A DNA stretch of 64,000 nt from Brachyspira intermedia PWS/A (GTDB lineage Bacteria > Spirochaetota > Brachyspiria > Brachyspirales > Brachyspiraceae): assembly GCF_000223215.1 (NCBI RefSeq), contig NC_017243.1, forward strand, positions 310,001 through 374,000, read 5' to 3'. The first letter of the stretch is position 1, and every line of letters begins with the position of its first letter. This document shows positions 1 to 64,000 of this stretch, piece after piece. A model generated the notes under the pieces. That model saw nothing but the letters and a program-made list of their open reading frames with translations. It did no database searches and was not told the origin of the DNA. A program made the position numbers and the translations under genes.

Positions 1-391
1 CATTTTCTGTGAAATCATCTCTTTTTCTATTTTTACCAGTAAATAAGGCAAATATAGATTTAAATATATTAATAATACTAAAATTATTAGATATATCTGT
101 AGTTATAGAACTGAAATTATTAATACTATTAGTTAAACTGTTAAAAGAATCATGTATACTATCTAATGTTACTTTAACTTTATTGGCTTCGTCATTTACT
201 GTATCTGCAATGCTTCCTATTTTTTCACTAATAGATTCGATATTTTCAAGTATTCTATCGAACCTATTAGTAAATCTAAAATAACCTGCAAGTAAAACAA
301 AAAATATAGCTAATACCAATATCAATATAGAAATAGCTATGAAAGCTAAAGATATAGCTATAACATTAATTTGAAATGTAATATCTTGCAT
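1..391 (-). CDS. DUF948-like membrane-anchored protein (partial, runs off left edge)
   Basis: Reading the minus strand from ATG at 391, the frame is open to the window edge (about 130 codons seen). It begins with a short polar stretch, then one strong hydrophobic segment (residues about 8-32), then an amphipathic region rich in Asn, Ser, Ile and Lys with coiled-coil character. This is the shape of DUF948-type bacterial proteins, which are often encoded next to YtxH-type proteins, as here: the upstream YtxH gene stops 8 bases before this start. The pair is probably co-transcribed. Function is unknown; envelope-stress roles are only suggested for the family. The family assignment is by architecture and neighbour, and the C-terminus is not in the window. 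Confidence 0.6.
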   Translation of the reverse strand, partial: MQDITFQINVIAISLAFIAISILILVLAIFFVLLAGYFRFTNRFDRILENIESISEKIGSIADTVNDEANKVKVTLDSIHDSFNSLTNSINNFSSITTDISNNFSIINIFKSIFALFTGKNRKRDDFTEN

Positions 392-399
392 ATTAATTA

Positions 400-666
400 T
401 TATTCTTCAACAGTTTCTTCAGAAGTTTTTTTCTTTCTTTTTTCGAAGAAATCATTAGTTCTTTCTTTTCCTTTTTCAACTAACTCTGAAGTTTTTAATA
501 CACTTCTATGGTAAATATCATCTACTTTATATTTGATATTGTCCATAGTTTCTTTGATATCTTCTCTTGTTTCTTCACCTGCTTTTGGAGCGAATAATAC
601 ACCCAATGCTAAACCAGCTGATAAACCTAGTAAAAATGAAAACATACCTGATACTTCTTTAGACAT
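400..666 (-). CDS. YtxH domain small protein
   Basis: 88 aa. Residues about 8-25 form a hydrophobic segment ending in the typical YtxH signature FAPKAGEETR, followed by a charged helical tail (repeated Lys/Glu, KRKKKTSEETVEE end). YtxH/general-stress-like proteins are small, membrane-anchored and of unknown biochemical role. An AGGAGG ribosome site lies 5-6 bases before the ATG at 666. It is upstream of, and likely co-transcribed with, the DUF948-like gene, a pairing common in bacteria. The call rests on the signature and size. Confidence 0.8.
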   Translation of the reverse strand: MSKEVSGMFSFLLGLSAGLALGVLFAPKAGEETREDIKETMDNIKYKVDDIYHRSVLKTSELVEKGKERTNDFFEKRKKKTSEETVEE

Positions 667-700
667 AATAATATCCTCCTAGTTACATAACTTAACTTTA

Positions 701-729
701 ATATTAAATTTAATTTACATTTTTGTCAA
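701..729 (-). promoter_or_regulatory. Sigma70-type promoter for the ytxH/DUF948 pair
   Basis: On the minus strand a perfect TTGACA (724-729) is followed after 17 bases by TAATAT (701-706), 35 bases upstream of the YtxH start. The -10 is imperfect. Confidence 0.5.
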
Positions 730-883
730 CTAATCAAAAATGTATTTATGATATAAAAACTATAAATAATCCAATAAGTAATATTGTTTTTTTATATAAA
801 AAGCATTAATATGTATGATAGTTTTTGTAAAATTATTATTAGTTAATTTTATATGAGTATATATAGCAATAATAGGAGTTATT

Positions 884-1396
884 ATGGAATTAAAAGTATT
901 AAATAAGCAAAACAATTCAAGAATGTGTTTAGTATGCGGATTTAAAAATGATTTAAGTTTGAAAGCTGAATTTTATGAATTAGAAGACAAATCATTATGT
1001 GCTTTGGTAACTTTTAAAGATGTGCATCAAGGTTATCCTTCAAGAGTTCATGGAGGCATACTAGCAGCTATTTTAGATGAAACTATAGGAAGAGCTATGA
1101 TGCCTTATACTGGTGAAGATAAATGGGGTGTTACTATGACACTTACAACAAAATATAAAAGACCTGTACCTATTAATAAAGAAATCAGAATAATAGGAAA
1201 AATCACTTCAGGGGATGGAAGAATCTTTGAAGGCGAAGGTTATATACTTCTTAATGATGATAAAGTGGCTGTAACTGCTAAAGGTACATATATATGTATG
1301 AGTCTTGAAAAAATAGCAGAGATGGATCCTAATAATGAGGAGGATTGGGCTGTAGAGAAAAAAGATACTGATCCTACAACAATAAATATACCTTAA
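884..1396 (+). CDS. PaaI-type hotdog-fold thioesterase
   Basis: 170 aa, single domain. The core HGGILAAILDET (about residues 57-68) matches the PaaI thioesterase active-site region (His-Gly-Gly followed by an acidic/Thr helix), and an N-terminal CLVCG motif precedes the fold, as in many PaaI-like proteins. Predicted to hydrolyse acyl-CoA thioesters in the cytosol; the substrate cannot be told. AGGAG lies 7 bases before the ATG. The acidic C-terminal tail (about 25 residues) is outside the fold. It stands alone, with 66 bases to the next gene on the same strand. Confidence 0.85.
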   Translation: MELKVLNKQNNSRMCLVCGFKNDLSLKAEFYELEDKSLCALVTFKDVHQGYPSRVHGGILAAILDETIGRAMMPYTGEDKWGVTMTLTTKYKRPVPINKEIRIIGKITSGDGRIFEGEGYILLNDDKVAVTAKGTYICMSLEKIAEMDPNNEEDWAVEKKDTDPTTINIP

Positions 1397-1462
1397 TACT
1401 TTTATTTAATAAAACATTATTTTCAAATACTATAATAAACTTTTTTATTAAACGGCTTCAAT

Positions 1463-2122
1463 ATGAATAAAAAATTTGTTATGTCGTATAGCGGAGGAAA
1501 AGACAGTACTTTAGCATTATACAAAATGATTAAAGACGGATATATACCTAAATATATAATGACTACTATAAATGAAGAAGATGAACATTCATGGTTTCAT
1601 GGAATATCTAAAAAATTATTTTATGAAGTAAGTAAATGTTTAGATATTCCTCATATTGCTATCAATACCACTCATTATACTTATAGAGTAAATTTTATAG
1701 AAGAATTAAAAAAAGTTAAAGAAGAAGGAATTAATATTTGTGCTTTTGGAGATATTGATATTCAAATGCATAGAGATTGGGCTGAAAATTTATGTAAGGA
1801 ATCAGGTTTTGAATCAAAGTTTCCATTATGGCATCAGTCAAGAATATCATTAGCAAGAGAATTTGTTGATGCTGGTTTTAAGTCTAAAATAAAGATAATT
1901 GATACATCAAAACTTGATAAAAAATATTTGGGTCTTGATTTTACTAATGAACTTATTGAAGAATTCATATCTATTGGAATAGACCCTGCCGGAGAATCTG
2001 GAGAGTTTCATACATTTGTATATGACGGCCCTATATTTAAAAAGTCTCTTGATATCAAACTGTCAGAAGTACATGATTTTGAAAATCATTCAAGTATTGA
2101 TATTATTTGTAATAATAATTAA
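1463..2122 (+). CDS. PP-loop ATP-pyrophosphatase, diphthine--ammonia ligase (Dph6/MJ0570) family
   Basis: 219 aa. The N-terminal SYSGGKDST (residues 8-16) is the PP-loop signature of adenosine-nucleotide alpha hydrolases, and the C-terminal GESGEFHTFVYDGP (about 177-190) is the hallmark of the DUF71/Dph6 family. In archaea and eukaryotes this family amidates diphthine on EF2. Bacteria lack diphthamide, so the bacterial members have another, unestablished substrate. No partner is obvious in the neighbourhood. No strong Shine-Dalgarno is seen before the ATG. Confidence 0.8.
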   Translation: MNKKFVMSYSGGKDSTLALYKMIKDGYIPKYIMTTINEEDEHSWFHGISKKLFYEVSKCLDIPHIAINTTHYTYRVNFIEELKKVKEEGINICAFGDIDIQMHRDWAENLCKESGFESKFPLWHQSRISLAREFVDAGFKSKIKIIDTSKLDKKYLGLDFTNELIEEFISIGIDPAGESGEFHTFVYDGPIFKKSLDIKLSEVHDFENHSSIDIICNNN

Positions 2123-2151
2123 TGTATTTTTAACTTTAAAATAATAAACAT

Positions 2152-2180
2152 TTGACTTTGATTAATAGTTTTTGTATAAT
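2152..2180 (+). promoter_or_regulatory. Sigma70-type promoter for the glycosyltransferase gene
   Basis: TTGACT (2152-2157), a 17-base spacer and a perfect TATAAT (2175-2180) lie 57 bases upstream of the ATG at 2237. Confidence 0.65.
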
Positions 2181-2236
2181 ACTTTATAATTTATAACTAT
2201 AAAAAATATAATAAATTGTTGATTAAAAAGTAAATT

Positions 2237-3997
2237 ATGAAAATAAACGAATTAGTATCTATATTAGTTCCTGTATACAATATAGAAAAAACAATAGAAA
2301 AAAATATAAATATACTTATAGAAAAAGTTTCTCCTTTTTTTATGAACTTTGAGATAATCATATCCGATGACGGAAGCAGTGATAATTCAAAAGAAGAAAT
2401 AAAAAAAATATGTACTAATTTTCAAAATAATAATACAAATAAAAATTTAAAAAATATAATAGGTGTTTATGCAAGAGAAAATCAAGGCAAAGGACATGCT
2501 TTAAAAAGAGCATGCGAAATGTCAAGCGGTGAATATATAATATTTTGCGATGGGGATATGGAAATAGATCCTTCACAGTTAGAAAATTTCTTTGTGATTA
2601 TGCAAAAAGAAAATGCTGATGTTGTTATAGGTTCTAAGAGGCATAAAGATTCTATAGTTAATTATTCTAATATAAGAAAATTAATATCTTTTATATATTT
2701 TATGTTTGTGAAGGTATTTTTTCATCTTCCTATACAGGATACTCAAACAGGATTAAAACTTTTCAAAAGAGATGCAATTATAAATATTTTTCCTAGAATA
2801 TTAGTTAAAGCATTTGCTTATGATTTAGAAGTGTTGGTGGCATGCAATTCTAATGGTAAAAAAATAGTTTCTGCTCCTGTTATAGTTAATCCTAATAGGC
2901 ATTTTGGATTTATTAGATTTCCTATTCTTTGGAGAACATTCATTGATACATTAGCAATATTTTATAGGCTTAATATTATTCATTTTTATAAAGATTTATT
3001 TTGCGAGTTAAAAGAAAAACCGCTTGTAAGTATTATAATACCTTTAAAAAAAATCAATGATTATATAAAAGAAGAAACAGAATATTTACTTGAACAGATA
3101 TATACAAACTTTGAAGTGATAATACTTCCAGACAAATATATAGAAGATGAAGTTAATATAGAATTATTTAAAGACAGCAGAATAAGAATAATAGAAACAG
3201 GAGAACTTCCTCCTGCAATAAAAAGAGCTATAGGTGTAAAAAAATCTAATGGCAATATATTAGCATTTTTAGATGATGATACATATCCTGAAAAAGATTG
3301 GCTTTTAAATGCATTGAGGGCTATGGAAAGTACAAAAATTTCTGCTTTAGGAGGTCCTGCTATTAATACTCCTAAAGATAATTTCTCAAAGCAGATAAGC
3401 GGACTAATTTATAGTTCAACACTTATGAGCGGAAAGCATAAAGCCAGATATATACCTGATAAAGTTCAGTATGTTAATGATTATCCTAGCTGCAATTTTA
3501 TCATTACAAGGGAGCTTTATGATAGAGTAGGGGGATTTGACAGTGAGTATTGGCCTGGTGAAGATACTATACTTTGCAATAATATCATGAAAGAAAATGA
3601 AAAAATATTATATACTCCTGAAGCATTAGTTTATCATCATAGAAGGGATTTATTTTTTGGGCATTTCAAGCAGTTAAAAGGTTATGCTTGGCATAGAGGG
3701 TATTTTGTTAAAAGATTTGGAGGAAACTCTTTAAGTTTATCGTATTTCATTCCTTCAATATTTTTGATTTATACTATTTTTGTGCCTTTTGCTCTATACT
3801 TTGATTTACCTCAAGTTTTAAATACTTATATTCCGGCTATTAATAAAAATATATTTTTGGCTTTACTATTATTTCCCCATAGTTTTTATGCATTATGTTT
3901 GCTTGGAAGCTGGGTTAGTACATTATCGCCTATAAAGGGTTTTTGTAAGGCTATAGGCATATTTTTATCACATCTTACTTATGGTGTATTTTTATAA
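2237..3997 (+). CDS. Bifunctional family 2 glycosyltransferase with C-terminal membrane segments
   Basis: 586 aa with two GT-A domains in one chain. Domain 1 (about residues 8-240) resembles dolichol-phosphate-mannose synthases: DDGSSDNS (nucleotide site) and DGDMEIDP (DxD metal site), then QTGLKLFKRD. Domain 2 (about 262-500) has FLDDDTYPEKDW and an acceptor-side GEDTIL motif followed by YHHRRD. The last 100 residues contain two or three hydrophobic helices, so it is membrane-attached. Likely builds a lipid-linked or surface polysaccharide. Substrates cannot be read from sequence. Each half is a plausible complete GT2 domain, so this is a fusion rather than a run-on. Confidence 0.8.
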   Translation: MKINELVSILVPVYNIEKTIEKNINILIEKVSPFFMNFEIIISDDGSSDNSKEEIKKICTNFQNNNTNKNLKNIIGVYARENQGKGHALKRACEMSSGEYIIFCDGDMEIDPSQLENFFVIMQKENADVVIGSKRHKDSIVNYSNIRKLISFIYFMFVKVFFHLPIQDTQTGLKLFKRDAIINIFPRILVKAFAYDLEVLVACNSNGKKIVSAPVIVNPNRHFGFIRFPILWRTFIDTLAIFYRLNIIHFYKDLFCELKEKPLVSIIIPLKKINDYIKEETEYLLEQIYTNFEVIILPDKYIEDEVNIELFKDSRIRIIETGELPPAIKRAIGVKKSNGNILAFLDDDTYPEKDWLLNALRAMESTKISALGGPAINTPKDNFSKQISGLIYSSTLMSGKHKARYIPDKVQYVNDYPSCNFIITRELYDRVGGFDSEYWPGEDTILCNNIMKENEKILYTPEALVYHHRRDLFFGHFKQLKGYAWHRGYFVKRFGGNSLSLSYFIPSIFLIYTIFVPFALYFDLPQVLNTYIPAINKNIFLALLLFPHSFYALCLLGSWVSTLSPIKGFCKAIGIFLSHLTYGVFL

Positions 3998-4032
3998 AAG
4001 GTTTTATAACAGGATTTATAAAAAAATAAAAA

Positions 4033-4305
4033 TTAGAATTCTATAAAAGATAATTCCATTTTTCTTATAATACTGTTTATTGCTTTGATTTTTTCATCAT
4101 TGTCTATATCTGATATTTGATAAGATTCTGGATTTGATTTTATCATTTCCAATAATTCAAAATAGTAAACAAATAAATTTTCGCTCATCATATCATCTAA
4201 TAGAATATCATCTTTCAATAATTCATTTATTTTCAAAGCATTATCGAATAATATTTGATGATCTATATTTTCCATTAAGTTATTTAATTCTTCATAATTA
4301 GCCAT
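4033..4305 (-). CDS. Small acidic hypothetical protein
   Basis: 90 aa, predicted all-helical, acidic (many Asp/Glu and Asn), with no signal peptide or membrane segment. I do not recognise the family. It starts at ATG 4305 and its stop lies 35 bases from the convergent glycosyltransferase stop. The coding bias (Leu/Ile/Asn/Asp codons) looks like that of its neighbours, so I take it as real. Confidence 0.55.
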   Translation of the reverse strand: MANYEELNNLMENIDHQILFDNALKINELLKDDILLDDMMSENLFVYYFELLEMIKSNPESYQISDIDNDEKIKAINSIIRKMELSFIEF

Positions 4306-4410
4306 ATCTTTACATCCACTTATAAAAATTATACATAATTAATAGTATATTTAAATAAAATATAAAGTCAATATTTTGACATTTTGTATGTAATAAAATT
4401 TAAAAACTTT

Positions 4411-4621
4411 AATTACATTTGCCCGCCCTTTAGGCTTATAGTTTATTTTTGATATTTTTGTATTATTTTTCTTTTTGTTTTCACTGTTATTTTAGCTGCC
4501 CACCCAAGTTTTTTTAAAAAAAATTGATGTATATTTACCGCACGAATAATAAAATTATAAATATGTAATTATTAAATTAATATAATTGTATTTATATATA
4601 AAGCGTATTAACCGTGCGTTA
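4411..4621. repeat. Palindromic intergenic element, family 1, half copy (copy A)
   Basis: The gap 4306-4705 holds no gene. It carries the ordered boxes of a repeat seen five times in the window: box1 GCCCGCCCTTTAG (4421-4433), box2 GCTGCCCACCCAAG (4495-4508), box3 ACCGCACG (4537-4544), an ~65-base AT-only core, and box4 ACCGTGCGTT (4611-4620). This copy lacks the mirrored box2'/box1' arm found in copies B and C. Confidence 0.75.
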
Positions 4622-4653
4622 TAATTTTTTTATTAAGAACTTATAATAAAAAA

Positions 4654-4677
4654 GCTGAGAGCCGTAAAACTCTCAGC
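4654..4677 (-). terminator. Intrinsic terminator of the nucleoside permease genes
   Basis: A perfect 8-bp stem (4654-4661 with 4670-4677) and an 8-base loop. On the minus strand it is followed by six T, and it lies 29 bases past the stop of the last permease gene. Confidence 0.8.
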
Positions 4678-4705
4678 CTTTTATATTATATGCGGTAATT
4701 ATAGA

Positions 4706-5659
4706 TTATCTTACACTCTTATCATAAGGAATACCTGATGCTTTAGGAGCTTGTGAATTTTTAGAGGTAAATGCAAGCACTATTATAGTTGTTATATAAG
4801 GAATCATCTTGTATATATTATTAGATATAGGAAGATTTGCCAGTATAGGTATTCCAGAATAGGCAGAAGCTAATGTTTTCATAAGCCCAAAGAAGAAAGC
4901 AGCATAAAGTATTTTCATAGGCTTCCATTGTCCGAATATTAATACTGCTAAAGCTAAGAATCCGTAACCTGCAACAGTAGCATTGAAGTTTGTAGAAGTA
5001 GGAATAACAAATACTAGTCCGCCCAAACCTCCTAATGCTCCTGATATAGCAACACCAATATAACGCATCTTATAAACATTAATACCAACAGAATCTGCAG
5101 CCTGAGGATGCTCTCCGCAGCTTCTAAGTCTAAGTCCGAATCTAGTTTTATAAAGCACAAACCAAGATAAAGCTAATATTATGAATCCAATATATGTTGT
5201 TATGTATGTATTTTTGAAGAATAATCCTCCTATTATAGGAATGCTTCCAAGTATAGGTACAGATTCTATTCTAAAATTATTAACAAAACTTATTTGCTGA
5301 ACTGTTTGAATGGCTCTTGTAACATATATAGCAAAAGCAGGTGCAAATATATTTAAAGCAGTACCGCTTATAACCTGATCGGCACTCATACTGATAGCAG
5401 CATAAGCATGAAGAAGAGAAAATATAAGACCGGATAAAGCAGATATAATCATAGCTAAAAATAATGTAATCATAGGAGGGAAATTAGCTCCTAATCTGCT
5501 TATAAAAAATATTCCTGCAAAAGCTCCGATTATCATTATGCCTTCAAGTGCAATATTAACTACACCGCTTCTTTCAGAGAACATTCCGCCTAATGCTACA
5601 AGTAAAAGCGGAATAGAAAAAAACATTGTCTGCTGTACTAAAAAATAAATTGTATCCAT
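4706..5659 (-). CDS. ABC transporter permease, simple-sugar/nucleoside type (second permease)
   Basis: 317 aa, about nine hydrophobic helices, BPD_transp_2 family. The N-terminal LVALGGMFSERSGVVNIALEGIM is the classic start of BmpC/NupQ-type nucleoside permeases, and FGLRLRSCGEHPQAADSVGIN (about 173-193) is the cytoplasmic coupling loop that docks the ATPase. It is the last gene of the transport block, 31 bases after the first permease and followed by a terminator. The paired permeases, ATPase and upstream BMP lipoproteins indicate purine/pyrimidine nucleoside import. Confidence 0.9.
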   Translation of the reverse strand: MDTIYFLVQQTMFFSIPLLLVALGGMFSERSGVVNIALEGIMIIGAFAGIFFISRLGANFPPMITLFLAMIISALSGLIFSLLHAYAAISMSADQVISGTALNIFAPAFAIYVTRAIQTVQQISFVNNFRIESVPILGSIPIIGGLFFKNTYITTYIGFIILALSWFVLYKTRFGLRLRSCGEHPQAADSVGINVYKMRYIGVAISGALGGLGGLVFVIPTSTNFNATVAGYGFLALAVLIFGQWKPMKILYAAFFFGLMKTLASAYSGIPILANLPISNNIYKMIPYITTIIVLAFTSKNSQAPKASGIPYDKSVR

Positions 5660-5690
5660 TAAAAAAATCTCCTTTTATATTTTCTATTCT

Positions 5691-6806
5691 TTACTCATTA
5701 GCATTCTTTTCTTCTTTTTTGATTAGCTTTTTAGATATAAATCCAACAATAGATTTGAAAAGCAAAGCAAAAGCACTGAAATATATTATAGACGATATAA
5801 TCATCTCTATAATTTCAGGAGTAAAATCATATATTTGCATATAAAAACCGCCTACAGTAATATGAGCAATGAAAAGCCCTGCAATTAATATTCCTATAGG
5901 GTGAGATAGTCCAAGCAATGCAATAGGTATTCCCATAAATCCTTCTTCTGCAAGTATATCAACTACTTCTATATGCTTTCCAACACCAGAAAGATATAAA
6001 AGTCCGCCACCAAGTCCTGCCAAAGCTCCAGCTATAACCATAGAAAGAACTATATTTCTTTTTTCGTTGATGCCTGCATATTTACTTGCATCTTTATTGA
6101 GTCCGCATGCTTTAAGCTCGAAACCGAATGTAGTTTTAGAAAGAATTATATATACTATTATTACTACAATAACAGCGATGAAAAATCCTCCATTAGCACT
6201 TGAACCTCTGAATATAACATTAAGCCCCATAGTAGGAATCATAGAAGAAGGAGGTATATTTTGCGACTGATTTTTAAGCATATCATAAACTGTAAGCGTA
6301 ACAAGATAATTAACCAAATACATACCAATATAATTCATCATAATGCTTGAAATAACTTCATTAACATTGAAATGAGCTTTCAAAAAACCCGGTAAATAAG
6401 CCCAAAGTCCTCCGGCTATAAAAGAAACTATTAAAGCTACAAACCAATGTAGAGCAGGCGGAAGAAATGTGCATTTTACTGCCACTAATACAGCAGCATA
6501 AGCCCCTACTATAAATTGTCCAGGAGCTCCTATATTAAAAAGTCCGTTTTTAAAAGCGAATCCAACCGAAAGACCTGTGAGTATTAAAGGTGTGGCAGTG
6601 TATATAACCTGTCCCATTCCTCTAGAGCCTCCAGAGAATCCTCCTGAAAGTATTGTCATAAAAGCGGGAAAAGCATCATGAACATTACTTATAAGAAGTA
6701 TTATAAGACCCAGAAGCAGCCCTATAATAATAGCGAGAAAAGAAGAAAATATATTAACAAATCCTTCTTTCTCCAAAATACCAGCCAATTTGTTTTTGAA
6801 ATCCAT
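5691..6806 (-). CDS. ABC transporter permease, nucleoside type (first permease)
   Basis: 371 aa, BPD_transp_2 family, longer at the N-terminus than its partner as is usual for the NupP-type subunit. It shows GLSVGFAFKNGLFNIGAPGQ near residue 80 and the coupling loop FGFELKACGLNKDASKYAGIN near 225. It forms a heterodimer with the product of the next gene and the ATPase at 8.1-9.6 kb. An AGGAG site precedes the ATG. Between this gene and the ATPase an Rpn-type gene plus repeats are interposed, so transcription from the ATPase side may be disturbed. Confidence 0.9.
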   Translation of the reverse strand: MDFKNKLAGILEKEGFVNIFSSFLAIIIGLLLGLIILLISNVHDAFPAFMTILSGGFSGGSRGMGQVIYTATPLILTGLSVGFAFKNGLFNIGAPGQFIVGAYAAVLVAVKCTFLPPALHWFVALIVSFIAGGLWAYLPGFLKAHFNVNEVISSIMMNYIGMYLVNYLVTLTVYDMLKNQSQNIPPSSMIPTMGLNVIFRGSSANGGFFIAVIVVIIVYIILSKTTFGFELKACGLNKDASKYAGINEKRNIVLSMVIAGALAGLGGGLLYLSGVGKHIEVVDILAEEGFMGIPIALLGLSHPIGILIAGLFIAHITVGGFYMQIYDFTPEIIEMIISSIIYFSAFALLFKSIVGFISKKLIKKEEKNANE

Positions 6807-6915
6807 TAAGCACTCCTTTTATAACAATACATTATTAATAATTTTATCTAGTATTTTTTATAAAAACTTGTTCGCTGTCGCTCACACATTTTTTATTTTT
6901 ATTTATTTATCTATC

Positions 6916-7250
6916 TATAAAAAAATTATTCGCTTCTAGGCTATTTTAAGTAAACTTAAAATAGGCTCATAATTTTTTTCTTATATCCTTTATAAAAAAT
7001 TTGTTCGTTAATAAGCCCTGCCATTCTAACGAATGTCAGGCACTCACAAATTTTTTATTATAGTTTTTCTATTTCTTATATCCTTTATAAAAAATTATTC
7101 GCTTCTAGGCTATTTTAAGTAAACTTAAAATAGGCTCATAATTTTTTCTTATATCCTTTATAAAAAATTTGTTCGTTAATAGGCCCTGCCATTCTAACGA
7201 ATGTCCGGCACTCACAAATTTTTTATTATAGTTTTTTTATTTCTTCTATG
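6916..7250. repeat. Two ~168-bp tandem repeat units with hairpins
   Basis: Two near-identical units with a period of 168-169 bases: the motif CGCTTCTAGG occurs at 6931 and 7100, and TTGTTCGTTA at 7001 and 7169. Each unit contains a perfect 11-bp inverted repeat with a 2-base centre (first copy 6941-6964) and a second imperfect inverted repeat built on TTCGTTA/TAACGAA. The second unit abuts the decayed 3' end of the Rpn-type gene. No ORF is supported here. Confidence 0.8.
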
Positions 7251-8074
7251 CTCAAACCTGTATTCTTACTAATTATTTTTATATCTATTCCTGATTTTTT
7301 TTAATTTCTAGCTATAGATATTTGCTGTTCTTTTTTACCTCTTTCTATACCTTCTTCAATTCCTAATCTTCTTTATTCTTCAAGCATTATTTGATTGCCG
7401 TATAAATATGCCTGTCTTTTATCATATTCATTCATCATAAGTCTGTCTTTTATAAAATTATTATATTTTCTTTGTACTTCTTCCATTATTGGTTTTTCTT
7501 TAACTAATTCGGACATAATTTTCTCCTTATTATCTTTCTCTTTCATAGTAAAAAACTTTAACCAGCAATTTAAATCAGGTTTTAATAAATTATACTGAAA
7601 TTTTTTAAGTTCTATTATATGTATCTGTAAATGATCTGTTAAAAGTCTTTGATTAACTGTATCATAAATCATATAACAGGAATGTATATTATTACTTTCA
7701 TCTAAATTAAAATTAAGAAGATTTATACTTATTACTGGAGTTAGAGCATCATATTTTTCGCCCTGTTTTAAAAGTTTGCTATAATTAGAAGCCCAATAGT
7801 ATAATATTCTTTCTGGAAATCTTGAATTGCCTTGAAGCTGAATTTCTATTATAACAACCGAACCATTTTGTACATCGGCAATTGTTTCTTTATCTCCGTA
7901 ATTTTCTTTATAATTAAATGGAGTTAATATCTCTACTGATCTAAAAGTTTTCATGCCAGAATCAAGCATTATAGAGTTGATGAAATCCAATAATATAGAC
8001 TCACTTCCTTTATCAGAAAAAAGATATCTCACAAAATAATCATTCAAAACATTAAAATCTTTATTACTTCTCAT
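7226..8074 (-). pseudogene. Rpn-family (PD-(D/E)XK nuclease / transposase-like) gene with two in-frame stops
   Basis: The intact part (8074 down to 7373, 233 aa) starts with VRYLFSDKGSESILLDFINS-like sequence and contains the nuclease core with VVIIEIQLQ (E-x-Q metal ligand region, about residue 75) and FPERILYYWASNYSK. That is the Rpn/PDDEXK_2 family of recombination-promoting nucleases. After the TAA at 7373-7375 the same frame continues with the usual family tail (RRLGIEEGIERGKKEQQ...), is cut again by TAA at 7301-7303, and ends at 7226. Two internal stops therefore truncate the coiled C-terminal tail. Only the catalytic part may still be made. It lies inside the nucleoside transporter block, an odd position that suggests insertion. 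Confidence 0.75.
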
Positions 8075-8110
8075 AATTCAATTATATAAAATATCATATC
8101 TTCATTAACT

Positions 8111-9640
8111 TTATGCACTTCTCTTAGAGCCTGCCATATAAAGACCAAGTTCATTAATAGTTAAATCTTTATTATTAACATTAGCTACTATTTCACCTTC
8201 ATATATAACAAGTATTCTGTCGCTTAAATTCATAACCTCATCAAGCTCTAAAGAAACAAGTAAAACAGCCTTTCCATTATCACGCTGTCTTATTAATTCT
8301 TTATGTATATATTCTATAGCCCCAACATCTAATCCTCTTGTAGGCTGAACCGCTATAAGTAAATCCGGATTTCTGTCTATTTCTCTTGCTATTATAGCTT
8401 TCTGCTGATTACCTCCTGACATACTTCTAGCTATAGTTTTAGCACCCTCTGCACTTCTTATATCAAATCTTTTTATAAGTTCATTGGCATAATTTTCTAT
8501 TTCTTTGAATTTTAAGAAGCCTTTATTTTGAAATCTTTCTGTGAAATAAGTTTGAAGTATTGTATTTTCTCCAAGAGTATAATCAAGTACAAGTCCATGT
8601 TTATGTCTGTCTTCCGGAATATGTCCTATTCCGCTTAGAGTTTTATTTCTTATAGATAAATTAGTGATGTCTTTTCCATTTAAATGAATGCTTCCGCTTG
8701 ACATCTCAATTAATCCTGTAAGTGCATATATAAGCTCGCTTTGACCGTTTCCGTCAATACCGGCAATACATACTATCTCTCCGGCACGAACATCGAAAGA
8801 AACATTTTTAACAATATTTTTTTCACTATGAGAAGATTTTACATTAAGGTCTTTCACTGATAATATTATATCTTTAGGTTTTGCTTCTGTTTTCTCTACT
8901 ACTAAAGATACCTTTCTTCCAACCATCATTTCAGACATCTCTTCTTTTGTAGTGCTTTTTACATCAATAGTACCTATATATTTACCTTTACGAAGTACAG
9001 AACATCTGTCAGCAACTTCTTTAATTTCATTTAATTTATGAGTTATGAAAAGAATAGATTTTCCTTCTTTAGTTAAGGATTTCATAATTTTCATAAGCTC
9101 TTCTATTTCACTAGGGGTAAGTACTGCAGTAGGCTCATCGAAAATAAGTATATTATTATCTTTATAAAGCATTTTTAAAATTTCCACTCTCTGCTGCATA
9201 CCTACAGTTAAATCGCTTATCAAAGAATCAGGATAAATTTCAAGACCGTAAGTTTTGCTTAATTCCATTACTTTCTTTCTTGCATCATCAACCTGAAGTA
9301 TTCCATTTTTAACGGTTTCTACACCAAGCATGATATTTTCTAAAGCAGTGAAATTATGAACTAATTTGAAATGCTGATGCACCATACCAATACCCAAAGC
9401 ATTAGCAGTATTAGGATTATCAATATTTACTTCTTTGCCATTAACTTTAATAACTCCTTCTTCCTGTTTATAAAGTCCGAAAAGAACACTCATTAAGGTT
9501 GATTTTCCAGCTCCATTCTCACCAAGCAAAGCATGTATTTCACCTCTTTTTAATTGTATAGTAATATTATCATTTGCTACTATACCCTTAAAACGTTTAG
9601 TAATATTAAGCATTTCAACTACATATTCTGAATTTTCCAT
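8111..9640 (-). CDS. ABC transporter ATP-binding protein, nucleoside uptake (duplicated ATPase)
   Basis: About 509 aa with two fused ABC domains, as in sugar/nucleoside ATPases of the RbsA/NupO type. Domain 1: Walker A GENGAGKST, Walker B ILIFDEPTAVL. Domain 2: degenerate Walker A GIDGNGQSE, signature MSGGNQQKAIIAREI, and VQPTRGLD in place of a normal Walker B. The degeneracy of the second site is typical of the family. I choose ATG 9640 over ATG 9658 because AGGA sits 6 bases before 9640. It energises the two permeases downstream. Confidence 0.9.
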   Translation of the reverse strand: MENSEYVVEMLNITKRFKGIVANDNITIQLKRGEIHALLGENGAGKSTLMSVLFGLYKQEEGVIKVNGKEVNIDNPNTANALGIGMVHQHFKLVHNFTALENIMLGVETVKNGILQVDDARKKVMELSKTYGLEIYPDSLISDLTVGMQQRVEILKMLYKDNNILIFDEPTAVLTPSEIEELMKIMKSLTKEGKSILFITHKLNEIKEVADRCSVLRKGKYIGTIDVKSTTKEEMSEMMVGRKVSLVVEKTEAKPKDIILSVKDLNVKSSHSEKNIVKNVSFDVRAGEIVCIAGIDGNGQSELIYALTGLIEMSSGSIHLNGKDITNLSIRNKTLSGIGHIPEDRHKHGLVLDYTLGENTILQTYFTERFQNKGFLKFKEIENYANELIKRFDIRSAEGAKTIARSMSGGNQQKAIIAREIDRNPDLLIAVQPTRGLDVGAIEYIHKELIRQRDNGKAVLLVSLELDEVMNLSDRILVIYEGEIVANVNNKDLTINELGLYMAGSKRSA

Positions 9641-9736
9641 TATATTTCCTATCATCATTTTATATAATAATTTAAAAACATTTATATATAAAATATAGTT
9701 AAATGATTTTGAATTGTCAAATATTTATAAAAAAAT

Positions 9737-9766
9737 AGAGATACCAGATTTATATCCAGTATCTCT
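9737..9766 (-). terminator. Terminator between the BMP lipoprotein array and the ABC ATPase
   Basis: An 8-bp stem (9737-9744 with 9759-9766) followed on the minus strand by a T-rich run, located 30 bases after the stop of the last BMP gene. It should make lipoprotein message more abundant than transporter message. Confidence 0.7.
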
Positions 9767-9795
9767 TTTGAATATATTTTGTAATTAATACTTTT

Positions 9796-10875
9796 TTATT
9801 GTATCAAATTAACTTTAACTATATCTAAAGGTAATTGATTAACATCTTTAGCATCTTTATCAGTAAGAACTTTTACGCTTCCATTATTAAGTTTTTGATA
9901 TATTGTATCATAATCATTTTGAGTGAATTTTTGGAATTTAGAAGTAGCCATAGGAAGTCCTATACCATTAACTTTAGCATCAAGTATAACAGATTTTCCG
10001 CCAGGGAATTTATTGTTATAGAAGTCATCTATTGCATTATAAACAGATTCTCCAAGCATTTTCATAGCAGAAGTAATAACAGTAGGAGATTCAGCACTTT
10101 GATCTATATCAACACCTATAACTAATCCGTTATTTTGTTCAGCAGCACTCATAACAGAGTTTCCAGCACCACCTGCAGGAGCAAATATTACTTGTACTCC
10201 GCTTTGATACCAAGAAGTAGCTAAAGTTTGATTTTCAGGAGTAGCATTGAAATTACCTATATAAGTATAGTTAATTTTTATGCTTCCTGTAGGCATATTC
10301 AATTCTTTAGCTGCATAATTAGCACCTTGTACAAATCCATATCCGAATCTTATAACAGCAGGAACAGCCATACCAGCCATAACACCTAAATTAGTATATC
10401 CTTCTTTTACTATAGCATATCCTGCTAAAAATCCAGCCTGTTCTTCAGCATAAAGTACAGAATAAACGTTTTTTTCTATTCTGAAATCAGTATAAGTTCC
10501 GTCTTGAGGAGTTCCGTCCAAAAGTACAAAACTTACATTTGGATGAGTATCTTGAGCTCTATATACTGCAGGCTCGAATAAGAATCCAGGAGTTACTACC
10601 AATTTAGCACCTGCTGATACTGCTAAATCTATAGCATCAACATAAGCATCAGTAGTTTTTTGAGCAGGCTGATAATATTTATGAGATATTCCTTTCTCTT
10701 GGGCATACTTTGTTAATCCTTCCCAAGAGCCCTGATTGAAAGATCTGTCATCTATAGTACCAACATCTGTTATTAATGCTAGTTCATATCCTCCAGATTT
10801 TTTTCCGCCGCCGCCGCATGAAACTACTAGAATGAAGCTCATTACAGCAATGATTAAAACAAGAAATTTTTTCAT
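9796..10875 (-). CDS. BMP family nucleoside-binding lipoprotein 1
   Basis: 359 aa. Lipoprotein signal peptide with lipobox ILVVSC (Cys20). The mature part is a BMP/PnrA-type periplasmic binding protein: DVGTIDDRSFNQGSWEGL near the N-terminus, VRFGYGFVQGANYAAKEL in the middle and GVDIDQSAESPTVITSA before the C-terminal domain. Family members (TmpC/PnrA of Treponema, BmpA of Borrelia) bind purine nucleosides and are lipid-anchored. It is the fourth and last of four tandem paralogues and most like copy 2. Confidence 0.9.
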   Translation of the reverse strand: MKKFLVLIIAVMSFILVVSCGGGGKKSGGYELALITDVGTIDDRSFNQGSWEGLTKYAQEKGISHKYYQPAQKTTDAYVDAIDLAVSAGAKLVVTPGFLFEPAVYRAQDTHPNVSFVLLDGTPQDGTYTDFRIEKNVYSVLYAEEQAGFLAGYAIVKEGYTNLGVMAGMAVPAVIRFGYGFVQGANYAAKELNMPTGSIKINYTYIGNFNATPENQTLATSWYQSGVQVIFAPAGGAGNSVMSAAEQNNGLVIGVDIDQSAESPTVITSAMKMLGESVYNAIDDFYNNKFPGGKSVILDAKVNGIGLPMATSKFQKFTQNDYDTIYQKLNNGSVKVLTDKDAKDVNQLPLDIVKVNLIQ

Positions 10876-10942
10876 AATTTGATGTCTCCTATTTTTAATA
10901 TATTTATTTGCTAAAAATTATTAAAGCCATATTAATTTATGA

Positions 10943-12019
10943 TTATTTTATATAATTAATTTCTACTATATCTACAGGCAGTTCTTCTACTGTTTTAACA
11001 CTTCTATCTTTTAATACTTGTATATTGCCGTCTGAAAGTTCTTTATATATTGCATTGTAATCATTTTCAGTAAAGTTCTTAAATTGAGAAGTTTTTATAG
11101 GAAGTCCTATACCATTAACTGTAGCATCTAATACAGCAATTTCTCCTCCTTTGAAAGTACCATTATAAAAGGAATCAACAGTATTATAAACAGAATTTCT
11201 TATTCTTTTTATTGCTGATGTAATAATAGTAGGAGATTCAAAACTTTGATCAACATCAACCCCTATAACTAATCCATTATTTTGTTCAGCGGCACTTATA
11301 ACAGATTTAACAGCACCGCCTGCAGGAGCAAATATTACTTGTACACCATTTTGATACCAAGAAGAGGCAAGTTCTTCATTTTGTAGAGTATCATAAAAAT
11401 TACCTATGTAAGTATAATTTATTTTAATGCTTCTAATAGGCATATTCAATTCTTTGGCTGCATAATTAGCACCTTGTACAAATCCATATCCGAATCTTAT
11501 AACAGGAGGAACAGGCATACCGCCAATAACACCCAAATTAGTATAACCTTCTTTTACTATTGAATATCCTGCTAAAAATCCTGCCTGCTCTTCAGCATAA
11601 AGCACTGCATGAACATTGTCTTCTAATTTGAAATCAGTATAAGTTCCGTCTTGAGGAACACCGTCTATAATTATAAAATTTACATCTGGGTATTTATCTT
11701 GAGATTTGTATACTGCTGTTTCAAATAAAAAATTAGGAGTTATTATCAATTTTACACCTTCATTAACTGCTGAATCTATAGCATCAATATATGCCTCTGT
11801 AGTCTTTTCTGTAGCTTGATAATATTTATATGATTTTCCTGAATTTTCAGCATATCTAACTAATCCTTCCCAAGCTCCCTGATTATATGATTTATCATCT
11901 ATTTCACCTTCTGTTATCAATGCTATATCGAATTCTCCCTCTTTTGTTGTAGTTTTAGAGCATGAAATCATTAATATAAAAGCTGTAGTAATTATTATAA
12001 AGCTAAAAATTTTTTTCAT
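10943..12019 (-). CDS. BMP family nucleoside-binding lipoprotein 2
   Basis: 358 aa. Signal peptide with lipobox ILMISC (Cys20). It has the same landmarks as copy 1 (DDKSYNQGAWEGL, VRFGYGFVQGANYAAKEL, GVDVDQSFESPTIITSA). Several positions differ from the other three copies in otherwise fixed stretches (QGAWEGL for QGSWEG, and NSV for ESV near the end). It is separated from copy 1 by 67 bases and from copy 3 by 13. Likely same ligand class, possibly different preference. Confidence 0.9.
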   Translation of the reverse strand: MKKIFSFIIITTAFILMISCSKTTTKEGEFDIALITEGEIDDKSYNQGAWEGLVRYAENSGKSYKYYQATEKTTEAYIDAIDSAVNEGVKLIITPNFLFETAVYKSQDKYPDVNFIIIDGVPQDGTYTDFKLEDNVHAVLYAEEQAGFLAGYSIVKEGYTNLGVIGGMPVPPVIRFGYGFVQGANYAAKELNMPIRSIKINYTYIGNFYDTLQNEELASSWYQNGVQVIFAPAGGAVKSVISAAEQNNGLVIGVDVDQSFESPTIITSAIKRIRNSVYNTVDSFYNGTFKGGEIAVLDATVNGIGLPIKTSQFKNFTENDYNAIYKELSDGNIQVLKDRSVKTVEELPVDIVEINYIK

Positions 12020-12032
12020 ACCGATCTCCTAA

Positions 12033-13106
12033 TTAATTTATATAATCAATTTTGACAAAATTTAAAGGTAATTTTTCAACACTTTCTGCATCAGTATCTT
12101 TTAATACTTTAATCTTTTTTTTCACAAGAGAGTTATATATAATATTATAATCATATTCTTTAAAAACTTTAAATTTTGAAGTATTCATAGGAAGTCCTAT
12201 TCCTTTAACTCTAGCATCTAATATAAAAGTTTTTCCACCATTGAAATTCCCATTATAATAAGCAGCAACAGCATTATAAACAGATTCTCTTATCAATTTC
12301 ATAGAAGAAGTAATGACAGTAGGAGATTCAAAACTTTGATCCACATCAATTCCTACAACTAAACCTTCATTATTTTCAGCAGCATTTATAACAGAATAAG
12401 CAGCACCTCCTGCTGGAGCAAATATTACCTGTGTTCCGCTTTTATACCAAGATGCAGCTAAAGCTTGATTTGCCGGAGAATTATCATAGTTTCCAACATA
12501 AGTGTATTTTATATTTATACTTCCTTTAGGCATTTTTAATTCATCAGCTGCAAATTCTGCCCCCTGTACAAATCCGTATCCAAATCGTATAACAGGAGGA
12601 AGTGCCATACCGCCTAGAACTCCTAAATTTGTATATCCTTCTTTTACTATAGAGTATCCTGCTAAAAATCCTGCCTCTTCTTCGGCATAAAGAATAGCAA
12701 TAGTATTCTTTGCTGTCTTATAATCATTATAACTTCCGTCCTGAGGTTCTCCATCTATCAAAATAAAATGTGTATTAGTATACATATCCTGTGCTTTATA
12801 AATAGCAGTTTCAAATATATGTCCTGGCGTTATTATCAATTTTGCCCCCATACGAACAGCTATATCTATTGCATTTAATGTTTCTTGTACATTTTTATCA
12901 GGAACTCTATAATATTTATAGCTTATGCCGTAATGTTCAGCATAATCCTTCACGCCTTCCCAAGTACTTTGATTAAATGATTTATCATCTATATTTCTTA
13001 CAATAACCGCTATTTCATAACCAGATGCTTCCTCTCCATCTATATCATTGCATGAAACAGCATACAGAAAAACAATCATAATAAAAAAAGTAAGAAATTT
13101 ATTCAT
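12033..13106 (-). CDS. BMP family nucleoside-binding lipoprotein 3
   Basis: 357 aa. Lipobox LYAVSC (Cys19). Landmarks: NIDDKSFNQSTWEGVKDYAE, VRFGYGFVQGAEFAADEL and GIDVDQSFESPTVITSS. The otherwise conserved QG before SWEG is QS here (FNQSTWEG). The C-terminal 30 residues are almost identical to copy 4, showing that 3 and 4 form one sub-pair of the array and 1 and 2 another. Confidence 0.9.
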   Translation of the reverse strand: MNKFLTFFIMIVFLYAVSCNDIDGEEASGYEIAVIVRNIDDKSFNQSTWEGVKDYAEHYGISYKYYRVPDKNVQETLNAIDIAVRMGAKLIITPGHIFETAIYKAQDMYTNTHFILIDGEPQDGSYNDYKTAKNTIAILYAEEEAGFLAGYSIVKEGYTNLGVLGGMALPPVIRFGYGFVQGAEFAADELKMPKGSINIKYTYVGNYDNSPANQALAASWYKSGTQVIFAPAGGAAYSVINAAENNEGLVVGIDVDQSFESPTVITSSMKLIRESVYNAVAAYYNGNFNGGKTFILDARVKGIGLPMNTSKFKVFKEYDYNIIYNSLVKKKIKVLKDTDAESVEKLPLNFVKIDYIN

Positions 13107-13149
13107 ATTTATAATTCACCCATTACTGACAAATATTTTTATGATATAA

Positions 13150-14232
13150 TCATTTTATATAATCAATTTTTACTAAATTTAAAGGTAATTTTTCAACACT
13201 TTCTGCATCAGTATCTTTTAATACTTTAATATTTTTGGTTACAAGAGAATCATATATTATATTATAATCATCTTGTGTAAAAACTTTAAATTTTGATGTA
13301 TTCATAGGCAGCCCTATACCTTTAACTTGAGCACCTAATACAGTAGTTTTTCCTCCGCTGAAATTACCATTATAATAAGAGGCAACAGCATTATAAACAG
13401 ATTCTCTTATCAATTTTATAGCAGATGTAATAACTGTAGGAGATTCAAAACTTTGATCAACATCAACCCCTATAACTAATCCATTATTATTTTCAGCAGC
13501 ACTCATAACAGAATTTCCAGCAGCACCAGCAGCAGCAAATATTACCTGAACTCCGTTTCTATACCAAGAAGTTGCTAAAGTTTGATTTTCAGGAGTAGGA
13601 TCATAATTACCTACATAAGTATATTTTATATTTACAGAATCTTTAGGTAATTTTAATTCAACAGCAGCATAATCAGCACCTTGTACAAATCCGTATCCGA
13701 ATCTTACAACTGCAGGGTGTGCAACCCCTCCCATAAATCCTAAATTAGTATATCCTTCTTTTACTATAGAGTATCCTGCCAAGAATCCTGCTTCTTCTTC
13801 TGAATAAAGAATGGCAACAGTATTAGATGATGTTTTATAATCTGTATAAGTTCCGTCCTGAGGTTCTCCGTCTATCAATATAAAATGTACATTTGTATAC
13901 ATATCCTGTGCTTTATAAATTGCAGGTTCAAACATATATCCTGGAGTTACTATAAGTTTAGCTCCGCATCTAACTGCAAGGTCTATAGTATTCAAATAAG
14001 AATCTATATCTTTATCAGGAACTCTATAATATTTGTATGTTATGCCGTAATTTTCAGCATAATCTTTTACTCCTTCCCAAGAACCCTGATTGAAAGATTT
14101 ATCATCTATAGGCCCTAAATCTATAAGTACAGCTATTTCAGAAGTATTTGTATCTTTATCTGCTTGTTGGCCGCATGATAACACAAATAAAGAAATGATA
14201 AATAAAACACATAACATAATTTTTTTAATCAT
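13150..14232 (-). CDS. BMP family nucleoside-binding lipoprotein 4
   Basis: 360 aa. Lipobox LFVLSC (Cys20). Landmarks: DLGPIDDKSFNQGSWEGVKDYAE, FMGGVAHPAVVRFGYGFVQG and GVDVDQSFESPTVITSA. It has a distinctive GGVAHP where the others read GGMA(L/V)PP or similar, close to the ligand cleft in solved BMP proteins (inference). It is the first of the four in transcription order, 46 bases after the nucleoside phosphorylase gene, so binding proteins and salvage enzymes look co-transcribed. Confidence 0.9.
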   Translation of the reverse strand: MIKKIMLCVLFIISLFVLSCGQQADKDTNTSEIAVLIDLGPIDDKSFNQGSWEGVKDYAENYGITYKYYRVPDKDIDSYLNTIDLAVRCGAKLIVTPGYMFEPAIYKAQDMYTNVHFILIDGEPQDGTYTDYKTSSNTVAILYSEEEAGFLAGYSIVKEGYTNLGFMGGVAHPAVVRFGYGFVQGADYAAVELKLPKDSVNIKYTYVGNYDPTPENQTLATSWYRNGVQVIFAAAGAAGNSVMSAAENNNGLVIGVDVDQSFESPTVITSAIKLIRESVYNAVASYYNGNFSGGKTTVLGAQVKGIGLPMNTSKFKVFTQDDYNIIYDSLVTKNIKVLKDTDAESVEKLPLNLVKIDYIK

Positions 14233-14278
14233 AATTACATCCTAAAATTATTTTTTATTATTGTTGTTTATATTGTTA

Positions 14279-15064
14279 TTATTTTTTATCTTTTTCTATC
14301 AAAATTTTAATTGATTCTATTATCAAATCTATTGCTTCTTCTCCAGTATAATCTTTTGGGTCATTAATATTATTTTTTATTCTTTCCTGATTATGTAAAA
14401 CAAGCATAGCAGCTCCAGTTCTTACATTTTTAGCTGCACCTACTGCAAATAATGTAGCGGATTCCATTTCAGAAGCTAAACAGCCTGCTTTGATATAACT
14501 ATCCCATTTATATAATAATTCTTTGTCTACTGCCATACTTTCAGGTGCATGCTGAGCATAAAAAGCGTCTTTGCATTGTACCACACCAACATGAGTTCTT
14601 GTTTTGATTTTATCAGCTCCTTCAATCATAGCTTCAAGCACATCTATATTAGGTACGCATGGAAACTCTTTAGGTATATAATTATCCATTGTACCGCCGC
14701 CTTTTATAGCACCATTAACTATAACAACATCTCCAGGCAATACATCAATATTCATACCTCCGCAAGTACCAACTCTTATAAATGTATCAGCTCCAACTTT
14801 TATAAGTTCTTCCAGAGCTATAGCAGTTGAAGGGCCTCCTATACCATGAGAAGTAGTTGAAACTTTAACTCCGTTTATATATCCTGTATAAGTTGCATAT
14901 TCTCTATAATCAGCTATTAATTTGGCATTATCAAATCTTTTAGCAATTTTCACGCATCTTTTAGGATCTCCCGGCATAATAACATATCTTCCGACATCAC
15001 CTTTCTTTAATTTCAAATGATGAACTAGATTTTCATTTTCTTGATAATAGGCTTTTGGAAACAT
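14279..15064 (-). CDS. Nucleoside phosphorylase (uridine/purine nucleoside phosphorylase family) B
   Basis: 261 aa, PNP_UDP_1 superfamily. VIMPGDPKRCVKIAKRF near residue 28 forms part of the phosphate site, GIGGPSTAIALEELIKVGAD with RVGTCGG is the family signature, and EMESATLFAVGA contains the ribose-binding Met-Glu. The reaction is nucleoside + phosphate giving base + (deoxy)ribose-1-phosphate in the cytosol. Hexameric NP-I class by size. It lies 18 bases after a paralogue. Base preference is not readable. Confidence 0.9.
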   Translation of the reverse strand: MFPKAYYQENENLVHHLKLKKGDVGRYVIMPGDPKRCVKIAKRFDNAKLIADYREYATYTGYINGVKVSTTSHGIGGPSTAIALEELIKVGADTFIRVGTCGGMNIDVLPGDVVIVNGAIKGGGTMDNYIPKEFPCVPNIDVLEAMIEGADKIKTRTHVGVVQCKDAFYAQHAPESMAVDKELLYKWDSYIKAGCLASEMESATLFAVGAAKNVRTGAAMLVLHNQERIKNNINDPKDYTGEEAIDLIIESIKILIEKDKK

Positions 15065-15082
15065 ATTTGATTACCTCTTTAA

Positions 15083-15901
15083 TTACTTCTTTTCAGCTTT
15101 TTTGTCTTTCTCATTTAATAAAATAATAGCTTCTAATGCTGTTAATATCATATTTTCTATATTATCGCTATATTCTAAATGAGTACCCATTCTTTCAATC
15201 ATAGTATTTTCTACTATATGCATTATTCCGCCGGCTCTCACCTTTCTTAAAGAGGCACAGGCAAAAAGAGCGGCACATTCCATCTCTGAAGCTATGGCAC
15301 CGCATAAGGTATAATATTTAAGATTATTTTCAAACTTTTCTCTGAAAAAAGAATTCTGAGGTTCTAATTCTCCATAGAAACAATCTTTACTATGAACAAC
15401 GCCTATATGATAATTAGCATTTATTTTTTTAGCGGCATCTCTTAATGCAAGCATAACATCAGTATTGGCAATAGCAGGATATTCAAGAGGTATATATTCT
15501 TTTGTGGTGCCTTCATCTTTTATTGCAGCCTGGGCTATTGCCAAATCATTAGGCTTTACTTTAAGGCTAAGTCCTCCTGCAGTTCCAACTCTTATAAATG
15601 TATCAGCACCTACTTTAATAAGTTCTTCCATAGCTATTGAAGCTGAAGGGCCTCCTATACCTGTGGAAGTTACAGAAACATCTACTCCTTTATATTTACC
15701 TGTTACAGTAACATATTCTCTGTAATCAGCTTTTAATTCAGGATTATCCAAAAATTTTGCAATGTATCCCACTCTTTTAGGATCGCCTGGAAGAAGTACA
15801 TATCTTGCTACATCGCCTTTTTTTAATTTTATATGGTATTGAAGAAGATTATTTTTAAATGCCTCTTCATCATAGAATGCTTTTGGTTCATTATATTCCA
15901 T
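15083..15901 (-). CDS. Nucleoside phosphorylase (uridine/purine nucleoside phosphorylase family) A
   Basis: 272 aa, paralogue of the following gene with the same signatures (LLPGDPKRVGYIAKFL, GIGGPSASIAMEELIKVGAD, RVGTAGG, EMECAALFACAS). Two adjacent phosphorylases with different pockets (Ala/Cys changes around the Met-Glu) probably split pyrimidine and purine nucleosides between them; this is inference. It lies between deoC (54 bases upstream) and the second phosphorylase. A short basic tail (EKDKKAEKK) follows the fold. Confidence 0.9.
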   Translation of the reverse strand: MEYNEPKAFYDEEAFKNNLLQYHIKLKKGDVARYVLLPGDPKRVGYIAKFLDNPELKADYREYVTVTGKYKGVDVSVTSTGIGGPSASIAMEELIKVGADTFIRVGTAGGLSLKVKPNDLAIAQAAIKDEGTTKEYIPLEYPAIANTDVMLALRDAAKKINANYHIGVVHSKDCFYGELEPQNSFFREKFENNLKYYTLCGAIASEMECAALFACASLRKVRAGGIMHIVENTMIERMGTHLEYSDNIENMILTALEAIILLNEKDKKAEKK

Positions 15902-15955
15902 AGATGATTATCTCCTGCTTTACTTACATTAATAACTACATAATCATAACTGTAA

Positions 15956-16606
15956 TTACATAGAAGATTTTACTATTGCTATACCGCTGCTTGTTCCTAG
16001 TCTATTTGCACCTGCTTCAATCATTTTTAAAGCATCTTCATAAGTTTTTATGCCTCCTGAAGCTTTAACTCCCATTTCTTTTCCTACAGCCTCACGCATA
16101 AGTTTTACATCATGTTCTGTTGCTCCGCCTGTAGAAAATCCTGTTGAAGTTTTAACAAAATCGGCACCGCATTCTTTAGCTATTTTACATGCCAATACTT
16201 TTTCTTCATCTGTTAGAAGACAAGTTTCTATAATTACTTTTAATACACTGGCATGGCATGCATCTCTTACTTTTTTTATATCTCTTTCAAAAAGATCTAT
16301 TTTTTTGCTTTTTAAGAAACCAACGTTTACAACCATATCTATTTCATCAGCTCCGCTATCCACTGCAACTTTTGTTTCATAAGCTTTTGCCTCTTTCATC
16401 ATAGCACCCAAAGGAAAGCCTACTACTGAACATACCTTTACATCTGAATGCAAAAGAAAATTGTAAGCTACATTTACATAGGCTGAATTTACGCATACAG
16501 AATAAAATCCGTATTCTTTAGCTTCTATGCATAGCTTTCTTATATCATCTATTGTGGCATCTGGTCTTAAAATGGTATGGTCTATTAATTTATTAAGATT
16601 ATTCAT
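15956..16606 (-). CDS. deoC: Deoxyribose-phosphate aldolase
   Basis: 216 aa, class I aldolase. [10 protein letters not shown] at the N-terminus, [11 protein letters not shown], the Lys of KVIIETCLL, the Schiff-base Lys of [15 protein letters not shown] (about residue 151) and [12 protein letters not shown] are all present. Converts 2-deoxyribose-5-phosphate to glyceraldehyde-3-phosphate and acetaldehyde. It is the first gene of the nucleoside locus, with its own promoter and a GAGGAG site before the ATG. Phosphopentomutase (deoB), needed to link the phosphorylases to DeoC, is not in the window. Confidence 0.95.
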
Positions 16607-16626
16607 ATTTTCTCCTCATATTAAAT

Positions 16627-16655
16627 ATGATATAAAACATTGTTCTATTTGTCAA
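16627..16655 (-). promoter_or_regulatory. Promoter of the deoC-phosphorylase-BMP operon
   Basis: On the minus strand TTGACA (16650-16655), a 17-base spacer, then TATCAT (16627-16632), 21 bases before the deoC ATG. No operator repeat was recognised around it. Confidence 0.65.
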
Positions 16656-16756
16656 ATTTTTATGTTATATATTATTAGTATATAAATTAATTTATTAAAA
16701 TCATGATATTATAAAAATTAAAAGAGAATTTTCTTATTTAAATTGAAAATAAAAAA

Positions 16757-16776
16757 GCAAGTGCCTGAACACCTGC
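16757..16776 (-). terminator. Terminator of the DegT aminotransferase gene
   Basis: A 7-bp stem (16757-16763 with 16770-16776) that is fully paired on the minus strand if one G-U is allowed, followed there by six T, 23 bases after the gene's stop. Confidence 0.7.
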
Positions 16777-16798
16777 TTTTATCATAATTCTAAATTAA

Positions 16799-17917
16799 TT
16801 ATTTATTAACTACCTTTTTGACAGCCTCTATAACCATATCCTGTTCTTCTCTAAGAATATCATTATCTATAGGCAAAGCTATATTATGTTTTGAAGCATA
16901 TTCTGATACAGGCATATCACCTTCTTTGTATCCTAACTTCTTAACTAATACAGGTGCTAAATGTATAGGATGAGGATAATAAAGTGCAGTTGGTACGCCT
17001 AATTCATTTAATTTAGCTCTTACTTCATCTCTGTTATCTTCTACCTGTATAACATACTGGGCATGTACGCTTTGTGTATATTCAGCTACTTGAGGTACTT
17101 TTACTACATCTTTTAATTTTTCATTATAGTATTCAGCAGCACTTCTTCTATGATCCATATCAGCATCAAATCCTTTGAATTTCTCAAGCAAAATACCAGC
17201 CTGTAAATTATCAAGTCTTCCTGTAGTTCCTAATTTAACATGGATCATTCCGCCTTCATCACCATGATGACGAAGCTGCTTAAGATTTTTATATAATTCT
17301 TCATTATTAGTAAACACCATTCCACCGTCTCCAAAACAGCCTAATGGTTTAGCTGGGAAAAATGATGTTACAGCAATATCGCCTAATTTTCCGGAACAGG
17401 ATTTTATATTTTTATAGCTAGCTCCGAATGATTGGCATGCATCTTCTATAACAAATATATTATTTTTCTTAGCAATATCTAATATAACATCATAATTAGC
17501 ACATTGTCCAAATAAATTAACTGGTATAATAGCAGCAGTATTTTTATTGATCAAACTTTCAAGCTTTTTTACGTCCATATTGAAATATTCATCAATATCG
17601 CAAACTCTTACTTTCATTCCTAAGAAAGCAGGGGCCTCAGCAGTTGAGAAGAATGTCATAGCAGGAACTATAACTTCCTTTTGAGAATGATCCTCACCAG
17701 CATTGAATCCTAATGCCAAAAGAGAGAGTACCAAACCAACATGCCCAGATGATACACCTACAGCATATTTAGCTCCTGTATAATTTGACAATTCTTTTTC
17801 TAATTCATCTAATTCTGCACCAAATACGAATTGACTTCTTTCTATAATAGAAGATATTTTTTTGTCAATAGCTTCTTTTCTCTTTTCGTATCCTCTGTAA
17901 AGGTTCATATATTTCAT
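16799..17917 (-). CDS. DegT/DnrJ/EryC1/StrS family PLP aminotransferase
   Basis: 372 aa, full length for the family. YAVGVSSGHVGLVLSLLALG (cofactor phosphate site), VIEDACQSFGASYKN (Asp/Gln PLP contacts) and SFFPAKPLGCFGDGGMV with the Schiff-base Lys (about residue 187) are all visible. Family enzymes transaminate keto-sugar nucleotides for surface polysaccharide, or act as dehydratases. No other amino-sugar genes are adjacent, so the substrate is open. Own promoter and terminator: a single-gene transcript. Confidence 0.85.
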   Translation of the reverse strand: MKYMNLYRGYEKRKEAIDKKISSIIERSQFVFGAELDELEKELSNYTGAKYAVGVSSGHVGLVLSLLALGFNAGEDHSQKEVIVPAMTFFSTAEAPAFLGMKVRVCDIDEYFNMDVKKLESLINKNTAAIIPVNLFGQCANYDVILDIAKKNNIFVIEDACQSFGASYKNIKSCSGKLGDIAVTSFFPAKPLGCFGDGGMVFTNNEELYKNLKQLRHHGDEGGMIHVKLGTTGRLDNLQAGILLEKFKGFDADMDHRRSAAEYYNEKLKDVVKVPQVAEYTQSVHAQYVIQVEDNRDEVRAKLNELGVPTALYYPHPIHLAPVLVKKLGYKEGDMPVSEYASKHNIALPIDNDILREEQDMVIEAVKKVVNK

Positions 17918-17953
17918 AAAAAATCCTTTATAAAAAAATAAAATAACAATTAA

Positions 17954-17981
17954 ATTGTATTCAAAATAGAATTAATGTCAA
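17954..17981 (-). promoter_or_regulatory. Promoter of the DegT aminotransferase gene
   Basis: Minus-strand TTGACA (17976-17981), a 16-base spacer and TACAAT (17954-17959), 37 bases upstream of the ATG. It is arranged back to back with the promoter at 18003-18030. Confidence 0.65.
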
Positions 17982-18002
17982 TATTTTTATATTTTAAAAA
18001 AC

Positions 18003-18030
18003 TTGACAATGGGGCTTATTTTTCTATACT
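18003..18030 (+). promoter_or_regulatory. Promoter of the anti-sigma-factor-like kinase gene
   Basis: TTGACA (18003-18008), a 16-base spacer and TATACT (18025-18030), 49 bases upstream of the ATG at 18079. Confidence 0.65.
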
Positions 18031-18078
18031 TTATAGTTATATATAATGTAATTAGTTATAGTATTATAGAGTTGAACT

Positions 18079-18510
18079 ATGAGTATAGAATATTGCGGAA
18101 ATAAAGTAGAAAAAAGATTGTCCCTAAAAATCCCTAGCGATAGATTATTAGTGCCTAAAGTGTCCAATGATTTTTTAGATTTTTTACATTCTAATGGAGT
18201 AAAAGAGTGCGATGCTTTTCAAATAGCTTTTGAGGAAGCTTTAACTAATGCAATCATTCATGGAAATAACAATGATTATAATAAAAATGTAAGTATGTAT
18301 TTTTATATTGATGATGAAATGATTAAAGTGATAATAGAAGATGAAGGTGATGGATTTGATTATTTTTCTGCTATGATATGTTTAACAGAATCGCAGGATA
18401 ATATTTATAAAGACAGCGGAAGAGGAATATTTCTCATTTCTTTATATACAGATGATTTTTATTTTGAGAACAATGGAAGAAGAATAGTAATAATTAAAAA
18501 TAGAAGTTAA
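18079..18510 (+). CDS. RsbW-type ATP-binding protein (serine kinase / anti-sigma regulator)
   Basis: 143 aa, GHKL ATPase fold. N box AFEEALTNAIIHGN (about 55-68), G1 box EDEGDGFD (about 94-101) and G2 box SGRGIFLIS (about 116-124) are present. Such stand-alone HATPase_c_2 proteins phosphorylate STAS anti-sigma-factor antagonists or hold sigma factors. No STAS protein or sigma factor is adjacent, so the partner lies elsewhere. A second protein of the class is encoded at 20.6-21.1 kb. Confidence 0.85.
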   Translation: MSIEYCGNKVEKRLSLKIPSDRLLVPKVSNDFLDFLHSNGVKECDAFQIAFEEALTNAIIHGNNNDYNKNVSMYFYIDDEMIKVIIEDEGDGFDYFSAMICLTESQDNIYKDSGRGIFLISLYTDDFYFENNGRRIVIIKNRS

Positions 18511-18610
18511 TTTATTATTGTTAATAAAATTATATCATTCAATTATATTTTTATACGCTTATAATCCTATATTTATAGATATTTAAAACTATATTTTTTA
18601 TTGCTTTATT

Positions 18611-18930
18611 TTAATTCCCCGCCCTTTTGTTTTTTTATTTTTATAGTATTTATAATTTTATTATATTATTTAATGTTTTGTTAAGAAAAAGCATTCCCAC
18701 CCTAGTGAATATTAAATTTAAAACTTTGATTAACGCACGGTGAACGGAATTTTTTAGTATAGTTAAGTTTGAATTCAAATATTATTAATATTTATAATTT
18801 AGCTTAGCGTGCGTTGAGTAGCATGCTTTTTTAAAAAAAGCTTGGGTGGGTGCTATATTTTTTTAATAGATAATAATGAAATAAAAAATTGTATATTTCT
18901 AAGTTTATTAAAAAATTAAAAGGGTGGGTG
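18611..18930. repeat. Palindromic intergenic element, family 1, complete copy (copy B)
   Basis: Fills the convergent gap 18511-18931, which has no gene. In order: box1 CCCCGCCCTTTT (18617-18628), box2 ATTCCCACCCTAG (18693-18705), inverted box4 TTAACGCACGGTGAA (18730-18744), an AT core, inverted box3 TAGCGTGCGTTGAG (18805-18818), mirrored box2' CTTGGGTGGGTGC (18841-18853), and mirrored box1' AAAAGGGTGGGTG (18918-18930). The whole is a ~320-bp imperfect palindrome. Confidence 0.8.
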
Positions 18931-18931
18931 T

Positions 18932-20482
18932 TTAGTTTTTGCTAGGAATACCAAAAGGCATTCTTAATTTTACTATAGTACCAGCACCTTCTGAACTGTC
19001 TATATTTATTGTTCCTTGCATAGTGTCAAGCAAATCTTTTACAACAGATAAACCAATACCCATTCCGCCGTATTCTCTTTCAAATCTTGAATCAGCTTGA
19101 TAAAATGGTATGAATACTTTTTTTAATTTACTTGGCTTTATTCCCTTTCCAGTATCTTTTACTATTATCTCAATTTCATTTGGTATAATATTTTTCATAG
19201 TATGATAATTGAATAAGTCAGGTGAGAAATCAAGCTCTTTTTTTTCTATAGTATCTAAAGTCCTTACATTTATTGATATAGTTCCGGATTTTGTAAATTT
19301 GAAAGCATTAGATATTATGCCTTCCATTATAAGTCTGAATCTTTCATGATATCCTATCAATGTTGTGCAGTTCTTTTCTATATTCATTTCTATATTTATA
19401 TTTTTAGGGTAAATGAATTTATAACCTTCTATTATAATATTTAGTTCTTCTTCTATATTAAATTCGGATACGTATTTAGAACTTTCATCATCTTTTAAAG
19501 CTATCTGTATAAGATTGTTATTAGTATCATAAAGTTTTTTAATGCTTCTTGAAACTATATTAAAGAATTCTTCTCTTTTTTCTTCAGGCATATTATTCTT
19601 TTTAAGTAGATTAATATATCCCATGATTTCTGTAAACGGATGTCTTAATTCATGAGAAACTGTTGCTTTGAATTCTCTTATTAATTTATTGTAATGTTCA
19701 GCACTTTTTTTGAGAGAATTTATTTCATTTAACAGAGCATGAAGCCTTTTTTGAAGTATTAAATTATGATTCTTTTGATGTTCATATAGTATTGAAAAAT
19801 AAAGCCTATGAAGTCCTATTTCTGTACCAGCATTTTTTATCACTCCTTCCTTACACCATCTCATAGCCTTCTCAAACGGCACGAAAAAAGATTCTATAGT
19901 TTCTTCCATTACAGAACCATCTGTTTGAATTTCTTTTTTGGGAGTTAATCCTGTTATATCGCATGTGGCAATATTAATTCTCTCTGTTATAATTCCTGAA
20001 GAACTATAATATCTATGTCCTAATACATTTATCTTTTTTAAATCTACATCGTATCCTGTTTCTTCTTCAAGTTCTCTTTTAGCACATTTTTTTATTCCCT
20101 GATTAGGATTCTTTTCATTAATTTCATCTTCTTCAAGCATTCCAGCAGGAAACTCTAAAAAATTCATGATATGTTCATCAATTTCTTCACTATTTTTTCC
20201 TGTCATTACTTTTTCTCTATAATAAACAACAGGTCTGAAATTGCTGATCATAAGAACATGTATTTGATTATCTATATAAGTATATGGCACAATAATAACA
20301 GCATCTCTTCCTTTTCTGTTAATTATATCACAGTTATATTCTTTAGAAAAAGAACCATCATCATATTCATTAATAGCGATAAATCTTTCTAAACTCACAA
20401 ATCCAGTATCTAGCTGTATAGGAGGAGATTTACGGAAATATTTAGTGTTTTTTACTTTTTTCATTTTTTTATCATTAGACAT
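18932..20482 (-). CDS. Nudix hydrolase - sensor histidine kinase fusion
   Basis: 516 aa, no membrane segment or signal peptide. Residues about 45-215 form a Nudix domain of ADP-ribose-pyrophosphatase type: EFPAGMLEE at 110-118 and RELEEETGY at 136-144 make up the Nudix box (all catalytic Glu present), but with about 11 extra residues between its two halves. A coiled coil (about 233-270) leads to a histidine kinase: H box FKATVSHELRHPF with His277, N box EGIISNAFKFT (Asn392), G1 VKDTGKGI (442-448), F box FIPFYQ, and G2 GGMGIGLS (472-479). Intact kinase motifs and Nudix residues suggest a cytosolic kinase sensing or cleaving a nucleotide diphosphate derivative. No response regulator is adjacent. 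Confidence 0.85.
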   Translation of the reverse strand: MSNDKKMKKVKNTKYFRKSPPIQLDTGFVSLERFIAINEYDDGSFSKEYNCDIINRKGRDAVIIVPYTYIDNQIHVLMISNFRPVVYYREKVMTGKNSEEIDEHIMNFLEFPAGMLEEDEINEKNPNQGIKKCAKRELEEETGYDVDLKKINVLGHRYYSSSGIITERINIATCDITGLTPKKEIQTDGSVMEETIESFFVPFEKAMRWCKEGVIKNAGTEIGLHRLYFSILYEHQKNHNLILQKRLHALLNEINSLKKSAEHYNKLIREFKATVSHELRHPFTEIMGYINLLKKNNMPEEKREEFFNIVSRSIKKLYDTNNNLIQIALKDDESSKYVSEFNIEEELNIIIEGYKFIYPKNINIEMNIEKNCTTLIGYHERFRLIMEGIISNAFKFTKSGTISINVRTLDTIEKKELDFSPDLFNYHTMKNIIPNEIEIIVKDTGKGIKPSKLKKVFIPFYQADSRFEREYGGMGIGLSVVKDLLDTMQGTINIDSSEGAGTIVKLRMPFGIPSKN

Positions 20483-20608
20483 AAATTGAATCTCTTTAAA
20501 ATTATTGTTATTACATATTCAATAAACTTATCTAAAATTATATGATAATTGTTATTATCATTTACTTGTTTATTGTTAAAAATAAAAATATTTTATAATT
20601 GTAAAATA

Positions 20609-21088
20609 TTACTCTTTTTTTATTATTTTTGTTAATGTTATAACATTGCCTTTTTTATTAAATTTTACTTCATCAAAGTACGATTTAATCATCATGATTC
20701 CTCTTCCGCTTTCACGAGCAAATCCGTCACTATTGATTTTTTTTGCTTCCTGTTTAGGTTTGAATCCAAGTCCTTGATCTTTAACAGCAATAATAATACT
20801 ATCTTCTTCTATTTGCAATGTTATTTCTACATGAGTTGTTTTAGCTTTTTCAGTTTTTAGAAGTTCTTTTAATTTCTTGTGGTAAATATTTTTTTTAAGC
20901 CAATTTTTTTTAGTTTCATATAAGATATTAAGATTTCCATGCTCAATAGCATTCATGATAACTTCATATAATGCAGCAGCAAATAAATCCATTTCATTAT
21001 TTGGTATGTATTTTTTTACATCAGCGGATAAAGTTTCTATCAACGGAGTAATATCTTCTAATTTATTCTCAAGTAAATACTTTTTCAT
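20609..21088 (-). CDS. RsbW-type ATP-binding protein, second copy
   Basis: 159 aa GHKL ATPase. N box AALYEVIMNAIEHGN (about 41-55), G1 VKDQGLGF (about 112-119) and G2 ESGRGIMMIKSYFD (about 134-147). It has a ~20-residue Lys-rich insertion between N box and G1 (KKNWLKKNIYHKKLKELL) absent from the 18.1-kb paralogue. Probably regulates a STAS/sigma partner encoded elsewhere. It is divergent from rpmH and 126 bases upstream of the Nudix-kinase gene on the same strand, so the two may share a transcript. Confidence 0.8.
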   Translation of the reverse strand: MKKYLLENKLEDITPLIETLSADVKKYIPNNEMDLFAAALYEVIMNAIEHGNLNILYETKKNWLKKNIYHKKLKELLKTEKAKTTHVEITLQIEEDSIIIAVKDQGLGFKPKQEAKKINSDGFARESGRGIMMIKSYFDEVKFNKKGNVITLTKIIKKE

Positions 21089-21193
21089 TATGTTATTATA
21101 TCATTAAATAATATAATATCAAATTTCTAAATGAAATATGTTTTAATTGTAATATATTTATGTATAGCTGTTTTAAATGTATTTTTTATGTAC

Positions 21194-21222
21194 TTGACAA
21201 GAGTAAAGTTGTGTAGTATAAT
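21194..21222 (+). promoter_or_regulatory. Consensus promoter of rpmH-rnpA
   Basis: Perfect TTGACA (21194-21199), exactly 17 bases, and perfect TATAAT (21217-21222). The transcript would start about 70 bases before the rpmH ATG. Confidence 0.8.
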
Positions 21223-21297
21223 ACTCAAGTATATTTGTATAAATTTTTTTGCTATGAAAATAATTAATAAAGAAATATAATCTTTAAGGAGACATAT

Positions 21298-21441
21298 ATG
21301 AAACGAACTTATCAGCCAAGTAAGTTGCGTCGTGCTAGAAAATTCGGATTTTTTAAACGTATGGCAACTAAACATGGAAGAGATGTTTTAAAACGTAGAA
21401 GAAGAAAAGGCAGATATCGCTTAACTGCAGCAGATGAGTAA
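21298..21441 (+). CDS. rpmH: Ribosomal protein bL34
   Basis: 47 aa from ATG 21298 to TAA 21439-21441, preceded by AAGGAG. It begins [18 protein letters not shown] and ends with a basic helix ([13 protein letters not shown]), the normal L34 sequence and length. Large-subunit protein. It heads the conserved rpmH-rnpA-yidD-yidC-jag cluster. dnaA, often upstream in other bacteria, is not upstream here. Confidence 0.97.
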
Positions 21442-21495
21442 AATATTAAGCAATTATTAAGCAGTACTTATGGAAGCTGTTACAGGGAATACTCA

Positions 21496-21849
21496 TTGAA
21501 ATTATATAGTAAAGAGCGGTTAAAGCACAGAAAAGACATATCAGCTTTTTTTAATAATAGCAGCAGTGTTAAAAGAATTTATAATTCTAAATACACTGTG
21601 CTCTTATTAGAAAATAATCGCTCATATTCTAGGTTTGCTGTAACTATAAAAAGAAACAAAACTAATTCTGTGGGCAGAAATAGGGTTAAGAGAATAGTTA
21701 GAGAAATATATAGAACTCAAAAAGATAAAATTCCTACTGGATATGATTATTTTATTATAGTTAATAGGTTTGATAGTTATAAGCTGCCTTCATTTGATGA
21801 TTATAAAAAAGACTTATTAAAATTATTTCAGAAGGTTTTGCATATATGA
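21496..21849 (+). CDS. rnpA: Ribonuclease P protein component
   Basis: 117 aa. The signature GRNRVKRIVREIYR (about 73-86, RNR motif) and the FAVTIKRNKTNSVGRN strand are clear. Binds RNase P RNA and assists tRNA 5' maturation. The best start is TTG at 21496, as no ATG fits before the conserved RLKHRKDI region; AGGG lies about 10 bases upstream. Its stop overlaps the yidD start by 4 bases (ATGA). Confidence 0.93.
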   Translation: MKLYSKERLKHRKDISAFFNNSSSVKRIYNSKYTVLLLENNRSYSRFAVTIKRNKTNSVGRNRVKRIVREIYRTQKDKIPTGYDYFIIVNRFDSYKLPSFDDYKKDLLKLFQKVLHI

Positions 21850-22055
21850 AAAAGATTCTTTTGTTTTTGATTTTTTTGTATCAGAAAGCTATTTCCCCTT
21901 ATTTAAGGCCTTCCTGCAGATATATACCCTCATGTTCTGAATACGCTAAACAGGCTGTTATTAAGTATGGGGCTATAAAGGGTAGTTTTCTTGCAATTGC
22001 CAGAGTACTGAGATGTAACCCGCTAGCAAAAAAAATATATGATCCTGTGCCATAG
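21846..22055 (+). CDS. yidD: Membrane protein insertion efficiency factor
   Basis: 69 aa. IFLYQKAISPYLRPSCRYIPSCSEYAKQAV with paired Cys is the YidD (UPF0161) signature, and the LRCNP motif follows near residue 57. An N-terminal amphipathic/hydrophobic helix associates it with the inner membrane, where it assists YidC. Translationally coupled to rnpA through a 4-base overlap. Confidence 0.95.
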   Translation: MKKILLFLIFLYQKAISPYLRPSCRYIPSCSEYAKQAVIKYGAIKGSFLAIARVLRCNPLAKKIYDPVP

Positions 22056-22143
22056 TATTTTTATGTGTTAGTCCATCTTCCTTTTTTAATTGCTTAACGA
22101 ATTCTTTTCTGTATATAATTGATTTAAGGAGCTTTAACATTTT

Positions 22144-24015
22144 ATGAGCAATAATAAAAGAATGGTTATAGCTATTGGACTTTCCGCTATAATAATGTTT
22201 CTATACATGTTCTATCAGGCTAAAACAATGAAGCCTGTTTATAATTCTAATAATGTAAATACAAATTCAAATTCTGTCAGTAATAATAATACAACTTCTG
22301 AAAATACTCTATTAAATACTGCTCAAATGCAAAAAATAGAAAAAATAGAAAATACAAATGCGGCAATTAATAATGAAAAAATTCTTGAAAATGAGTATGT
22401 TATAGCAACTTTTAAAAATGGTTCTTTATATTCATATAAATTAAAAAATTATTATCCGCAGGATTTAGGTCCTGATGCTACAAATGAAATTATTGATATG
22501 GTGGAACAGGTTTATGAGGGTATTTATCCTTTTACTGTAACATTTCAAAACCTATCAAATTCTATTGCAATACCTGAAAATTTAGATTATCAATTAACAG
22601 AAGAAAGCGGAGATAAAGTTACATACTCTGCTAATGCAATTATAGATGGCACAGAAGTAAAAATAATAAAAACTTTTACTTTTGGAGAAGACCCTTATCA
22701 GTTAAAAAATTCTGTTAGTATAGAAAATATAGGTGAAAAAGATCTTTCTTTATTCTATTCTTATTTCTTGGCTACAGGTATAGGACCTTACAGAACTGAT
22801 AAAAATGCAGTAAGAGAAGATGCTACTAAAGCACAATATCTTATAAAAGGAAATGGTAAATCTAAAATCTTATTAACAGGTGATATAGTAAAAGATAATC
22901 TTTTCTCAAGATTATTTGGATTTGGTAATTCTTCAAAAGGAATCAAAACTAATCAGATGAGATATGCTGTATATGAAGGTGAGGATAAATGGGTAGCTTT
23001 AAATAATAGGTATTTTGCTATTATTTCTTCGCCTGCTCAATCTAATAATACAGTTTTTGAAACTATGACTTTTTCAAAGCCTTCAACTAATGAATATAGA
23101 AATGATTTCCATGTAGCAAATTTAATGTCTAAGCATACTATAAAAAGCGGTTCTTCTATTACTGATAATTATTCAGTATTTATGGGACCTAAGGTAAGAA
23201 GGACTTTCTCTAAGTATTATTTAGAAGAATCTTATGAATCTATATTCCAAGAATCTTTCTTAGGACTTAATTTAAGACCTTTAACTTATATATTAGATGT
23301 TATTCTTAATGCTTTATATAATATTACAAAAAATTATGCTTGGGCTATATTGCTATTTACATTCTTGTTTAAGCTTGTAACTTTTCCGCTCAACCATGCT
23401 TCTTATAAATCTATGAAGAAGATGCAATTAGTTAATCCTAAGATAGAGCGTATAAGGGAGCAGTATAAAGATTATCCTGATAAATTGAATGCTGAAATAA
23501 TGGCTATTTATAAGAAAGAGAAGATTAATCCATTAGGAGGCTGTCTTCCTATGTTATTACCATTCCCATTATTAATAGCATTTTTCTATCTTATGCAGTC
23601 TATGGTAGAATTAAGGAACACACCATTTTTATGGATAACAGACCTTTCTTCACCTGATAAGTTATTCGTATTTCCGGCAGGCATACCTATATTAGGAGGG
23701 TTTAATTTTAACTTGTTCCCTATAGTGATGGCATTAACTAGTTATTTAAGTATGAAATTGCAGCCTTCATCTTCTGCAGGAAATTCTAGTGCAGCTACAC
23801 AGATGAAGATGATGACTACTATTTTCCCACTTATGATGCTTCTTATGTTCTATAACTTTGCAAGCGGACTTGCTTTATATTGGACAGCACAGAATATATT
23901 TGGAGTTGCTCAGCAGTTTATAACTTCAAAACTTGATAAATCTAATACAAATGAGATAGTTGAAGAAGAAGAAATAAAACAAACTGGAAAAAAGAAAAAA
24001 AGAAAAAAAAGATAA
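22144..24015 (+). CDS. yidC: Membrane protein insertase YidC
   Basis: 623 aa, the long diderm-type YidC. N-terminal membrane anchor (residues about 7-24), an Asn/Ser-rich linker, a large periplasmic beta domain (about 75-370), then the insertase core of five helices with NYAWAILLFTFLFKLVTFPL near 400 and the GGCLPMLLPFPLLIAFFY motif near 465. Lys-rich C-terminal tail (GKKKKRKKR) for ribosome binding. Inserts inner membrane proteins alone or with Sec. AAGGAG lies before the ATG. Confidence 0.96.
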   Translation: MSNNKRMVIAIGLSAIIMFLYMFYQAKTMKPVYNSNNVNTNSNSVSNNNTTSENTLLNTAQMQKIEKIENTNAAINNEKILENEYVIATFKNGSLYSYKLKNYYPQDLGPDATNEIIDMVEQVYEGIYPFTVTFQNLSNSIAIPENLDYQLTEESGDKVTYSANAIIDGTEVKIIKTFTFGEDPYQLKNSVSIENIGEKDLSLFYSYFLATGIGPYRTDKNAVREDATKAQYLIKGNGKSKILLTGDIVKDNLFSRLFGFGNSSKGIKTNQMRYAVYEGEDKWVALNNRYFAIISSPAQSNNTVFETMTFSKPSTNEYRNDFHVANLMSKHTIKSGSSITDNYSVFMGPKVRRTFSKYYLEESYESIFQESFLGLNLRPLTYILDVILNALYNITKNYAWAILLFTFLFKLVTFPLNHASYKSMKKMQLVNPKIERIREQYKDYPDKLNAEIMAIYKKEKINPLGGCLPMLLPFPLLIAFFYLMQSMVELRNTPFLWITDLSSPDKLFVFPAGIPILGGFNFNLFPIVMALTSYLSMKLQPSSSAGNSSAATQMKMMTTIFPLMMLLMFYNFASGLALYWTAQNIFGVAQQFITSKLDKSNTNEIVEEEEIKQTGKKKKRKKR

Positions 24016-24077
24016 TGGTTATTTAACAAATTAAAAGTAATATAAAAATTACTTTATCATATAGAAAGGAGGATACT

Positions 24078-24782
24078 ATGTTAGTAAAAGAGTTTAGTGG
24101 TAAATCAGAAAAGGAAGCCGTTAGTAAGGCACTTGAGGAACTTAATCTTACGGAGGATCAGGTTAGAATTGAGGTAATAGATAGAGGTAAACAAAAGATT
24201 TTAGGATTTGGAGAGGAATCTCCTACTATTATAAGAGTTTATTATGAGGAAATTTCTACAAATTTGGGTGAATTTCAATCTATAGTATCTAATATATTAA
24301 AATACATGGGTGTTGAGGCTGAGGTTACTGCTAAGGAAGAGAGCGAAAAAAGAATTTATATTAATATTTCTACAGAGGATTCTGGTGTACTAATAGGTAA
24401 AAAAGGTGCTACATTGGAGGCTTTACAATTCATCATTTCATTGATAGCTTCTAAAAAATTCAATGATGATACTGAAAGGCATATTATATTAGATGTTGAC
24501 GGCTACAGAGAAAGACGCGAAGAGACTTTAAAGCATATTGCCCGTCAGGCTGCTCAGCAGGCTAAAAAGACTAGAAGAGTTGTAGCTTTGGATCCTATGT
24601 CGCCTTATGAAAGAAGAATCATACACTTAGAACTTCAAAATGATAATGATGTTGAAACTAAGAGTGATGGTGAACCGCCATACAGAAGCGTAAAAGTATA
24701 TTCAAAAAGAAAAGGCGGTTATAACAATAAGAGATATAATGACAGAGGCGGTTATAATAAATCATATTATAGAAACAGATAA
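24078..24782 (+). CDS. jag: Jag/KhpB RNA-binding protein (Jag-N, KH, R3H domains)
   Basis: 234 aa. Jag-N domain (residues 1-52, VKEFSGKSEKEAVSKALEEL start), KH domain with GVLIGKKGATLEALQFI (about 101-117), and R3H domain with YERRIIHLEL and SDGEPPYRSVKV. An unusual Gly/Asn/Tyr/Arg-rich low-complexity tail (about 30 residues, RGGYNKSYYRNR end) resembles RGG-type RNA-binding tails. Preceded by AAGGAGG. Last gene of the rpmH cluster, followed by a terminator. Confidence 0.92.
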   Translation: MLVKEFSGKSEKEAVSKALEELNLTEDQVRIEVIDRGKQKILGFGEESPTIIRVYYEEISTNLGEFQSIVSNILKYMGVEAEVTAKEESEKRIYINISTEDSGVLIGKKGATLEALQFIISLIASKKFNDDTERHIILDVDGYRERREETLKHIARQAAQQAKKTRRVVALDPMSPYERRIIHLELQNDNDVETKSDGEPPYRSVKVYSKRKGGYNNKRYNDRGGYNKSYYRNR

Positions 24783-24801
24783 TCTTATATGATTTAATTT
24801 T

Positions 24802-24829
24802 AAGGGGGCTTTTAAAAGCCTCCTTTTTT
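24802..24829 (+). terminator. Intrinsic terminator after jag
   Basis: A GC-rich inverted repeat centred at 24813/24814 (GGGGGCTTTT against AAAAGCCTCC) followed by a run of T, 20 bases past the jag stop. Confidence 0.8.
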
Positions 24830-24846
24830 ATTATATTAAAATTTTA

Positions 24847-25178
24847 TTCTAACTCCCCACCCTCTATATTTATTACCTTTATTTCACATGTTAATATTCT
24901 TTATTTTTTTACTTAACACAAAAAAGCACAACCCCCCCAAGCTTTTGATTAGATTTTTTGTCCATCTCAACGCACGGTGAGAAGATTTTTATTATATAAT
25001 TTAAATTTGAATGATTGATTAATTTATATATTTTAGAATTGCTAAACGTGCGTATTTGTAAATCTGTATATTTTAAATAATCTAGGGTGGGCATGTTTTT
25101 TTAATTATAGCTGTAAAGGAAATAAAAACAAAAATTTTATAAATTAATTGAAAAGCATAGAGGGCGGGGAATTAGAAT
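24847..25178. repeat. Palindromic intergenic element, family 1, complete copy (copy C)
   Basis: The best preserved copy, about 332 bp, filling the convergent gap between jag and galE. The outer 22 bases at each end are inverted repeats matching at 20 of 22 positions (left 24847-24868, containing CCCCACCCTCTAT; right 25157-25178, containing ATAGAGGGCGGGG). Inside are box2 ACCCCCCCAAG (about 24931-24941), CAACGCACGGTGAG (24968-24981), CTAAACGTGCGTA (25042-25054) and box2' CTAGGGTGGGC (25082-25092). Confidence 0.85.
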
Positions 25179-25189
25179 AAAGCTATAAA

Positions 25190-25215
25190 AAAGGGACTTA
25201 ATTTAAGCCCCCTTT
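25190..25215 (-). terminator. Terminator after galE
   Basis: A hairpin of AAAGGGGGCTTAA with TTAAGTCCCTTT on the minus strand (one G-U, one bulge) followed by T, 26 bases past the galE stop. Confidence 0.7.
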
Positions 25216-25240
25216 AATTTTTTATTGTTATGAATAAATA

Positions 25241-26233
25241 TTATCTGTCATTATATCCGTTAGGATGATTTTTATGCCAATTCCAAGCAGTTTGTACTAT
25301 AGTTTCTAATGAGTCTATAGTAGGAGTCCAACCTAATACCTCTTTAGCTCTCTTACTGCTTGCTATAAGCTCTGATGAATCTCCTGCTCTTCTAGGACAA
25401 ACTTCTGCCGGTATAGGATGTCCTGTAACCTTTCTAGCTACTTCAATAACTTCTTTTACACTAAATCCGTTTCCATTACCTAAATTGCATGCAACACTTT
25501 TTCCGCCTTTCTTCAAATAATTCATAGCAGCAATATGAGCCAAAGCTAAATCGCATACATGTATATAATCTCTTAAACAAGTTCCATCAGGAGTAGGGTA
25601 GTCATCACCGAATATTTTTATTGAATCTCTTTTACCAAGTGGTACTTGAAGTATTAATGGTATCAAATGTGATTCAGGTTTATGATCCTCACCAATATGT
25701 CCGTCTGGATGAGCCCCTGAAGCATTAAAATATCTTAAAGCGACATAATTAAAATCATAAGCCTTAGTATACCAAGAAAGTATTTTTTCTAATGCCAATT
25801 TACTGTCTCCATAAGGATTAGTAGGTTCTTTTCTGCAATCTTCTTCCAAAGGAATTTTTTCTGGTTCTCCATAAACTGCAGCAGTAGAAGAAAATATAAA
25901 GTTCTTAACATTTGCTCTAAGCATTGCATTAAGAAGATTAATAGAATTGGATACATTATTATGATAATATTTAGCAGGATTTTGTACGCTTTCTCCTACT
26001 TCTATATAAGCACATAAATGCATTACAGAATCAATATTATGACTTTTAAAAATTTTATCAAGTAAATCGCTATCACCTATATTTCCATGATAAAAATTCT
26101 TGCAGTCTTTGATAGCATCTTTATGCCCATATTCCAATGAATCTATTATAACAGTTTCTATATTCTGCTTTAAAAGTTCATTAACTACATGTGAGCCTAT
26201 ATATCCAGCTCCTCCGCATACTAAAACAGCCAT
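25241..26233 (-). CDS. galE: UDP-glucose 4-epimerase
   Basis: 330 aa, extended short-chain dehydrogenase fold. N-terminal GGAGYIGSH NAD site (residues 7-15), STAAVYG with catalytic Ser/Thr, YGDSK (Tyr/Lys pair, about 146-150), RYFNASGAHPDG, and C-terminal CPRRAGDSSELIAS. All match GalE. Interconverts UDP-glucose and UDP-galactose for surface glycans and galactose use. Own promoter and terminator flank it: single-gene unit. Confidence 0.94.
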   Translation of the reverse strand: MAVLVCGGAGYIGSHVVNELLKQNIETVIIDSLEYGHKDAIKDCKNFYHGNIGDSDLLDKIFKSHNIDSVMHLCAYIEVGESVQNPAKYYHNNVSNSINLLNAMLRANVKNFIFSSTAAVYGEPEKIPLEEDCRKEPTNPYGDSKLALEKILSWYTKAYDFNYVALRYFNASGAHPDGHIGEDHKPESHLIPLILQVPLGKRDSIKIFGDDYPTPDGTCLRDYIHVCDLALAHIAAMNYLKKGGKSVACNLGNGNGFSVKEVIEVARKVTGHPIPAEVCPRRAGDSSELIASSKRAKEVLGWTPTIDSLETIVQTAWNWHKNHPNGYNDR

Positions 26234-26270
26234 ATTAATACTCCAAATTAAAAAAATTATTTATAAGTAA

Positions 26271-26298
26271 AGTATAATTAAATTATAAAAAAAGTCAA
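26271..26298 (-). promoter_or_regulatory. Promoter of galE
   Basis: Minus-strand TTGACT (26293-26298), 16 bases, TATACT (26271-26276), 37 bases before the ATG. Confidence 0.6.
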
Positions 26299-26370
26299 AG
26301 AATTATTTTGATAAAATAAAATGTAAAGTTTGATTATAATTAATATTTTATTTTTTTCTTTTTTCATATA

Positions 26371-26393
26371 TACTAATTATATATGTATTAGTA
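26371..26393. promoter_or_regulatory. Inverted repeat upstream of the fruK-like gene, possible operator
   Basis: TACTAAT (26371-26377) and ATTAGTA (26387-26393) form a 7-bp inverted repeat with a 9-base AT spacer, 42 bases upstream of the start codon. A binding site is inferred only; AT-rich sequence makes chance palindromes common. Confidence 0.3.
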
Positions 26394-26434
26394 TTACTTA
26401 CTAAATAATAAACAATAGAAATAGAGGAGTTTAT

Positions 26435-27364
26435 ATGATTTACACTTTAACACTAAATCCTGCAGTAGATTATTATATGGATATGAATAAATTAGAAGAG
26501 GGAGAATTAAATAAAGTAAATACTTCATATACTTTAGCAGGAGGAAAAGGAATAAACGTTTCTAAAGTATTAAAAAATTTTGGCATTGAATCTGTTGCCT
26601 TGGGATTTTGCGGAGGTTTTACAGGTGAGTATATAAAATCAGATTTAAATAAATACGGAATAAAAGATAATTTTATTTCTCTTGCTGAAAATACTAGAAT
26701 CAATGTAAAGATAAAAACAGAAAAGAAAGAAACTGAAATAATGGGGAAATCTCCTAAAATATTGCAAGAAAATATAGATCAAATGCTTTCTATTATAGAT
26801 AATAATATTCAGGATAATGATATATTAGTACTTTCAGGAAGCGTTCCTAGTTCTGTAAAAGAAGATATTTATAAAGACATTATACAAAAAACAAAATTAA
26901 AAAATAATGTCAAAGTGATATTAGATTCAAGGGAGAATGCTTTTAAAATAGCAGTGAAGGAAAATGTTTTTCTTACAAAGCCAAACAGAAAAGAATTATC
27001 AGAATATTTTGGAAGAGATATAAAAACTGTATACGACATCATAACTTATGCAAGGCAATTAGTAGAAGACGGAAGTGATAATGTTTTAGTATCATTAGGA
27101 AAAGATGGTTCTGCATTGGTTACTAAGGAAGGTTCTTATATAGGAAATGCCCCTGAAGGAAAGCTGGTAAGTTCTGTTGGTGCTGGGGATGCAATGGTGG
27201 CTGGTATTGTATATGGTATAAGTCAAAATTTAAGTATATTAGATTCTTATAAGTATGCTATAGCTTCAGGTACTGCTACAGCTTTCAGTGAGGGGCTTAC
27301 AACATTTGAAGATATGAATAATTTACTTGATAAAGTTGAAGTTAAGAGTATTAATTTAAAATAA
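26435..27364 (+). CDS. fruK: 1-phosphofructokinase-type PfkB sugar kinase
   Basis: 309 aa. MIYTLTLNPAVDYYM and LAGGKGINVSKVLKNFG are the FruK/LacC N-terminal signatures. VLSGSVPSS and SSVGAGDAMVAGIVYG (about 243-258; catalytic Asp in GAGD) complete the PfkB pattern. It most likely phosphorylates fructose-1-phosphate, or tagatose-6-phosphate; these subfamilies are hard to separate. No PTS fructose gene is adjacent. GAGGAG lies 8 bases before the ATG. Confidence 0.8.
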   Translation: MIYTLTLNPAVDYYMDMNKLEEGELNKVNTSYTLAGGKGINVSKVLKNFGIESVALGFCGGFTGEYIKSDLNKYGIKDNFISLAENTRINVKIKTEKKETEIMGKSPKILQENIDQMLSIIDNNIQDNDILVLSGSVPSSVKEDIYKDIIQKTKLKNNVKVILDSRENAFKIAVKENVFLTKPNRKELSEYFGRDIKTVYDIITYARQLVEDGSDNVLVSLGKDGSALVTKEGSYIGNAPEGKLVSSVGAGDAMVAGIVYGISQNLSILDSYKYAIASGTATAFSEGLTTFEDMNNLLDKVEVKSINLK

Positions 27365-27394
27365 AAATTTTATTTGTTATATTCTTTTTTATTG

Positions 27395-27426
27395 CAGCAG
27401 AAGGCTAATTTTTTAGTTTTCTGCTG
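27395..27426 (+). terminator. Terminator after the fruK-like gene
   Basis: Stem CAGCAGAA (27395-27402) with TTCTGCTG (27419-27426), 16-base loop, then a T run. Confidence 0.8.
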
Positions 27427-27544
27427 TTTTTATTTCAATATGTAAACTAAAATCATCAAAAATTTTTTTAATTTTGTATTTATTGTTGATTTTAATTGAT
27501 AAAACTATCATAATATAACTATAGAAAAGTAAATGGAGTTGCTT

Positions 27545-28261
27545 ATGAAAATGATAAAACAAATTATTATTGCTATGGTTTTTATTAGTTCTTCTATATT
27601 ATATTCTCAGTATTATGCAATAGGAGAATGGCATTTAGTTGAGAAAATAGACCCTATAACAGATGAAAAAGAAATTTCTATATTCATAAAAAAACAGGAA
27701 GAAAATAGTTTAAACTTTAATACATTAATGATAAAAGTAAACAGCAATTCCATAAATATAAATTTATATACTCCTTCTTTGCTTTTTAAACAGCGTTTTA
27801 ATGATAATGATAAAATATATATCGTATATAGATTAGGCAAAAACGAACCTAGAAATACATCATTAAATAAATATGGCGAAACTGAATTTTATTCATTAAC
27901 TAATTCTCAAATAGCAAGTCAGCAAAGTATCATTTTACTCAAAGAATTATTACATCATAATACTTTGGCAGTTAGAGCTTTAGAAACTATAGGCAGTGCA
28001 AAATACACATATACTTATGTTTATGAGTTACAAAAATTAAAAGAGATTTTATTATATGCTGATTTTGAAGGTACTATATTAGAGAATTATCAGGCAGAAT
28101 TTGAATCTATACTTGAAAATCAGATAGCTGAAGAGAAAGATAAAGTTTCTCAAGAGGAAGAAAATTCAAATGATCAGGGAACATCAGAAACTCCTAAAAC
28201 AAATCATAAAGATAATATATATTTGATAGACGATATCAACTATAAAAATCCTATCATTTAA
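27545..28261 (+). CDS. Secreted/periplasmic hypothetical protein
   Basis: About 238 aa. I choose ATG 27545 over ATG 27533 because GGAG sits 6 bases before it. A clear signal peptide (MKMIKQIIIAMVFISSSILYS) is followed by YYAIGEWHLVEKIDPITDEK, a beta-rich middle, then a charged Glu/Asn linker near 195-215. Family not recognised. Its stop overlaps the ruvC stop tail-to-tail by 8 bases, so no terminator separates these convergent genes. Confidence 0.65.
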   Translation: MKMIKQIIIAMVFISSSILYSQYYAIGEWHLVEKIDPITDEKEISIFIKKQEENSLNFNTLMIKVNSNSININLYTPSLLFKQRFNDNDKIYIVYRLGKNEPRNTSLNKYGETEFYSLTNSQIASQQSIILLKELLHHNTLAVRALETIGSAKYTYTYVYELQKLKEILLYADFEGTILENYQAEFESILENQIAEEKDKVSQEEENSNDQGTSETPKTNHKDNIYLIDDINYKNPII

Positions 28262-28736
28262 TATTATTAAATATTCTGTTTCTTGAAGCATGTGCCAAGG
28301 CTATAGCTACGGCATCGGCTGTATCATCTTGAATAATATCAGCACCGGTAAAAAGATTAACCATTTTCATCATAGCATCTTTATTAGCATTTCCGTTGCC
28401 TGTTATTTGAGATTTTACCTCTTTAGGCTTGTATTCATAGAATTCAATATTATTAAGTGTTAAAGCTAATATTATAACACCTCTAGCTTCAGCAACTTTT
28501 ATTGCGGTTTTAGTGTTTTTTGAAAAGAATAATTCTTCTATTGCAGCATTAGAAGGCTTATATTTTTTTATAAGTTCATCTAATTGGGTATAGATAAAAG
28601 AAAGTCTTTGATTATATTCTTGATTTTGAAAGGTTTCAATAAGCCCGGAATCTACTATTTTGTATACGGAGTTTTTTGCCTCTACAAAAGCATATCCGCA
28701 TCTAGCAAATCCCGGGTCTATTCCTAAAGTTATCAT
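28254..28736 (-). CDS. ruvC: Holliday junction resolvase RuvC
   Basis: 160 aa. GIDPGFARCGYA with catalytic Asp7, AAIEELFFSKN with catalytic Glu, and a C-terminal DDTADAVAIALAHA cluster supply the four acidic residues of RuvC. Cleaves Holliday junctions with RuvAB. It follows yebC by 42 bases on the same strand, the usual yebC-ruvC pairing. Confidence 0.95.
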   Translation of the reverse strand: MITLGIDPGFARCGYAFVEAKNSVYKIVDSGLIETFQNQEYNQRLSFIYTQLDELIKKYKPSNAAIEELFFSKNTKTAIKVAEARGVIILALTLNNIEFYEYKPKEVKSQITGNGNANKDAMMKMVNLFTGADIIQDDTADAVAIALAHASRNRIFNNIK

Positions 28737-28778
28737 AAAGATATTAATTGCTTTTAATTGTTTATTTTATGATAATTA

Positions 28779-29522
28779 TTATTCTTCTATTAAGTTATCA
28801 GTGATTTCTAAGTTTGTAGCTACTGCAGAAACATCATCATGGTCTTCAAATAAACCTATGATTTTCATAACTTTTTTAGCATCATTTTCAGCTATAGTCA
28901 TAGTGTTATCAGCAACGCGTACTATTTCAGCACTTTCAGGCTCTATGCCTTTAGCTTTTAAAGCATCTACTATAGATGATAAAGTTTCCATAGGTCCAGT
29001 GATAGTAAATACTTCTTCATCTTGTTCTATATCTTCAGCACCGGCATCTAAAACTATATCCATCAAGCTTTCTTCTGTATTTCCAGCAGCAGGTATCATT
29101 ACAACAGCTTTTTTCTTAAACTGCCAAGAAACTGCACCGTTTTCTGCTAAGTTTCCGCCGTTTTTACTGAATATAGATCTTATTTCAGCAGCAGTTCTAT
29201 TTTTATTATCTGTAGCAACGTCTACTATGATAGCTACTCCGCCTGGAGCATAACCTTCATAAGACATTTCTTCGATATTAGCACCTTCGCCTGCTCCAGC
29301 ACCTCTTTTTATAGCTCTGTCTATATTATCATTAGGCATGTTAGTACCTTTAGCTTTTACTATAACCATTCTTAATCTTGCATTCTGGTCTGGGTCTGGG
29401 CTTCCGCCTTCTTTTACTGCGATTGTTATTTCTTTTGCTATTTTTGACCAAATTTTACCTTTTTTTGAATCATTTGCGGCTTTCTTATGTTTAATACTAG
29501 CCCACTTGGAGTGTCCTGACAT
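28779..29522 (-). CDS. yebC: YebC/PmpR (TACO1) family protein
   Basis: 247 aa. MSGHSKWASIKHKKAANDSKKGK at the N-terminus and the YEGYAPGGVAIIVDVATDN core are diagnostic. The family is annotated as transcriptional regulator, and more recent work links it to translation of difficult (proline-rich) stretches. Starts at ATG 29522 after a GAGGTG site, with a consensus promoter just upstream. Likely co-transcribed with ruvC. Confidence 0.95.
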   Translation of the reverse strand: MSGHSKWASIKHKKAANDSKKGKIWSKIAKEITIAVKEGGSPDPDQNARLRMVIVKAKGTNMPNDNIDRAIKRGAGAGEGANIEEMSYEGYAPGGVAIIVDVATDNKNRTAAEIRSIFSKNGGNLAENGAVSWQFKKKAVVMIPAAGNTEESLMDIVLDAGAEDIEQDEEVFTITGPMETLSSIVDALKAKGIEPESAEIVRVADNTMTIAENDAKKVMKIIGLFEDHDDVSAVATNLEITDNLIEE

Positions 29523-29574
29523 ATTACACCTCTATTTATTAGATTTTTTATTTACAGATTATTTATTCGCCATA

Positions 29575-29603
29575 ATTATATATCAAAATACAACTATTGT
29601 CAA
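29575..29603 (-). promoter_or_regulatory. Consensus promoter of yebC-ruvC
   Basis: Minus-strand TTGACA (29598-29603), exactly 17 bases, TATAAT (29575-29580), 52 bases before the yebC ATG. Confidence 0.8.
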
Positions 29604-29644
29604 CTTATAATATATTTTTTGATTGATTATCATATTTACATTCT

Positions 29645-30085
29645 TATACACCGCACGCAGAATAAAATTTAAAATATAAACTGATTATTATTACAATTTA
29701 AACAATAAATTAAAATGCATTAAACGTGCGTTAATCAGATTTATATATTTAAATACCACTTGGGTGGGTGCTTTAATTTCTAATTGAAGCTTTAAATATA
29801 AAAAATACTAAAATTTAAATTTTAGCTATAAAGAATAAAGGGCGGGGTATGTAATTTAAGTTTTAAAATTTAATTACATTTGCCCACCCTCTAGGTTTAC
29901 AGTTTTTATCTGCAATATAAGATTAGTTTTTTCTTGTTACTTTGATTAGATTTTTTAGCTGCCCACCCAGGATTTTTTTAAATTTATAGTGCATTCACCG
30001 CACGCATAGCAGAACTTTAAATATAGATTAATTGAAAAATAGAATTTTAATTATATATTAATGATTCATTCACCGTGCGTTAATA
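29645..30085. repeat. Palindromic intergenic element, family 1, double half-copies joined tail to tail (copy D)
   Basis: Occupies the divergent gap yebC to the VOC gene. First half: CACCGCACGCA (29650-29660), core, AAACGTGCGTTAA (29722-29734), CACTTGGGTGGGTGC (29757-29771), AAGGGCGGGG (about 29838-29847). Second half: TTTGCCCACCCTCTAG (29879-29894), AGCTGCCCACCCAGG (29957-29971), CACCGCACGCA (29996-30006), core, CACCGTGCGTTAA (30071-30083). The joint is itself palindromic: TATGTAATTTAA facing TTTAATTACAT. Confidence 0.8.
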
Positions 30086-30167
30086 AAATTTAATTTTGTT
30101 CAGTATATTTCATATTATTTGATTTTTTGTTAGAATTATATTGAGAAAATTATTAGGAGTAAATTTT

Positions 30168-30620
30168 ATGTTAAAGGAAGTAATGCATATAGGTATTACT
30201 GTGAGCAATATAGAAAGATCTATTAATTTTTACAGAGATATTTTAGGCTTAACATTAATAGGAGAGGCTTTAATGGAAGGCAAAGAAACAGATGCTCTTT
30301 TTGCTATGAGTAATTGTAAGGTAAAAATTGCTTATCTTAACGGCAGTGATAATATAATAGCTCCTCCTATAGAATTATTGCAATTTGTAAGCCCTGAAAC
30401 TATCAAAGATGAGCCTAAATTAAATAAAATTTCAGCATCAGAAATTTGCTTTAGAGTAGAGAATATAGAAAAAGTATATAAATATTTAATTGATAATAAT
30501 GTGGAATGCCTATCATCACCTCAGGAATTTGATTTTACTTCTTACGGATTTTCAAAAAGCAAAGCATTATATTTCAAAGATCCTGACGGCATTATATTAG
30601 AATTGATGGAAACATTTTAA
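30168..30620 (+). CDS. VOC (glyoxalase-fold) family protein
   Basis: 150 aa from ATG 30168, chosen over TTG 30141 because AGGAG lies 7 bases before it. Two beta-alpha-beta-beta-beta modules: MHIGITVSNIERSINFYRDILGL with metal-ligand His, and KALYFKDPDGIILELME with the terminal Glu. It resembles methylmalonyl-CoA epimerase/lactoylglutathione-lyase relatives. Exact reaction not determinable. Stands alone after repeat D. Confidence 0.8.
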   Translation: MLKEVMHIGITVSNIERSINFYRDILGLTLIGEALMEGKETDALFAMSNCKVKIAYLNGSDNIIAPPIELLQFVSPETIKDEPKLNKISASEICFRVENIEKVYKYLIDNNVECLSSPQEFDFTSYGFSKSKALYFKDPDGIILELMETF

Positions 30621-30786
30621 ATTTTTAATATATATAATGCTATTTGTTTTGTATGATAGGATATACATAAAAAATAAGGTAAATATGAACTATAATATAC
30701 TAAATATATTTTTTATGCCTAATTTAATTATTGAAAAATAAAGTAAATGATTTAAAATATTAATATCAAATTATGGTGTAATTATT

Positions 30787-32054
30787 ATGAAACATCTTTA
30801 TAAATTGGATAATGCAGCTAAACTTTTTGTTTCTATAAAAAATAAAAAAATATACCAATATTCAGAGTGTCAGTTGTACTCAATAATGAAGAAGTCAACC
30901 CTAAGATACTTCAAGAAGCATTAGACATCACAATAAAAAGATTTCCAACACTTTCGCTTATGATAAAGAAAGGATTATTTTGGAATTACTTTGAAGAAAA
31001 TCATAGAAGATTGATCGTAGAGGAAGATAAATATTATCCCTGCTATAATATAAACAGTAAATTAAATAACGGCTATCTTTTGAGAGTAGGCTATTATCAA
31101 TATAGAATTTTTACTGAAGTTTATCACTCTCTCGCTGATGCTACAGCTTTAATAAGTTTTTTAAAATCTTTACTATATCATTATTTTGTTTTGTTAGGAA
31201 AAAATATTGATGATAAAAATGATGATATATTTAAAGACACTGTTCCAATTATAGCAGACTATGATGACAGCTTTTCTGTTCATACAAAGGATAAAATAGA
31301 AACTAAAAAAGAAAAAAAGATAAAGAATGTTTATTTGATTAAAGGAAAGCCTTTAAAATTTTACGGCGATAATGTTGTGCATGGAATGATAAGTTTGAAA
31401 AGCATTAAGGAAGAGAGCAAAAAACATAATACCACAATCACATCTTATATATTATCGGCTTTGGTTTATTCAATTTATGAAACTAGAATAAAAAACAGAC
31501 TTGACGGAAAAAATATAGTGATGTGCGTACCTGTTAATTTGAGAAGTATATTTCCTTCAATATCATTAAAAAATTTTTTCGGCGTTGCTAATATATTGAT
31601 TGGCACAGATAAGGAATTAACTTTTGATGATATTATAATGATTACAAATAGAGAGATGAAAGAAAAAATAAGTAAGGAAAAACTTCAGAATTTTATATAT
31701 GAGAATACGAAATTAGAAAATAATATATTTGCCAAATTTATACCATTAGTTATTAAAAATTTTGTAGTTAATTTAGCATTTGAACTTTTTGAAGATAAAT
31801 TGAAAACTATGACAGTATCGAATTTCGGTAATATATCTTTGCCTGATGATATGAAAGATTATATAAGTCATTTTGAAGCTGTTGTATATCCTACAATAAA
31901 CAGTCCTTTAAATTGCGGCTTATGCAGTTTCGGTGATAAATTATCAATTACATTTAATAGAACGGTAATAGAAACTGATATAATAAAATATTTTTTTAGA
32001 TATATATCTAATATTACAGAAGTGGAAATTTATTCTAATGATTACGGAGTATAA
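30787..32054 (+). pseudogene. WS/DGAT- or alcohol-acetyltransferase-like acyltransferase, frameshifted at an A7 run
   Basis: From ATG 30787 the frame reads KLDNAAKLFVSIKNKK and then runs out of frame after A7 at 30844-30850. One extra A would give NKKNIPIFRVSVVLNNEEV, joining smoothly to the long frame that ends at 32054. The combined product is about 422 aa of the condensation/acyltransferase superfamily: HxxxD-type active site VYHSLADATALISF and a second-domain PVNLRSIFPS...NFFG. Without the shift only a GTG (30867) start with no ribosome site remains. First gene of a three-gene operon with a zinc-ribbon membrane protein and an alpha/beta hydrolase. The break may be slippage, variation or a sequencing error. 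Confidence 0.7.
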
Positions 32055-32059
32055 ATAAA

Positions 32060-32728
32060 ATGGCTTATTGTAATAATTGCAGATTGAAAATTAAAACTAA
32101 TAGAAATATATGTCCTTTATGTTTAAAAGAATTAAATAATAATGATAATGAAATAATAAATGAAGAATATCATTCTTATGAATGGTTTTATAAAATGCAG
32201 AAAAAAATCAATGCTCAGAAAATAGTTTTGCTTTCATCATTAGCAGCAATAATAGCTTTGATAATAGTAAATATTTCAACTAATTCAAAATATAATTGGG
32301 CTGTAATATCTGTTATATCAATATTATGTTCTTATTTTACCTATGTATGTTTTACAGCTGATACTTTATATTTAAGGCAGAAATTACTTATAGAGTTTTT
32401 TATACTTATGCCTCTAGTTATTGTAATAGATATATTCACCGGTTTTTATAAATGGTCATTTAATTATGTTATTCCTTTTTTGTCGCTTGGTTTAAATATT
32501 GCTATGTTTTTAATTGCAGTTATAGATAGAAAATATTTTAATGAATATGTTTCTTATATAATGTCAGCTTCTTTTATATCAATAATAATGATAATTCTTC
32601 CTTTATTTCATTTTGTACTTTGGAGCAGTTTATCGGCTTTGGGAGGAGGTATTATAATTATTTTAGCTATGCTTATATTATTTAGAATAGATTTTGTTTC
32701 ATCTATAATAAAGATTTTTCATATATAA
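32060..32728 (+). CDS. Zinc-ribbon membrane protein (DUF6320-like)
   Basis: 222 aa. N-terminal zinc ribbon YCNNCRLKIKTNRNICPLCLKEL (two CxxC pairs, residues about 4-23) followed by six hydrophobic helices. It lies 5 bases after the acyltransferase-like gene and 22 bases before the hydrolase. DUF6320-type proteins commonly accompany such acyltransferases and hydrolases; I base the name on that context and architecture. Function unknown; perhaps a membrane partner in lipid/ester modification. Confidence 0.6.
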   Translation: MAYCNNCRLKIKTNRNICPLCLKELNNNDNEIINEEYHSYEWFYKMQKKINAQKIVLLSSLAAIIALIIVNISTNSKYNWAVISVISILCSYFTYVCFTADTLYLRQKLLIEFFILMPLVIVIDIFTGFYKWSFNYVIPFLSLGLNIAMFLIAVIDRKYFNEYVSYIMSASFISIIMIILPLFHFVLWSSLSALGGGIIIILAMLILFRIDFVSSIIKIFHI

Positions 32729-32750
32729 TTTATAAATAAGGAGTATTTTT

Positions 32751-33729
32751 ATGGAAGATAATAAAAAAGAAGAAAGAGAGCAAATAAGAAAAGAAAAAGA
32801 ACAGAGGAAACTAGAAGAAAAAAAAGACTAAATTGGAAAGAAAACAGAAAAAAATAGAGGAAAAGATAAGAAGAAAAAATTTACTTGGAGAGTATCTTAC
32901 TTATCCAAGTATGGCTGTTAATTTTATAAAAGCTGATAAGAAAATAAAGCCTGAAAAGTATACATTCGATAAAAATAAGGCTCAATATATATTATATTTT
33001 GCTCCTCAATTAAAAGAAAATGAAAGTCCAAAGAAACAGGTTATAGTTTATTTATACGGCGGAGGCTGGAGAGAGGGTAATGCTAATTTATACAGATTCG
33101 TTGGAAGAAGATTTGCAAAAGAGAAATTCCATACTATTTTATTAGGATACAGACTAAGTAAAAAATATAAATACCCAGCTCAAATAGAAGATGTATTTGC
33201 AGGATTTAATAAGGCACTAGAAGTTTTGAAAAATAAAAATATTGATTATTCTGATATTATAGTGATAGGTTCATCTGCCGGTGCTCATTTGGGAGCTTTG
33301 CTTGTATATTATAAAGAAATGCATAAAAAATATAATGTAGATTCTAATATTTTTAAAGGATATGTATCGCTTGGAGGGCCAACGGATTTAAATGTATGTA
33401 CTAATGATATAATAACTCCTATGCTTGATCAATTATTTGAAGAGGGCTACAATAGGGAAGAGGCTAATCCTTATAATCATATAGACGGAAGCGAGAGAAC
33501 AAAAGTATTATGCGTTCACTCGGAATTGGATCCTATTTGCGATGTTGATAATTCTATTAATTTTTCTAATAAAGTTAATAGCTTTCATGATGGCTTAGCT
33601 GATTGTATTATATTTGATAATAAAAATATTTATCATAATAATTTAGTTAATGGTATATTCTTTGAGGCTATGGACAGCGAACATATATTAGATAAAGTAT
33701 TCAAATGGATTGAAAAAATTGATAATTAA
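32751..33729 (+). pseudogene. Alpha/beta hydrolase, frameshifted near the 5' end at an A8 run
   Basis: A strong AAGGAG precedes ATG 32751, which opens a Lys/Glu-rich coiled segment that stops after 26 codons. Removing one A from the A8 run at 32818-32825 gives EEKKTKLERKQKKIEEK and joins the frame of the 298-residue hydrolase (from TTG 32833). The hydrolase has VYLYGGGWREG (oxyanion motif), VIGSSAGAHLG (nucleophile Ser), then Asp in SELDPICD and His in DSEHILDK: a complete catalytic triad of the HSL/BD-FAE type. The catalytic domain may still be made from the TTG. It is the second frameshifted gene in this operon. Confidence 0.7.
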
Positions 33730-33774
33730 AAAATTGCACTTTTGCTTAAATTAAGTAATTTTATTTAAATAAAA

Positions 33775-33802
33775 AGCTGATATCTTATATAAGTTATCAG
33801 CT
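33775..33802. terminator. Bidirectional terminator between hydrolase and metX
   Basis: Perfect 8-bp stem AGCTGATA (33775-33782) with TATCAGCT (33795-33802), A-rich before and T-rich after, between convergent genes. Confidence 0.75.
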
Positions 33803-33811
33803 TTTATTATT

Positions 33812-34915
33812 TTAATTATTTAAGAAATTTTTTATATATCTAGTCTGTTCTGTATTTTTTAGCAAAAAGGCATCATGTCCATAATTTGATGCTATTTCAT
33901 GAAATGTTGTATCTATATTAGAATGCTGATAAGCTGCAACTATTTCAGCAGACTGCGTACTTGGATAAAGCCAATCCGATATAAAAGATATAATTAGAGT
34001 TTTTTTCAAATTAATATTTTTTTTATGTTTTATTTTTTTTATTTCATCTTTAACATCAAAAAAATCCATAGCTTTAGTGAGATATAAAAAACTATTTGCA
34101 TCGAATCTTGCTGTAAATTTTTCTCCGTTATAATGCAGATAATTTTCTACTTCAAAAGAAGGAGTAAAATATTTAACAGCTGTTTTTCTCTTTCTTCCGA
34201 ATTTCTTTCTCATATACTCTTCGCTCATGTATGTGATATGTCCAAGCATTCTAGCTAAAGCAAGTCCTCTGTCAGGAGATGACATGCCATAATATTTTCC
34301 GCCGTACCATTCAGTATCTTCTGTTATTGCCTGTCTTGCTATTTCATTCAAAGCTATCTGCATAGGAGAATGGCTCATAGAACTAGCTATTACTATTGCT
34401 TTTTCCATCATTTGAGGATAAGTGGCTGTCCATTGTAATACCTGCATGCCTCCCATAGAACCGCCGGCCACACAATAAAGTTTATTTATTCCTAAGCTAT
34501 CAATTAATATTTTTTGAACTTTTACTATATCTTTAATTGTGAAAGTTGGGAAGTCTGTACCATAATATGAATTACTATTTGGTTTTTTGGAAGAAGGTCC
34601 TGTTGTTCCGCTGCATCCTCCTAAAACATTTGAGCATATTACAAAATATTTATCTGTATCTATAGCCTTTTTCTTTCCAACAAAATTATCCCACCAAGTA
34701 ATAACATCAGCATCTCCTGTAAAGGCATGGCATACTAAAATAGCATTATCTTTATTTACATTTAAATGTCCGTTTACAGTATATGCTATAGTTAATTCAT
34801 TTATTGAAGCTCCGTTTTCAAATTTGAAAGGCTTATCATAATTAAAATATTTAACTTCTGTTTTTCCTTGTTCATTATTTTCTTTTTCTTTTTTATTTTT
34901 TATAATATTCTTCAT
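33812..34915 (-). CDS. metX: Homoserine O-acetyltransferase
   Basis: 367 aa, alpha/beta hydrolase fold. NAILVCHAFTGDAD, the nucleophile elbow AGGSMGGMQVLQW (Ser about residue 153), SDWLYP (Asp) and NYGHDAFL (His) match MetX. The product acetylhomoserine is used by the MetY encoded 47 bases upstream on the same strand. The N-terminus carries ~20 extra Lys/Glu/Asn residues. Expected to share the leader-controlled transcript described at 36.3-36.5 kb. Confidence 0.93.
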   Translation of the reverse strand: MKNIIKNKKEKENNEQGKTEVKYFNYDKPFKFENGASINELTIAYTVNGHLNVNKDNAILVCHAFTGDADVITWWDNFVGKKKAIDTDKYFVICSNVLGGCSGTTGPSSKKPNSNSYYGTDFPTFTIKDIVKVQKILIDSLGINKLYCVAGGSMGGMQVLQWTATYPQMMEKAIVIASSMSHSPMQIALNEIARQAITEDTEWYGGKYYGMSSPDRGLALARMLGHITYMSEEYMRKKFGRKRKTAVKYFTPSFEVENYLHYNGEKFTARFDANSFLYLTKAMDFFDVKDEIKKIKHKKNINLKKTLIISFISDWLYPSTQSAEIVAAYQHSNIDTTFHEIASNYGHDAFLLKNTEQTRYIKNFLNN

Positions 34916-34962
34916 AAAATAATCCTCTTATTAAAACAGGAGTAATTATTAATACCCCTGAA

Positions 34963-36258
34963 TTATTTATTTGCTATAGTTAAAGCTTCATCTAAATAAT
35001 AAAGTATATCATCAATATGTTCTATACCTATTGAAAGCCTTATGAAGTTTTTGCTTATTCCTCCCTTTTTCAATTCTTCTTCAGATAATTGTGAATGAGT
35101 AGTGGAAGCAGGATGTGCAACTAAACTCTTAACATCTCCTACATTCACCAAATGAGAGAATAATTTTATATTGTCTATAAATTTAACTGCAGCTTCATAT
35201 CCGCCTTTTATACCGAATACAACCATTCCGCCGAATTTATCTTTTAAATATTTGCTTGCTGTAGCATAAGACGGATCATTTTTAAGTCCCGGATATCTTA
35301 CCCATTCAACTCTATCATCTTTTTCTAAAAACTCAGCAACTTTTAAAGCATTAGAGCAATGTCTGTCCATTCTCACTGCCAAAGACTCTGTTCCCTGAAT
35401 GAATATCCAAGAGTTATCAGGAGAAAGACAAGCACCCAAATTTCTAAGAGGTACAGTTCTTACTCTCAAAGTAAATGCTATATTTTTAAGTTCATCAGGC
35501 AAATCATAAGCCCATCTTAATCCATGATAATTTGCATCCGGTTTTGAAAATAGAGGGAATTTATCACTTTGCCAATTAAAGTTACCGCTGTCTGTGATTA
35601 TTCCTCCTACAGCACTTCCATGTCCGCCTATCCATTTTGTAAGTGAGTTTATTACAATATCGGCACCATGTTTAATAGTTTGCAAAAGATAAGGAGTTGT
35701 GAAAGTTCCGTCCACTACTAATGGTATTCCAGCATTATGTGCTATTTTAGCAACTGCTTCAATATCTGTAAAATCTAATGAAGGGTTTGAAATTGTTTCT
35801 ATAAATATTAATTTAGTTTTATCTGTTATAGCCTTAGCAAAATTCTCTGGGTCTTTAGCATCTACAAATTTTGTGTTAATTCCAAATTTAGGAAGTATTG
35901 CTCCAAATTGTGAATATGTTCCTCCATACACATTGAATGCAGAAACTATTTCATCTCCAGCCTCACATATAGTGATTATAGTATAAAAAATAGCATTTGT
36001 TCCTGAAGATACTGCAATGGATGCCTTACCGCCTTCCATAGCTGTAATTCTTTTTTCTAATACATCTGCTGTTGGATCTCCTAGTCTTGTATAAATATAC
36101 CCGAGTTCTTTTAAATCAAATAAGTCAGCAGCATGTTTTGAATCTCTAAATAAATATGAAGTAGTTTTGTATACCGGCACTCCTCTGCTTCCGAATGTAT
36201 CATTATAATCCTGTCCTGCATGTGCAGCTAATGTTTCAAATTTCAATTCTCTTGACAT
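34963..36258 (-). CDS. metY: O-acetylhomoserine sulfhydrylase (aminocarboxypropyltransferase)
   Basis: 431 aa, Cys/Met-metabolism PLP enzyme. TLAAHAGQDYNDTFGSRGVPVY start, YTRLGDPTADVLEKRI, SSGTNAIFYTI, and the Schiff-base Lys in INSLTKWIGGHGSAVGG. Makes homocysteine from acetylhomoserine and sulfide, so methionine synthesis here uses direct sulfhydrylation. AAAGGAG lies 8 bases before the ATG. Its 200-base leader holds a Met/Cys-rich peptide and a terminator (see separate entries). Confidence 0.94.
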   Translation of the reverse strand: MSRELKFETLAAHAGQDYNDTFGSRGVPVYKTTSYLFRDSKHAADLFDLKELGYIYTRLGDPTADVLEKRITAMEGGKASIAVSSGTNAIFYTIITICEAGDEIVSAFNVYGGTYSQFGAILPKFGINTKFVDAKDPENFAKAITDKTKLIFIETISNPSLDFTDIEAVAKIAHNAGIPLVVDGTFTTPYLLQTIKHGADIVINSLTKWIGGHGSAVGGIITDSGNFNWQSDKFPLFSKPDANYHGLRWAYDLPDELKNIAFTLRVRTVPLRNLGACLSPDNSWIFIQGTESLAVRMDRHCSNALKVAEFLEKDDRVEWVRYPGLKNDPSYATASKYLKDKFGGMVVFGIKGGYEAAVKFIDNIKLFSHLVNVGDVKSLVAHPASTTHSQLSEEELKKGGISKNFIRLSIGIEHIDDILYYLDEALTIANK

Positions 36259-36295
36259 CTTTAATACTCCTTTATATTAATAGATTAAAATAAAA

Positions 36296-36323
36296 AAAGC
36301 CGCCAAATAACTTTGACGGCTTT
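36296..36323 (-). terminator. Leader terminator (attenuator) upstream of metY
   Basis: On the minus strand a 12-bp stem (36312-36323 with 36296-36307, one G-U) with a 4-base loop is followed by seven T. It lies between the leader peptide stop and the metY start, 38 bases before the coding region, so it would stop transcription before metY. The 5' arm AGCCGTC (36315-36321) is also complementary to GATGGCT at 36357-36363 in the leader peptide codons. Confidence 0.8.
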
Positions 36324-36348
36324 AAAGTACAAAATAAAAAATAAATTA

Positions 36349-36426
36349 TTATTTACAGCCATCATTATTAAACATACACATTTGCATGAGGCAAAACATT
36401 TTGTTCATAACGATGATTGTCTTCAT
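36349..36426 (-). CDS. metYX leader peptide, Met/Cys-rich
   Basis: 25 codons from ATG 36426 to TAA 36349-36351. Met is at codons 1, 7, 10, 14, 16 and 18, Cys at 12, 17 and 24: nine of 25 residues are sulfur amino acids. AGGA lies 10 bases before the ATG, and a consensus promoter starts the message about 36 bases earlier. Codons 22-24 (GATGGCT at 36357-36363) can pair with the 5' arm of the downstream terminator (six Watson-Crick pairs and one G-U). A ribosome halted at the Met codons would leave that sequence free; one reaching the stop codon would cover it. This is the geometry of a trp/his-type attenuator. No protein function beyond regulation is proposed. Confidence 0.75.
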   Translation of the reverse strand: MKTIIVMNKMFCLMQMCMFNNDGCK

Positions 36427-36468
36427 TTACAATATTTCCTAATATATTTATTTAATAATTAACTATAG

Positions 36469-36497
36469 ATTATATATTAATATAAAATTATTGTCAA
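36469..36497 (-). promoter_or_regulatory. Consensus promoter of the metYX leader
   Basis: Minus-strand TTGACA (36492-36497), exactly 17 bases, TATAAT (36469-36474). Predicted start of transcription near 36462, giving a ~204-base untranslated leader before metY. Confidence 0.8.
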
Positions 36498-36529
36498 TAG
36501 TAATTAATTTTATTTTTCTTATATAGTAT

Positions 36530-37080
36530 CGTTACACTTTATAATCTTTTAGATTCTAATTTCATTAAAGAAATATAAGGTTGCAGTATATGCGTTTTCG
36601 CGAAGTGTGCCAATGAAGTCACCTGTAGTGTTCTGTGTGAAAAAGTTGATAGCATATGTGGAAAAATATATAAAATTGATAAAATAAAGTTGTTTATATA
36701 TATTAAAAAATTGAATTATTAATTATCTACTTTTTTGCCGCACAAAAAAGTAGCAAAAAACGCAATTGCTAAAACTTTATATTTTAAGAATATGTATTAA
36801 ATATATGGGTAATACCATTGTTTTAGGTTAAAAATGCAGTTGTTTTGGTTCTTTTATACCAATACCGAAAGGTACCTACTTGGTAAAAGAACTGGGGTTC
36901 GGGGCAAAACCCTGCAGATATTTAAAATTTAAAAAAATTATTTCTGATAAAATATAGTTGTATACATATTAAAAAAATTGAATTATCAATTATCTACTTT
37001 TTTGCCGCACACGCTCTGCGGGCTTCGTCAAAGAACCAAAAAGTGCAAATACTATAACCCCATATAAAAAAGGAGCTTAG
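36530..37080. repeat. Family 2 repeat cluster between metYX and the DUF262 genes
   Basis: The 36427-37144 gap has no gene beyond the met leader. It holds degenerate pieces of the GC-richer repeat family. Two family-2 left terminal repeats in inverted orientation lie at 36676-36703 and 36945-36968. A direct repeat (TTGAATTAT.AATTATCTAC then TTTTTTGCCGCAC) occurs at about 36711-36743 and 36979-37009. A perfect 11-bp hairpin CTACTTTTTTG/CAAAAAAGTAG sits at 36727-36753. GC-rich scraps (GGGGTTCGGGGC, CACGCTCTGCGGGCTTCG) match the other copies. Confidence 0.65.
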
Positions 37081-37144
37081 CTTTTAATTAAGTTAAACTC
37101 CTTTTTGTATTTTATTAATAAATATTAATTTTCTATAATATAAA

Positions 37145-39132
37145 TTAACGTTGTAATGTTATATTGTTGTCTATATTAGTATTGTATTTAATAATATAAG
37201 ATTTTAAATCATCTCTTATTATTAAATAGAAAGGATTTTTTTTCTGTTCATCTTTAAAATCTTTTATTATTTTTTCTAATATATCTTTTATTTCATTATT
37301 TGAATTTTTTTTAATTTCATCAAACAATATTTTAAATAATTGAGCATAATATGGATTAGTTTTATATCTATTTTCTTTATTTTGAAATGATTTATATAAA
37401 TCTTCTTCTTTTTCACATAAAGAAAATTTATGTAATTTATTATGGTTATCCCAGCCATAATATACAGCATGCGATTTAAAATAAGGACTTTTTTCTTTAT
37501 CAAATTTTTCAGCAAAAGTTAATAATGCCCTTATTAAAATATCTCTTGGTATTTCATTAAAACAGGTTTCAAATATATTTTTATACTTACTAAAATTATC
37601 AAAGAAGTGTTCTTTTATATCTTCAACTTTTATAGCTTCTAAATTATTATTAATATTTTCCAAAGAATATTTTATAATATAGTCAATATTTCCTTTCAAA
37701 ATATCATGATTTTCTAATTTCCAAAATAATTCTTGTAATTCATTTCTTTTTGAAATATCATCATTATAAATAGATAAGAACTTAATTTTATTTACTTCGC
37801 TTTCTAATAAATCAAATTTATCTCTTTCCCCATTATAATTTTCATAGTAACTAAGTAATTCTTTTTTATCTTTACATTCAAAAAAATCAAATATATTAGT
37901 ATAAGTATTTTTATTATTGTTTTCTATCTCCATTAAAATATTTGTAATACTTGTACTATTATGATTAAACCTTATATTATATAAAAATCTAAGCCATTGG
38001 AATAAATCTTTTTTTGTATTTTCTTCTATGTTGTTAAAATTCTCTTTGTTCTTAAAATTATCTTCATCTATTTTGAATATATTTTTAACTATATATAAAA
38101 ATGGGATAATTATTGTAGATATATTTAAAATATTAGCATTATTTATGGTTTTATCTTTATTTATAAATTTAGTTAAATATTTAGTATTATCAGTATTTTC
38201 TAATTTTAATAATTCATATAATAATTCTAATGAATAATGATGATAAATTATATCATCTAATTTTAAATAGTTTTTATTTTCAATAATATTTATACTATCA
38301 ACATTCCCAATTGAATTTGACGTATTTCCTTCAATTTCAAATTTTGATAAAGCTATTGCTTGCTTTAAAAATTTATTAAATTCTTCATCAGCATTATTTT
38401 TATTATTATCTCTATGCTTCCAAAAGAAATGCTCTATTTTATTAAATTTTGTTGCTTTATCTTTATAATCTTCTTTTATTTCTGATAATAAAGAAACTCT
38501 AATATCTTCATATTCTGCTATTTTTTCACCTCTTGAGTTCATAGTTATATAAAGTTCTTCGCCTTGAGAAGTATTTGAAGTATTAAAGTACCAAAATTCT
38601 GCTTTTTCAATATCTTTTAAAGAAATATCTTTATATTCTTGATTTTCTTCATCTATATTGAAAATCTTAAAAAAGTTTATAATATTTTTTATTGTAGGGT
38701 CTTTTTTATAAACTGATAAGCACCAAGTTTTATTTTCAATATCAAAAAAATCTTCTTCTTTTTCAATTTTTTCTATCATCAAATCAATAAATTCTTTTGT
38801 TAAATTTCTTACTTTATAAGAGAAGTTTTTTAAATAAGCTTTATATTTATTATTTTCTTTTACAGATAAGTATAGTAATGTTAAATATAAAGTAGTAAAT
38901 CTCTGCTGACCATCTATCAAATAAACTTTATTATCTTTTTCATAAGAATATAAAAAACCGATATTATAATTATTCTCTGTATTCTTTGTATTATCAATAA
39001 TAGCATTTAATAAGTTTTTACAGTTCTCGATATTTTCTGTACTTCCCCATACATATTCTCTTTGTATTTCTGGTACAATAATATTTTCATCTTTTAATAT
39101 ATCTATAAATCTTTTTTTATCAATTCAGCCAT
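37145..39132 (-). pseudogene. DUF262 protein (GmrSD-like), frameshifted at codon 7 in an A7 run
   Basis: AAGGAG and ATG 39132 open the frame MAELIKK, which stops two codons later. One extra A in the A7 run (T7 at 39112-39118) would give KKRFIDILKDENIIVPEIQREYVWG, the proper DUF262 start, running on through LIDGQQRFTTLYLTLLYL to the stop at 37145 (about 662 aa). Otherwise only a TTG at 38920, inside the conserved DGQQR motif, could start it. The DUF262 ParB/sulfiredoxin-like domain is N-terminal. The C-terminal half is helical and Lys/Asn-rich, with no HNH motif that I can see, unlike the next gene. Lies 11 bases after it, so a two-gene unit. Confidence 0.7.
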
Positions 39133-39143
39133 ATTTATACTCC

Positions 39144-41234
39144 TTACTTATTATTATCATCAAAAAACTTTTCTATTTCTTTTCTAATATCTTCAGCTGT
39201 ATTTTTTATATTATCAATAGTCCATTCATTTATATTTTTAGAAAATACAGTCCAAGTATGATTTCTTATATATTTATTTCCGCTTTCATACAGTTCTATT
39301 ATTATCCTTCTTTTTTCAATATAAGAGGAATTTCCGTAACCTCTATTGGTATTTGAGTTTAATAAAACTAAATTGCCTATTGAATGTACATAAGGAACTT
39401 CTCTAATAACTCTTCTATATTCATCTAATAACTCCAAATCTTTGAGTGTTTGTTTATTATTTTCATTATTTAATTTGGGGAGCTTATCTTCAAACTTTTT
39501 TAAATCATTATCTTCCATAAACTTTTTTAAATCATTATCTTCCGTTATTTTTTCTCTTTTATATTCCTCAAGTGAACTAATTATCAAATCAATATTTTCT
39601 TTAGCCTCTTTTATAGTTGTTTCATCATTAGGAGTTTTAGAAAATATATGTTCAATATCTTCTTCATTCCTATTAAAATAATTTACTGGTAATTTGTACT
39701 TTATATCTTTATTATTAAGTATTTTTATTATATCCATAAGTACCAATAATTTTATTGTATTATTTTCTTGGTAATACCAATTTTTATTAGGATCTCCTAT
39801 AGTTTCAAGATAATTTTCATTTTCAATGTTTTTTATTAAATTATTTTTTATAATTTGCTTTAATGCTTTTTTAAAACTTTCTCTTGTAGTATTAGCTCTT
39901 TCCCATATATCCCAAATAATTTTTATATCTTCTATATTTTGCTTTCCAATGAAACCAAGCAAATGATATATTTCTTTATCCTCGTACCAATCTGCCATAG
40001 TATTATGAAATCTTACAACTTCTTTAAATACTACTTCTGCCTTATCTGTATTACTGTCTAAATATTTAAATAATGCTTCATTATTTGATTGTGATTTATA
40101 AGCATCCGATTTTTCATTATTATTATTTGATTCATTATTTCTGCATTTCCAATATAAATCATAAAGCATTGATATATTATTTTCATTAGAAAACATTTTA
40201 AAATATTCTTTTACATTTTCATCTGACCACCATATATTCATATTATCTATATCAATACCTATTTTTATTCTTTTTTCTGCTAAATCTATATCATTTGCTT
40301 CTTTTTCCTTTGATATAAATATAGTTTCAGCTTTGGTATTATTACCATTGTCCAAATAGTTTAGTATTAATTGTGCATTGTTTAATAATGTAGTTGTATG
40401 ACTTTTTTCTTTCACATTTTCATCTGACCACCATATATTCATATTATCTATATCAATATCTATTTTTATTCTTTTTTCTGCTAAATCTATATCGTTTCCT
40501 TTTTTTGCTACTCTTGTTATAAATATAGCTCTTATTAAATCATAATACTCTAAAGCTACTTTATTGGAGTTAAGATTTTTAAATATGGTTTCACCTTTTA
40601 CATCATTACCGCTGCTTACATCATTTACTATTAGTTTTACATTGTTTAATAATTTAGTTGTAAAACTTTTCTTTTTATCTTCATCAAATTTATAAAAAAA
40701 ATTTATTATAGTATGTTTAGCTAGGCAAAAATGAAAAACATCTTGTCTATCATAGTCTTTATTTTCTTTTTTAAGATCTTTTACTGCCTTATCAAATTTA
40801 TCATTATAACTTAGATTATCATTTAAATAGTCATTATTTGTTTCTTTTAATAATTTATATAGAAACTCCTGACTTTCTTTTCTGATAGAGTATTTTATTT
40901 TATATTTATTATTATTATTATTATCTTGTTTTAATAAATCTGTTTTTCCTAAATATGATAATAATATTGACAGAGTAGTTAATCTCTGCTGTCCGTCTAT
41001 AACTTCATAAATATTTTCACTATCTTTTTGTTTTTTTATAGTTATGTTTTGAAGGCAGTAAAATTTATCTCCTTCTGCTTGAAAATTATTAATATCATTT
41101 AATAAAGCATTAACATCTTCTTCACTCCATTTATATCCCCTTTGATATTCTGGAATGTTATAAATGCGTCCATTAGAAAATATTTCTTTTACGCTTTCTA
41201 TTATATCATCATTATTTTTAATTTCTTCTGTCAT
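39144..41234 (-). CDS. DUF262 + DUF1524 protein (GmrSD-type restriction family)
   Basis: 696 aa. N-terminal DUF262 with IPEYQRGYKWSEEDV (about 28-42) and IDGQQRLTTLSILLSYLG (about 79-96). The C-terminal region has an HNH-like DUF1524 pattern: NEEDIEHIFSKTPND (His) and VHSIGNLVLLNSNTNRGYGNSSYIEKR. The pair of domains is typical of GmrSD-type modification-dependent nucleases and related anti-phage proteins. Residues about 250-350 contain an internal duplication (two copies of AEKRIKI.IDIDNMNIWWSDENVKE) and a short EDNDLKKF tandem repeat lies near 595-610. First gene of the pair; flanked upstream by a family-2 repeat. Confidence 0.8.
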   Translation of the reverse strand: MTEEIKNNDDIIESVKEIFSNGRIYNIPEYQRGYKWSEEDVNALLNDINNFQAEGDKFYCLQNITIKKQKDSENIYEVIDGQQRLTTLSILLSYLGKTDLLKQDNNNNNKYKIKYSIRKESQEFLYKLLKETNNDYLNDNLSYNDKFDKAVKDLKKENKDYDRQDVFHFCLAKHTIINFFYKFDEDKKKSFTTKLLNNVKLIVNDVSSGNDVKGETIFKNLNSNKVALEYYDLIRAIFITRVAKKGNDIDLAEKRIKIDIDIDNMNIWWSDENVKEKSHTTTLLNNAQLILNYLDNGNNTKAETIFISKEKEANDIDLAEKRIKIGIDIDNMNIWWSDENVKEYFKMFSNENNISMLYDLYWKCRNNESNNNNEKSDAYKSQSNNEALFKYLDSNTDKAEVVFKEVVRFHNTMADWYEDKEIYHLLGFIGKQNIEDIKIIWDIWERANTTRESFKKALKQIIKNNLIKNIENENYLETIGDPNKNWYYQENNTIKLLVLMDIIKILNNKDIKYKLPVNYFNRNEEDIEHIFSKTPNDETTIKEAKENIDLIISSLEEYKREKITEDNDLKKFMEDNDLKKFEDKLPKLNNENNKQTLKDLELLDEYRRVIREVPYVHSIGNLVLLNSNTNRGYGNSSYIEKRRIIIELYESGNKYIRNHTWTVFSKNINEWTIDNIKNTAEDIRKEIEKFFDDNNK

Positions 41235-41310
41235 ATAATAATCCTTAAACTAAATATATACTATATAGTATAACACATTTTCATGACAAAAACTGTCATA
41301 AAATTTGATT

Positions 41311-41704
41311 TATATATAAACAACTATATTTTGTCAGAAATAATTTTTTTAATTTTTAAATATCTGCATGAATTTGCCCGCACCACATTTATTTTGCGAC
41401 CAAAGGAAGTACTGCGACTGAAAGGAGTACCTAACGAAGTCCACTGTAAGTGTAGGTATGGTATTGCCACAGGTGAAGCCCGCCTGCGGCGAGAAGCTTA
41501 TATCCTCGACAGGCTCGGATACGCTTCACGAAAGGCTATATTTGACTAAGTCCACCTTTAGGTGTGCTTAAATTAATAATCTATCTTACATGTAAGACTA
41601 TTTTAGTATAATTTAGTACTAATTTATCCTTGCACTTTTTGGTTCTTTTTGCGGCGTGAAAAAGAACAATAAAAAATGATAAACTTAAAAATTTTCAGTA
41701 TATA
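41311..41704. mobile_element. Family 2 GC-rich element with terminal inverted repeats
   Basis: Left terminus TATATATAAACAACTATA...TTTGTCA (41311-41338) and right terminus TGATAAACTTAAAAATTTTC...TATATA (41677-41704) are imperfect inverted repeats, closely matching those at 50.3-50.7 kb. Inside is a GC-rich stretch (41376-41560) with GCGACCAAAGGAAGTACTGC, CACAGGTGAAGCCCGCC and an inverted copy of the CGAGC.TGTCGAGGATAT module. No gene: the frame through it is not protein-like. The rest of the gap 41235-41742 is AT-rich. Confidence 0.65.
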
Positions 41705-41742
41705 TAATAATAGATAAATATTTATGATAAAAAATTAAATAA

Positions 41743-42675
41743 TTATCTGTTTTCGCTTCTGAATTTGGCGGGGTCTGTGAATGGGCGTCTGCCTTGAAAT
41801 TTCGATAAATAAACTATATTGCTTGCTATATTTACAAACCCGTTATCTCCGTATTTCATTATAGTTTCTTTGGCTTGCTTGTCTTTCATCATAGGATATG
41901 CTAATGGTATATCATCTATAAATAAATGACATAGTATACGTCCGAAAGCATCATAAGAGCCTACGAGCATACTGACATTTGAAGCATTTTTAATTTTGTT
42001 TTCAACATAGGCTTTAACATTGGTGCCATAGTTCTGCTTTAATTCCGGGGCATCGAGTCCTATGAATCTGTAATAATTATCTTTGTATTTTATAGTGTCT
42101 CCGTCTACCACTCTTATATGGTCTTTGTCTAAATCTGCTAAATATTTTGATAGCTCTTTATTATAGTTGGAATCTATATTATAAAAATCTTTATTTGTAA
42201 ATGAGAGAAAAAGTTTTGTATTGTAAGAATCTTTTAGAGTTAAATATTCATCGCTGTTTATATCGTTAATATCCAAAACTACATGGCTATAATGAATTTT
42301 AAAAAATCTAAGTTTATCAATCAGCTTATCATCGCTAGCATAAAACATAATTTTGTCTTTAAAAAATAAAGTATAAAAAATTAGTTTGAATCTGCCTATA
42401 AATTTTATGCTTGGAAAATGAGTTTCTATATATTTTTTGTCATCATCATTTTCAGCATACAATACATAAACTTTATCTCTGTTTTTTATATAATCATGAA
42501 TAATGCTTGTCTTATTATTTTCTAGCATGCTTATTATTGATTTTGAGTCAATAATTAAATCTTTGCTTTCTTTAAGATTAGAAGTTTTTATAATAAAAAT
42601 AAAAGCAAATATTATTATGATAGTATAAATACAAGTTTTTATAATCTTTTCATTTTTTTGATTAGAAGTTCGCAT
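41743..42675 (-). CDS. Membrane-anchored thermonuclease-family (SNase-like) protein
   Basis: 310 aa. N-terminal anchor (residues about 14-30), a ~150-residue unrecognised middle, then a staphylococcal-nuclease domain (about 185-290): VVDGDTIKY (metal Asp), RFIGLDAPELKQNYG (catalytic Arg and Asp) and DAFGRILCHLFID (second catalytic Arg). Key active-site residues are present. Likely an exported, tethered nuclease for nucleotide scavenging or DNA degradation. Its start lies 37 bases inside the 3' end of thiE, so it is translationally linked to it. Confidence 0.8.
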   Translation of the reverse strand: MRTSNQKNEKIIKTCIYTIIIIFAFIFIIKTSNLKESKDLIIDSKSIISMLENNKTSIIHDYIKNRDKVYVLYAENDDDKKYIETHFPSIKFIGRFKLIFYTLFFKDKIMFYASDDKLIDKLRFFKIHYSHVVLDINDINSDEYLTLKDSYNTKLFLSFTNKDFYNIDSNYNKELSKYLADLDKDHIRVVDGDTIKYKDNYYRFIGLDAPELKQNYGTNVKAYVENKIKNASNVSMLVGSYDAFGRILCHLFIDDIPLAYPMMKDKQAKETIMKYGDNGFVNIASNIVYLSKFQGRRPFTDPAKFRSENR

Positions 42676-43340
42676 TTAGATTTTATATCCTCAGAAGATA
42701 CTATCTCTGTAAGCATGCATAAACTCATAGCTTTATGCTCTATAAGCAAATCAATGTTACTTAATTTTATTCCGCCTATACAAACGAAAGGAACATCTAA
42801 ATTTTTAACTACATAATCAAGATAATCAATACCGGTAGCTTCATTAGCATCAGGTTTAGTGTTAGTTGAGAATATAGGTCCTATACCAATATAATCGGCA
42901 CTTGTATGAATAGCTTCTTCTGCTTGTTTTTCATTAGTAGTAGAAAGCCCTACAATTTTATCAAACCCTACAATTTTTCTTACTACTTCGATAGGCATGT
43001 CTTTCTGCCCTATATGAACTCCGTCAGCTTCAACTGCAATTGCCAAATCAGCATAATCATCTATTATAAATAATGCATCATGCTCTTTTGTAAGCTCTCT
43101 AATCTTTAAGCATTCTTCATACTTTTCACGCATATATTTATTAGGATTGTCTTTTTCTCTGTACTGAATAATTTTAATGCCGGCTTCAAGCATTGATTTT
43201 ACAACTTCAATATTATTTCTGCCGTTTGAAAAATCTTCTGCTGTTACGCAGTATATTGAATCTTTAAAATATTTCTCTTTTAAAATTTCTCTTCTTTTAT
43301 TTATATATTTTGTATTTATTATATCTTGTATACCTTTCAT
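42639..43340 (-). CDS. thiE: Thiamine-phosphate synthase
   Basis: 233 aa. YCVTAEDFSNGR start of the barrel, IIQYREKD (pyrimidine site), LFIIDDYADLAIAVEADGVHIGQKDMPI and GLSTTNEKQAEEA, YIGIGPIFSTNTKPDA, FVCIGGI: full TIM-barrel ThiE. An N-terminal extension of ~28 basic residues is unusual, but AGGA 7 bases before ATG 43340 supports this start. Joins hydroxymethylpyrimidine-PP and thiazole phosphate. No TPP riboswitch is seen upstream. Confidence 0.9.
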   Translation of the reverse strand: MKGIQDIINTKYINKRREILKEKYFKDSIYCVTAEDFSNGRNNIEVVKSMLEAGIKIIQYREKDNPNKYMREKYEECLKIRELTKEHDALFIIDDYADLAIAVEADGVHIGQKDMPIEVVRKIVGFDKIVGLSTTNEKQAEEAIHTSADYIGIGPIFSTNTKPDANEATGIDYLDYVVKNLDVPFVCIGGIKLSNIDLLIEHKAMSLCMLTEIVSSEDIKSKCELLIKKMKRL

Positions 43341-43404
43341 AAATAATTCCTAAAATTTATTTAATTACATTTTATATTTTTTCAAATATTAAGTAAAGTA
43401 TAAA

Positions 43405-43842
43405 ATTATCCGCACGCAGAGCAAACCTAAAAATATAAATTATTTTGCAATTTAAATTTTATTATATTGAAAATTTTGTTAACCGTGCGTTAAATAAATT
43501 TTAAATTTAATTAACACTTGGGCGGGTGCTTAAAATTCTAATAAAAGCAGCAAAATAAATAAAAGTTAAAACATAAAAATAAAGTAATGAAGAATAAAGG
43601 GCGGGATATGTAAATAAAGTTTTAAAACTTAATTACACTTGCCCACCCTTTAGGCTTTTTAATTTTTTCTGATATTTTTTTATTACTTTTCTTTTAAACT
43701 TTTAATAGTTATTTTAGCTGCCCACCCAAGATTTTTTTAAATTTATTGTATACTCACCGCACGCAGAACAAAACTAAAAATATAAATTACTTTGCAATTC
43801 AAATTTTATTATATTAAAAATTTTGCTAACCGTGCGTTGAAG
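43405..43842. repeat. Palindromic intergenic element, family 1, double half-copies (copy E)
   Basis: In the divergent gap thiE to TPR. First half: CCGCACGCAGAG (about 43410-43421), core, AACCGTGCGTTAA (43481-43493), CACTTGGGCGGGTGC (43515-43529), AAAGGGCGGG (about 43597-43605). Second half: CTTGCCCACCCTTTAGG (43638-43654), AGCTGCCCACCCAAG (43716-43730), CACCGCACGCAGA (43755-43767), core, AACCGTGCGTTGA (43828-43840). The two ~84-bp CGCACG...CGTGCG cores are near-identical direct repeats while the box arms between them are inverted. Confidence 0.8.
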
Positions 43843-44008
43843 AAATTCTAATGGCAAAAGTTGTAAAAGAACATATTATTTTAATTTTTTATAAATATAA
43901 ATTGATGATAATAACATTTAAATTATATATAAAATGTAGCTTACCATGTGTTAAATAAAATCTTGTTAATAAATTTTTGTTTTTTAGATATATAAAAACA
44001 AGCAGTTT

Positions 44009-44038
44009 TTGCGACATTTTCTGTCATATACTTATTAT
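44009..44038 (+). promoter_or_regulatory. Possible promoter of the first TPR gene
   Basis: TTGCGA (44009-44014), 18 bases, TATTAT (44033-44038), 36 bases before the ATG. A weak -35. Confidence 0.35.
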
Positions 44039-44074
44039 ACACTATTAATAAATCGTTAATAGGAGTGACTGCTT

Positions 44075-45649
44075 ATGTATAAAACTATAAAAGAAAAAAT
44101 TAAAGAAGCAAAAGAAATATTATCAAATGAATCAGAAAATAAAGAAGCATTAAAAACACTATACACATCATATATGCAAATTAAAGATTATAAAAAATCA
44201 AAAATATATTTAGATAAATATTTGGAGATAGAAAAAAATAATTATAATGCTTGGAAAATATTAGGTAATTACTTGGATATGTATGGTAATTTTAAAGAAG
44301 CTGAAAAAGCATATTTGAAGGCTCTTGAAATTAATGATAAAGATATAAGAGTATTTGCTAATTTAGCAAGAACTTATATTGAATTAGATGATAAAGATAA
44401 TGCCTATAAAACTATACAAAAAGCTATTGAATTAAAAAGCAGTGATGAAAAAATTACAATAGAAATATCAAATATTCTATGTTTGATAAATAAATATGAT
44501 GAAGCTATTAATCTGCTTGAAAATTTTTATCAAAACTGTTATTCAAAATCTTTAACTGAACAATTAGCATATATTTATGAAACAGTACATAGTTATGATA
44601 ATGCTGTAGAGTTATATAAATTATTATATGATGAAAAATCACTTTTAAATATATATCTATACTCAACAAATCAATTCAAAGAAGCAGCAAAAATTTGCAG
44701 AAAAAATATATACAGGGATTATTACGATTACGGATATAAATTAGCTGATATATATTTATTTTTAGGATACAGTAAAAAAGCAATAAAAATACTGAAATTG
44801 GCGAAAGATAATGATAAACATTTTTATATGCTAGCTTATATGGAAAGATTAGCTAAAATTTATGAGTCTATTAAAAAATATTCCAAAGCAGCATATATGA
44901 GAGAACAAATGGCTAATATAGATAAAAAAGAAGAAATAAACTGGGCTTATTTATCAAAATACAGATTTTTATCTAATGATTATGACAGAGCAATAGAAGC
45001 AGCAAAAGAAGCATTAAAAATAGATAAAGACTATAGAGTTCCTTTATATTATCTTGCTGCAAGTTATAAAAAACAGGGAAAAGATAAAAAGGCTTATAAA
45101 ATATATAATAAATTAATAAGTAATTTTGAAAACAGAGCGGAAATATTAAAAAACTTTTATTATAAAAATATGTATAAGTACTGTGAAACAGAAGAAGAAA
45201 AAGAAGATTTTCATAATACAGATTGGAAACATGAAGGACTTGATGAAGAAGAATTATTATACACATTATTAAGCTACAAAGATTTAGGAGAATATCAAAA
45301 AATAAAAGAAGTTTTTAATGATTACATATACAGAGAAAAAGATAATAATAAAAAAGATATATATTTTTTTGAAAGTAAAAATATAAAAAAATACATGAAT
45401 GAATTTCATTATAATGATGGTTATATAACTTCTATTGAAATTGGAGAAATATTTGAAGAATTAGAAATGTATGAAGAAGCTTTATTTATATATTTTGATG
45501 TTCTAAATAAATATTCTTATGATAAAAAAATAGGCATTTATCATAGACTTTACAGCTGTTATAAAAAATTAAATAAACATGATTTGGCAAAAGAAATATT
45601 GAATATAGCAAAAGACATAGGAATTAATACAAATAATTTTGATGAATAA
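44075..45649 (+). CDS. Tetratricopeptide repeat protein 1
   Basis: 524 aa, almost entirely TPR helical pairs. Examples are AWKILGNYLDMYGNFKEAEKAYLKALEI (about 48-76) and the next repeat, VFANLARTYIELDDKDNAYKTIQKAIEL. No signal peptide or catalytic domain. Probably a cytosolic scaffold. It precedes two related TPR genes by 41 bases. Divergent from those two in sequence, so an older relative rather than a recent copy. Confidence 0.85.
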   Translation: MYKTIKEKIKEAKEILSNESENKEALKTLYTSYMQIKDYKKSKIYLDKYLEIEKNNYNAWKILGNYLDMYGNFKEAEKAYLKALEINDKDIRVFANLARTYIELDDKDNAYKTIQKAIELKSSDEKITIEISNILCLINKYDEAINLLENFYQNCYSKSLTEQLAYIYETVHSYDNAVELYKLLYDEKSLLNIYLYSTNQFKEAAKICRKNIYRDYYDYGYKLADIYLFLGYSKKAIKILKLAKDNDKHFYMLAYMERLAKIYESIKKYSKAAYMREQMANIDKKEEINWAYLSKYRFLSNDYDRAIEAAKEALKIDKDYRVPLYYLAASYKKQGKDKKAYKIYNKLISNFENRAEILKNFYYKNMYKYCETEEEKEDFHNTDWKHEGLDEEELLYTLLSYKDLGEYQKIKEVFNDYIYREKDNNKKDIYFFESKNIKKYMNEFHYNDGYITSIEIGEIFEELEMYEEALFIYFDVLNKYSYDKKIGIYHRLYSCYKKLNKHDLAKEILNIAKDIGINTNNFDE

Positions 45650-45690
45650 TAAAGTTATAAATTAATTTTTTAGAAAAATAGGAGAATAAA

Positions 45691-47930
45691 ATGCTAGATA
45701 ATAAAAAAAATTACACAATAGAAGAAATAAAAGAATTAATAAATAAAAAAATAAATAATGAAGAACTTGAAGATGATGATGTACTTTACTATAAAGAAGC
45801 TCAAGAAATATTAAATAAGCATTTAAAAAATAATCCTAATAATAAAGAATTATTATTTTTATTAGCTCTGGTGCAGTATGATGAATCATATTTTAATAAA
45901 AAATATAAAAAATTAAGAATAACATTAAAAAACTTTTAAATCTTAATTATGAAAAAGATAAAGTATTATACTATTTAGCAGCATCATATTATTATGACAG
46001 TGATTATGATAATAATAAAAAAATACAAAAACAAATTATTAAATTATTAGAAAATGCAATTAAATTAAATAATAAAGATTCTGAATATTGGTATTTACTT
46101 GGAACAGCACATTTCTTTGTTATAAAAGATTATGATAAAGTTATAGAGTTTCATAAAAAAGCAGCTGAAATAAATTATACAGAGACAATTCGTAACCATA
46201 AAAAAGATTATTATTATAGATTAGGACAAATAAATTTATATTTAGGAAAAAGCCAAGAAGCTATAGAAAATTTTAAAAAAGCTATAAAAGATTCAATAGA
46301 TTATTTTAATGATTTTTATGAAGCGTCTGATTATTGGCATTATTTAGGCTTAAGCTATGAAAAAAACGGACAGTATGATGAAGCTTTGGATAGTTATGAA
46401 AAGGCATTAGATATAGATGTAAGAAGCGAGTTAGATGATTATTTTTATGATTGTTTAAATGCATTAAAATCATTGTATGATTTATATAAAAAACTCGGTA
46501 AAAATGATGATGCTATATACGCCTTGAAAGACAGTATAGAAAAGGATATATCAGCACCATTTATGATTATACCTTTTGATGATAATGATTTTAAAGGAAG
46601 CGAAACTTATAATGATATAGTTCAGGCATACACTGATATTATAGATGGTAGTTGGCATTATTGTCAGTCAAATGCATGCCGTGAAGAGCTTGCAGATCTT
46701 TATATAAGATATGGAGAATATGATAAAGCTATAGAATTATATAATCAAATATCTATAGAAAATTATAAAAATATAGCTGAAACATATATAAAAGCAAAAA
46801 ATTATAAAAAGGCAATAGATACATATAAAATTATTATAAAAATGTATCCTGATAATGAATTGAATTATTATATTGATATTGCCCGTACTTATGAAGAGGC
46901 AGAAAATTATAATGAGGCTATTGATTATTACAATAAAGCTATAGAAATTGACAGCGGAAATTCAGATTATTATGTTAATATTGCTGAAATTTATAAAAAA
47001 TTAGAAAACTATGAAGAAGCTGTTAATTATTATAATAAAGCTATAGAAATTTTAAATAAACCATGCAAATATCATGAAGAATTAGCAGAATGTTATGAAA
47101 GGCTTGAAAAATACAATAATGCTATAGAAGCATATAAAGAATATTTTAAAATAGCTGATGATGAACTATTCATATATATAAGAGGCAGTAAACTTGATAC
47201 ATTAAAAAATATTGCTTATCTATATGATAAACTTAATGATATAGAAAATAGAAATTTATATTATGAAAAAGCCATAAAAAAATGCCGAGAACTTATAAAA
47301 GAATATAAGAGAAACAAAAAAGAATATTTAAAAGAAATAGCAGATATTTATATAAAAATAGGAAATAAAGAAAAAGCCTTTGAAATATATAATGACTTAA
47401 TAAAAAACTATAATAAAAAAATATCAAGAAATAAAAATAATTATGGGCTTTTTGAAAAACAGGCTAATTTATATTTGAAAATTGATGATAAAGAAAGTGT
47501 ATTAGAAACATACAATAAAGCTATAGAAGTATGCCTTAAAAAGATAAAAAGTTTTGAAAATAAAAAAATATCGATTTCAGATAATGATGATAAAAATAAA
47601 ATAAGTTCTTATATGGAAGATTTATCATATTTAGCATTTTTCTATCAAAAAGTTTCAAAACCAGAAAACTGTATTAATATTTATGAAAAACTTATAAAAA
47701 TATATGAAGAAAATATAACAGATGATGAAGAGAGTACATTTTACTTAGAATCTATTGCAGAACTTTATATAAAATTAAATCAAAAAGATAATGCTTTAAA
47801 AACATATAAAAGGATTTTAGAAATAGATAAAGATAATAATGAAGCAAAAGAAAAAATAGAAGATATAGAATCAGGAAAAGAGGTAGAAACAGCATGTATA
47901 TTTGGATTATCGTATAATAGATACAAATAG
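45691..47930 (+). pseudogene. Tetratricopeptide repeat protein 2, frameshifted at an A6 run
   Basis: From ATG 45691 (after AGGAG) 82 codons are read to TAA 45937-45939. The run at 45927-45932 has six A where the intact tandem copy at 48.2 kb has seven. Restoring one A joins the frame that continues to 47930 (about 747 codons), colinear with the 749-aa neighbour throughout (DNKKNYTIEEIKELINK start, EAKEKIEDIESGKEVETACIFG end). TPR arrays fill the protein. An internal ATG at 46386 could yield a 514-residue C-terminal piece. Followed by its own terminator. Confidence 0.85.
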
Positions 47931-47961
47931 CATTGTAAAACAAAAACGTATTTAAATAATA

Positions 47962-47998
47962 AAAGCCTAATATGTTTTTATTTATCATACTAGGCTTT
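47962..47998 (+). terminator. Terminator after TPR gene 2
   Basis: AAAGCCTAATATG pairs with CATACTAGGCTTT (one mismatch), 11-base loop, 31 bases past the stop. The same hairpin recurs after TPR gene 3 but displaced by ~420 bases. Confidence 0.75.
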
Positions 47999-48037
47999 AT
48001 TAGCTAATTAATTTTTTAGAAAAAATAGGAGGATAAA

Positions 48038-50287
48038 ATGCAAGATAATAAAAAAAATTACACAATAGAAGAAATAAAAGAATTAATAAATAAAAGAATA
48101 AATAATGAAAAACTTGAAGATGATGATGTACTTTACTATAAAGAAGCTCAAGAAATATTAAAGAAGCATTTAAAAAATGATCCTAATAATAAAGAATTAT
48201 TATTTTTATTAGCTTTGGTGCAGTATGATAATTCATATATTGATGATGAATATAAAAAAGTAATAGCAACATTAAAAAAACTTTTAAATCTTAATTATAA
48301 AAAAGATAAAGTATTATACTATTTAGCAGCATCATATTATTATGACAGTGATTATGATAATAATAAAAAAATACAAAAAGAAATTATTGAATTATTAGAA
48401 AATGCTATTGAATTAAATAATAAAGATTCTGAATATTGGTATTTACTTGGAACAGCACATTTCTTTGTTATAAAAGATTATGATAAAACTATAGAGTTTC
48501 ATAAAAAAGCAGCTGAAATAAATTATACAGAAACAATTTGTAACAATAAAGAATATTATTATTATAGATTAGGACAAATAAATTTATATTTAGGAAAAAG
48601 CCAAGAGGCTATAGAAAATTTTAAAAAAGCTATAGAAGATTCGATAGATTGTTTTAATGATTTTTATAAAGCATCTGATTATTGGCATTATTTAGGCTTA
48701 AGCTATGAAAAAAACGGACAGTATGATGAAGCTTTGAAAAGTTATGAAATGGCATTAGATATAGATGTAAGAAGCGAGTTAGATGATTATTTTTATGATT
48801 GTTTAAAGGCATTAAAATCATTGTATGATTTATATAAAAAACTTGGTAAAAATGATGATGCTTTGTACGCCTTGAAAGACAGTATAGAAAAAGATATATC
48901 AGCACCATTTATGATTATAACTTTTGGTGATAAGGATTTTAAAGGAAGCGAAACTTATAATGATATAGTTCAGGCATACACTGATATTATAGATGGTAGT
49001 TGGCATTATTGTCAGTCAAATGCATGCCGTGAAGAGCTTGCAGATCTTTATATAAGATATGGAGAATATGATAAAGCTATAGAATTATATAATCAAATAT
49101 CTATAGAAAATTATAAAAATATAGCTGAAACATATATAGAAGCTAAAAATTATAAAAAGGCAATAGATACATATAAAATGATTATAAAAATGTATCCTGA
49201 TGATGCATTGAATTATTATATTGATATTGCCCGTACTTATGAAAATGCAGAAAATTATAATGAGGCTATTGATTATTACAATAAAGCTATAGAAATTGAC
49301 AGTGAAAATTCATGCTATTATGTTAATATTGCTGAAATATATAAAAAATTAGAAAACTATGAAGAAGCTGTTAATTATTATAATAAAGCTATAGAAATTT
49401 TTAATGAGCCATGCGAATATCATGAAAAATTAGCAGAATGTTATGAAAGTCTTGAAAAATACAATAATTCTATAGAAGCATATAAAGAATATTTAAAAAT
49501 AGATTATAAACTATTCTTATATGATATATATACAATTGGCAGCAGTAAACTTGATACATTAAAAAAGATTGCTTCTTTATATGATAAACTTAATGATATA
49601 GAAAATAGAAATTTATATTATGAAAAAGCCATAAAAAAATGCAGAAAACTTATAAAAAAAGATAAGAGAAACAAAAAAAGATATTTAAAAGAAATAGCAT
49701 ATATTTATATAAAAATAGGAAATAAAGAAAAAGCCTTTGAAATATATAATGACTTAATAAAAAACTATAATAAAAAAATATCAAGAAATAAAAATAATTG
49801 CGGGCTTTTTGAAATACAGGCAGATTTATATTTGAAAATTGATGATAAAGAAATGGCATTAGAAACATACAATAAAGCTATAGAAGTATGCCTTAAAAAT
49901 ATAAAAAGTTTTGAAAATAAAAAAATATCGATTTCAGATAATGATGATAAAAATAAAATAAGTTCTTATATGGAAGATTTATCATATTTAGCATTTTTCT
50001 ATCAAAAAGTTTCAAAACCAGAAAACTGTATTAATATTTATGAAAAACTTATAAAAATATATGAAGAAAATATAACAGATGATGAAGATAATATATTTTA
50101 TTTAAAATCTATTGCAGAGCTTTATATAAAATTAAATCAAAAAGATAATGCTTTAAAAACATATAAAAGGATTTTAGAAATAGATAAAGATAATAATGAA
50201 GCAAAAGAAAAAATAGAAGATATAGAATCAGGAAAAGAGGTAGAAACAGCATGTATATTTGGATTATCGTATAATAGATACAAATAG
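48038..50287 (+). CDS. Tetratricopeptide repeat protein 3 (intact duplicate)
   Basis: 749 aa. Tandem duplicate of the preceding gene with a period of about 2347 bases, including upstream AAAAAATAGGAGGATAAA and the 3' flank. TPR units such as YYYRLGQINLYLGKSQEAIENFKKAIE and WHYLGLSYEKNGQYDEALKSYEMALDI are clear. No signal peptide or enzyme domain. Differences from copy 2 are scattered substitutions, so the duplication is recent but not brand new. The A7 run at 48274-48280 is in frame here. Confidence 0.85.
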   Translation: MQDNKKNYTIEEIKELINKRINNEKLEDDDVLYYKEAQEILKKHLKNDPNNKELLFLLALVQYDNSYIDDEYKKVIATLKKLLNLNYKKDKVLYYLAASYYYDSDYDNNKKIQKEIIELLENAIELNNKDSEYWYLLGTAHFFVIKDYDKTIEFHKKAAEINYTETICNNKEYYYYRLGQINLYLGKSQEAIENFKKAIEDSIDCFNDFYKASDYWHYLGLSYEKNGQYDEALKSYEMALDIDVRSELDDYFYDCLKALKSLYDLYKKLGKNDDALYALKDSIEKDISAPFMIITFGDKDFKGSETYNDIVQAYTDIIDGSWHYCQSNACREELADLYIRYGEYDKAIELYNQISIENYKNIAETYIEAKNYKKAIDTYKMIIKMYPDDALNYYIDIARTYENAENYNEAIDYYNKAIEIDSENSCYYVNIAEIYKKLENYEEAVNYYNKAIEIFNEPCEYHEKLAECYESLEKYNNSIEAYKEYLKIDYKLFLYDIYTIGSSKLDTLKKIASLYDKLNDIENRNLYYEKAIKKCRKLIKKDKRNKKRYLKEIAYIYIKIGNKEKAFEIYNDLIKNYNKKISRNKNNCGLFEIQADLYLKIDDKEMALETYNKAIEVCLKNIKSFENKKISISDNDDKNKISSYMEDLSYLAFFYQKVSKPENCINIYEKLIKIYEENITDDEDNIFYLKSIAELYIKLNQKDNALKTYKRILEIDKDNNEAKEKIEDIESGKEVETACIFGLSYNRYK

Positions 50288-50321
50288 CATTGTAAAACAA
50301 AAACGTATTTAAATAATAAAA

Positions 50322-50740
50322 TATTGATGAAAATGAATTATATATACCTAAACAACTATACTTTGTCAATTTTAGTTTTTTCTATTTTATTGTTTGTGGT
50401 GGCTTTGCCCCACCGCTCTGCGTACTTCGTAACCCCCCCAGTTCTTTTGCGACCGTAGGGAGTGCCTGTGGTATTGGCACAGGCAAAGCCCGCCTACGGC
50501 GAGAACCAAAAAGACTGCATTTTTAGGCTATATCCTATATTTAATAGGCATGTTTTTAATATAAAGTTCTAGCAATTGCGTTTTCGCAAAGCGTATCCGA
50601 GCTTGTCGAGGATATAGCTACTTTGACGAAGTCCGCAGAGCGTGTGCGTCAAAAAAGTAGATAACATTTATATAAAGTGCATAGGTTGACAAACTTAAAA
50701 ATTTTCAGTATATATTTGATAATATTATAAAAAAATAAAA
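50322..50740. mobile_element. Family 2 GC-rich element inserted between TPR gene 3 and its terminator
   Basis: Compared with the sequence after TPR gene 2, 34 identical bases (50288-50321) are followed by a 419-base insertion and then the identical terminator. AATAAAA stands at both edges (50315-50321 and 50734-50740), a possible 7-bp target duplication. Imperfect 29-base terminal inverted repeats lie at 50341-50369 and 50686-50714 (TATATAC..AAA....T....TTTGTCAA shared). The interior is GC-rich with a hairpin TGCCTGTG/CACAGGCA, GAAGCCCGCC-like and CGTATCCGAGCTTGTCGAGG modules. It has no gene, so if mobile it would need a transposase in trans. Confidence 0.7.
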
Positions 50741-50774
50741 GCCTAATATGTTTTTATTTATCATACTAGGCTTT
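50738..50774 (+). terminator. Displaced terminator of TPR gene 3, also between convergent lgt
   Basis: Identical hairpin to that after TPR gene 2, now 450 bases past the stop because of the family 2 insertion. In the other orientation it may end lgt transcripts. Confidence 0.7.
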
Positions 50775-50799
50775 ATTATTAAGTTGATTGTTAATCAAT

Positions 50800-51741
50800 T
50801 TATTTCTTTTTATTCTTTTTTGCTTCTTTTGTATTTGCTTCAAGTGCAGGATTATAATCTTTTCTTGTGTAAATATAAACAAGCATAACAATACCGATTA
50901 ACATCATAGGCATAGAATAAATAGCACCTGCAGTGATTGGGCCTACAGTCCATTCTGTAATATCTCTTGCAAACTGTTCTATTAAAGTTCTGAAAAGTCC
51001 GTAAAGAAAAATCCAAACCCAAAGTCTTGTACCCGGTCTTATATTTTTATTCTTCTCGCTTAAATAACCTATTAAAAAAGATACTAAAGCAAGAACAATA
51101 CCCTCAAGAAATGCTTCGTATAATTGTGAAGGGTGCCTTAATTCTGTATATGGTCTTATTGCTGGAAACATAGAAGCCCATCTATCATATCCGCCTACTG
51201 CATCATATAATGGAAATTTCATTCCTAAAAAAGAATCTGTAACTCTTCCGTAAAGTTCGGCATTCATAAAATTTCCAATCCTTCCAAAGAATAAACATAA
51301 ACTAGCAGGAAGCGTTCCGTTATCTGTGATATTATAAAAATCATATTTATATTTTTTACTGAATATAAATAATGCTATAAACATTCCTATAAATCCGCCA
51401 TGAAATGACATTCCAGCGAAACCAGTAAAAGTAAATCCATTATCAAGATTAATACCTATTATTTCCCAAGGTGTTAAAAAACTTTTTGGTGAGTAAAAAA
51501 GAAAATAACCAATTCTAGCTCCTACTATAGCACCTACAGCAGCATAGAATACCATATCATATATACCGCCGTTTTTTTCATTAAGATTGAATTTTATCCA
51601 ACCCCTTTTTTGGACAAAATACAATATTATGCATGATACTAAAATGCCTACAATATACATAAGCCCATACCATCTTATAGCACCTAGTATTGGTATATTA
51701 GGCGGAAACACATAAGGCGTGAAAAATTCTGGATAAGTCAT
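50800..51741 (-). CDS. lgt: Prolipoprotein diacylglyceryl transferase
   Basis: 313 aa, seven or more hydrophobic helices. Contains GARIGYFLFYSPKSF, SFHGGFIGMFIALFIF and the Lgt signature GRIGNFMNAELYGRVTD (about 150-166), then RHPSQLYEAFLEG. Attaches diacylglycerol to the lipobox Cys of prolipoproteins such as the BMP and surface lipoproteins in this window. Lys/Asn-rich C-terminal cytoplasmic tail (AKKNKKK). Confidence 0.94.
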   Translation of the reverse strand: MTYPEFFTPYVFPPNIPILGAIRWYGLMYIVGILVSCIILYFVQKRGWIKFNLNEKNGGIYDMVFYAAVGAIVGARIGYFLFYSPKSFLTPWEIIGINLDNGFTFTGFAGMSFHGGFIGMFIALFIFSKKYKYDFYNITDNGTLPASLCLFFGRIGNFMNAELYGRVTDSFLGMKFPLYDAVGGYDRWASMFPAIRPYTELRHPSQLYEAFLEGIVLALVSFLIGYLSEKNKNIRPGTRLWVWIFLYGLFRTLIEQFARDITEWTVGPITAGAIYSMPMMLIGIVMLVYIYTRKDYNPALEANTKEAKKNKKK

Positions 51742-51829
51742 ATATTTTCCTTAAAAAATTATTAATTATTTTTATAATAGAAGATTTTTAATATAAGATA
51801 ATACATTGAAATTGTTAATCTATCAAGTG

Positions 51830-52019
51830 TTTATATGTTGGATAATTTCTATTTAGTACTAATTTTACACTTGCACTTTCGCGAAGCGTATCCGAGTTTG
51901 TCAAGGATATAAGGTTCTTTGACGAAGCCCGCATGCGACCGAAGGAAGTCCTTTAGGTAAGCGTGCGGCGGAAAAAGAACAACAAAAAAATTGATAAACT
52001 TAAAAATTTTTAGTATATA
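51830..52019. repeat. Family 2 element, partial copy
   Basis: The gap 51742-52031 holds TTTAGTACTAATTTTACACTTGCAC, the modules CGCGAAGCGTATCCGAG.TTGTCAAGGATATA and GACGAAGCCCGCATGCGACC, and the right terminus TTGATAAACTTAAAAATTTT...TATATA (51991-52019). A clear left terminus is not seen, so it is a truncated copy. Shares TTTAGTACTAATTT...TTGCACTTT with the 41.6-kb copy. Confidence 0.6.
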
Positions 52020-52031
52020 TCATTTAAATAT

Positions 52032-52757
52032 TTATTTTTTATTTAGTATAGACAAAGATCTTTTAGCTTCTAATGATAAAATATATTTATTATCTTCATT
52101 TATAAAACTATTTATTATTTCTTTGCTTTTATCAAGATTAAATGCTGATAGGCAAGTTATACATTTCCATAAAAGAAGTTTGTCATCTTTATACTTGTTC
52201 ATTAATTTTATTATACATTCAAGATTTTTTTCATTTTGTAAAGTTTTATTATAAAAACATATATATCCGAAAGCATCTATAGCTTCATAAATTTTTATTA
52301 AATTATTACTTTTTAGTATTCTTATTAAGACAGGTAGAATGCTTATGTCCATTTTAGATAAAGTTCTTGCTATTATATCTCTAGGCAGAGGGTACGATTT
52401 TTTTGATGATATTTTTTTAGGTAATTTTTTATATTGATTATTTCCTATTATACCAAGATATTCAGTCATTTTTTCTGCAGTATCAATATTTCCATGTTGA
52501 AGAGTTTCACATATTGCTATTTTAGTATACAAGCTTTTTTCTTTAGATAATTGCATTAATAGTTCATTTTGCACATTATCTTCATATATATACGGCATCA
52601 GATTGATAGAAGCCGATGTTCTTATTATAGCATTGTCATTATTCAAACAATCAATAAGCTTTTCTAAAGAATAATTTTTAAGCATATTGATATCATCATC
52701 TAATGCCATTCCTCTGTTTTCTAATTTATCCAAATCAGATTTTAAATCATGTTTCAT
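52032..52757 (-). CDS. HEAT-repeat-like protein
   Basis: 241 aa, all-helical, with repeating units of about 35-40 residues such as SLEKLIDCLNNDNAIIRTSASINLMPYI and NLIKIYEAIDAFGYICFYNKT. This is the pattern of HEAT/armadillo-like scaffolds. No signal peptide or catalytic motif. Exact role unknown. Starts at ATG 52757 and stands alone between a repeat and a divergent cupin gene. Confidence 0.6.
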   Translation of the reverse strand: MKHDLKSDLDKLENRGMALDDDINMLKNYSLEKLIDCLNNDNAIIRTSASINLMPYIYEDNVQNELLMQLSKEKSLYTKIAICETLQHGNIDTAEKMTEYLGIIGNNQYKKLPKKISSKKSYPLPRDIIARTLSKMDISILPVLIRILKSNNLIKIYEAIDAFGYICFYNKTLQNEKNLECIIKLMNKYKDDKLLLWKCITCLSAFNLDKSKEIINSFINEDNKYILSLEAKRSLSILNKK

Positions 52758-52936
52758 ATATTAATAATATTATTTTTTTAATATTATGCAACAATAATTA
52801 TTATATGTATAGCATATGTTATGTTTTAAATGTGTAATTTTTGATTGTTAAAGTGATATTATAGCTTTTAATATATATCTTTTTTATTCAAATTATTATA
52901 TATTATTATTCATAATTTATAGAAGGAATTATATCG

Positions 52937-53266
52937 ATGTATCAGGATTTTAATAAAACTAATTTACAGAATTTAGGAAACGGACTTAAAAGAAGAATAT
53001 TAGCCTATTCTGATAATTTAATGACTGTTTATATGGAATTTGATGAGGGTGCTGTAGCTGAAACTCATTCTCATAATGAGCATGAACAAATAACATATAT
53101 TATAGATGGAGAGTTTGAGTTTACAGTTAATGGAGAAGAATATTTATGTAAATCAGGAGATAGTTTGCATTTTGCTAAAAATATGAGTCATGGCTGTAAG
53201 TGTGTTAAGAAAGGTAAATTATTAGATACTTTTACACCTAAAAGAGAAGATTTTTTGAATAATTAA
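52937..53266 (+). CDS. Single-domain cupin protein
   Basis: 109 aa. Cupin motif 1 ETHSHNEHEQITYIIDGEFEF (His, His, Glu metal ligands and the conserved Gly) and motif 2 GDSLHFAKNMSHGCKC with the second His. Small cupins of this type bind a metal and act as sugar isomerase-like enzymes or binding proteins; no substrate can be named. AAGGA precedes the ATG. The prmC frame begins directly after its stop. Confidence 0.85.
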   Translation: MYQDFNKTNLQNLGNGLKRRILAYSDNLMTVYMEFDEGAVAETHSHNEHEQITYIIDGEFEFTVNGEEYLCKSGDSLHFAKNMSHGCKCVKKGKLLDTFTPKREDFLNN

Positions 53267-53267
53267 T

Positions 53268-54146
53268 TTGAATATGAATATAAGTCAGGCAATAATCAAT
53301 TACACTAAACAATTAGAAAAAATCAATGATGATTATAAAGTATCATATATTGAGGCACAAACTATTATAATGCATACTTTGAACCTATCTAAAGTAAAAT
53401 TAATATCAGAAGGTTTGAGGGAGCTTACAGAGAGTGATATAAATAAAATAGAGAGTTTTATAAATAGACGTCTTAATTATGAACCTTTGTCTTATATCAT
53501 AAATAAAAAAGAATTTTACGGATTCGATTTTTATGTTGATAATAATGTGCTTATACCAAGACCTGAAACTGAAGAGCTTATTGATTTATTGTTGTGCTAT
53601 GCAAAGGATAAAGATAATATTTCAATATGCGATATTGGTTCAGGAAGCGGAAATATACCTATAACATTAAAAAAATTATTTTTAGATTGGAATAAAAATA
53701 TAGATATTACAGCTATTGAAATTAGTAATGGAGCTTTTCAAGTTATAAAGAAAAATGCTTTAAATATATTAGGAGATGAAAAAATTATAAATATAATAAA
53801 TGCTGATGCTTTAAGTTTTACACCAGAAAATAAATTTGATATAATAGTTTCAAATGCTCCTTATGTGCCTTTAAGAGATAAAGATTTTCTTCAAAAAGAT
53901 TTGGACTTCGAGCCTCAAAATGCATTATATTCAGGTTATGACGGACTTGATTTTTATAAGAGTTTTTTAAGTATAATAGAAAAATATTTAAAAGATAATG
54001 GAGCTTTCTTTTTTGAAATAGGCTATGATCAGGGAGAGGCATTGATTAATATATGCAATTCTCTTGATATAAAAAATGTATCTGTAAAAAAAGATTTAAG
54101 CGGTAAGGATAGATTTCTTATTTGTGAGAATATTAAGAATTGTTAA
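53268..54146 (+). CDS. prmC: Release factor glutamine methyltransferase
   Basis: Up to 292 aa. Helical N-terminal domain (NRRLNYEPLSYIINKKEFYGFDF), SAM site ICDIGSGSGNIPITL (about 124-138), and the substrate motif VSNAPYVPL, where the usual NPPY is NAPY. Methylates the GGQ glutamine of RF1/RF2. Start is TTG 53268 or ATG 53274; there is no good ribosome site for either, and translation is probably coupled to the cupin gene just upstream. Confidence 0.85.
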   Translation: MNMNISQAIINYTKQLEKINDDYKVSYIEAQTIIMHTLNLSKVKLISEGLRELTESDINKIESFINRRLNYEPLSYIINKKEFYGFDFYVDNNVLIPRPETEELIDLLLCYAKDKDNISICDIGSGSGNIPITLKKLFLDWNKNIDITAIEISNGAFQVIKKNALNILGDEKIINIINADALSFTPENKFDIIVSNAPYVPLRDKDFLQKDLDFEPQNALYSGYDGLDFYKSFLSIIEKYLKDNGAFFFEIGYDQGEALINICNSLDIKNVSVKKDLSGKDRFLICENIKNC

Positions 54147-54170
54147 TTTAATTTTAAGGAGAATATAATA

Positions 54171-54581
54171 ATGCAGTATGTTAAGTTTGGAAGCAGAAGA
54201 GGGGAGCATGGTGATATTAAACTTTTAGATATATTTTATAAGCATAATATTGTATTTGCCGAGGTGAAGGCAGGGTCAGAAAAAGTAAAAGAAAAGAAAT
54301 TTTTAAAAGGTACTAGAATAATGATAGCAGATGGTTTAACTGCTGTTGCTATTGCTGAGGCTTTGACTGATTCAGATTCTCTTGATAAGTTCAATATTAA
54401 ATTTAATAAAAATGAAATTGATAGGGTTAATGTTTCAGATTGGGTAATAGCTGCCAAAGTTAAAATATATAAATTAAAAGAGGAAGATTATTTTCCTACT
54501 ACAATAGGTAAATTCTATCATATAAAAAATAAAGACAAAATAAAATTAATAGATGAATTATTAGAAAAATATTCAAATTAA
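54171..54581 (+). CDS. Conserved-looking hypothetical protein
   Basis: 136 aa, mixed alpha/beta and basic. It starts at ATG 54171 after AAGGAG, 24 bases past prmC, so likely in the cupin-prmC transcript. Readable features: FGSRRGEHGDIKLLDIFYKHN at the N-terminus and a helix TAVAIAEALTDSDSLDKFN. No signal peptide or membrane helix. Family not recognised. Confidence 0.6.
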   Translation: MQYVKFGSRRGEHGDIKLLDIFYKHNIVFAEVKAGSEKVKEKKFLKGTRIMIADGLTAVAIAEALTDSDSLDKFNIKFNKNEIDRVNVSDWVIAAKVKIYKLKEEDYFPTTIGKFYHIKNKDKIKLIDELLEKYSN

Positions 54582-54595
54582 TATTAAAGGTTCGT

Positions 54596-54679
54596 TTATT
54601 CTTTTTTTCCTCTTAATTTATCAAATAAACTTACTATACCTGCTATAATCAGACCGATTATACAAAATATTCCTCACAT
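54596..54679 (-). pseudogene. Small hydrophobic protein with a TGA at codon 2
   Basis: AAAGGAG stands 5 bases before ATG 54677-54679, which is followed at once by TGA (54674-54676). The same frame then reads GIFCIIGLIIAGIVSLFDKL and a charged RGKKE end to TAA 54596-54598: one membrane helix and a basic tail. A single G-to-A change from TGG (Trp) would explain it. Alternatively this is a chance frame, but the strong ribosome site and sensible peptide argue otherwise. Confidence 0.4.
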
Positions 54680-54740
54680 ATATACTCCTTTATAATTGGC
54701 ATGTATGATTATACCCTAATACGGTATTTAAAGCAATAGT

Positions 54741-55505
54741 TTATAATTCTTTGTAAATAATGTCAGAAATAAAATTAAAATATTTATTTGTTATAGCTTT
54801 TATTTTTTCATTTGCATTAATCTGTGCATAACCATCATATCTTTTTATCATTTCTATATCATTATTAGAGTCGCCTGCAACCAATATTTTATCTATAGCC
54901 TTATTATTATTTTTAAGAAGTTTATATACAAAATCAACACCATTAGCTTTATTAACAGTATGCTTTACTATATCAACAGTTCTAATATTAGCAAAAGCTA
55001 TTACTTCTTCAAATTCTTTATTAATGGTATTTGCTACAATTTCAGTAGTTTCTGCATTAGGAGTCATTTTGTTTATTTGTATAATATCTTTTACAGTTTC
55101 TATTTCTTCTATATTTATTTTTTTATCCACTCTAAAAGGAAGTATATCATTTCCGTCTTTTGATTTTACGGATATTATATAATTATCATTTGCTATTTCT
55201 ACAGTACCGCCGAACTTCTCATGCAAAAATCTTATAACCTTATATGATACTTCATCATCTATAGTATCTTTAAATATTACTTCTCTTTTATTATTGAATA
55301 CCAAAGCTCCGTTATTAGCTATTAAATAATCAAACTCTAATCCATGTCTTTCAATATGTTCAAATATAGAAAATTTATTTCTTCCGGTTGCTATAGTAAA
55401 AATGTTTCCAGCTTCTCTCCATTTTTTCACAGCATCAAAAACACTTTCATCAATTTTTTCATGAATATATATAGTCATATCATAATCGCTAAAAAACAAT
55501 TTCAT
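54741..55505 (-). CDS. HAD-superfamily hydrolase, Cof/YidA type
   Basis: 254 aa. Motif I FFSDYDMTIY (nucleophile Asp and acid Asp), motif II TIATGRNKFS, cap domain in the middle (C2B type), and motif IV VAGDSNNDIEM. Cytosolic sugar-phosphate or flavin/PLP-phosphate phosphatase; the substrate is not readable. Follows the LD-carboxypeptidase gene by 40 bases on the same strand. Confidence 0.88.
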   Translation of the reverse strand: MKLFFSDYDMTIYIHEKIDESVFDAVKKWREAGNIFTIATGRNKFSIFEHIERHGLEFDYLIANNGALVFNNKREVIFKDTIDDEVSYKVIRFLHEKFGGTVEIANDNYIISVKSKDGNDILPFRVDKKINIEEIETVKDIIQINKMTPNAETTEIVANTINKEFEEVIAFANIRTVDIVKHTVNKANGVDFVYKLLKNNNKAIDKILVAGDSNNDIEMIKRYDGYAQINANEKIKAITNKYFNFISDIIYKEL

Positions 55506-55545
55506 AATAACTCTCTTAATTTTTTATTTTTATTGTTTAAACTTT

Positions 55546-56502
55546 TTATATCAGTACATTTTCTAATGTTTCAAAACTTTTATTTTTAGCATCAATCTTT
55601 ACCATGGCACCATGAGCCATAGTAAGTTTAGTTTTTCCATGTCCGCATTTTACATTTGTGAGTACAGGTATATTTAAATTGCTTAATCTTTCTATTATAG
55701 TTTCTTTAGCAGTTCTAAAACCTGTTTCTTTTTCACCTTCAACTAAATCGCAGTTTTCAAAATCTCCTACTACGATTCCTTTTATTGATTTTCCTATTTC
55801 TTTTGAATTAAATAAAGTAGATATAATCCTGTCAATCTTATAAGGTTTTTCATCTACTTCTTCTATATATAAGATATAATCTTTATTTAATTTTGGAAAA
55901 TATTCTGTGCAGAAACTAGACATCATTACAATGAAATTTCCGCCTATCAATATGCCTTCTGCTTTTGAGTCATTTCCATAAGATATGCTTTCAAACTCTG
56001 AGCCGTCAGGATTTTTATAAATGATTTTTTCTCTGCTTTCTAAAACATCGAACATATTATTTAATGAAGCCTCATCGAATGATTTTCCTTTTACCATATC
56101 TATGCTTACCATTGGGGCATGAAAAGTGATGAGTTCTGTTTTTTCATAAAAAGCCAAATGAAAAGAAGTTATATCACTGTATCCTGCAAATATTTTAGGG
56201 TTATTTTTTATAATATCATAATTCAATTTATCAAGTATTCTTACAGCTCCGTAACCGCCTCTTGAGCATATAATAGCATCAACTTCATCATCTTTAAAAA
56301 AATTATTTAAATCTTCCGCCCTTGCTTCATCAGTTCCGCCGTATCCATTATAATTATCAAATACATGTTTTGACAATTTTACTTTGTATCCTCTATTTTC
56401 TAAATATTCTATTCCTTCATCAAGTTTATCTTTCGGGCATGCACTTGAAGGGGTTATTATTCCTATGGTATTTCCTTTTTCTAATCTTTTTGGCTTTATC
56501 AT
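55546..56502 (-). CDS. LD-carboxypeptidase (peptidase family S66)
   Basis: 318 aa. TIGIITPSSACP start, CSRGGYGAVRIL and the nucleophile motif AGYSDITSFHLAFY (Ser about residue 113), GGNFIVMMSSF, and a C-terminal GHGKTKLTMAHGA with the catalytic His. Removes the terminal D-Ala from murein tetrapeptides during peptidoglycan recycling, in the cytosol. It lies 10 bases after the YjbQ gene on the same strand: probable three-gene transcript with the HAD gene. Confidence 0.88.
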   Translation of the reverse strand: MIKPKRLEKGNTIGIITPSSACPKDKLDEGIEYLENRGYKVKLSKHVFDNYNGYGGTDEARAEDLNNFFKDDEVDAIICSRGGYGAVRILDKLNYDIIKNNPKIFAGYSDITSFHLAFYEKTELITFHAPMVSIDMVKGKSFDEASLNNMFDVLESREKIIYKNPDGSEFESISYGNDSKAEGILIGGNFIVMMSSFCTEYFPKLNKDYILYIEEVDEKPYKIDRIISTLFNSKEIGKSIKGIVVGDFENCDLVEGEKETGFRTAKETIIERLSNLNIPVLTNVKCGHGKTKLTMAHGAMVKIDAKNKSFETLENVLI

Positions 56503-56512
56503 AAAATTAATA

Positions 56513-56929
56513 TCATTCTCCTATAATTTTTATCAATACTCTTTTAACTCTTTTTCCGTCATATTCTCCATAGAAAATCTGCTCCCAAGTTCCAAAATCA
56601 AGTTTTCCATCTGTAACAGCCACAACAACTTCTCTTCCCATTAATTGTCTTTTCATATGAGCATCAGCATTATCTTCATAGCCGTTATGATTATATTGAC
56701 TATGAGGTTTTTCAGGTGCTAATTTTTCAAGCCATACTTCAAAATCCTGATGTAGTCCGCTTTCATCATCATTAATAAATACGCTTGCTGTTATATTCAT
56801 AGCATTGCATAAAACAAGTCCCTCTTTAATACCGCTTTCATTTAAGCATTTTTGAACTTCAGGAGTGATATTTATATAACCTCTCCTTTTAGGGTAATTT
56901 ATTTCCAAAACTTTTCTATAAGATTTCAT
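56513..56929 (-). CDS. YjbQ/UPF0047 family protein (secondary thiamine-phosphate synthase)
   Basis: 138 aa, normal length. [29 protein letters not shown], the [33 protein letters not shown] block with conserved His, and the closing [14 protein letters not shown] are diagnostic. E. coli YjbQ shows weak thiamine-phosphate synthase activity, but the in vivo role is uncertain. AGGAG lies before ATG 56929. First gene of the transcript with LD-carboxypeptidase and HAD genes. Confidence 0.9.
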
Positions 56930-57404
56930 TTTATTCTCCTAAAAAATATTATGATCATGATATAGTAAAATATTAAGTATGACAAGTTTTTTAATGATAG
57001 TTATTTAATATTTTACGACTTATTAATATTTGTTACAATGTATTTTTAATAAAACTTACAAAATCTATATGTTCTTTTTATATAAAAAATAATTCCGTAA
57101 AGAAAAATAACAAAGCTATTATACATTTCTTTATTTTTCTTATAAAAATTAAAAAATATTATTTTTTTAAAAAAAATATGCAATAACTATTGAATAATGT
57201 AATTATTTTTGATAAAATCATATGCAATATTATATTGTATGATATTATATATTTGTATTATATTAATATACGGTTAATAAAACTTTTTTCTATTATATTG
57301 CTGAATAATTAAATTTATTCAGCATACTTTAGATGTTAATATTCTTATTTTTAAGAATTTTAATATATAATAAAAAATAAAGAATAATTTTAGGAGATAA
57401 CTTT
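56930..57404. promoter_or_regulatory. Long AT-rich upstream region of the surface protein genes with palindromes
   Basis: No gene is seen in these 475 bases. Three inverted repeats stand out: CAATAT/ATATTG around 57225-57237, GCTGAATAA (57300-57308) with TTATTCAGC (57315-57323), and ATTCTTA (57341-57347) with TAAGAAT (57352-57358). A clear -35/-10 pair could not be chosen. AGGAG precedes the ATG at 57405. The 9-bp inverted repeat could be an operator or a 5' mRNA hairpin. Confidence 0.4.
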
Positions 57405-58829
57405 ATGAAGAAAGTTAGTAAAAAAGTAAAGTTCCTAGCTGTACTACTAGGTTCTTTGCTAATTTCAACATCGGCATTTGCAGTTGAGCTTACTATTGAT
57501 AATTCAGCAGTAAAAAGAGCAACAGCAGGTCAGTTTTCTACAGACTCTGACAAAGTAAATGCAAAAGATATATTCGACTTGCAAAGATCATTCTTTTCAG
57601 CTGGATATTTAGGTCAGGCATCAGGAGCTATTAGCGGTGATGGAAATGGTACAGCAACTGCTAAAGGAATAAACAACGGTGTTCAAGGTTCTTTCGGTGT
57701 GGCTTTGCCTGCCGGTATGTATTTAGGTATAGGAGCAGCATATAATCTTAATGATAGTGCTAACTATGAAACAAGAAAAGATACTATAAGCGGAACAAAA
57801 TGGCAAATAAACTCAACAGCTAATTTCATTGCAGCTTTAAGAATAAATGATATGGCAGCAGTACATTATAATTTTATATTATACGGATTTACAGGTACTC
57901 CTTTTATTTATAATGAAAATCATACTAAAAATCCTAATGAAGATTATAAAACTTATAATAATTATGGAAGCTGGAGACATGAAATAGAAGCAGCTATCAA
58001 ATTCGGTGAGCATAAATTAACTATACCTGTAAGCGTAACATTTAATGCTATGAATACAAAAGAAAAAGGTAGTAAATATCTAAATACTGGTACTGCTAAT
58101 AGTAAAATAAATGTTGATAATGTTAATTATGTAGAAGGTGATGGTATTTGGTTGGGCTTAGAGCCTGAGTTTTTCTTAAGTCTTCCTGCAGGACCTATGA
58201 CAGGTATAAACATGGGGCTTAATTTAGAAGCAAAACTTACTCATAATGTAGGTAAAAATGGTGTATTTGCAGATCAAAATCAAAGTGGTACTGGAACACC
58301 AACATATACAAAAAATGAATATAAAACTACTCAAAAGGCAGCAGTAGTTGATTTAGGTGTTTGGGCTAGTTTCCCTATGGAATGGAGCTTGGCTAATGAT
58401 CAGGTATCATTGGCTATGGAGCCTCAAATCAATTTAGAGTTTGTTATAAATAATACTGATAAAATGGAGCAAAGCGTTAATGGAGGTGCTGCAACAGTTA
58501 TTAATAATATTTACGGAAGTGATTATTTATCAATTATGCCAGTAATTGAGCTTCCTATAGGTACATTATGGAGACCTGTTGAATGGTATGAATTAAGATT
58601 CGGTACAGCTTTATTATTAGGTGCTGATATCACTATAAGTCAAGCTAAAGATGCAAATGGAAAAGCTAATAAAACTACTTCATATCAAACAATGTCTGGT
58701 ATAGCAGGATTCTTCGGTATGGGATTCATTGTTACAGACGACTTTAATTTAGACTTGTATGCAGAAGCTCAGCAGTTGAACTTCTTTACAATGGGATTCG
58801 GCGGTCAATTAACTTATAGATTTAATTAA
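57405..58829 (+). CDS. Variable-surface-protein-like outer membrane protein 1
   Basis: 474 aa. Signal peptide (KKVKFLAVLLGSLLISTSAFA, cleavage near 27), then LTIDNSAVKRATAGQFSTDSDKV and IFDLQRSFFSAGYLG. The mature protein alternates glycine/aromatic beta strands and ends FGGQLTYRFN with a terminal aromatic, as expected for an outer membrane barrel. It resembles the Brachyspira Vsp family of abundant surface antigens. First of a tandem pair with 19 bases between. Confidence 0.8.
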   Translation: MKKVSKKVKFLAVLLGSLLISTSAFAVELTIDNSAVKRATAGQFSTDSDKVNAKDIFDLQRSFFSAGYLGQASGAISGDGNGTATAKGINNGVQGSFGVALPAGMYLGIGAAYNLNDSANYETRKDTISGTKWQINSTANFIAALRINDMAAVHYNFILYGFTGTPFIYNENHTKNPNEDYKTYNNYGSWRHEIEAAIKFGEHKLTIPVSVTFNAMNTKEKGSKYLNTGTANSKINVDNVNYVEGDGIWLGLEPEFFLSLPAGPMTGINMGLNLEAKLTHNVGKNGVFADQNQSGTGTPTYTKNEYKTTQKAAVVDLGVWASFPMEWSLANDQVSLAMEPQINLEFVINNTDKMEQSVNGGAATVINNIYGSDYLSIMPVIELPIGTLWRPVEWYELRFGTALLLGADITISQAKDANGKANKTTSYQTMSGIAGFFGMGFIVTDDFNLDLYAEAQQLNFFTMGFGGQLTYRFN

Positions 58830-58848
58830 TAATATTTGGAGATAACTT

Positions 58849-60267
58849 ATGTTAAAAGTTTTTAATAAAATAAAATTTATATTATTTGGTTCTTTATTAA
58901 TTTCAGCTTATGTATTTGCTCAAGGTACTGATACTTGGGTATTAGATAATTCAGCAGTAAAAAGAGCAACAGCAGGTCAGTTTTCTACAGATTCTGATAA
59001 AGTAAAATCAAAAGATATATTCGATTTACAAAGATCATTCTTTACAGCAGGATATTTAGGAGGAACTTCTTTTTCTGCTAATGGAGGCGGTACAGAGGAT
59101 TTAGGTGTTCCTCCTTTTAATAATGGAGTACAAGGTGCTTTCGGTGTAGCTTTGCCTAATAATATGTATTTAGGTTTTGTGGCAAGATATCAATTTAATG
59201 ATAGTGCTAATATAACAAAAGATAAAAATGGAAATACAACAGGAACTGGTAACAATTTATGGACTATCAATTCTCAGGCTGCTTTAAGAGCTGCTTTCAG
59301 AATAAATGATATGGCTGCTATACATTATTATTTTAGAATGGGGCCTAATACTGGAACATCTTCTTATATATATTCTGTAGGTCAAACAATAAATAAAGAT
59401 CAAAAAACAGACTATGCTACAATTTATAATGATGGTATCTGGACTCATGAAATAGCTGCTTCTATAAAGTTCGGCGAGCATAAATTAACTATACCTATAG
59501 GAATAGTTTTCCATGCAAATAATAGGAAGTATCAAGGAAAATATTTAGATAAAAAAGAAGATTATGTAGATTATTTAGGAGAAGATTATATATCTTTATA
59601 TTTGAATCCTGAATTTAATTTGGGTATTACTTCAGGACCTATGACAGGTATAACTGTAGGTGCTAATATAGGTTTTGGTGTTAATAACAATTTCGGTCAA
59701 AATGGTACAAGTACAGTAGCAAGCGGCAGTACAGAAACTAAATATGAAGGCAAACAAGGTAAAGATCGTTTTGCTATGGATGTATATGCAAGCTTCCCAT
59801 TGTCTTGGAGCTTGGCTAATGATCAGGTAAAATTAGCTATGGAGCCTAAACTTTCTTTAGGTTTATCAGTAACTAATACAGGAAATAGCTCTCAAAAAAT
59901 TGGAAATGGTCAAACTACAGGATATGCAGGATATAACGGTGAAGTAAAATTCATTCCTTATGCTGAACTTCCTATAGGTACTACTTGGCAGCCGGTTGAA
60001 TGGTGGCAATTAAGAATGGGTACTGCTTTGATGATACAGGCAGAAACTACTTGGGCTACTTATGTACCTGCAAAAGCAGATGGTTCATTAGATGAAACAT
60101 TAAAAACTGTTACTACTAAATTAACTACTAAAGCAGGAATAGCAGGATTCTTTGGTATGGGCTTTATGGTAGGAGAAGATTTTGATATTGACTTGTATGC
60201 TGAAGTAAATAGCTTAAGTGTTAATAATCTTAATTTTGGCGGTCAATTAACTTACAGATTTAATTAA
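58849..60267 (+). CDS. Variable-surface-protein-like outer membrane protein 2
   Basis: 472 aa, tandem paralogue of the preceding gene. Shares DNSAVKRATAGQFSTDSDKV near the N-terminus, the FGEHKLTIP strand, WSLANDQV, and the end FGGQLTYRFN. The intervening segments, presumably surface loops, differ strongly. Signal peptide KFILFGSLLISAYVFAQ. A short 19-base junction with AGATAACTT before the ATG suggests co-transcription. Likely alternate surface antigens. Confidence 0.8.
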   Translation: MLKVFNKIKFILFGSLLISAYVFAQGTDTWVLDNSAVKRATAGQFSTDSDKVKSKDIFDLQRSFFTAGYLGGTSFSANGGGTEDLGVPPFNNGVQGAFGVALPNNMYLGFVARYQFNDSANITKDKNGNTTGTGNNLWTINSQAALRAAFRINDMAAIHYYFRMGPNTGTSSYIYSVGQTINKDQKTDYATIYNDGIWTHEIAASIKFGEHKLTIPIGIVFHANNRKYQGKYLDKKEDYVDYLGEDYISLYLNPEFNLGITSGPMTGITVGANIGFGVNNNFGQNGTSTVASGSTETKYEGKQGKDRFAMDVYASFPLSWSLANDQVKLAMEPKLSLGLSVTNTGNSSQKIGNGQTTGYAGYNGEVKFIPYAELPIGTTWQPVEWWQLRMGTALMIQAETTWATYVPAKADGSLDETLKTVTTKLTTKAGIAGFFGMGFMVGEDFDIDLYAEVNSLSVNNLNFGGQLTYRFN

Positions 60268-60289
60268 TACGAAAAATAGGAGATAAAAA

Positions 60290-60799
60290 ATGAATAAAAA
60301 ATTATTATTAATTTTATCTATATTGATGAGCTTATCATTATTTACAATGAGCTGTGCCAAAAGTGTAACTGCTCCTAATCAAATTGATCAATCTTCAACA
60401 TTAGATATTTCGAAAGTAGGAAGTTCTATAAGCACTTATAATTATGGTAGTATAATTACAGATGGTGATGTTCAAATTGATTTAAAAAATGTTCAATATA
60501 GCCCTATGAATGGAAATACAGTAACTCTTACATACTCTCCTACAACTACATCTACACAGCCTGTTGTATTTAATGAAAATAGTATATTAAATAAGATAGC
60601 TGAATCTCTTCAAAGTGTAACTTATTATGCAAATGGTGTATCCTCTATTTCTGTTGGTAATTGGACAAAATATGAATACTCTAGTTCTAGTGCACAAACT
60701 GTTAATTACATTTTAACAGCACAAGCTATAGGAAAATATGGTAATAAATTAGATTTTACTTTTGTACTTACTACAAGCGGAAACATTACTTGGCAGTAA
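60290..60799 (+). CDS. Small surface lipoprotein 1 of a shared-leader family
   Basis: 169 aa. Leader NKKLLLILSILMSLSLFTMSCAKSV gives a lipobox with Cys22. The mature part is Ser/Thr/Asn-rich and beta-like (no known domain). Its first ~85 bases are nearly identical to those of the two following genes, while the mature parts are unrelated by eye. 22 bases after the second Vsp gene, so probably in the same transcript; followed by a terminator. Confidence 0.75.
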   Translation: MNKKLLLILSILMSLSLFTMSCAKSVTAPNQIDQSSTLDISKVGSSISTYNYGSIITDGDVQIDLKNVQYSPMNGNTVTLTYSPTTTSTQPVVFNENSILNKIAESLQSVTYYANGVSSISVGNWTKYEYSSSSAQTVNYILTAQAIGKYGNKLDFTFVLTTSGNITWQ

Positions 60800-60821
60800 G
60801 TAATTGACTTTGACTTTATCA

Positions 60822-60856
60822 TAGGAGGGGGGAATCATCTTTTCCCTCCTATTTTA
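60822..60856 (+). terminator. Terminator after lipoprotein gene 1
   Basis: Perfect 9-bp stem ATAGGAGGG (60822-60830) with CCCTCCTAT (60844-60852) and a following T run, 23 bases past the stop. Confidence 0.8.
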
Positions 60857-60875
60857 TAAAAAAAGGATATGAAAA

Positions 60876-61405
60876 ATGAATAAAAAATTATTATTAATTT
60901 TATCTATATTGATGAGTTTATCGTTATTTACAATGGGCTGTGCAAACAGTGTAGCTGCTCCTGATATACCTATAACAGGACAAGGTATAACAAAAACTGA
61001 TATAGAAACAGAATTAAAAAAATAGGTGTTATTTATGCTAATTCTCAAGCTAGCACTTTAAATCCTGAACAATATATAGATTTTTCTGGATTACAAATAG
61101 GCAGCGAATATGAAACATATAGTGTCACAGTTATTAGGATGCCTAATGATGGAACAGGTGGTTGGTGGAGTTATACTTGCGATCCTAATTATGTATTAAG
61201 CGAACTTAGGCAAAGAATATCTGCATTGAGTAGTACAAAAATGGAATTGGTTCCGAATACTGATTGGGATAACGGTACTACTCCTAATGGTCAGGTAAGT
61301 GTTTATTTAACTGTTAATATAAGTTCTAAGTTTCTTACTATTCCTGAAAATTTAAAGTCAGTAAAAATTCATTTAATGGCAAATTGGGGTACTGCTCAGC
61401 CGTAA
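60876..61405 (+). pseudogene. Small surface lipoprotein 2, frameshifted at an A7 run
   Basis: ATG 60876 opens the same leader as its neighbours (lipobox MGCANSV, Cys22) but the frame stops at TAG right after A7 at 61016-61022. One extra A would give ELKKIGVIYANSQASTLNPEQ and join the frame ending at 61405 (about 176 aa), continuing through PNDGTGGWWSYTCDPN. Mature part is unrelated to the two flanking lipoproteins apart from the leader. May be a slippage-controlled (phase-variable) surface protein, a dead gene, or a base-calling error. Confidence 0.7.
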
Positions 61406-61445
61406 ATTGAATAATATTTTTTAAATTAATCATATTTTATAAAAA

Positions 61446-61480
61446 GCCCCGTTTTATTTTTATAAGGCGGGTATTTATTT
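61446..61480 (+). terminator. Weak terminator-like hairpin after lipoprotein gene 2
   Basis: CCCG (61448-61451) and CGGG (61468-61471) flank an AT loop and are followed by T-rich sequence. It is a poorer version of the hairpin after lipoprotein gene 3. Confidence 0.4.
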
Positions 61481-61503
61481 TTATAATAAAAAGAAGATAA
61501 AAA

Positions 61504-62019
61504 ATGAATAAAAAATTATTATTAATTTTATCTATATTGATGAGCTTATCATTATTTACAATGAGCTGTGCTAAAAGTGTAGCTGCTCCTGATAGTATTA
61601 CTGGAATAGTTGGAGGAGAAGTTTTAACTGAAGAACAAGCCAAAGTAAAAATAAATTCTGCTTTAAATAGTTTAGGAAAGATTTATGATGACACATTAAA
61701 AACTGGATATTTTAATTTTAGCGTGGGTTCTTTAACTTTTGATGGTAATCGTCGTTATGTATTTTTTTTAAATTTTAACCAAACAGGAGTAGATACTCCC
61801 TATGTAAAAGAAGCTGAAATATTGAATAATCTTAAGACGGCATTACAATCTTATAATGGAGAAGTAATATTTACTCCTGATGCTAATTGGATTAGTAGTC
61901 CAGATAATATTACTTCTGGTTATTATATTTTAAGAGTTTCAATTTCTTCTTTAAATTATAATTTACCAAATACAATCAAATATATATACATTTATCTGTA
62001 TGCAAATTTTTGGCAGTAA
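61504..62019 (+). CDS. Small surface lipoprotein 3 of the shared-leader family
   Basis: 171 aa. Leader identical to copy 1 through TMSCAKSV (Cys22). Mature part begins AAPDSITGIVGGEVLTEEQAKVKI, then beta-rich segments and the end YIYLYANFWQ. All three copies end in a short aromatic or polar segment after a predicted strand (compare ANW in copy 2). No known domain. Outer-surface lipoprotein of unknown role. Confidence 0.75.
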   Translation: MNKKLLLILSILMSLSLFTMSCAKSVAAPDSITGIVGGEVLTEEQAKVKINSALNSLGKIYDDTLKTGYFNFSVGSLTFDGNRRYVFFLNFNQTGVDTPYVKEAEILNNLKTALQSYNGEVIFTPDANWISSPDNITSGYYILRVSISSLNYNLPNTIKYIYIYLYANFWQ

Positions 62020-62049
62020 ATATTAGAATTAATCATATTTTATAAAAAG

Positions 62050-62080
62050 ACCCGCTTTATTTTATAAGGCGGGTTTTTTA
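62050..62080 (+). terminator. Terminator after lipoprotein gene 3
   Basis: ACCCGC (62050-62055) with GCGGGT (62069-62074) followed by six T, 30 bases past the stop. Confidence 0.8.
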
Positions 62081-62185
62081 TTTTTAATAAGCATTTAAAT
62101 AATATAATGCAAAAAATAAAGCAAATATTAAAAAGTGATTCTATAAATTAAATATTAAAAAACATTATAAATAAAAAATCAAATG

Positions 62186-64000
62186 TTAAACTAGATCCAG
62201 CTTTCTAATATTTTTTATATTGATATTATTCTTTGAAAGATAGCTTTTTATGTCGCGTACCCTTATAGCTTTTTCATTGCTTTCTAAAAGTGTTATGAGC
62301 AACTCATCTCCTTTCTTTATAGCTAAATAATCGCCTTTTCTCTCCTCGCTTGTTTTTAAATCTTCCTTGTTTGATAGTGTTTTTAATGCTTCTTCATCAT
62401 TATCGGTTTCGATTTTGTAAATAGTATTTTTTGGAAGAGCTTGAATATTTTTAGCATTTAAAGGAGTAGATACTGCATTAATTATTTCAATTCCTATATG
62501 AGAAAGTAAATTGTTTATTTTGTTTTTTAATAAGTCTATGTCCATAGAGTCAGTTAAACTTATTTCCATATATTCTGCTTCACTCTCGCATGCAAATGGA
62601 GTAGGGGGAGTAAACACAACTTTTTCTAATGGGTGAAAACCTTTGCTTAATGCTATGCTTGCACCTGCTATCTTTAAAGCACAAATCATAACCCTTGATA
62701 AATCATGCATTCCTAAAAGTGATGATATACCTTCTTTTTTGAATTTCATTAACACTTTATAGTTTACAGCGAATATATCTCTTTTCTTTAGAGTTTTTAA
62801 TTCTTCAACCATTTGAGTGAAATTTGTATTTAAAACTTCTTTTTTGTATTTGTGGCAGTATTTTTTATAATCTATACCGCAGTTCTGACAATTTCCTGTA
62901 AAGCAGTAATCTGTGAATTTACCGTTTTGAAATCTTTCGTATTCTTTATCAAAGAAAGTTTGACTTACAAGAGTATCAATGCATTTCCAAGGAGTATTTA
63001 TTTTTTTGCTTAATAATTCTTTGATTGTGTATCCGCTTTCTTCTATTACTTCTTTCCAAACATCATATTTAAAATATTCTACCCAAGCATCAAATCTTGC
63101 ACCTTTCTTATATGCTTTATAAATAATATCTCCTATTTTTTCATCGCCTCTAGAAATTATGCCTTCAATTTCAGCCATTCTAGGAGGGTGATATTTTATA
63201 GCTACTTTAGTTCCTCTGAAATGATCGCGTACCTTTCCTATATAAGTAATTGCTTCTTCATCTGTAAGCTGATTATTATTTTCTAAAGGTGTATGTGGCT
63301 TTGGAATAAATACATTGATAGCGGCATTTATTTTTACTTTATTATTTGATACCTTTATCATTTTTTCAAGTGCTTCTATTATCTCATCAGCTTCTTTATC
63401 TGGATTATCAGTGAATCCTATCATAAAATAAATTTTTACTATTTTCCAACCCATCTTCTGAACATCTGCAAGTATATTGTATATGGCATCTTCGTCCATT
63501 TCTTTATTGATTTTTTCTCTTAATTCATGGCTTCCTACTTCCAATGCAAATGTTAAGCCTGTTTTTCTAAACTGTGCTATTCTGTCTGCAGTGTCCTTAT
63601 CAAATGAATCTATTCTTAATGAAGGAAGAGAAAGAGAAAATCCTTTATGTTCTCCTAATGTCTGTAAATATTCAATTAATTCTCCAATATGAGGATAATC
63701 ATCAGCGGAAAGAGAAAATAAATTTAAAGTATTAGCTCCAGTTGCTTCTAATGATTCCATTGCTATATCGACAATTTTTTCTATAGTGCGGTTTCTTACA
63801 GGGCGATAAGTTATTCCAGCCAAACAGAATCTGCAGCTATGAGTACAGCCTCTAGCTATTTCAACAGATATTCTGTTTTGAATGCCTTCTACAAGAGGTA
63901 CTAAAGGCTTCTTCACATAAGGCATTTCATTAATATTTTCAACGAATATTCTTTTTACATGTTCTCTTGGGTATTTTGGAACATAAGCATATTCAAGTTT
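62186..64000 (-). CDS. B12-type radical SAM protein with C-terminal DUF2344 (partial at right edge)
   Basis: The frame is open from the right edge of the window to the stop at 62186 (over 600 codons), so the true start lies outside. RGCTHSCRFCLAG is the CxxxCxxC iron-sulfur motif of radical SAM enzymes, in the arrangement of the TIGR03960 family. FTGNCQNCGIDYKKYC supplies further Cys. The last ~200 residues (SRVMICALKIAGASIALSKGFHP, then VVFTPPTPFACES) are the radical-SAM-linked DUF2344 domain, here fused. Family members modify RNA or proteins; the substrate of this subgroup is not established. An ATG at 63925 is internal. Confidence 0.85.
   Translation of the reverse strand, partial: KLEYAYVPKYPREHVKRIFVENINEMPYVKKPLVPLVEGIQNRISVEIARGCTHSCRFCLAGITYRPVRNRTIEKIVDIAMESLEATGANTLNLFSLSADDYPHIGELIEYLQTLGEHKGFSLSLPSLRIDSFDKDTADRIAQFRKTGLTFALEVGSHELREKINKEMDEDAIYNILADVQKMGWKIVKIYFMIGFTDNPDKEADEIIEALEKMIKVSNNKVKINAAINVFIPKPHTPLENNNQLTDEEAITYIGKVRDHFRGTKVAIKYHPPRMAEIEGIISRGDEKIGDIIYKAYKKGARFDAWVEYFKYDVWKEVIEESGYTIKELLSKKINTPWKCIDTLVSQTFFDKEYERFQNGKFTDYCFTGNCQNCGIDYKKYCHKYKKEVLNTNFTQMVEELKTLKKRDIFAVNYKVLMKFKKEGISSLLGMHDLSRVMICALKIAGASIALSKGFHPLEKVVFTPPTPFACESEAEYMEISLTDSMDIDLLKNKINNLLSHIGIEIINAVSTPLNAKNIQALPKNTIYKIETDNDEEALKTLSNKEDLKTSEERKGDYLAIKKGDELLITLLESNEKAIRVRDIKSYLSKNNINIKNIRKLDLV

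Follow-up and report, generated by a model that had tools for sequence, protein, structure and literature searches.

Leader-peptide attenuation is a textbook mechanism of bacterial gene control. The enterobacterial trp, his and leu attenuators are characterized by a short frame with control codons, a set of three helices, namely the protector (segments 1:2), the antiterminator (2:3) and the terminator (3:4), a stop codon that adjoins segment 2 and a biosynthetic operon downstream. The control of methionine genes in bacteria is usually told as one of SAM riboswitches, T-boxes and repressors.

The closest described leaders at genes for sulfur amino acids are: the leader MetL before metBA of Campylobacter jejuni, for which attenuation was proposed in 2013 (PMC3847290) and translation was seen by ribosome profiling in 2025, in a study that also names a Met-rich candidate ahead of a gene for D-methionine transport (PMC11955535); the candidate metL leader before metNIQ in Streptomyces lividans (PMC8079986); and the cysteine-run leader peptides before the cys operons of Actinobacteria (PMC1262725). 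Here we describe a leader ahead of metY and metX in Brachyspira intermedia PWS/A that we take, with a probability of about 0.88, to be a ribosome-mediated transcription attenuator that would couple metYX to the supply of charged Met-tRNA, and possibly also of charged Cys-tRNA.

The leader and the metY-metX genes

The elements of this system lie on the minus strand of the window, that is, the whole stretch of 64,000 nucleotides that was analysed, in the order promoter, ribosome-binding site, leader frame, terminator, metY and metX. The promoter (36469-36497), TTGACA-17-TATAAT, has 12 of the 12 sigma-70 consensus bases, and its position is kept in the relatives with TTGACA or TTGAAA and TATAAT-like hexamers; promoter-like sites as a class occur at chance level in the region (5 found versus 4.9 expected). 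The ribosome-binding site of the leader frame, AGGAAA (36435-36440), is read directly, and an AGGAA-type sequence precedes the leader ATG in most relatives; it is more distant, with poor spacing, in the L026-L030 clade. The leader frame itself (36349-36426) has 25 codons and encodes MKTIIVMNKMFCLMQMCMFNNDGCK, with six Met, the start included, and three Cys; each of the 22 genomes that carry a metY orthologue has a homologue of it in frame. Its control codons, Met10, Cys12, Leu13, Met14, Gln15, Met16, Cys17 and Met18, occupy 36373-36399. An intrinsic terminator formed by segments 3 and 4 (36292-36323) sits between this frame and the first gene, metY; it has a 12-bp stem, a GTTA loop and seven T, with the T-run extending to 36292, and is the sole terminator found, shuffled sequences yielding 0.1 +/- 0.4. 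The promoter, the Met/Cys frame and the terminator (then placed at 36296-36323) had all been proposed in an initial, sequence-only reading and withstood the analysis; the leader RNA of ~140 nt proposed with them did not, as the terminated RNA would start near 36462, end near 36292 and thus measure about 170 nt.

The first gene of the operon, metY (34963-36258, minus strand), is assigned at the subfamily level as an O-acetylhomoserine sulfhydrylase by the curated model TIGR01326 (603 bits, above the cut-off), with a further match to PF01053. Next downstream on the same strand is metX (33812-34915), a homoserine O-acetyltransferase (NF001209, 443 bits, above the cut-off). The predicted products of the two genes would lead to homocysteine and methionine by direct sulfhydrylation, and the control codons specify the same amino acid that the operon serves to make. 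Upstream of metY, a frame at 37145-38920 on the minus strand contains the N-terminal domain of GmrSD-type restriction enzymes (PF03235); its listed start is a TTG within the domain, so that either the true start is in doubt or the gene has been truncated.

Other control elements were looked for in the same genomes. Neither SAM-I riboswitches (RF00162) nor T-boxes (RF00230) were found in any of the 26 Brachyspira genomes, with matches in the control genomes, in keeping with the first reading, which had seen neither; around the site (30000-42000 of the window) no Rfam family was matched at E values up to 5. No leucine leader was seen before leuA in Brachyspira. The regions upstream of leuA in L285 and L287 hold G+C-rich, dispersed, repeat-like stretches (..GGTGGACTTCGTCGGCACGC..) amid the A+T-rich Brachyspira DNA; repeats of this type were not found in the window.

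Three helices and the position of the ribosome

Segment 1 (36402-36420, minus strand), which spans leader codons 3-9, and segment 2 (36355-36374) are the 5' and 3' arms of a protector helix with a duplex energy of -16.1 kcal/mol. A part of segment 2, TGATGGCTG (36364-36356), is also the 5' arm of the antiterminator, the 3' arm of which, segment 3 (AGCCGTCA, 36314-36321), doubles as the 5' arm of the terminator and is invariant across an alignment of 20 leaders. Each of the 22 leaders has all three helices, the 2:3 duplex energies ranging from -11.9 to -16.4 kcal/mol, and together they complete the architecture of a trp-type attenuator. The sequence-only reading had already arrived at an attenuator: its frame, its terminator and its GATGGCT/AGCCGTC pairing, which is the 2:3 helix as originally described, were borne out, but the third helix, the protector 1:2, had escaped it.

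The strength of the 1:2 pairing was compared with that of synonymous recodings (500 per leader, identical leaders being tested once). None of the 500 recodings of the window's leader pairs as strongly, and in most leaders of its clade the helix is better than 499-500 of 500; the result holds, or nearly so, in L010, L014, L015, L018, L024 and L025, and is weaker in L019-L021. L022, L023 and the L026-L030 clade show no such advantage over synonymous recoding; for them codon-order shuffling is the better contrast. The L026-L030 leaders have their 1:2 arms in a different register (ATGCAG with CTGCAT), and their segment 2 pairs at -2 to -6 kcal/mol with the window's segment 1 versus -10 to -14 kcal/mol with their own. 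Compensatory changes, which the sequence-only reading had named as potential support for the pairing, are few: complementarity is retained, but base changes, and with them two-sided covariation, are scarce. Hence, the case for the helices is built on the codon recoding, this comparison between clades and the decay of a pseudogene locus considered below.

The alternative structures, which had been proposed for folding from the outset, were modelled by ribosome state in seven representative leaders, and the expected structure was obtained for each state. In the absence of a ribosome the leader adopts 1:2 and 3:4, the outer portion of 1:2 being refolded in L025. A ribosome with its A site at Met14 or Met16 lets 2:3 form as long as segment 4 has not been transcribed, and one at the stop codon leaves 3:4 as the sole possibility. 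In these representatives 14-24 bases separate the control codons from the antiterminator arm downstream, and the end of the stop codon falls 5-10 bases beyond that arm. Once segment 4 is present, stability favours the terminator over the antiterminator in all seven modelled leaders; hence, read-through would have to be kinetic. Antitermination in the trp attenuator is likewise kinetic.

These states suggest the following sequence of events: with plentiful Met-tRNA, the ribosome would reach the stop codon and cover segment 2, upon which the 3:4 terminator would form; with Met (or Cys) tRNA in short supply, the ribosome would wait at codons 10-18 and prevent 1:2, so that segment 2 could pair with segment 3 while segment 4 is still to be transcribed, and the polymerase would read into metYX; without translation, 1:2 would form and the terminator would follow. 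The invariant control codons sit in the loop of 1:2, outside segment 1, where a ribosome should hold the two arms apart. The RNA of codons 11-16 also folds on itself as a short hairpin, TTTGY-CTYAT-GCAAA, and the nucleotide conservation of these codons is therefore not purely a codon signal. Within this stretch, leader codon 13 (36390-36388) is the Leu codon CTC in 20 of the 22 leaders and CTT in two, CTC being rare (2 of 189 Leu codons across five metY genes); the rare codon may delay the ribosome or have a role in the small hairpin.

Conservation and decay within Brachyspira

A search of 26 Brachyspira genomes recovered metY orthologues with 84-100% identity in 22; the other four have a distant metY of 43-44% identity (G001 and G003), a wrecked copy (G017) or none (G019). 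The comparison across the genus, which had been suggested as a check on the first reading, found the frame, the control codons, the pairing and the terminator at all 22 orthologue loci, and this recurrence marks the arrangement as more than chance. The leader core occurs once per genome ahead of metY. Some genomes have further matches to the core pattern, and at the three loci checked (L195, L189 and L211) these are covered by a long frame. A regulon sharing the leader in Brachyspira was rejected, as the checked off-site matches lie inside long frames, and the leader is taken to be a single-copy element before metY.

The leader peptides vary at both ends (for instance MKTIIVMNKMFCLMQMCMFNNDGCK, MKSLIVINKMFCLMQMRLFIMMAV and MNNAVIMNMLCLMQMQKIITAA), and indels ahead of the core come in multiples of three. 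Conservation of the Met codons, set as a check in the sequence-only reading, is observed for Met14, which is invariant, but not for Met7, Met10, Met16 and Met18, which vary; every leader nonetheless has two to five internal Met codons ahead of segment 2. Cys17 is often replaced by Arg or His. The only invariant core across the 22 leaders is Cys12-Leu13-Met14-Gln15, the changes in these four codons all being synonymous and in the third position, and hence it is possible that Cys is sensed too. One leader, that of G016, has lost two codons after the core and is present though it does not match the core pattern. In the L022-L024 clade one base has been deleted downstream of the control codons, which turns the peptide end NNDGC into IMMAV; the RNA arm ATGATGGCTGT is unchanged, and the new stop falls within a few bases of it. 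This is what selection on the codons upstream and on the RNA arm downstream would leave.

Strong nucleotide conservation coupled to a terminator would also be expected of a ligand-binding RNA, an unknown riboswitch with a frame present by coincidence. We consider this highly improbable given the in-frame start, the conserved amino acids, the restriction of changes in codons 12-15 to synonymous ones and the pre-core length changes in multiples of three; no Rfam family is matched, and pairing and coding account for the conserved parts. Alternatively, the nascent Cys-Leu-Met-Gln(-Met) peptide might itself stall the ribosome on a small molecule, such as methionine or S-adenosylmethionine, rather than on uncharged tRNA. 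Such an arrest peptide would suit a core that alone is invariant while the other Met codons come and go, and a Leu codon class, CTY, that is kept though CTC is rare (2/189). However, the residues upstream of the core are variable, and the leaders of other bacterial groups have Met/Cys runs with no common peptide, which fits codon supply better; we regard arrest as distinctly unlikely and prefer attenuation by waiting at the control codons.

The loss of metY provides a natural test of the leader. The metY of G017 is a pseudogene, and its leader frame is still recognisable, MKAIIIMNRMQMPMLNK, with the CLM core lost; segment 2 reads GATAACTA in place of GATGGCTG, and segment 3 reads ATCCATCA in place of AGCCGTCA. 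Neither segment 4 nor its T-run has survived. The core pattern is unmatched in the four genomes with no intact metY orthologue (G001, G003, G017 and G019). Judged from these genomes, leader and metY are kept and lost together in Brachyspira. Upstream of the distant metY of G003 and G001 lies a different frame (about 340-440 of L031, and correspondingly in L032) ending in MMMRVCAR or MMMRVVAR. This end folds into a GCGCG..CGCGC hairpin, a terminator is not evident, and the frame is absent from the rest of the genus; it is possibly a second kind of Met leader.

Met/Cys leaders in other bacteria and known attenuators

None of 67 metY upstream loci of other Spirochaetota has a leader of this kind. 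Met/Cys-rich leaders followed by a terminator were found in two of 79 named metY relatives, drawn from many phyla: L114, from a Chlorobiota genome, with two leaders in tandem, and L042, from a Smithellaceae genome. By a uniform rule, a short frame with at least five Met or Cys in eight residues, and with group assignments inferred via L114 (Chlorobiota) and L042 (Smithellaceae), Met/Cys-run frames occur in: 12 of 28 metY upstream regions from the class of L114 (reverse-strand control, 1); 21 of 83 further regions from its phylum (control, 0); and 9 of 26 regions from the order of L042 (control, 0). Examples are ..VMMPMCMMMCCCCAKS.. (L324), ..PMMCCCMEMRNSWKWGDSFM (L252) and ..MMMCCCMPINR.. (L229), the last with a second leader upstream. 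The leader end pairs with the 5' arm of the terminator far above shuffles in several members of the Smithellaceae order (0-6 of 300 shuffles as good in L255, L261, L262, L270, L271 and L275). Tandem Met/Cys-rich frames precede metY in L114 (1159-1450), L229, L233, L236, L237, L367 and L370, and many of these frames have their own terminator.

These leaders have no recognisable sequence in common with that of Brachyspira and are therefore read as independent of it; metY apparently has several Met/Cys leaders of separate origin, the Brachyspira one among them. It is quite probable that Met/Cys attenuation of metY is widespread, with independent origins in Brachyspira, on the Chlorobiota/Bacteroidota side, in the Smithellaceae group and in Campylobacter, that it is sometimes tandem, that it senses both sulfur amino acids, and that it was overlooked as the frames are too short for annotation. 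No report of such leaders before metY in the Chlorobiota or Smithellaceae groups was found in the part of the literature covered.

The Cys runs that these leaders hold besides Met raise the question of whether cysteine is the main signal of the same kind of attenuator, with the Met codons secondary. The invariance of Cys12 points the same way, as does the family description of MetY-type enzymes, which also act in cysteine formation. The Brachyspira leaders, however, have one or two Cys codons before the antiterminator arm versus two to five Met, and Cys17 is frequently Arg or His; cysteine is thus unlikely to be the main signal, and we favour charged Met-tRNA in that role. Taken with the unrelated metY leaders elsewhere, the Brachyspira attenuator suggests that tRNA-charging control of direct sulfhydrylation is a recurrent solution. 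Short unannotated frames before metY are worth looking for, and this wider pattern is of more interest than the Brachyspira leader itself.

With the enterobacterial trp, his and leu attenuators the Brachyspira leader shares the frame, the helix set, the position of the stop codon and the biosynthetic operon; unlike them, it has methionine (with cysteine) as the control amino acid, a spirochaete host and invariant control codons in the 1:2 loop rather than within segment 1. As with SAM riboswitches and methionine T-boxes, transcription of methionine genes would be stopped at a leader terminator, but the proposed sensor is a reading frame. The initial description of the leader as unusual and undescribed holds in so far as no report of a methionine attenuator in Brachyspira or any spirochaete was found in the freely accessible part of the literature that was searched, but Met leader peptides had already been proposed in C. 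jejuni and S. lividans. The Brachyspira leader resembles MetL of C. jejuni in its Met codons and in its predicted short RNA, which would stop ahead of the genes for methionine biosynthesis; MetL differs in having 20 codons with 3 Met and in its reported range, which is limited to C. jejuni, C. coli and C. doylei, and the passages on it that were consulted contain no analysis of alternative structures. The metL leader of S. lividans likewise lies at a methionine gene and contains codons for both Met and Cys (..RCMCRRMCAF), but precedes a transport operon, is leaderless and has no typical terminator. The actinobacterial cys leaders similarly carry codons for a sulfur amino acid in a leader peptide, but as Cys runs and with no intrinsic terminator found. 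Thus, the mechanism is a known one, and, as far as the literature was searched, the amino acid and the bacterial group are new for it, the methionine precedents of C. jejuni and S. lividans aside.
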